Below, piece by piece: positions 1-64,000 of a DNA stretch of 64,000 nt. How positions within the stretch are numbered: position 1 is the stretch's first letter; each line of letters opens with the position of its first letter. Location: NCBI RefSeq assembly GCF_002775205.1, contig NC_036443.1, forward strand, positions 30,009,717-30,073,716, read 5' to 3'. The position numbers were made by a program, and so were the translations under genes. The notes beneath the pieces were generated by a model that saw only the letters and a program-made list of their open reading frames with translations, was not told where the DNA came from and searched no databases. This stretch comes from Xiphophorus maculatus (taxonomy: Eukaryota; Chordata; Actinopteri; Cyprinodontiformes; Poeciliidae).

Positions 1-439
1 TTAGCTTCATAACTGATCAAAACTTGTAGCTGTTAGCATGTGGTTTTGACATTAGTTAGCTTGGTCATTGAACAAAACATATAGCAAATCTCACCAACTT
101 CCTGACTTGCATAAATTCCAGCTGGGTATGATGCTACTAAGATAGCAATGCTACATCTACACACCTACCCAATGTAAGGCTAGCAGGCAGGTTTTGTTCC
201 TGTAATAAAGATTTTGTTGTTGCTCAGATAAAATATCTAAAATTAAATAAAAATTACACCACTAGGAGAATTTTTATAAAAACGATGTAATCCCGTCTTT
301 CCACTCTTATTATCAAATTTTTAATCTAGACTCCGTCAGCACTTCTGACAAGTAAAAAGAAACTTCACCAAATAACATTAGGATTTAATAGAGATGTTTT
401 CAAAGAACCACTGATTATTGTGTGTTTTCTCTTTACTAG

Positions 440-2620
440 TTGTAGAAGATATTTGTGAAGAACCAGAAGTCAATCCAGATCCAGAAGAACCCAAAGGACC
501 TTTAATCCAGAACACAGAACCAGAACTATGTCAGGAGCCGTTAATCCCGGACCGTAACGCTTTGGGAGAACCGGATGAAGAGCCACTTCCACCTCCCATC
601 TCTCCACCAGTGGAACCATTACAGCTTGATGAACTGGGAGCTGACCCAGATCCTGCAGCTCCTGGCCCAGCGGCCGGTTCTTTAGAGTCTGCTGGAGAAC
701 ATTTGCAACCGGAAACTGATGGTCCAGGTTCTGGTGACGTTGGACCGAGTAAGGTTAAGGTGGAGAGAAAGGTGGAGCGGGTTGGGGCCGAGACACAGCA
801 GCCTGTGAGAGAGGAAAACCTCAGGAAAGACCAGGAGGGGATGAACACTCAGCAGGTAGGGCATCAGGTCCGGTTCTGGTATTAGTCTGTAATAGAACCG
901 ACCCGAACCACACCAGTCCTGGTGTAGCTCCTTCAGTCAGAGGTCCGTTGAACAGTGGTTGTGTTTCCATTAAAATGTTTTAAAACGTTGCCAACATTCC
1001 ACTAAAATCGAAAAAACTTAATTTTGCAATTGCGTTTTTTTAAACTAAATAAGAAACAGAATCAAAATCACAGTGGAGTTTGTTCAATAAAAAACACGCC
1101 ACGCCATCATCCTCCTACTATTTCCTGTTGTCCTCTTTGTTGTTTCCTCCAGTAGTAACATCCTGTTGTTGATCATATGACTCTTGTGATGTGAAAAAAA
1201 ACAACCGAAAAAAGCCAAAAATTTATAAAAATACAAGCATTTTGAACTTAAGATGAAAGAAAGAAATCTGTTCTGGCCAGAATTACTCAAGCAGCAGTTT
1301 TAGCTTCACCTGGATCAAATTCTGTAAAAATAAATTTCCTATTAAGCTCCTTTGGCCTTCAAAGTATTTATTGGTGAACCAGAAAAAATAATCACCAGAC
1401 CAGCCCCTACGTTGAGTTGATATTAAGTTTAACTGCCCTCCTTCTGAAGGACAGACGGAGCTTTCCTTCAGGTGACGGAGATCAAAGCTGTTAGCGCAGC
1501 ATTAGCATTAGCGCTGCACTCTGGGAAACCCTGCCAAAGGGTAACATTTCAGAGCAGATGATATGCCACTAGGCCATGGGGGGATTCCCCCTTCAACACA
1601 TCTCGGCTGTTTCTTAAACCTGAATCTGGAGGAACCGTCTTAAAACCTCCAACAACTTCCTGCTCTGTAAACCAGGGATGGAAAAATAATTCTCATTTTG
1701 GCCCAAATCAAATCATGATTTGATCAAACTTCCTAACAAACTGTTAAAATACTAATAAATAGCTGTCTCTGTATTTGATAAGTACTTCTTAAAGATGCAG
1801 TATGATATAAATGATCCAAGATAAATTTCTCCTATGGGAGACTAATAAAATTATCTTATCTTAAAATTGACTCTTTTTTAGCTTTCCATTATGTTTTAAT
1901 GTTTTTCCCTCACCAAAAACAAACCTGGAGTGTTGCTTTGATTCTTTCATTAATAATTGAGAAATCCTTTAATCTCCATGGCAACAATTCAGCTGTGTAA
2001 AATGCCTGGGGGGAACTAGCCCCGCCTTCCAGATGTAGCTCCTCCCCCACAGAGCTCCTTCAGACTAGCTAGAAACAATTAGCAAACACCTGGTGGAACT
2101 GCTGAGCTCATTACTGCTCAGTAAGAAGCTGGTAAAAACGTTAAGTCATATTTGTAACATTTTTGTAACAACTGAAGGGAACATAGTTACTTGATTGTGT
2201 TAAATAAAGTTGTTTTCCCCCTCAAATTGTCAACTTTGCAAACTCAGAAACTTCCTTGTCTTTCTCTAGAAATTTTGAAATTAATTAAAAAATTAATGAA
2301 ATTAATTTTAAAAAGTTTTTCCATGCAAATTTTTAAGCTCAGAAAATTCAGTTTTTCCTATAAATATTTTCAGATTAATCTAAAAATGTCAAGAGGTTTT
2401 TCGCAGAAGTTTATATCTTTCTCTTTTTTTCTATCTATCTACAGTGGCTTCAAACTCGCATCGTCATTATCGTAATTACTCGTTTTGGGGGTGCTGCAGC
2501 TTTGATAACGCTTCCTTCCTGTTGTCCCTCCAGATTGTCACACTGGTCTTCTACCTTTTGGGCTTGCTGGTCATCCTGCTGAGGTTCTGGTCTTACATCG
2601 GCCGTTTTATTTACTTGTGA
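440..2620 (+). CDS. 3' part of an unrecognised gene: acidic/proline-rich region plus C-terminal membrane anchor (partial)
   Basis: Two exons can be supported. The first opens after an acceptor TAG at 437-439 and encodes an acidic, proline-rich stretch dominated by E, P, D and G. A strong donor (GTAAGG) follows position 748, leaving phase 1. The second opens after ACAG at 2441-2444 and runs to TGA at 2618-2620; it takes up phase 1 exactly. It encodes about 57 residues: a short polar lead with a Cys-Cys pair, then roughly 25 hydrophobic residues (about LLSLQIVTLVFYLLGLLVIL), then a short R/W/Y-rich end. That topology suggests a tail-anchored or single-pass membrane protein. The first reading frame also stays open to another donor after 855, but that donor leaves phase 0 and would not join the membrane exon in frame. 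The 5' exons lie outside the window. I do not recognise the family. Confidence 0.55.
958..1300. repeat. GTTTCCATT-family dispersed element, copy 1
   Basis: It begins with the family head (GTTTCCATTAAA) and holds the shared internal module around TTTCCTCCAGTAGTAACATC (1142-1161). The same module recurs near 20340-20600, 61404-61813 and 63083-63460. The other end cannot be recognised here, so this copy is degenerate or truncated. No coding capacity is seen, consistent with a non-autonomous DNA transposon. Confidence 0.45.
1310..2180. other. Intron of the membrane-anchor gene; degenerate repeat matter
   Basis: No exon is supported. Near 1790-1862 there is a tail-like stretch ending in TAATAAAATTATCTTATCTTA, which resembles the A/T-rich 3' end of a fish LINE or SINE. 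The remainder is low-complexity, AT-rich intron sequence. Confidence 0.3.
2225..2400. repeat. CAGAAA/TTTTCTAGAAAATTT/AGATTAATCT degenerate repeat, cluster 1
   Basis: The stretch is built from short variants of 'ACTCAGAAA', 'TTTTTCTAGAAAATTT' and 'AGATTAATCTAAAAA'. The same vocabulary returns at 35520-35960, 37205-37345 and 56330-56775, so it is one dispersed, internally repetitive family. It sits directly upstream of the last exon of the first gene. Confidence 0.45.
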
Positions 2621-2802
2621 ACCCAGAAGAGAGAGGCGGACATGAATCAGCGCCTCCACGCAGGTCAGACCGCGCTGCTCTTCTTTTTGTTGTTTCCTCG
2701 CCCTTTACTGACACCCTGTGGTTAAATCACGCAACTACAGTTTACATTTCAGACTGCGGCTGTTGGATTCATAAAGCCCATTTCTGCTATGAAAGAAAAA
2801 CT

Positions 2803-2808
2803 AATAAA
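2803..2808 (+). terminator. Polyadenylation signal for the membrane-anchor gene
   Basis: An AATAAA hexamer lies about 185 bases after the stop codon at 2618-2620. It is the first good signal downstream of that exon, so cleavage is probably near 2820-2830. Confidence 0.4.
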
Positions 2809-2819
2809 AGCCCAACAGG

Positions 2820-3245
2820 AAGTCATAATTATGTATTTTGAAGACATAATTTCGACTTTTAAGGTCAATTTAATTTCCATTTAAAAGTATTTCGTATTTT
2901 AATTTGAATAATTGTGACTGCTTCTGTATTTCATAATCATGACTAAATCATAATTGTTAATAAGAATATCAAAATTATGATTTTAAGTGTCATAAATATG
3001 ACTTAGGACATCAGAACTATGACTTTGTATTGCTTAATTATTACTTTAAATCTCAAAATTATGACTCAATATAATCCTTTTGATTTTTAATATGACAATT
3101 ATTAATTTTAAAACAAAAAAATTGGGACTTTAACTCTCATAATCATGACTTGGAAAATCAAAATTAGGACTTTGTATCTCAAAATTATGTCTGGAACTCA
3201 TAGTTATTATTTTGAAAGTTTAAATTATGACTTTTATTTTTTTGG
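2820..3245. repeat. 'ATAATTATGACTTT' degenerate satellite-like repeat
   Basis: Variants of ATAATTATGACTT and of 'TCTCAAAATTATGACT' recur roughly every 25-35 bases across 400 bases. Related wording (TTATGACTTTATTCTCG) occurs at 16915-17165. No coding signal is present. Confidence 0.5.
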
Positions 3246-4800
3246 CTTCCTCAGATCTTAATACTAAAATATAATTGTACTTCTTAACTTTACCAAAGAA
3301 ATATAATAAAATTGCTCATCTTAAGACAAACATTTAGAGCTTTGCAGCATCTTCTATAAAAAAAACCCAAAAAATAATGTTTATAATTGCCCTAACAACA
3401 TGCAGGTGTGGCTTGAATTAATTTACTTATTTATTTTATTTTATTTTTTCAGAAGAATACGGAGAAACAGAGCTGTCCTTCCTCCGGTTCTCCTCTCTTT
3501 TCATCCTCCTCCTCCTCGGTTCTGGTCCTGGTTCTTGGTAGATCCAGTTTCTGTGTCTCTCAGCTGCAGCAGGAGCGGAAAAATGAGGCTCTTTTGCTTC
3601 ATTCATGATCATTTTTAAAACCCAAAGTGCCACAGGAAGTTATTTTCTGTTTTATTTTAGTTGTTTTGATTTGCTGCAAACTGCAGATTGTTTCTTGTTT
3701 TTGTCCAAACTTTGGTCTTGGTCTAAAAATCTAAGGGTGTCTCAGTACATTTTGGTTTTTTTACTAGCTCGAATTGCTGGATGGAAACTTTAGAACAAAT
3801 CAGATTTGCAGATTTGATCGTGTAAAACGTGTTTTTGTAGATTTTGGGGGATTAAAACATAAAGTCACGCGTTTCTAATCTCAGAATGAGTTAAAATATG
3901 AAGACAAATCCCATCAAAACATGTCTGATGTCATTTATCCACGCAAAGTTTTAGAAACGGATGTCCTGCAACGGTTGGAGGCTGCAGCTTCCGGTTTGGG
4001 CGGCACGTCTTCAAAATAAAAGCATTGAAATGTCGCCACGTATGTATAAATAGTAAATCCAGTATTTATACTTGACAGTGTGTCCAAATATTTTAGTTCC
4101 TGTGTGGAAAGCAATCTGGACAAACTTTTACAACTTTCCAATTCAAAGGAGCAATAATAATGTTTTTAGATTGAATTTGTATGAAAGGTGACGTTTTTTC
4201 AGAGACTTCCTGGAGATAAATCACTGATTTATCTTTCTTTTCTTTTCTTGAATTAGTGCACAATATTTTAAAGCATAACACATGGTTTATTTAATTTAAC
4301 TTTGGGGTCAAAAAGTATTTTTGAATTTAATTGAATGCCTTAAGAAGTAGCAAAATACATAAATTAACTAAATATGACCTTATCTTTTGTTTTATAGAGC
4401 TCCTTTTTAATAGCTGCTCTCTCGGTTGTTACCAGGATCACATATTTAAACCAAAAATTAGGAAAATTATTGTACTTTCAAATTCCAAGACTAATTATTT
4501 CTATTTTGTGCTGGCTTGAAAAACAAGTGAGGTGGTAGTTCATTTATTTTTTAGAATAGGAGACAAAAATAAATTCAGGCATCCAGATGTTTTTCAAATA
4601 AAAACACAAAATAACTTTATTCTAAAAAAAAATGTTTTCTCTGTGAACCAGTAAAACATTTAATATTTTAATTAAATGAAGTAGAAAAAATAATTTAAAT
4701 GTCTTAAGAAAAACTTTACATTTTCCTAACGTTTTTGGGTTGAACGTTTTCTATTGTGTTTGATTACAAAATATTTTGTGTACTTCGTCTACATTTAAAT

Positions 4801-5440
4801 CAGGGTTGCCCAAAGTGCAGCTCGGGGGCCATTTGTGGTCCTTGAAGTGATTTTGTGCGGTCCTCAACCACAATACAAAAATGACACCAACAGATTTTGC
4901 CAGCTCAGTGTTAAAAAAAACCTAAATTAAAGTATTCTAAATATTAAAGTACTCATCTTTTATCAACCATATTTTTCACTTTAAATTAAATGTCATTGTG
5001 AACATCCGGTGCTCCAGTTTAGTAAACTCCACAATATAAAGCAAAAGTGACACATATTCTTTTTATGTTGCATTGAAAAACATCTAAATATAATAGAAAA
5101 ACTATTAACAGGTTATTATTTGCTTTTTTAAAAAAAATTGTTTATTTTAAACAAGGCAAGCCGGGTAGGTTTTATCTTTCAGATCTATAATTTTGTATAC
5201 CTTAATTTTCTGTGGAAATCAGACTTATTTATTTTACTAAAATATTGTAATATTTTTATCAAAAATAGAACAAAGGCCCTCAGTATATTTGATTTATTAG
5301 CTTGTTCAACTGATCCTAAATACAGAAAATGTGCAAAAGAGTTTTTAAGCTTTGAATCTACAATAAATAACATACCTTTCATCCCCTAAAAAATCTATTT
5401 GATTTGATTTGATTTTTTCTCTTGGCCCGCAAGTACATTT
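4801..5440. repeat. hAT-like MITE (CAGGGGTGTCCAAA family), degenerate copy
   Basis: It starts CAGGGTTGCCCAAAGTGCAGCTC followed by GGGGGCCATTTGTGG, the head of the family best seen at 47850-48328. A GGCCCGC remnant near 5423 marks the other side, but the terminal inverted repeat there is lost. The short reading frames inside are not genes. Confidence 0.45.
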
Positions 5441-5489
5441 AACTCGACTGCATAACAAAAAATAGTAGCGTCAACGGAAACGCTTTTAT

Positions 5490-5737
5490 TTTTAAATGAC
5501 GTCACCGGATGAGGATGTAAAGCAGCCGCTAGCTTGACAGAAAGTATCTTAGGCTGAGCTGGCTGTTGGTTGGGGCTGTTTTGACTCCGCTCGCTGTTCC
5601 CCATCGACGTCCTTCTCTACGTGGAAGCTGGTCGCTCTCGTCGGGGAGGTTTCCACACACCGAGGCGGAGGCTGAACACACCGATCTGCTTCAAGCAGAA
5701 CCGATCAGAAGAACCCCGAATCTGCTGATCTGACGCC
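5490..5737 (+). promoter_or_regulatory. tpd52l2: tpd52l2 promoter and 5' UTR with a CRE-like site
   Basis: This is a locally GC- and CpG-richer island just upstream of the tpd52l2 start codon. It contains a perfect CRE (TGACGTCA) at 5498-5505 and no obvious TATA box. The transcription start is not fixed by the sequence, but is probably between the CRE and about 5600. The start codon at 5738 has the context GACGCCATGG, a good Kozak match. Confidence 0.5.
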
Positions 5738-25230
<19,493 letters not shown>

Positions 25231-26680
25231 ACCCACCGCACCGCCTCCTCATCCTCGCTGCCATCTTCCTCACGACCTCAGACTGTACTGTTATGGAGCC
25301 CTGACCTCTGACCCCTTCAGCAACACTCTGCATTTTGTCCTACAATCTGTAAATCCTGTTATCATCTCTCATTAAAATAATAATTTTGAGTCAGAAATCA
25401 GAAAAAGAAACTAAAAAATGTTGCGTTTTTCCTTCTTTTTGAACATCTGTGATCCTCACTGAAAGTTAAAAACTTTCACTTTTCCTGCTCTCACACTGTG
25501 AGCACATATTCTGTTCGTTTCCTCTTTAAATGCAGATTTTTGCTTCGCCGTTTGATTGAGGAAATCTTCGGTCTCAGCATGTTTGTCTCACCTCACAAAC
25601 CCTGCAAGCAGCCACATCACACCTAAAGAAACTCACAAAAAACACCCAAGTTGTAAAAACTGCACCCATTTTGTATTATAAACTATTTTACACTGCTTTG
25701 CATAACGTTTTTACATAATTTTTATCAATATGTATAAATATATATGACTATATTATATCGTCGGTGGTAGTAATCAGGGTTGACAGCAGGAAACAAACAC
25801 TAGTGGGTCAGTTTTTCTCAGTTCGTTACACTAATCAAACCAAAGCAACTGGGAATAAAAATAAAAACTGGTTTTAATTTCAACATTTTCTCCATTAATC
25901 CAACCCTGGTTTGTTTCTGCTCTTCTCGTCTGCTCAGATTTAGCTTAAAGAGGAAAACTTTACAGGTTTTCTTCATTTTGGTGTCAATTTAGAAATATCT
26001 CACGCTGTTTTTTGCCAACTGGTATGTGAATGTACACAAGTTAGCCGCTGCTAGCAAAAACAAACTAAATTTAATGGCTAAAAAATGCAGAAAATCTGGG
26101 TTTTTTTTCTGAGCCTGATTAAAAAAAGGAGGAATTTTGTTTTGCTCAAACAAACTTTGCATTTGTACCATTTTGAAATATTTTCCTGCAGCTTTTCTCT
26201 TCCCTTAAGTGAAATGTCTTTTAAGAATTGGAACTATAACTTCTCATCAAACTGCTTTAAGTCTATTTCGTTGTTACATTTTTATTTTATTTTATTTTTG
26301 GTAGGTTAGATTTTGTTTTTCGAGAACTTGTACGCCTTCAGCTGAAGTTGCCAACGTTTGAATTGTCTGTTACAGAATTTTCTTTTCCAAATGAGAAAAA
26401 ATGTGATTTAGTTGGAAATGTTTTCCCCACTGACTTAGAAGATTTAGATGAACCTTTTCTGCATTTATTTGTATTTTTGGAGACGGCCAAACAAGAACGG
26501 TTTACCTTTATCTTTTTTGTTTTGGGTGCCAAGGGAAGTGCAGCTTTACTCACTTTTTGTCCTGTCTTCGTCTCTGACTGGAAAGGGATGAGATTTGGGA
26601 AATCATGCTGAAATAATTAAAGATCTCTGGTTTTGTTGTATATGTGTAGAGATCAATAAAGCATTCCTTTAAATGAAAAC
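25231..26680 (+). other. tpd52l2: tpd52l2 3' UTR with polyadenylation signal
   Basis: No exon or known repeat is obvious from the stop at 25228-25230 to the AATAAA at 26655-26660 (context GATCAATAAAGC), so this is the likely 3' UTR of about 1.45 kb. An earlier weak ATTAAA near 25372 could give a short form. Confidence 0.5.
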
Positions 26681-28212
26681 CTGATTTTGGCTCCATAATT
26701 TTTGCTTTTTTTTTAATTTTTAGATCTGTTCTGCCTTGTTGAAGCACCATAACATAATTTCCAAACAATCTCAAGTTTAATGAATTTACGTTGTAATTAT
26801 GAGAGGAAACATTTTCCTTATGGTTATTCAGATCTGGGTGAGTGTATCTTTTAAATAGTAAGAAATAAGCGTTATAAGATCTATAATATATATTTACTAC
26901 CTTTGGCTACAAAGGTTCTTTTTATTTTCAAAAAGTAAAAACGATTTTATGCCCTAAATGTATTTTTTTACACGCTTCAATTTCATTTGGTTAATTTTAC
27001 CACAAGATGGCGGTAGTTACAAAGTTATTTTGATTGGTACAGGACAAAAGCTGAAGAGCTCCGGATATGACTCATGTTGCATAGTCACTCAACCTGTGAG
27101 TCATATTTTTAATTCAACTCATATTAGTTGCTCTCCTGATGTCGGGCGTTAAAATACTACAAGAAGCATGACATTGTATTTCCTATGATATATTAATTAA
27201 ATATGCTGTAAATTAGATTATAGTGGAATTAAGTTACACTAGTAATCCAGTAGTAAATTATATGACTAAATTCATGCTGAGAACTGTTTAAAAATTTGTT
27301 CAAAGTGTGATATATATGTGTTGCAAACTGTCTTTGTCATGTTGTTTTTGTAAAAACATGACAGAGTGAGCCCTCTTAGTTGCAAACTATCTTTGACGCA
27401 TTTTAAACCGGTCGCCATGTCAACAAGAATTTCGACAGTTAGGGAAAAGTAAACGGCTCATGAACAGAGAGCTCTGGATGAACATTATGCAATTTGTATC
27501 TTGGAAAACTTTTGTTTATTTGTGTATTTATGTTTTTTTCTTTTATCTTTTTTCTATGTTCTTTTATAAAATAAGAACGGTGGGTCAAATAATGTGATTA
27601 TCAACCTTTTAGCTTTGTTAGCTTAGCTACATGTTAACTTTAATCTCTTTTTCACCAGCAGTTAGTCAGTGAAGGAACATTTGTTTAGCATGATATTCAT
27701 TTATCTAACTTGTGTGTGTTTTTTTTTTGTTACCACATTTAAAGTTGAGTCAGATTCAGCTGGAGCCATAATCCCCCAAATCAGTCCAAGTCTCTCAGTG
27801 AAGAAGGTGAGCAACACTGTGATTAATGACATGCTAATTAGCATCATTACAGAAAGTGTATGGAGATTTCTCTCTGTCCCTTGTTCTTTTTCATTTTAAT
27901 TTCACAACAAAACTAAAATATGGATTACTAATAATTGTTATAAAATGATACTATAACATCTTTCTGTCTGGACTGGACAGTTTGAAAAACAGGTACTGTA
28001 CCTTAACTCAATTTCCCTCATAACTTACTCCCTCTTGTTCTCCTAAATTAAATTAACAAAATGTTCAGAAATCTGCTATTTCCATCACTTTGAGGTGATG
28101 ATTAATATGAGTCAATGTAATTTTAAAGTTATACATGTTAGAAGTTATAATTTTATATATTGTTACATTTAAGTCTTTGTTTATATATATATATATACAG
28201 TATATATATATA

Positions 28213-28249
<37 letters not shown>

Positions 28250-28261
28250 TTAAAATTAATA

Positions 28262-28325
<64 letters not shown>

Positions 28326-28830
28326 TTTATATATATATAAATTTAAACTTTTTTTTTAAATAAAAAGTGCACCTTTATTTGACTTTTAGCTCATTTTTAA
28401 AATCTGCTTTTAATTTTGCTTCAAATAGTGAATTACAATGTATTACAGAGCCCCTTTATCCTTTTGCAATCTCTCGCAATATTGTATTAGTGAATTCATG
28501 CAGCATCTACAAGGTTGTAGCAGGTTTTTCAAGATTTTTCCAAGTATTTTAATATCTTGTTTGTGAGATAGTTTAAGTTTTTTAACTTTTTCTTTAGGAT
28601 ATAAATGGACCACGAACTTATGTGCAAAAGACAAAAGTAAAACAGGTCAAACATGGTCAGTCATCTCATTCTGTCCCTTCTAAGACATAAACACAAACTG
28701 TCTGTAAGAAGGAAAGAAAGAAAAATGCATTCAAATTATTTGGACTACTTTTGAGTTATTTTCACCGGGTAATAAAGTCATCTGAGAGGCTGAAAAGTTC
28801 CTGGCTGCGCCCCTGTATATATGGACACGC
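26681..28830. other. Intergenic region between tpd52l2 and ppdpf
   Basis: AT-rich sequence with no supported exon. It holds a long AT microsatellite (listed separately). The short frames here have no recognisable product. Confidence 0.4.
28180..28345. repeat. (TA)n microsatellite in two blocks
   Basis: Two long TA runs (about 28182-28246 and 28267-28342) are separated by a short AAGTTAAAATTAATATTAT spacer. An internal TATACAGTATATATATATACTGTATA palindrome is present. It lies about 0.6 kb upstream of the ppdpf promoter. Confidence 0.9.
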
Positions 28831-28919
28831 ATGTCGCTGCTATGCTTGGCTGTGGGTGTGTGGAGCCATGATGTAACGGGGAGAAAGATGATTTTTTTCC
28901 TACTTCCGTTACCACGCCT

Positions 28920-29140
28920 CCTTTGGGTGACGTCACCCATTCCGCAGTATAAAAGTTCGAGCACCCTCCATGGCCTCAGAAAAGAAGCATTGTCGATATC
29001 GTCTCGGACCTTGGAGGGTTACATTTACCCAAAACCTTTTTTCAAATGGGCCCCGTCGCCTAGCGTTTGCTCCCCCCATCCTCGCCGTCTGAATTGAGTT
29101 GGTGCTACAGAACATCAGCACATCGTCTGGGTTAAGTAAA
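28920..29140 (+). promoter_or_regulatory. ppdpf: ppdpf core promoter (CRE palindrome and TATA box) and non-coding first exon
   Basis: A 16-base perfect palindrome TGGGTGACGTCACCCA (28924-28939) contains a full CRE. It is followed by TATAAAAG at 28948-28955. Initiation would fall near 28978-28985. A non-coding exon then runs to a GTGAGT donor at 29141. The next exon, with the start codon, begins at 30494. Confidence 0.7.
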
Positions 29141-30521
29141 GGTGAGTTTTTTTTAAGGTCAGAAAATGGTGGAAAGGGCTTCTCTCCCCTCGGCGAGGCG
29201 AGGCGAGCTAACGGCTGGAAGCTAGCGGCTGTACGTCGGTTAAAAATTAGAAACGGATAAAACCGTTTTCTCCCTTTGTCGTTGCGGTACCCGTTGTTGT
29301 TTATTAATAGTTAACGCATTTTTTAAATTGTTTTTTTAACGGTCGTATCACGGTAGGTTGTGTGGTATCAGACGGACAAAATGGTCACCGCAGTTTTTAG
29401 GGTTACTGTTGTTCTGACCCAGAATTTTCACGAAGCAGCAGCTTAATTCAGACCAGCTCCGTGTGTTTCAGTCTAAAACCGGTCACAACCTGCTGTTTTT
29501 TGTTGTTGGTTCAGCATTTGCGTTGAATGTAAAGATGTCGGTTTGGTGCAGTGACTGTTTTTAATGTAAACACCCCCTTCTTCCTCCTCCTCTTCCTCAC
29601 TGCAGAACAGTGACAGAGACGTCATGATGGAAACAATGAAGTTTATGGTGCAGAACCTAAATCTGCTCCTCCACAGCCTGTTCATGTTGTTTTAAACGAT
29701 AAACCCACTGTTTTTAATTTTTGTGTCAAAAGAGATTAAATAGAAAAATCCAGATCAGTTCTGACCGGAGCTCAATGGGTCATTAATGAATAAATGTTCC
29801 CATTGTTCATTAATTGCACCAAACTACAAGAGGTTTTTATTTTAATTTTTATAATGTTATTTGATCCATTTCATTTGACTTCGTTGCCATTATTGTAAAC
29901 CTTTTAGTTGATCAAAATCTAAACTAATCTGAGGTTGGCAGACTTTTTATTTTTAGGAATATGAAACGCAACATGTTTATTTATTTTTGGCCATTTTTAA
30001 TGTTGCTCTACAGAACTAAAAAAAAATTGTATTGTCGCGCATTGTATTGTCTTGTATTAATGTCTTGTCAATGGCAAGAACAAAGTGTGGAGAGAAGAAA
30101 ATAATAATGCATTTTATTTTTCTTTCAAAACAACCCAAGACACTTTGCAACATTTTAAACACAATTATCAGTAAAAAAAAATGGCTATAAAAACACAAAA
30201 CTAACAAAATAACTAAAATGAGAGCAAAAACGTCAAAAGTTTGCAGACGAGCAGCGCAGTAGCATCCACTCGATGTGGACGACAAAATGAATATAATAGC
30301 AGAAGCATCAACAATATAAAAATGGCAGAATCAATAATTTAGTTTTTTTTTTTTTTTTTTTTTTTTTTAAGCGTTTCACAATAAATTACAGTTACAGAGT
30401 TTCTGTCAGCACCTACAAACTTCTGTTATATGGCTCATCTCTATTGAGGCCTCATGTAGTGGAGATGAGTAACCGAGTCTGTTCCTGCTCCAGGTTTCCA
30501 TCAGTGACCAACTCCTGAAGA

Positions 30522-31850
30522 ATGGCAGCCATTCCAGCAGGCGGTTCCCTCGTCGCAACCACCGACTACTACCGAAGTGAGTCCCTCTGTCCGTCCGCCT
30601 CTGCTGACCGTCTCACTGCATGTTTAATCACTAATTAACATTTACCTCCCCTGCAGGGCGCATCGGCTCTACGTCCAGCAGCAGCTCATGCGGCAGTTCG
30701 GAGTACAGTGGGGAGGTCATCCCTCACCATCCAGGTAAACGGCTTCAAATGTGGCTTAAAGCTGCAGGTTAACTTTTATAAAGAATGTTTGTTTTTTATA
30801 TTTGAGTTAACTCACCATGTTGTCACAGAATGAAAAGATCCACCTCCTCCCTGAGCTATAGGAGGAGGGGCTTAGCGCTGTCAATCATCCTCATGTTCTC
30901 ACTGCTAAATATAATGGCAGAGAAAGAACTCAATTGTTACAGGGAGATATGCTAACTAGCCTTAGCATTCACAATAAGAACTGCTAGCTGCAGCTTAGAG
31001 ATCAAGGGGGGAAGAGGGAGATGATTGACAGCGCTAAGGCCCGCCTCCTGGCTCTGGCTGGTTCTAGTTAGCACTTGGAGGAGGAACTCTCTTTCTTTCT
31101 TTTTTTTTTTCTTTCCACATTTTGTCTCGTACTATTCTGTCAAATATACAAAAAAAAGATTTTCTAAAACTTGCATACTGCAGCTTTAAGTTGGTTTTTA
31201 GGCTGGGAAAATAAACACGCCCATAAAGAGTTTTAACTGCAGGGGAGTGACAGACTGTTGCTCAGAGATTTAAACTTTCACCCAGAAACCAACCTGCCCA
31301 CATGTTGGGGTTTCTCTGCTAACATTACATCAGTTAATACTGGTGTTGCCACAGAGGATTGAGTCATTTCTGCTAGGTTGTAATGATGCCAGGAGGTTTT
31401 TCTTAAAGCAGCCGCACCCATCCAGCTCACTTCCTGCTGGTCAGAAACATGCAGCGTACGTTTAGATCCAGAGTCTGAGCAGCAGCAGCTTCCTGAGCTG
31501 CTCAGTCATCCTGACTCGGCTGTAGAGCTCAGCAGCTGGTTACGCCACGTTAAGTGCTGCTCTGTCTCTCCAGGACTCCCTAAGCAGGATTCTGGCCATT
31601 GGTGGTCCAGCTTCTTCTTTGGGAAGCAGCCAGGGATGACGCCGCTTACCGAAGAGGCGCACCAGAAGTAAGTCCGAAGCTGCCTGAGCCGTTCCTGTTT
31701 TATACATTCGTTTTTCTAACCGCCACCTCTGTCAGGGTGGGGGTCTCGGGCGCCGTGACGACCGGTCAGATCACCTGCATCGCCAAGGAGATGGTGCTGC
31801 AGCGGCAGGCGAGCGAGAGCAGCGAGGCAGGAAGCCCCGTCTCCTCGTGA
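30522..31850 (+). CDS. ppdpf: Pancreatic progenitor cell differentiation and proliferation factor
   Basis: Four coding exons, 30522-30576, 30657-30734, 31574-31667 and 31736-31850, join in frame (intron phases 1, 1 and 2) into 113 aa; the human protein is, from memory, 114 aa. Family landmarks are the N-terminus MAAIPAGGSLVATTDYYRRR, a Ser-rich stretch, HHPGLPK, the aromatic GHWWSSFFFGK core, and a C-terminal part with a GQITCIAKE segment. The gene was named for its effect on exocrine pancreas development in zebrafish; the biochemical role is not established (family knowledge). The start codon is 28 bases into its exon. Upstream are a TATA box and CRE. AATAAA signals lie at 31957-31962 and 32160-32165. 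In mammals PPDPF lies next to PTK6, as here. Confidence 0.95.
30756..31190. repeat. ppdpf: Dispersed element with CTTAAAGCTGCAG ends, in ppdpf intron 3
   Basis: It begins TTAAAGCTGCAGGTTAAC and ends ACTTGCATACTGCAGCTTTAAG, imperfect inverted ends. Inside is a GATTGACAGCGCTAAG...CCTCCTGGCTCTG block that recurs at 36465-36500 in another copy. No coding capacity. Confidence 0.55.
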
Positions 31851-32159
31851 TCCTGCGACTCGTCAGCCTCGCCCTGGGGAGAACCGGACCAACCGCCAAC
31901 GCTAGGCGACGGAGATCGTCCCATTTACAACTTCTTTTGTTTTGTTTTTTTTTCTTAATAAATGTTCGTGGTAGTAACGGCTGCGTTCTTACATTTCATG
32001 TTTTTTAACATATTTTTTAATGACTAAAACTACAAAAAAAAGAAACTGAGCTCGTTACCATTTGTAACGTTTTGCTTTGTAACCTCGTCGCATTGACACC
32101 GTGGTGCATACCTTCATGTTTTTGTTACCCTTGTTGTCTCCTTGTTACATTGCAAACGG

Positions 32160-32165
32160 AATAAA
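32160..32165 (+). terminator. ppdpf: ppdpf distal polyadenylation signal
   Basis: AATAAA (context CGGAATAAAGTAG) about 310 bases after the stop. A proximal AATAAA is at 31957-31962. Confidence 0.6.
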
Positions 32166-32189
32166 GTAGTCTGTTGCAGCCAACGCCGC

Positions 32190-33150
32190 TTTGGTGTCCA
32201 TGTCTGTCCGTTAAAAACATCAGAATTTAAAGCACAGTTTCTGGATCTACAGAATGCAGAGGAATGTTAAACAATTCATTTAGTTCAGTAAACTGTTCAG
32301 ATTAAAGTTTCTAAGGAAACTCAAGCCTTTCACTTCCTGAACCAGCATGTAGCGACAGTGGAGAGGGAAAACTCTTTTGAAGCTGAAAACTACTTTTCAG
32401 ATTCAAGTTTTTTTTTAAAAAACCATCTGAGAAAACAAGCAGTTGAAATAACAGCAAATGATGCAAATTGGAGGAGTAGGAGGGAAACGGTCAGTGCAGC
32501 TAATGTGGATCCATCTTACACAATAGTTATGTGCAGGTATGCCAATGCAAATATTTCATTTCATTTTTACCAATGGCTTTACAAAAGTAGGATATTTGGA
32601 GAAGCGGGTCAACCTTCAAACAGCTTCACCAGTGATGAACTGTTTGAATAACCTTCAGCAGGAGAGCGGCTGTTCGCTGGGTTTGGTCCAGGAACTGTAA
32701 ACAATGAAAAGCAGCTCTTCCTGCTGGTACTGAACTCAGTGACTCCATGTTGTGTAACTGACTTGTCTTGGATTTCTGTCTGCTTATTGAAAAACTAACT
32801 AAAAACTGCAGTTACAGACGATTTAAAATAAACTAGATATCTAATTTATTTTAAATCTTCTGTATCTGCAGTTTTGTATCAAACTCCAGCCTTGGCATTT
32901 CTGCATACATGCAGAGTCTGCAGGAAGATGCAGTAAATCTGCTGTTACAGGTGAAAATAAAAACAGCTACAGGAGAAACACACACCCTGAAAAAGTCTTA
33001 AAGTAATGTAGCTAAAATCAAGGCCTTAAAATGTCTTGGATTCATAAAAAAAACAATTCAAGTTGACCATACATACGTTAATACTGTTCCTAAATTTTAT
33101 CGTTGCAAAATTATTTAATCTTGTATAATCTATATTTTTTTTTCTTCTTT
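32190..33150. other. Intergenic region downstream of ppdpf
   Basis: No supported gene. The frame at 32358-32651 (97 codons) has no splice context, promoter or recognisable motif and I leave it unannotated. Confidence 0.35.
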
Positions 33151-33169
33151 TTCTCGGGACTTTTCTGTC

Positions 33170-33575
33170 AGGCAGAAGTAGCAGTTAGCAGTTAGCTCCC
33201 CGCATTTATCTTCATTGCGTTCCTATTGGAGGCGGTTGAGGCTAATGCTAACTAATGCTAGCTAGTTGGTTAGGTGTTTTATCGACTAGCTTGGGTAAGT
33301 AATAATTTACCGCAAGTTTGTTGTCTTTCATACATTTCTGTCGCGATATATATGTTGTACTGCTCCCTTTTTCTTAAAGTTTATTCATAATGGTAGTCTA
33401 ATTAACAGCAGCAGTTAGGAATTAAGCTAGCTATAGACTTCACTATTTTTATTTTTGTTTGCTTATTTTTACTGTATATATTTGACCTTTTGCACGGGAG
33501 CTGCAATGGAAATTTCGTTGAATTCTGTTCAATGACAATAAATGCTATCTAATCTAATCTAATCTAATCTAAACA
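33170..33575 (+). repeat. 3' end of a LINE- or SINE-like element with (TCTAA)n tail
   Basis: The stretch ends GAATTCTGTTCAATGACAATAAATGC, then TATCTAATCTAATCTAATCTAATCTAA (33546-33572). A 'GACAATAAA' box followed by a short tandem tail is typical of the 3' ends of several fish LINE families. The body is too short to classify. Confidence 0.5.
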
Positions 33576-34484
33576 AGTATTTTAAAGTCCTAAATTGTAT
33601 TTGGTTAAACCCTGCTTCCAACTGTTTTACAACTTTTAAAAAAAAAGTTTGAAGCTAAATCGGATTAATGTTGATGATTATCTTGTCTCAACACGGTCTG
33701 GCTCTGGTTCTGGTTGTACTTTGGATCACATACCAGAACCATCCAAGGTCTCTACCTCCTGATCCACTAGGAGCCAAATTAGTCTCTGGATTTCTCAATC
33801 CAAACATTTCATGACTCATGAGTGAGCTGCACAGTTATGAAATAATTTCTGTGTACTTTGGGATAATATTTTTATCCTCATGGATTTTTGTTTGTTTGTT
33901 TTCTAAATGTTTCCTGCAGCTTTTTTTTAACTTCTTGTATTATTTGTGATTTTCCAGCCCTTGGAGCCCTTATAAATCATATTATTATATTTCCTGGGTT
34001 AGAAAAAGCAAAACAGTCTATTATAGAGCCCCCAAAGTGCAAATATAGCCACTAAAAACAAGTCTAAAACTATTTATGATATTTAAATGTGTTACTGAAA
34101 TAAAAAGAGAGACATTTTAATTTTGATCTATTACAGGAAGTGGGACGTGACCTAATCTGGACTTCCTGTGCAGGTAAACCAGTCACTTTTTCTACAAGCT
34201 ATAAGAAACCATAAAATCATTGAATAAATTCACAATAATTGATTCATAATTGATGGAAATTCATTTCCATTTTCAGTTGAGTTTGACATATTTACAAACA
34301 AATTTTACTATAATAGAAAAGTTAATTTATTTCAGGAACTAAATCCACAAAGAGAAATATTCTTACACACAGATGGATGTTTTGAAGCATTTTATTATGT
34401 ATGCATTTATATACAATTCAAATTTAATAAAAAAAATACCTTTATTAATTAATCCCAAATAAACCATTAAATGTTGCTGTACCG

Positions 34485-34620
34485 CCAGGGGGTCAGAGGA
34501 TTTCTGATTAACTAGACAAATTCAATGTCTTTTAATACACATTAACATGGATACAACATGTAGTGCATTGATAAAAGTAAGAATAAAATAATATATTTCA
34601 GTCAGAAAATCACTTTCAGA
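34485..34620. repeat. Dispersed repeat related to 6490-6660
   Basis: Ordered matches: GGGGGTCAGAGGATTTCTGATTA, ACACATTAACATGGATACAAC, and AATAATATATTTCAGTCAGAAA. Same orientation as the copy near 6500. Confidence 0.45.
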
Positions 34621-34959
34621 GAACAAAGATCTGTTAGTTGTGTTAAAGGTTTTGTGTTTTTTTAGGAGTGTCAGGCTGAAAAATGCTGCTCACATTGATA
34701 ATTATCCAATTATTTTTTTATCCTAACTACATTTCTGGCATGTTTGGCATCATGCAGCTTCTCACATAATTAGAAAAAAATAACTTGTTTTAATTTAGAA
34801 AATTATTTAGTTTGTTTCTAGAAAGTTTCAAGTCAGCTTTAAGTGTTTGGATGAAAAATCTTCTGGAGTGAATCAACACTGAATTAATCAACTTTATCTG
34901 CATTATGCTGATGATAAAGCCGGAAAAAGAATATTTTTTTCCAAATTAATATACGTTTT

Positions 34960-35270
34960 TTGTTTTAACTTGAGGAAATCATTGGGACCTGCAGACTCCA
35001 ACTCTGTGGATCAAAGTGACGAATCCTGACGCACGGATTTTTCTAAATGAGTGTAAAATGGGCTTATGTAAGCAGAGCTGTCCTCCATTCAGAGGAAAAA
35101 CCAACAAAGAGCGAAGCGGCCGCTCTGCCTGATGAAGCTGAAAGAGGTTTTTCTCTGCAGCGCGTTTGTTCTTCCACGCTGCAGTTTTTCTAGTTCACTG
35201 GCTGATCAGAAAGCTGACTTTAACCTCCGTCTCTGAGCGACAAGGTTCCCCTTCAGTTCAGATTTTACTG
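34960..35270. other. Locally GC-rich, non-repetitive island, no gene assigned
   Basis: Against the AT-rich background, this stretch (GCGAAGCGGCCGCTCTGCCTG, CAGCGCGTTTGTTCTTCCAC) is GC-richer and shows none of the repeat families seen elsewhere. No open exon with good splice sites is evident. It could be regulatory or an untranslated exon. Confidence 0.25.
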
Positions 35271-35519
35271 TAACCTACAGTAAAAAAATATACAATAAAT
35301 TGTTTTTTAAACAGTTTATATGTTTCTGTTGTAAAGGAAAGAAGAGAAAGTTGTTCCTTTAGGTTCTGAAGGTTTAATTAGTGATTAAATTAACTTCTTA
35401 ATCCAGTTTCTCCACTGTTGAGCTTTACAACTTCTGAACCAAATAATGAAACCAGTCAAATTAATCACGATTAATCGATTAATCGCTAACTGGAGTAAAC
35501 AAACTCCAGGAAGTGACAG

Positions 35520-35965
35520 AAATAACAAAACTGTAGGATTTAAAAAATTTTGGATTGTCAAAAGTCAAACATTTTATACTTTGGAAACTCAGAAAATTTA
35601 GATATTTTTTTCTCAGATAACTGAAAATGTCCGAGTTTTATTTCTAACAAATTTTTGACTTTTCAGAAATGGTGATTTTCAGGTTTTTCTGGAAAATTTC
35701 TAAGATTAATCTAAGAGTCTTTCTATGATTTTTTTAATTTGAAACCTCAGAAATTTCTTTTTTTACTTTCAGTTTAATCTAAAAAATTCTGTGATTTTTT
35801 TTCTCACAAATGTTTGTCTTTTTGTACCTATTCTCAAAATTTCTGAGTTTCTTTCTTTCAAAAATGTAACGTTTGAAACTCAGAAATGTTCAAGTTTTTC
35901 CTAGAAAATTTCTGAGATAAATTTAAAAATGTCTCAATTTGTTTGGGCAGAAATTTAATCCATCT
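35520..35965. repeat. CAGAAA/TTTTCTAGAAAATTT repeat, cluster 2
   Basis: Variants of 'AACTCAGAAAATTTAGA', 'TTTTTCTGGAAAATTTCTAAGATTAATCTAA' recur through about 450 bases; same family as 2225-2400 and 56330-56775. Confidence 0.5.
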
Positions 35966-36214
35966 TTTCTAGTGGTTCTGATAGTCGGTTTTAAGTATCT
36001 ATTGGTATCGTAAGTTAAAAAAGATTGGTGCATCTCTAGACACACTGTACTAAAGGAATGCTACATTATTGCATTTTAGACATAAAACGTTTATTTTCTT
36101 ATTCAAAAAAATAAGTTGAATTATTTATTTGCGTTTCTTACATGTTTTTAATATTATGCAAAATAAAGTTGGGTGGTTAAATGAAAAATTTGCAGAATGT
36201 GCCAGTTATTTGTA

Positions 36215-36632
36215 TTGGTTTGTGCTGCTCGTGTTTTAAAGATATTAATGAAAATTTTCCAGAGGTCATCAGCAGCAGTTCAAAGCAAAAGCAGCGACAA
36301 TGAAACTTTCTGCTGCACAAATTTGAGGAAAGTGGGGGCCATTTTCACTCCGCCTGTCAATGCTAAAGCTAGTTAGCATAGCCACCGGTGGCGGTTTACA
36401 AACAGTTTTTCTGTAATGGTGAGTTGCTTCTCCGCCATTAGCACACTTAGCAGTGAGTACATGAGGGTGATTGACAGCGCTAAGCCCCTCCTCCTGGCTC
36501 TGTTTCTGGTGGGTAGCGGTTCATTTCTTCAGACGGTAATAGCAGCTCAGGGAGGATCTGTTCACAAACGGTTTCAACAAATATACATAAAAACTATTCT
36601 TTATAAAAGTTACACACTGCAGCTTTAAGAAC
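36215..36632. repeat. Composite dispersed element ending CACTGCAGCTTTAAG
   Basis: The right end TTATAAAAGTTACACACTGCAGCTTTAAG matches the right end of the 30756-31190 element. The internal GATTGACAGCGCTAAGCCCCTCCTCCTGGCTCTG also matches. The left part resembles one inverted unit of the 24500-24992 tandem repeat. Confidence 0.5.
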
Positions 36633-37034
36633 TGATGGAAAGACTAAACTGAGATGAAGTTAGCTTCTAACATTATGCTTCATCAATTATGTATATCAGT
36701 GTTTTCCAGCTGATGAATGAAGAGAGCAGTTTAATAAATGAAAATGGAAACTTATAAAGACATTTATGGAACGGGCAGACATATTTAGGGTACAAACATT
36801 CATTCCTTCATTTGCTGCATGTTTTACTTTGGTGAAGCTCGGTGTTTATGTTGCATTAAATTCAAAAGTCCAACTGCTGTTCATGTTTTGAAGGTTGGAC
36901 ACGAAGCATCAGATTTATCTTAAATCAATCAGCGTTAAAAGTCTCAAAGTTTTCCGTGTAAATTCGGTTTTCCTGCGTGTTTGTTGTTTGTCGTGAACTC
37001 CTGGTCAGTTCTTTCAGTCTTTCTTTTGCTTCGT

Positions 37035-38941
37035 CTACTTGACGTGTTGGTCTGCTGGGTTGGCCGGTTTGGTGCTGGGAGAGGACGAGGAACCAAGAGC
37101 GATCTCCATCAGCAACCCTGTGGTTCCCATGGAAACCGGGAGCCCTGCAAACACAGGGAAACATAATTACACCATAAAGTGACTAAAATACCCCCAATAG
37201 GAGCCGTTGTCAAAAAACTCAGAGTCAGTAAAATTATTACTGCATTTTTTTTGTTTAGACTTTTCAAGCTCAGAAATTCTTGTTTTTCTAGAAGATTTCT
37301 GAGATCAACATCTAAATTTACGGGTTTTTTAATGGAAATGTTCTCCTTTCTTCTATCTATAATGGGCCTAGTATATTGTTGTAATATAACAACAGTATTA
37401 CGTTGTTACATTGCGTAATTAAATGCTTGTAGGTGGGATTAAAGTCGGGTTAAAGCAGAAGTGAATGTTTTACCAGGAGGAATTCCCATCCTGATCCAGA
37501 GGAGGATCTGGGTCATGACAGAGTCGTTCTGCTGGGACGTCGGGTTCATCCCGTCTGGGCTTGAGGGAACACCTGGAAATAAATCCGTCCACATTAGCAT
37601 TTAGTTACAAACTCGTTTTACAGTCTCTGTGCCTCCGAGCCCTAAAGTTTCCATCAGTCGTTGCTCTCATGCTCTGCGCCTGTGTGATCACGTGCTGCCG
37701 GAGTGAACGGGCCGTGAACGGGACCAGGGCCAGAACTTTTTTTAATGTCAGCTCGTGTATCAGGCGCTCCCGGCTTGGCTCCCGTGAACCTGTTCATCCC
37801 CAGGCTGAGAGCTCAATCTGCAGGAATCTGCTGAACAAAAGCCTTCGCACCCCGGATCTGCTCCGTGCAGCTTCTGTTTCTGTGTTTCTACGTAAACAGA
37901 GGGAAACATGCCCAAGTTTCCATTTGGGTCACTTCCAGGTCTTTGGTGAATATTCCAGAAGTTCTTGTTTCTCTGTCTCTGCTGGGACATTGTGTGCTGG
38001 TATGGAGTAACTGGGCCTGTATGGTTGAAATGAGCGAAACCAGTTTGGTTTGAAGTTGTTATCTTTAGACCTAAAGAGGAACGATCGAGCCAGCGAACAG
38101 CTTCAGTTATTACAGCTGGAAGCCAGAGATCAGTTAAACCTTTAGTCACATAAAGTCAGTTTCAAAGTCGTTCAGTGGTTCTGGGTGCAGCGCCCCCGCA
38201 GGCCAGGAGGGGAACAGGTTGCTCAAAGGGTTTGACTCAGAGCTGAGAGAAAGAGAACCACAGCAGGTGGAGCAGATGTTACCATTTTAATCCCTGATTG
38301 ATTGGTTACAACAAGCTGTACTGTTGTAACCAATAAGAAACTTTAACTGCAGTAGCCATCGTTCAACCCAAAGAGGGCAGCACTGAGATGGTTTTTGCAC
38401 AAATTGCATAAAAGCATAAAGATAGCAGCATTAATTACCAATTTAGACACTTTACCAAAAACAGTAGATTTGGGTTTTAGTTGCTCTTTAATAAGAAAAG
38501 GTTTATTTCCAGCGTTGATCCAACTTCTGTCTTCCTCTCTGGAAATCAGATCCTGGCTGATGGAGGCCCAGTCACGTCTTTCTTGTGTTTGGATCTGATC
38601 AGTTTTTCTCTTCCTGTTTCTAAATGCTCTGCTTGGATTGTAGAAGTAAAAATGTAAAGTTTTCCACTGGTCCGTCCAGCACTTTAAACCCAAATGAGGT
38701 TGTTTAGTTACTGCCTGCATGTGGGTTCATTGATCAGGAGCAAAGGTTCTGATTTTCTTAACTGAAAGTGGATTTTCCAACCTTTACTCAAGCTTGAAGA
38801 AAGCCAGTGCTCACATGGTGAATATTTATCTTTTGTCTGAATTTAAAGCTTCTGGAAGCCGTGTTTGGGTCTGGGTTTTGTCGTACTTCTGTAGAAGTGG
38901 TTCCGGGCGAGCAGGCAGGCTGGAGAGTTGACGCTGGTCAT
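37035..38941 (-). CDS. Predicted divergent ppdpf-like gene, inverted relative to ppdpf
   Basis: Three minus-strand exons, 38941-38887, 37572-37474 and 37144-37035, join in frame (phase 1, phase 1) to an 87-aa product ending at TAG 37035-37037. Splice sites are good: acceptor TCTTCAG before the start-codon exon (exon begins 38987), donor A|GTACGA, acceptor TTATTTCCAG, donor G|GTAAAA, acceptor TGTTTGCAG. The N-terminus MTSVNSPACLLARNHFYR aligns with ppdpf MAAIPAGGSLVATTDYYR. The first intron breaks both genes in phase 1 just after the YR/FYR. The second is phase 1 inside P-G|L-P in both (HHPGLP, IPPGLP). An in-frame TAG precedes the ATG in the same exon, as expected for a 5' UTR. The aromatic WWSSFFFG core of ppdpf is absent; the tail is Ser/Pro-rich. 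I recall mammalian PPDPFL with a similar CLLARN-x-YR start, unverified. Expression is unknown. Confidence 0.6.
37205..37345. repeat. CAGAAA/TTTTCTAGAAAATTT repeat, small cluster 3
   Basis: GCTCAGAAATTCTTGTTTTTCTAGAAGATTTCTGAGATCAACATCTAAATT is one to two units of the family at 35520-35965. It falls in the second intron of the predicted ppdpf-like gene. Confidence 0.45.
38283..38730. repeat. Dispersed repeat with 'AACTGCAGTAGCCATCGTTCAACCC' block, copy 1
   Basis: ACTGCAGTAGCCATCGTTCAACCCAAAGAGGGCAGCACTGAGA, then ATGACAA-like and AATTTAGACA-TTT-CC blocks match 47310-47485 in order. It lies in the first intron of the predicted ppdpf-like gene. Confidence 0.5.
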
Positions 38942-39244
38942 GATGCTGCAGACATTCGCAGACTGTTGGACCTACCGGGTCAGGACCCTGAAGACGGGGA
39001 GAGACGGAGAGAATGTTGAAGATCAGCAGCATTTACTGCTAATAATGTGGTCGGCATGACAGAGATTATGTTCCTTGGTGTTTCCAAGTCATCTACAGAT
39101 CATCATAGACAAATTAGGAAATACAGCAGTTATATTATTTTATATGTGGTGGCATTCAAAGGGGCGCTGAGTGTCTCTGCTGCCTGCTTCAGCTCGTTCT
39201 GGGCGCATCAAGCATTTCGTTCAGCGGCTGAAAGTACGATGGTC

Positions 39245-39625
39245 AGCACGCCCAGAAAACACCTAAATGCACAAAAAATACCGAAATGCTGAATTTAGTT
39301 TTCTGCATAAATTTGCACAAAACAGCAAAAGCGCAGAGACATGCAGAAAACGCCAAAAGACACAGAAAAAAACGAAACGCAGAAAATGTGGAAACACAAA
39401 TAGGTGCAGAAAATGCAAAGAAAACAACAAAACAGAGAAAAACACTGAAGCTTTCAGAAAACTGAAACGCAAAGAAAACAATAAAATAAACAGAAAACTC
39501 TGAAATGTGCAGAAAACGGCAAAATGCAAAGATAATGCCGAAATGTACAAAACACTGCAAAAACACGCAGACAGGCAAAGAAAACGCAGAAGCGCACAGA
39601 AAACTGCGACGTGATTTAAACGATG
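39245..39625. repeat. A-rich minisatellite 'GCAGAAAACGCCAAAA...'
   Basis: Around fifteen degenerate units of the form (T)GCAGAAAAC(G/A)CNAAA(A/T)(T/G) repeat every 20-28 bases. It keeps reading frames open on both strands, giving Lys/Arg/Asn-rich or Phe/Leu-rich pseudo-proteins which I reject as genes. Confidence 0.7.
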
Positions 39626-39629
39626 AGAT

Positions 39630-40860
39630 GCACAGAAATTCTAAACAAATTTATAGAAGTTATGGGAAAAATGTCATGTTGCACTCGCAGATTATTTCAC
39701 TTATAACTACAATGTTTACATCAGTATTAATGAACTATTGACTTAAAACATTCTCCCATTTCTTGCTGCAAAGTTACTTTTAGCTTTATCTCATTTCATG
39801 TGTACTGAAACAGAAACTGGACTAAAACTATTTGGTAATATTTGATGTTTTTGCACTGTGGCGATGTGGAACGGAGAATGTGTTCAGGGCAGGAAGTGAT
39901 GATCTGATCTCACCTGAAAGTCCAAACAGAAGAAAATCAAACAGATTGGTTCCAGATCAAACAGTTTGCTCTCCTGCTGCTATTAATAGCTGCTTCACCG
40001 TTTATTTTGTCACGTCGCTGTTTGTTGTTCGGATCTTTCGCCCTTTCTGTGGACTGGACCGCGTGCAGCGAATGCATGACTGAACAAAAACATGTCCACT
40101 TCCTCTGCGTTCTCCAACGTTTGCAGGAATGTCTGTGAGGAACTGCAAATCTGGGGTCAAAGTTCACAAAGCATGAGATTTCTGTTTGCCTAGGTCAGTG
40201 CAGAGCAGCCGGCTTTAGATAAGGAACTTTTTCTGTTAACAGAAACAAAAACGTTTGTTTTGGTGACGAAATCGTGATTATTTTAGTGACATTTCACCTT
40301 GTTGGATAATTTTACTGAAAAACTCCTTTATTAACTTCCAAAATTTATATTTTTACGTTGGAGTCAGAAAACAAGTTGTGCAACAATATAGCTGAAATAA
40401 AACTAAAATGAAGTAATAAATTAGGAAAATTAAATAGTAATTTCCTACACAAAAAAATATTAAAGAAATTTAAATGCGGAAATTTGAGCATCTGGTTTTG
40501 GTTTTATAAATAAATACTTAATTTTTTTAATACGTTAGCTTCAAATTACTATCAGAGGCAGAACTTTAAACCATTATGTAAAGAACTATTTTGAAGTAAG
40601 AATCACATGGACTTGCCAAACTGATCCTGCCAGATCGTTTTTCTCATTTAAACACTTTTTTTCTTGAAATTGTATGAGTTTTTTCTGGTTATATTGTTTT
40701 GCTTTTGCTGATGTGAAGACTTCAAATATTAAATTTTCCTCAAATTACTATTATGTTATTCTTGTAATGTTAAAAGAAGACTTGTGAGAACTTTGCTAAT
40801 ACATAGTTCCTACAAGTCCAAACCGGAAGTGATCAGCGCCATCTTGGTAGGCAGCGCAAA
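39630..40860. other. Intergenic sequence, no feature recognised
   Basis: No supported exon. Codon patterns in the short frames at 39832-40167 show no family motif on either strand. Confidence 0.3.
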
Positions 40861-40868
40861 GCCTGGAT

Positions 40869-41077
40869 CAGGGGAGTCAAACTCCAGTCCTCAAGTGTCC
40901 TGCAACTTTTAGATGAGCCTCTGCTGCACCTCCAGAATAGAATAATTAGATCGTAAAGGCTCCGGAGAACTGATCTACACAAAGAGGAGGTCATTAAGAC
41001 ATTTCATTCCAGTGTTTTGTACCTGTGGCACATTTAAAACCTGCAGTACACTGAAGGACTGGAGTTTGACACCTGTG
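40869..41077. mobile_element. hAT-like MITE (CAGGGGTGTCAAACTCCAGTCC family), copy 1
   Basis: Ends are CAGGGGAGTCAAACTCCAGTCC and GGACTGGAGTTTGACACCTGTG, inverted repeats of about 21 bases. It is 209 bases long, with the same interior as the copy at 59007-59227 (TTTTAGATG, GAACTGATCTACAC, CATTTCATTCCAGTGTTTTG). The flanking 8-mers GCCTGGAT and GCCCAGGT are a possible decayed duplication. Confidence 0.7.
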
Positions 41078-41809
41078 GCCCAGGTGAACCATTTCTTCAA
41101 GACCAACAAAAAGAAGGTATATTGACTCTTCACCAATGTGCAAGAGAAAAATATATCAACAAAATGGCTGTTATTGGGATCATGTTTGCTAATAGAGCTC
41201 TTTGCATCAAAATGCCTCGAATACACAAAGCTGGCCCTGATACCGATTGTTTTTGTCTGTAAAGTAACTAAATATAACCACAATAAATAAATAAATAATA
41301 TAAATTCATTATTTTCCTCTTGACCTGTGTCTCTGTTTGTTGTGCATCTTAAAATAGGTCTGGATCAGCTGGAAGAACTCCACAGGTTTCATAACCCTGC
41401 AGATGAACCCAGTTTGTTTCATAAATCTGAGCTGATCCTGCTGTAGTTTTACCTTCAATCGCTCAAATCAGAGCCGTGTTTGAGTGGAAAAGCCAGCAGG
41501 ACGTTGCACCGCTCAGACACAAAGCCACATGTTGATGTCCTGGTGAGACCTACATCTGAAGGTCAGAGGTCACTGGGGTAAAAATAGAAACTTTTTTCCA
41601 TTGGCATGAGAGAGCAGAACCATAACAGCTGTTTCATATCAACACTCAGCTGTCGCTGTCCTCCTTCCTGCTGCACATTTTCACTTTGGTGATAAAACAC
41701 AACATGTTTTAGTTGAAATGATTAAATGTTTCTATTAGCAGCAGCTGAAGCTTCATCCAGATCCACAAACCACCAGAACTGAAGCTTGAAGCTGAATATT
41801 ATGAACATA

Positions 41810-42040
41810 ATATGAAAATAAATATTTAGATTGGTGGTAAATATTTAGCTTGCTAGTGAACCTTTTACCTTAACGTGGAGATAAATATTTATCTTCAAAC
41901 TAAATATTTGTGAAATAAAAATGTATTTAGTATGGAGCTTCAAATTTTTTAGCTAGCCAAATATTTAGCTTTAGCTGGAGCTAAATATTTAGTTTGGAGG
42001 GAAATATTTAGCTAGCTGACTAAATATTTAGTTAGGCAGT
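41810..42040. repeat. Palindromic CTAAATATTTAG minisatellite, cluster 1
   Basis: Repeated AAATATTTAG(C/T)T words, often inside the 12-base palindrome CTAAATATTTAG, spaced about 20-35 bases apart (e.g. GGAGCTAAATATTTAGTTTG at 41979-41998). Same unit as clusters at 44075-44495 and 59740-60385. Confidence 0.7.
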
Positions 42041-43290
42041 ATGGTTACTGTGGGTGCAGGTTGCTATGGCGACAGATGCAGGATGAAGGAGAGAGTTACT
42101 GATCGATTAATCATTCTGATCCCTTTTGCTGATTTTTTTGCTACTTCGGCCATAAGAAATGTTAACGGTGTATTTTGAACTCCTGCTTTATCTACACTGT
42201 GTGTCTGCAGAACCAAAACAAGCCTAACTTTTAATTAATTGTATTTTTGTAAGTAAGGGTAGTAAATAATTACTTGATACATGTTGTTGTTAAACGTTTA
42301 TTAAACTAGGTGCAGCATGTCTTGTGATTGATGGGAAAAGGTTGGGTAAAAAAACAGCCAGAGAAACAAGTTTGCTGTAATCTGTGTAATGGCACAAAGA
42401 TTTGCTCAGTCAGCGAACAGCAAAGCAATTAAGTCTTAGAAAGGAGCCGGGCAAGAAAAACAAGCCGTAAACCCTTTGACCTCCGATCAAATCTCACTGA
42501 ACATGAAGTCAGGCAGTGCACCATTCACTGACCGAATCAGATTTGGTCTGGAAAAATTCTGGACAAATGATAAAAATTGTCCAGAGCTGTGATGCATTTT
42601 TCAGCTGCTGCACATGAAAAGCAAAAACGGTTATTAAAATACAGAGAACATGATCTGCTTCTCAGTTCTTCTGCCGTATCTGATGGGAAACAAAAGCCTG
42701 TTGACAACAACAAATCTGTCCATGAATCCATGGAAAATTAACAAGATCAGGTCCAAAATGGTGGAGAAGTATGGAGATACATGAAGGTCATAAAGTTTGC
42801 TTTAAAAATTAATTTGAAAAGTAGCTGAAAAAAGATTTGAAACTTTTTTCAGTTTCAAATCTTTACTTTCAGTTTCTAAAAACTTATTTCAGTTAATTCA
42901 GATTCTAAATATTTTGTTAGTTTTGATTTTTTTTTTCAGTTTTTGAACTTTTCTTCCAGCTTTAAATCTTTTTTTTAATTTCAGATTAATTTTTGTTTCT
43001 TTTGCACAAACTTCATGGCTCCAATTTAGCTCCATACAAATCATTGATTCTCTTTTAAAATGCTTTAAATGCATTTTTATTTATATGACCTCTGACTGAA
43101 ATCACACAGTGGGGGTTTTATAATATCATAATAAGGTTTATAAAACATAACTCAGGTTAAAGGTCGGTGGGAAACGGTGACTGTTTGAGTCAGAGGCGTT
43201 ATAACAGCAGAACCTGAGGTTTAGCTGCTTGTTTCTGTTATTTTGAATATTGCATCACACTGACTCTTCACTGCATTGTGTTGCTTCCAG

Positions 43291-43370
43291 TTTAGCGCAG
43301 CGATCAACACTTTGGTTGCCGAGACATTTCCAACAGGAGACGCTTCAGGCGGCTGCAAACTGAGAACTAG
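43291..43370 (+). other. Candidate orphan exon
   Basis: An 80-base stretch is bounded by TTGCTTCCAG and a consensus GTGAGT donor. It is open in one frame for 26 codons (starting FSAAINTLVAETF and ending KLRT). Base composition is richer in GC than its surroundings. No partner exons were found, so it may be a chance pairing of sites. Confidence 0.2.
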
Positions 43371-44074
43371 GTGAGTAAAAAATAAATTCTAGGTCAGATA
43401 CGTTTCTGCCTCTACATGCGATTTGCTTTCATCAATATAATACTTCTACATTTTTACAGGAACATTATATTAACTCCTGCAGTTAAATTTCTGCAAACAC
43501 AACAGAATCACCGGCATGGAAAGAAACAGTTCCCACCTTTTTCAGGCAGTTTTCTGGGATCCTGCAGGACAGGAAGAAATGACTCCAGAGGAAACAAAAA
43601 AAGAGTTAAAATCTGAAATCTAAGCTCAGCAGGTCAGTGAGGATCAGCAGGAAGATGCAGGATCTGGAGGAAAGCTGGTTATTTTCTGTCTGAGTGTTTT
43701 ATTTTTCCTCCCTGGAGCAGTGAGGTGTGTCTCCTCTCCTCCCAACACAGACTCAGACATGATCAGGAGGCCGGGCGCTTTTCACGCAGCTCTTCCTCGT
43801 CTTGTTGAACCTCAGAGTTTCACTGGCAGCAGGCCTGGATGAGCACAAAGAGCCAAAACACACAGACAGCAAACTCAAACCGTCCCTCTGCACCAAAACA
43901 ACAGCATGAAAATCTTTCATTAGTTAATATAAAATGTACAGCAGCTCTGATTTTAAAGATTATTGCAACAATAAATATAGTCGCTGTTTGTAAAGTAAAA
44001 AAAAAAAAAAAGAAATTATTGAGAAAAATTGGGGGTTAATTTTTCAAAGCCATATTTTCACCGTCCCAGTTTCA

Positions 44075-44495
44075 AACTAAATATTTAGCCTCAAACTAAA
44101 CAGAAGAGCAAAATAATTTGTTTAAAGCTAAGTGCTTAGCTTCTTAACTAAATATTTACCTTCAAACTAAATATTTAATTTAAGGCTAAATATTAAGTTT
44201 GAGGCTAAATATTAGATTTCTAATTAAATATTTACCTTCAAACTAAATATTTAGCTTGTTAATTATTTAGCTTCAAACCAGTTATTTAGTTTGAAGCTAA
44301 ATATTTAGCTTACTAACTAACTAAACATTTAGCCTGGAACTAAATATTTAGTTTGTAGCTAAATGTTTAGTTTGAAGCTAAATATTTAGCTTATTAGCAG
44401 GATGAATGGATGGCTAGATGGAATTTGAAGCTGCATATTTAGCTTGCGAACTAAACATTTAGTTTACAAACTAAATATTTAGCTTGTTAATTAAA
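44075..44495. repeat. Palindromic CTAAATATTTAG minisatellite, cluster 2
   Basis: About eighteen units of (T/A)(A/G)CTAAATATTTAG(C/T)TT with insertions, alternating 'GTTTGAAGCTAAATATTTAG' and 'CTTCAAACTAAATATTTA' orientations, so units are both direct and inverted. Confidence 0.75.
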
Positions 44496-44664
44496 TAATT
44501 CTTTAGAAACAGTGACATTTATGTATAAATAAAAAACAAGGTAAAAATATAACTGTCAGAAAGGACAGTTGCGTTACAAACAAAGATGAATTATCATCTT
44601 AAGGACAGAAACATTTAAACAGTTTAACCTGAGTACAGCAGCATGGCACAGAATAACTGGTGTA

Positions 44665-44727
44665 GTATTCAGGTTAACATGCTCTGTATTCAGGTTAACA
44701 TGCTCTGTATTCAGGTTAACATGCTCT
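44665..44727. repeat. Three perfect 21-base tandem copies
   Basis: GTATTCAGGTTAACATGCTCT is repeated exactly three times (44665-44685, 44686-44706, 44707-44727). Identity suggests recent expansion, and it is a likely length-polymorphic site. Confidence 0.95.
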
Positions 44728-44999
44728 GCATGGAGCATGAAGCTGCTCTCATTAATGAGTTTAGTCTGTACAAAGGTCACGCTGCATAAAGGTGACGGCA
44801 ACTTTACAGGAAATCCAAATAAGGCCAGTAGGAGGCGACATTCTGCTTAAATGATCCTTCCTGAAATGTCTGAGGGTTTAAACTGGAAAAGGTTTTCATG
44901 TTAAACTCCAGCTGAATGGAGACACTTTGAGGCAAACGAATCTGGATGATAAGAAATTACAACCTGTTTATGGACACAAACAGTCAGTGATACTTTCCA

Positions 45000-47300
45000 T
45001 TAAAGTTTAAGTCACCAAGAAAGCAAAAAGATGTGGAGAAATAGTAATTTTTTAATGTGGAGTTATTTCAGGAAATTATAAACGGAAAATATTTCACCTG
45101 CAGAAAAATCTGTCAGTGTTTTCTGTCTGAGGAAGCAGAGATTGGATTTCCCTGATAGACGAATCGAATCGACCGTATAATCTTGAAATGACCTGGGAAC
45201 TTTCAGAACCGGATGGATGGTGGATCCATTGATTGATCAATCGATCGATCTTGTTTGTATCGTTAACATCGTTGGTATCATTGCGCCGTTTCCTCGGGTT
45301 TCTCTGGTTAATCTCATAATTCTGACATTTTTTGCAGAATTCTGACCTCAATCTTATGAGATCAAAAGTCACAATTCTGAGATTAAAGTCAGATTTCCTT
45401 GTTTTTTTAATGGCCCTAATCTTCTTCCATACAGAAGTGTCTGTACTGTTGGTTTATGTAAGTTATTAATACCGGCTTCGTGTTTAAATGCTCATACTGG
45501 GTGAACTGGGTGTCGTGACTCAGCAGACTCCAGTTTCATGCAGCCGCCTCTGCTGGCGCTGAGCACAGACACCTGGAAAGATGCTGCTGCAGCACAAAGT
45601 CTGGTCTGTGCTGGCAGGTTGATTTTTACACAGCGATACTTTCTGCACTGTTCTGGAGCGACAGAAGGCTGGTTGGGAAAACTAATGGCAGAAAAAGACC
45701 AGAGTCCTGGTTAAGGGAGCATTAAAGGTCAGGATTAGCTGGGATTAAATAAACATTTATGTTGAGACAAATGTTCTCCAGTAACTTTCAATTTATTAGT
45801 CAGTGTCACATAGTGATGTTACTTATTATTTTGTATTTAATTTAAGAAAATATTTTGTCTAATTTGATGTTTTTGACTTACATGTTTGGATTTAGTTTTT
45901 TATTTCGGTTGTACTTATTGTAAAAATGTTGAAATTGTATATTTATATGTTTTCATAGTAAAGAATTTAAAAAGCCACATTGAGTTTCCCCAGCCAGACG
46001 AGTGGAAAGTAGGAATAAAGAGCCTCGGTTCATAATAAAGAAGCAGATTAGATTTTGAATTTAGTCAGGGAGGGAGTGAGGGCGTAACGTGAAACACGTC
46101 TGACCCAGTTAACTCCTGAGGCAGAAAAAGGAGCTGCTGATGTCTGGGAAACATTTTATCCCCTCCTGTTTTCTCTTTAGTTTTCACAAAAAAAAACCCC
46201 AGCATTCACACAAAATATCTGCATGAAAGAAACCAGAAAATACGGCACTGTGGCTCTCAAAAATCTTCTCACCCCTGATAAGTTTGTCTGGTTTCTTTTC
46301 ATCTTTTCAACATTTTTCTATATAATTTCATATCTGCTGCAAAATTCAAATTTTTTAAGTGGAAACATAGAAAAGAAAAGGTAAAAGTTCACAGGAGAGC
46401 AATCTCCACTGCTGATGACCTAAAGCAAATCAGAGGATCGTACCGTGAGATTAGGACGCCCCCTGCTGGCCGACTGTGAACATTACACCAAATGATTTCA
46501 ATTACATTTTCAATGTTTATCCATGCATTGCTTTTACACACAAATGTCATCTAAATGTACTTAAAATGTATTCAAATTAATCCTACTTACCTAACAAACT
46601 TTATCATTGTACAAATTATCGTATTACTTTGACTTTACTCTCAGAATAAAAAATGAAAAGTTTGAAACTAAAAAAATCTACATTTTAACAATTATTATGT
46701 AAAAACTGATCAAAATGACAATTCACAGTTTTTATCTAAGTATTTATCTAATTTCCTCCATGCTGCTGCAAAAGTCCAATTATTGCCTAAAGATAAAAAT
46801 ATTTCCACCTTTATGTGAAAACTCGAGGGAATACTGAATGACAAGCTTTCCAAAACAACCAGATCGGGTTTTTTCTATGATAAACTGTAAATTAAGCACA
46901 TTTCTTTGTAAGTCTGAGTTCAGTTTTACTTGCCTGATCACTGCAGCAGCGAAACAACTAAAACAGAACCAACATGAAGTTGGCTACGAAATCTGAAAAC
47001 GAAGCAAATTGTGACTAAATATAAAGAGATTCAATGAGATATTTAAGAAAACAGTCTGCAACAATCAGGAAAAGAATGTGTCACCTTAACGCAAAGCCCC
47101 GCCCCCTGACATGAATTTCAAGTGGGCGGAGCCATGAGACTCTGGGGGCGTGGCCACGTTCAGGGCTAAACGTGGGTGTGGTCAGAAAAACAACTTTGAC
47201 TGTTTTTACTATATTTAGCCACTTTTTTTAAGCAACACATTTAGCTGCTGTAAATTTCCACTGTGTGACATAAACATCAATCAAGCTGGAAATAATAGGA
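45000..47300. other. Intergenic region, no gene recognised
   Basis: It contains AATTCTGAC/TCTGAGATTAAAGTC low-complexity wording at 45300-45400, a GC-richer non-repetitive piece at about 45480-45720, and otherwise AT-rich sequence. No exon has both splice sites and family resemblance. Confidence 0.3.
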
Positions 47301-47304
47301 ACAT

Positions 47305-47490
47305 TAAACTGCAGTGGCCACCATTCAACCCAGAGAGGGCAGCACCGAGACGGTTTTGGATTATTATTATTTTATTACATAAAAATGTCAACATTTGCAC
47401 AGAAACATAAATATAGAGCCCTAAATGACAAATTTAGACATTTTAACTTTAAAAAAAGTGGATCTAGATGTTAGTTACTCTTGAAGCTAC
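47305..47490. repeat. Dispersed repeat, copy 2 of the 38283-38730 family
   Basis: AACTGCAGTGGCCACCATTCAACCCAGAGAGGGCAGCACCGAGACGG matches 38346-38391 closely, with further ordered matches (CATAAATATAGAGCCCTAA, AATTTAGACATTTTA) downstream. Confidence 0.5.
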
Positions 47491-47849
47491 ACAGCAGGAG
47501 AATCATCCAGATTTCACCACCGAGTTCAACTCTGGCACAAAATGAAGTTTTGGGAAAATTTGGACTTAAGCCTGGTTGCTTTAAAACTGTCTGCAACTCA
47601 GATTGTCTTGATATTCAAATTTATTTCACAATCTGAAAGTTGTAATATTCACTAAAACCTGTCAATGAGACTTGAACATGAGCTCCAGAATATTTAGTTT
47701 CCTCTGTAGGAACGAAGACACAAAGAGAAATTAATCCCTTTTGGACGACACACTTCATCCCTATTGCACATTTTTAAACATCTCCACTAGTAGTGTAAAA
47801 GTTTATTAATAAGTTGCACCTTCAGTAACCTTCTGAGCAAAGTTTAGAT

Positions 47850-48328
47850 CAGGGGTGTCCAAACTTTTGATATTTGGGCCATAAAAGTCAAGTTGAAACT
47901 GTTCAAAGGGTCACAACATGTTGAGTATTTTAAAATGCTCAGAATAAAAAATAAAAGAAACTATTTTGTTTTTGATTGTCAGATTTCTGTTGACAATTAT
48001 TACAGTTTCAAAAAGGATCTCGCATGTTTGCCATATTTAAAACAAACCATATTTCAGATTCTTTTTCTATATTTGTTTTTATGTCTTTGGTTTTGTTTAT
48101 GCCACTGGATGCTTTTGTACCTGTTATTAATAAATTACATTAAATTCAAAGCAAAAACTTGGGTGATACAATTAAAATCCATTTTAAGATTTTAATTGTA
48201 TCTTTTTTAAACAACCTGGCCTCAGTAAAAACTTCAAATTTAGAGTAGTCTTGAATAATAATCAAGGGCTGCCCAAAATTGTTCTGAGGGCCACAAATGG
48301 CCCCCGGGCCGTACTTTGGACACCCCTG
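47850..48328. mobile_element. hAT-like MITE with intact ends and 8-base target duplication
   Basis: The left end is CAGGGGTGTCCAAACTTTTG and the right end CGTACTTTGGACACCCCTG: inverted 14-base termini CAGGGGTGTCCAAA. Both sides carry GTTTAGAT (47842-47849 and 48329-48336), the 8-base duplication expected of hAT insertions. It is 479 bases with no transposase. It ends 137 bases past the ptk6 stop codon and so probably lies in or near the ptk6 3' UTR. Confidence 0.9.
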
Positions 48329-48464
48329 GTTTAGATTCTGTTCTTGCTGTGATGATGTGAAGAGTCTTTAAAGCTGTAAAAGCGGCCCGTCCAGTCTCCG
48401 TTTTGGCTGTGAAACTACCGTATTTCACTTCTCTGTCACAGCGGCGGCCATGTTTGTATGCAGA

Positions 48465-58230
<9,766 letters not shown>

Positions 58231-58714
58231 CGCTGCCGAGGAAACGGCCTGGAGCCGCTTGGCGCCCCGCGGTGAGCCGCGCCGCTGGATGATCCGCACC
58301 TGACGGACAGGTAAACAGAAACTCCTCGGAATGCGCCGCTGTTCCGGTTTGGTCGGTCCTGAGTGACACTAGCGTGATTCAGAGAACTTCCTTTAAGGGC
58401 AGCATAATAAAACCCCGCCTATGATGACAGGCAGAGTCATAAAGAAGCTGCGACCTTCAAATCAGCAGCAGCTTTTATTTCACTCCGTCCGAAATGTGAT
58501 GCAGTTAATAAGGCAGAGTTAGTTACTATTCATTATTAATGATATATAATCATAACTTATGTTCTTAATAAAATGATTTTCTAAATGTTTGTAAAGATAC
58601 ACTGTTAAAAATGAACAGTTTGGTTTATTTATTCATGAGAGGAGAAAATGTTTATTTTTCACCAAGTTATTCATTTAGTTGTAAATCTCACCGTTTAAAA
58701 AAAAGTCGCTTATC

Positions 58715-58770
58715 AAGCCACATATTTAGTTTATATTAAAATATTTAGTTAGCAGGTTAAATGTTTATCA
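58715..58770. repeat. Short CTAAATATTTAG-family patch
   Basis: CACATATTTAGTTTATATTAAAATATTTAGTTAGC, one or two units of the palindromic minisatellite found nearby at 59740-60385. Confidence 0.4.
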
Positions 58771-58862
58771 CCAACATGGAAACGAACCCCAGTTGTCTTG
58801 TCTTGTTCTGGTCATGTCCGGGCTTTGAATAGGCCGTCCAAACAATAAACGTTGATCTGGAT

Positions 58863-58960
58863 CAGGGTTGTCCAAAATGTGGCCTGTGGGCCATTTGTGT
58901 CCCCTGCAGGAATTTAGAAAGTCCCCTAAGTAAAGTAAATGCTGATTCATATAGTTACTT
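58863..58960. repeat. Left-end fragment of a CAGGGGTGTCCAAA-family hAT-like MITE
   Basis: CAGGGTTGTCCAAAATGTGGCCTGTGGGCCATTTGTG matches the family head; no right terminal repeat follows, so it is truncated. Confidence 0.5.
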
Positions 58961-59006
58961 TTTTAATAACTAAAGGTGAAATTTTCACTCAACAAACACT
59001 ATAAAA

Positions 59007-59227
59007 CACAGGTGTCAAACTCCAGTCCTCCAGTCGCTGTCCTACAGCTTTTAGATGTGCCACAGGTACAAAACACTGGAATGAAATGACTTAATGACCT
59101 CCTCCTTGTGTAGATCAGTTCTCCAGAGCCTTAATGACCTAATTATTCTGTTCAGGTGTGGTGCAGCAGAGGCACATCTAAAAGTTGCAGGACTGCGGCC
59201 CTCGAGGACTGGAGTTTGACACCCCTG
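59007..59227. mobile_element. hAT-like MITE (CAGGGGTGTCAAACTCCAGTCC family), copy 2, with 8-base duplication
   Basis: Ends CACAGGTGTCAAACTCCAGTCC and GGACTGGAGTTTGACACCCCTG. CTATAAAA flanks it on both sides (58999-59006 and 59228-59235). 221 bases. Same family as 40869-41077, inserted between ptk6 and srms. Confidence 0.9.
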
Positions 59228-59739
59228 CTATAAAAGATCAAATTTTAGGTCCAAAATTAAATATTAGTTTTTAAAACACTGTTTTATGATCTGAAATATT
59301 AAACATTTGAGGAAAATGAAAAACAGAAGAAATTTGTAGAAGTTGAATCCATTTGAACAGATTCTTCCTCCTGCTGCTCATAAATCATAATCTGCTCAAC
59401 AAAACATTTTGTGTTTGCATATCTTCACCATCTGGGCCTGTTTGCAAACACAAACTATTTTTAGATTATCGCGTTTTACGGGCCTGAATGGAGACACAGC
59501 AGCAAAAACCGACCGACTTCTGATCCTGAAGCTTTTATCTTTGGATGAACTACAGATCAGACCAAACGGATTTAACTGGTTCCAGTTTATAATGTTGAAA
59601 ATTAACAGAAATTATTTATGTTATTCGTCTCAAAGTCATATTTTCAACATGTTTTTCATTCACCTATAAAAGTCACAGTTTCATTCATCCATTTTCTGTC
59701 CCTATTGGGGTAAAGAGGGTTAGTCACAGTTTCAAATAA

Positions 59740-60385
59740 AATATTTAAATAACAAGCTAAATATTTAGCTAACCAATTAAATATTTAGCTTTAAGCTACA
59801 TATTTTGTTAGCAAGTTATTGAGGTTATTTTACAAACTAATTGTGTAAACTAAAAAATATATTTTTTGCTTGCTGACTGAATATTTAAGTTGGAACAAAA
59901 TATTGTATTTGGAAGCTAAATATCTTCAAACTAAATAATTTCAAACCAAATTCTCACCATCAAGCTAAATATGTAGCTTGTACGTGTTTAGCTTTCTAGT
60001 TAAATATTTTGCTTATTTGTCTGTCAAGCTAAGATTCAAACTAAATATGCAAACTTAAAATGTAAATATTTAGTTTGCTAACTACATTTAGATAGGAGCA
60101 AAATAAATATTTAACAAGCTAAATATTTAGTTTGGAACCTAAATATTTAGCTAAATGCTAACTAAATATTTAGCTTATATCGCAAGTTCAATATTTAGCT
60201 CCAAACTAAATATGCAAAATAGAAATTTAAATATTTAGCTTGCTAACCAAATATTTTGCTTATTTTTTAGCTTTAAACTAAATATATAAGCTAAAATATT
60301 TAGATAGCTAACAAAATACTTAGGTTGGAGCAAAATATTTAGTTTTCAAACTAAATATTTAGTTTACAAACTAAACATTTTGTTT
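59740..60385. repeat. Palindromic CTAAATATTTAG minisatellite, cluster 3
   Basis: Roughly twenty-five units of CTAAATATTTAG(C/T) with spacers of 8-25 bases, in both orientations, covering about 650 bases upstream of ptk6. Identical words occur in clusters at 41810-42040 and 44075-44495. Confidence 0.75.
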
Positions 60386-60389
60386 GCAG

Positions 60390-61400
60390 CCTTAACTTTA
60401 GGTCCTTTTACAAATGTATTTATGTGAAATTTTCCTCTAAAAATGAGTGAACATATAACAAAATTACAGCTGCATTGTTTTTTTTTTAAACAATACTTAA
60501 AATATTTTATTTTTTGCATAACTTGTGTTTGGCACCAGAACACAAACAGCCATAAATACAAACATACTCATAATTTGGTGATTATGGCTCAAGTTTCCTG
60601 AACTTGGCTCCGTCTGCTGCAAACATCATGCATAAAAACACACAAAATTGGTTCATTCACAAATTGCATTGCAAGTTGCAAGATTTGTTTACAGTTTTAT
60701 GTGCTTCAAATAAAGAAAACCAGACAGAAAGTGCTGCGAGTCCAGATGTCCGTCCTGTAGCTCGTGTGTCGTTGGTTAGCTTTGTGTTCAGTCCGCAGTG
60801 TAAACGTAGGCACTAGTTGTTACTGGACATCAGTTTGGCCCGTCAGAAGAGCTTAAGGCCTGGACTGTTGGCACTGGGCTCCAGTGGCTTTTCAGCGCTT
60901 CAAGTTCATCTTGTGCTGATTAAAAAAAGCATTTTAAAAATGCTCTCGTTAGGATGCTTTAGATTTGTAAAATGTAGCCGAGCCTCCATAAACTGTTTAA
61001 AAGCCAGGAAGCGCAGAGAAGTGCACAAACAAAAATACAAAAATAGATCTTCTTACAGTCTGTCCTGAGAGCAGCACTGGAGCACAAGTCATTTCTCTGA
61101 ACAATAAATATTTCAGCCCATGTCAGAGAATCAGTTTGGGTCTAAATGCAGCAGGCTACACTAACTGTGCTAAGGACTACATGTACCAAACCACACAGCA
61201 AGCTGGCATGCTCCCTAGCTTCAAAACAATAACTCAGTAACAGTAAACATTAAGTGCATGATAAATAAGAACCCTGGTCCCACCTGGAGGATTCAGCCGC
61301 AGGATTTCAGCCTGTTACTGCAGAAAAACTGGAGATTTTAGATTTTAGCGCTGCAAACAGAGCTGTAAGCCAACAAGCAGAAATTCAAGCTAAACCTCAA
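60390..61400. other. Intergenic between ptk6 and srms, no gene recognised
   Basis: Mostly unique AT-rich sequence. The short plus-strand frames (60604-61068) have no family motif, and no convincing splice sites surround them. Confidence 0.3.
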
Positions 61401-61403
61401 ACC

Positions 61404-61813
61404 GTAGCTGCGTTTCCATTCACTGCATAAACGCACAATTTTATATTTCTAAAATTAACTCGCTTAATAGAAACATGCCATGAAGCGATAAAAGGTTTTG
61501 TTGCTAGGATGAGGTGATTTTTTCAGCTGTATTTAAATTTGTTTATTTCACAAAACTGCAATGGAAACAATTTTTTCGCATCACGAGTCACATGATCAAC
61601 AACCAGATGTTACCACTGACAGAAACCATGAAGAAGACAAACAGGAAGTAGACGGAGCAGCACGTCTTTAAATGAATTATCAAGTGAACAAACTTATTCA
61701 CATGTGATTTTAATTCTGATTTCATTTAATGAAAACACCACAGTTGTGTTTTTTTTCAGCATTATTGATTACTGACAAAGTTTTGTGCATATTTTTAATG
61801 GAAACGCAGCTAC
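61404..61813. mobile_element. GTTTCCATT-family DNA element with perfect 17-base inverted ends
   Basis: GTAGCTGCGTTTCCATT at 61404-61420 is exactly mirrored by AATGGAAACGCAGCTAC at 61797-61813. The interior carries the shared module (AACAACCAGATGTTACCACTG, CACAAACAGGAAGTA-like). 410 bases, no coding capacity, superfamily unknown. Confidence 0.75.
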
Positions 61814-62594
61814 TGAGCTCCTCCACGTGCGCTATAGGACTTAGCATTGGAGCTAAGTTAGGGGCTATCTGGGAGGCTAACTACGGCTACGTTCCTTAGG
61901 CTGCTAGCCAAGCTAAGCTAAACAAAAATAAATGCACATTTAAATTTAAGATGCGCTGTCGCTGATCTTTAAACCAAACTCTTAGCAGAGGAAGACTTGT
62001 TATTTTCCGTACATTTTATTCCTGATCTCTTTAATGTAAAGGAGACGCAGGTTTCAGTGATCGTTACGTCTGGATGCGGTTTGATGAAAACAAACAGTCA
62101 TTTAACAGCAAACCAAACCTTTTCTTCAAGATATTTAGCTCAAAAGCAGAAAGAGTCAAGCTAAGAAACTAATTAATTTCCCTTTCTCTAGTCTAATGTG
62201 GCTAAAAATTCAGCTTTCGTTTAATTATTGCACAAAATCTCCATTTTCACGACTTGTTTTGCATCGGAAACAGAAGTGAAACCGTAACATTCCCCCTTCA
62301 GGCTCAGGACGTCCAGCATGGCACATACCGACGATTTCCATTATTACAGCCTCTAAAACACAAGAGTGGAGTTTAAAAACAGTCTGAGGAGTTTCTCTGG
62401 TGTATTTACAGACTCCGCTCTCTAAAATACCGCTGGGTTTCTGTGCAGTTTGTCCTCCATGTTGGTTTGGGTCGCTGCGCTGCTTCATTTTCCCAAACAG
62501 AAACACGGAGAGGAACGGTCCTCATCGCTCTGCCTCGCCACTTCCTGCCGTTTGTGCAGGTTCCCAGCCAGCAGAGGAAGACCGACGTTCGCCT

Positions 62595-62794
62595 CTAAAC
62601 CTCCACGGTTTTGTAATAAATGCGTTGATAAATGGCGTCCAGCTGGTTCTGCAGGGCGTGGAACGACGGCCTTTGGGTCGGGTCGGTGTGCCAGCAGTCC
62701 TTCATGATCCGGTAAATATTGGGAGGGCAGCGGTCGGGACAGCCCAGCCGATGCCCCGATTTCAAAATGTCCATCACCTCCTTATTGCTTTTTC
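62595..62794 (-). CDS. srms: Last coding exon of a second Brk/Srms-family tyrosine kinase, probably srms (partial)
   Basis: A 200-base exon opens after TTGTTTAG (acceptor, exon base 62794) and ends at TAG 62595-62597. It encodes the kinase C-lobe end: SNKEVMDILKSGHRLG, a Cys-Pro pair, IYRIMKDCW, RPSFHALQNQLDAI, then YQRIYYKTVEV. It is the counterpart of the last exon of ptk6, with the same phase and the same CW...RP-F pattern. The last helix wording (LDAI) resembles that of SRMS as I recall it, and PTK6-SRMS tandem order is conserved in human, so srms is the best call. FRK is less likely. No upstream exon could be found between 62.8 kb and the window end, so the last intron is at least 1.2 kb. 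Kinase-active residues are not in view. Confidence 0.75.
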
Positions 62795-63082
62795 CTAAAC
62801 AAAGCGAGACATGAAGCGATAACAGATGAGGTTGAAATACATAAACACAGCCATGTCTGGAATAGAAAACATTAAATAACCCAAATTAAAATAAAGTGTT
62901 TTGGTAAAAAAGCTTCAAAAATTACATCATCAGACAGATCGAAATATAAAGTTAATTGGAGATTTGGTATTTTAAAGATCAAAAAATAAATAAATCAAAA
63001 TAAATCAAAGAATTACAAACTGTTGAAATTTTTCTAAATCAATTTCTTTGCATATAAAACGCGTAGAGAGGAGCTCACTAGC

Positions 63083-63460
63083 CGTGTTTCCATTACAAAT
63101 GTGTTCACACCTTTGTTGATATTCTACTAATGCTGAAAAAACAAACTTTGTTTTGTTTAATTGTTTCCATTAAATAAGAAACGTGATTGAAAATTACATG
63201 TGAATAAGTTTGTTCAGGCGATATGTTATTAAAAACCACTTCCTGTTCATCTTCTTTGTCGTTTCCTCCAGTAGTAACATCCTGTCATCGATCAGGAGCA
63301 AGAAAAATGTTTCCATCACAGTTTTATGAAATAAACTCATTTTGATACAACAACAAAAAAAAAAATTCTAGTAGCAAACGAGTTTTTTTTATTGCCGTGT
63401 TTCTATTAGGTGAATTTATTTTCTAAAAGTCAAATTGCTCATTTCTGTGGAAACGCAACT
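63083..63460. mobile_element. GTTTCCATT-family element, copy 4, in the last srms intron
   Basis: It begins CTAGCCGTGTTTCCATTACAAATG and ends near TGTGGAAACGCAACTCG. The internal module TTTCCTCCAGTAGTAACATCCTG (63263-63285) is the same as in copy 1 at 1142-1164. Confidence 0.55.
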
Positions 63461-64000
63461 CGTGTCTGGTGAACTTTTGGTTTTGTTCTTCATTCAGTGA
63501 ACAGAGTATTCAGAAATTTAACTCAAAGAGGAGCAATACTATAATAAAGTTATTTAAATTAAAGTACATTCTTTCCAAAAAGTGAGTCAACTACCCAACC
63601 CTCGGGAAAAATGAAATTAACATTTTTGCTAGAAGTTGTTTTGTTTTCGGTCAGCAACACAAAGACACCAAACTAGTTCTTAAATGAGTAACAACAGAAG
63701 AACTAGTCCATCCATTTACACTGAGCTATTTTACCAACTACAGGTGACTTATCATGCTTCCATTAACAGGTTGGGTTAGATCTACTGTAAAAACAAATCA
63801 TGTTCTTTATCATTTTATTTTGCACAAAATCATTCAGTCTGCTCATTTCTGCCTGTTTTAGGGTTTCTGTCACTTTAAACCAGACAAACTGCTGCTGCTG
63901 GCCACGCCCCCAACTCAACGTTTGCACTCATGTACAACCATACAGGTTTGAAAAGCAGAACTGGAGTCTCCTGCACAACCAACAAGAATGAAGCAAGTGA

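Follow-up and report, generated by a model that had tools for sequence, protein, structure and literature searches.

A possible PPDPFL-type gene without the family core, tail-to-tail with ppdpf in Xiphophorus maculatus

The PPDPF family and the ppdpf genes of this genome

The described proteins closest to the locus studied here are PPDPF (20q13.33) and PPDPFL (8q11), whose genes lie in paralogous regions originating from the vertebrate genome duplications, with the neighbourhood of PPDPFL on the SNAI2/SNTG1 side. The human PPDPFL (C8orf22) protein that we used as a query is an assumed sequence; it matches the Pfam profile PF15060 with 37.9 bits and is supported because this score exceeds the profile's cut-off of 27. 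Zebrafish exdpf was reported as needed for growth of the exocrine pancreas (PMC2586380), two zebrafish ppdpf paralogues were described with exocrine and endocrine expression (PMC5360028; PMC2586380), and for human PPDPF it was reported that it does not act as a key regulator when the pancreas develops (PMC12037078). A further paper prints the N-terminal peptide of human PPDPF and reports that these first 18 residues include Ser6/Ser7, which bind GTP and are required for SOS1 activation (PMC9839844). The passages and titles surveyed mention no third zebrafish ppdpf paralogue. A title survey of the PPDPFL literature gave nothing concerning fish, a result that does not bear on annotation in fish databases.

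The window, i.e., the whole stretch of 64,000 nucleotides that was analyzed on contig C1 (NC_036443.1), contains, besides ppdpf, a gene of the TPD52 family and parts of SH3 and tyrosine-kinase genes, a gene set which we take to be a PPDPF-type neighbourhood. The window ppdpf (plus strand, 30522-31850) has four coding exons encoding 113 amino acids, and its product matches PF15060 (PPDFL) with 158.5 bits. Coding exon 1 (30522-30576, MAAIPAGGSLVATTDYYR) was recognized by pattern and Pfam, exon 2 (30657-30734, phase 1-1) by splice reading, exon 3 with the GHWWSSFFFGK core (31574-31667) by pattern and Pfam, and exon 4 with the stop codon (31736-31850) by splice reading and Pfam.

Genome searches covered 704 Mb in 101 contigs of this one fish. 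With PF15060, two ppdpf genes were identified, both on contig C1: that of the window and a second one at 25.159 Mb. The only other match was a weak one on C4, in a place which contains three stops. The second ppdpf (C1:25158638-25159031) lies 4.9 Mb from the window ppdpf; its exon 1 (MASIPSSGSLVATHDYYR) and its core and tail exons are readable, and the gene upstream of it reads by eye as dnajc5. Where human PPDPF has the Ser6-Ser7 reported to bind GTP (PMC9839844), the window ppdpf has Ala6-Gly7 and the second ppdpf Ser-Ser; the reported GTP site is not conserved in one of the two fish paralogues.

The candidate gene model and its first exon

An earlier note on this DNA had drawn an inverted ppdpf-like paralogue 5 kb from ppdpf, assembled in frame from three minus-strand exons into 87 amino acids. 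Splicing 38941-38887, 37572-37474 and 37144-37035 reproduced this model exactly, with TAG as the stop codon and the peptide MTSVNSPACLLARNHFYR (exon 1), SVPSSPDGMNPTSQQNDSVMTQILLWIRMGIPP (exon 2) and GLPVSMGTTGLLMEIALGSSSSPSTKPANPADQHVK (exon 3); the candidate and ppdpf are oriented tail-to-tail with 5.2 kb between them. Our leading, still tentative, reading is that the locus is a diverged PPDPFL-type gene of the PPDPF family that encodes a core-less microprotein of 87 amino acids. The observation made in the earlier note is largely right, and the locus is a candidate gene.

Candidate coding exon 1 (38887-38987, minus strand) comprises a 5'UTR of 46 nt, the ATG at 38941 and 18 codons followed by a phase-1 donor at 38886, and was identified by splice scores and PPDPF-family similarity. 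An in-frame TAG (38974-38972) is located between the acceptor of this exon (38987) and the ATG. Exon 2 (37474-37572, minus strand; 99 nt, phase 1-1, GC3 0.73) was obtained by chain scoring, as was a version of it with an alternative acceptor (37554-37474, minus strand), and terminal exon 3 (37035-37144, minus strand; GC3 0.69) holds 36 codons including the split first codon, and then TAG. An ATTAAA poly(A)-type hexamer, recognized by pattern only, is found 3' of the stop on the same strand (36730-36735). C-terminal to the family motif the candidate protein contains a short hydrophobic stretch, ILLWIRMGIPPGLPV.

The organization of the drawn model resembles that of the teleost ppdpf genes (ppdpf/ppdpfa/ppdpfb, exdpf), which also have small exons and a 5'UTR acceptor before the ATG, located at 30494 in the window ppdpf. 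In the drawn model, intron 1 (phase 1, after YR) and intron 2 (phase 1, at PG/LP) have the same places and phase as in the window ppdpf, as stated in the earlier note. The two genes differ in having three (candidate) and four (ppdpf) coding exons, and exon 2 measures 99 nt compared to 78 nt in ppdpf. The likeness to PPDPFL concerns the assumed protein sequence only.

The N-terminal 18 residues were said to fit the ppdpf pattern, and the family N-terminal exon, M-x-x-[IV]-...-[SC]-L-[VL]-A-...-[YF]-Y-R, is indeed present: in all six frames of the window the pattern M..[IV]..[SC]L[VL]A occurs at two places, ppdpf and candidate exon 1. Exon 1 is identical to the assumed human PPDPFL at 12 of 18 residues, including CLLARN and YR, and to the adjacent ppdpf at 5 of 18. 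The peptide CLLARNHFYR was not found in the literature text searched. Among the 46,141 open 18-mers of the window, the candidate ranked first against the assumed PPDPFL (score 59, z 9.0; ppdpf 49, next 36), and it ranked second, after ppdpf itself, against both the window ppdpf (27; next 18-mer 25) and human PPDPF (32; next 18-mer 26). The candidate score was reached by none of 300,000 shuffles against PPDPFL, by 32 against ppdpf and by 23 against human PPDPF. Of the 45 18-mers that start with M and have a phase-1 GT directly after them, two, ppdpf and the candidate, exceeded a score of 15 with at least one of the three queries; the other 43 did so with none.

Chimeric proteins were also scored. 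Placing candidate exon 1 on ppdpf exons 2-3 raised the PF15060 score from 100.2 to 117.9 bits (+17.7) and extended the match to profile position 1, compared to 103.7 bits (+3.5) for one shuffled exon 1 and 140.7 bits for native ppdpf. Before exons 2-3 of the assumed PPDPFL sequence it raised the score from 15.9 to 26.3 bits (native 37.9; 49.0 with ppdpf exon 1 in that position). With its strong acceptor, in-frame stop, phase-1 donor and family similarity, candidate exon 1 very probably represents the first exon of a PPDPF-family gene, and the residues that it seems to have kept since an ancient split would point to past selection.

Two other explanations of exon 1 fare poorly. That its likeness is coincidental, with nothing at this locus, might be argued from the score against ppdpf alone, which barely exceeds that of the best random 18-mers; the score against the assumed PPDPFL exceeds that of any unrelated 18-mer by a wide margin, however, and only ppdpf and the candidate stand out among the 45 M-starting 18-mers, and we regard coincidence as very improbable. 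The earlier note had left the choice between a tandem-inverted duplicate and a relative of PPDPFL. A fast-diverging inverted duplicate of the adjacent ppdpf would fit the adjacency, the opposite orientation and the common intron phases, but it is at odds with the 5 of 18 identities to ppdpf as against 12 of 18 to the assumed human PPDPFL, and we regard it, too, as very improbable. Because of these identities, the first rank among all open 18-mers and the absence of equal scores among the PPDPFL shuffles, a PPDPFL relative is the better fit, and this half of the proposal is retained.

The splice sites, described in the earlier note as good, are of uneven quality. Ranked among the AGs of the window, the acceptor at 38987 is within the top 0.1% and that at 37144 within the top 0.2%, but both donors and the exon-2 acceptor are mediocre: the exon-1 donor GTACGA (38886) is only in the top 9.3% of GTs, the exon-2 donor (37473) in the top 6.6%, and the exon-2 acceptor (37572) in the top 9.1%. 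All seven scored ppdpf splice sites outscore these three sites, type by type. With stricter splice cut-offs, zero internal phase-1/phase-1 exons were listed.

Coding character and homology of exons 2 and 3

The whole candidate protein gave no PPDFL match in Pfam even at E 10, compared to 158.5 bits for the window ppdpf; it does not reach the PF15060 gathering score of 27 bits and by this whole-protein test does not belong to the family. Even exon 1 of PPDPFL itself (assumed sequence) placed before candidate exons 2-3 gave only 15.3 bits, and the Pfam failure therefore sits in exons 2-3. Gapped comparisons of exons 2-3 with ppdpf, the second ppdpf and PPDPFL were within the range of shuffles, the lowest being 563 of 4000, and in the control comparison of ppdpf with PPDPFL the score was reached by none of 2000 shuffles. 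Homology of these exons to the family found no support in these tests.

Ten single-exon comparisons with the family were made, and the lowest value (132 of 5000 shuffles) was obtained for candidate exon 3 with ppdpf exon 4 (VS..TTG..IA). This equivalence was rejected: with dearer gaps and all of ppdpf exons 2-4 as target the score was reached by 835 of 4000 shuffles, there was no Pfam gain, and the intron phases differ (2 vs 1). An alignment hint that exon 2 corresponds to family exons 2 and 3 after intron loss was also rejected, since 773 of 5000 shuffles reached the score of its comparison with ppdpf exon 3. Exon 3 added as the C-terminus of a chimera gave no gain (140.6 vs 140.7 bits); replacing ppdpf exon 3 it gave 4.3 bits more, a gain which is confined to its first residues and stands without a shuffled control. 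Chimeras and shuffle comparisons found no counterpart of the serine-rich family exon 2 or of the conserved C-terminus in the candidate.

The WW-SSFFFG core, which had been noted as missing, was not found in the candidate exons or on the minus strand of 33.0-38.9 kb. The best core-like score in the latter region was 24, with chance matches elsewhere in the window, ppdpf apart, scoring up to 27; a core-like match at 35378 is AT-rich, is not preceded by GLP and was rejected. The candidate thus differs from ppdpf in having neither the GHWWSSFFFGK core nor the TCIAKEMV tail, and from PPDPFL in that neither the WWFKSFF core nor the serine-rich middle of that protein is matched.

The GC content of the candidate at codon positions 1/2/3 (0.50/0.51/0.74) compares with 0.56/0.42/0.74 for the other exons used (694 codons). 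Synonymous bias as strong as that of exons 1, 2 and 3 was found in fractions of 0.009, 0.024 and 0.056 of open segments, and in fractions of 0.043, 0.078 and 0.25 when the segments were matched for GC; the bias of exons 2 and 3 is not significant once GC is matched.

A small chain scorer ranked the model of the earlier note second of 190 (28.9), after its version with the 37554 acceptor for exon 2 (30.8). The highest score of any other structure was 20.6, and exon 1 joined directly to exon 3, which is in frame too, scored 15.3. With genes left in, 33% of 600 random anchors reached 28.9, mostly via real genes or their antisense. In a stricter control (3000 anchors, gene-overlapping exons excluded, all carry lengths), seven chains at no more than six separate sites reached 28.0 in 64 kb. 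The highest was a CA-microsatellite chain (36.0; another version 29.4), and the candidate with exon 2 at 37554 scored 31.0; the others scored 30.3, 28.7, 28.6 (sharing candidate exon 3) and 28.2. The exact chain of the earlier note scored 28.7 in this control and was equalled or exceeded by non-genic chains of 36.0, 30.3, 29.4 and 28.7. When only one-base carries were allowed, none of 2000 anchors reached 30.7; a two-base carry admits the CA-repeat chain at 35.4. Among the chains that are neither repeat nor genic, the highest-scoring one in the 64 kb is located just 3' of exon 1, yet such chains are not rare. Exons 2-3 are moderately gene-like.

These results bear on the main rival explanation, in which exon 1 is a surviving, perhaps recently freed, PPDPFL-type exon, the rest of the gene has been deleted or has decayed, and exons 2-3 are chance open segments. 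Such a relic would account for family similarity being confined to exon 1, for the weak donors and the core not being found, for codon bias in exons 2-3 that is not significant after GC matching, and for comparable chain scores at a few other non-genic sites in the window. Against it, exon 1 is intact in its ATG, phase, acceptor and identities with the assumed human PPDPFL, which would be unexpected for a long-dead exon. In addition, few AGs (0.2%) score as well as the exon-3 acceptor, and among non-genic sites the chain takes second place. We consider a relic possible, if rather unlikely.

A real PPDPFL-type gene may also have true downstream exons other than those drawn, with a different acceptor or donor, a last exon that is read in another frame, or a core exon altered beyond recognition in this analysis. 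The use of the 37554 acceptor in the top chain would fit this, as would loose W-containing stretches in other frames of exon 3 (DRSWFLVLS and C-stop-WRSLLVPR), which were rejected as core remnants, being at chance level or unscored. The chance-level score of the best core-like match and the large drop from the top chain to the next different one speak against it, and we think such a gene unlikely.

Origin of the locus, genome-wide searches and neighbouring features

In the reading that we tentatively prefer, a diverged PPDPFL-type gene, the candidate would retain the N-terminal exon conserved in the family together with the intron in its 5'UTR and the introns of phase 1, and would have lost the aromatic WW-SSFFFG core and the family C-terminus. 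If transcribed and spliced as drawn, its product would consist of the N-terminal family motif followed by the new hydrophobic stretch. The GTP/SOS1 activity cannot be assumed for the candidate because it has Ser6 but Pro7. As a speculative guess, the N-terminal motif alone could bind partners as a module and so mimic full-length Ppdpf, compete with it, or have a tethering role. If real, the gene would be a hidden extra member of a small gene family and would have to be reckoned with in fish knockdowns, and a core-less paralogue would offer a natural test of the N-terminal motif on its own; a relic would represent ordinary gene loss.

If the two human regions are paralogous, then a PPDPFL-like exon in a PPDPF neighbourhood would imply either that an old local pair existed and members of it were lost later, or that 18 residues have converged. 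PPDPF and PPDPFL types might thus derive from a convergent pair of adjacent genes that predates the genome duplications of vertebrates. Tetrapods would have kept one of each on different chromosomes, and this fish would have kept the two together, its PPDPFL partner being a core-less microprotein that regulates the pathway of its neighbour. We hold this scenario to be doubtful; an alignment of 18 residues to one assumed sequence is too little to support it.

At E values up to 0.001, the candidate protein found only its own three exons in the genome. The assumed human PPDPFL as a query for a second PPDPFL gave one place genome-wide (C7, E 0.34), which reads as unrelated; this proves little, because the same query missed the candidate's own exon 1. 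The genome pattern WWF-x-[ST]-FF occurred at 19 places, compared to 21 in the reversed control, and none of 12 inspected places follows GLP. The 40 kb surrounding the second ppdpf contain no exon 1 of the candidate type that starts with Met; apart from ppdpf, the best 18-mer there had a score of 34 with the candidate as query (at 25155030) and of 30 with PPDPFL (at 25174677). Both lack an initial Met and were taken as chance. Pattern matches in viral contigs (14 for the candidate, 28 for ppdpf) and prokaryote genomes (111 for the candidate) gave no confirmed relatives, as expected for a vertebrate gene.

DNA searches identified a dispersed repeat of about 100 bp in candidate intron 1 (38168-38272) and a dispersed AT-rich repeat in intron 2 (37237-37386). 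A search with the 2 kb surrounding the former gave 2083 first-look candidates; the places listed besides the query itself number 42, have 77-93% identity and are all matches to the repeat. Among the matches listed (40 of 2083 and 40 of 186 first-look candidates scored), none besides the self match touches the candidate exons. Just upstream of the candidate, the observed/expected ratio of CpG is 0.69-0.94 at 39.0-40.5 kb, part of which is a tandem repeat; it is 0.22-0.57 at 40.5-44.0 kb and again 0.91 at 45.0-45.5 kb. This profile is weakly compatible with a promoter.

Elsewhere in the window, a stretch that by eye resembles a Gypsy-type reverse-transcriptase fragment lies in two frames (10904-11649, minus strand); its part 10907-11335 has no Pfam match at E 0.1. 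An acidic, proline-rich open frame of 155 amino acids (418-882, plus strand), also without a Pfam match at E 0.1, may belong as an exon to a gene whose start lies beyond the window. The minus-strand exons at 48465-58300 and 62598-62885 encode SH3, SH2-like and tyrosine-kinase domains, with Pfam matches for SH3 and kinase and SH2 recognized by eye; we take them to be PTK6/SRMS-type genes, possibly in tandem.
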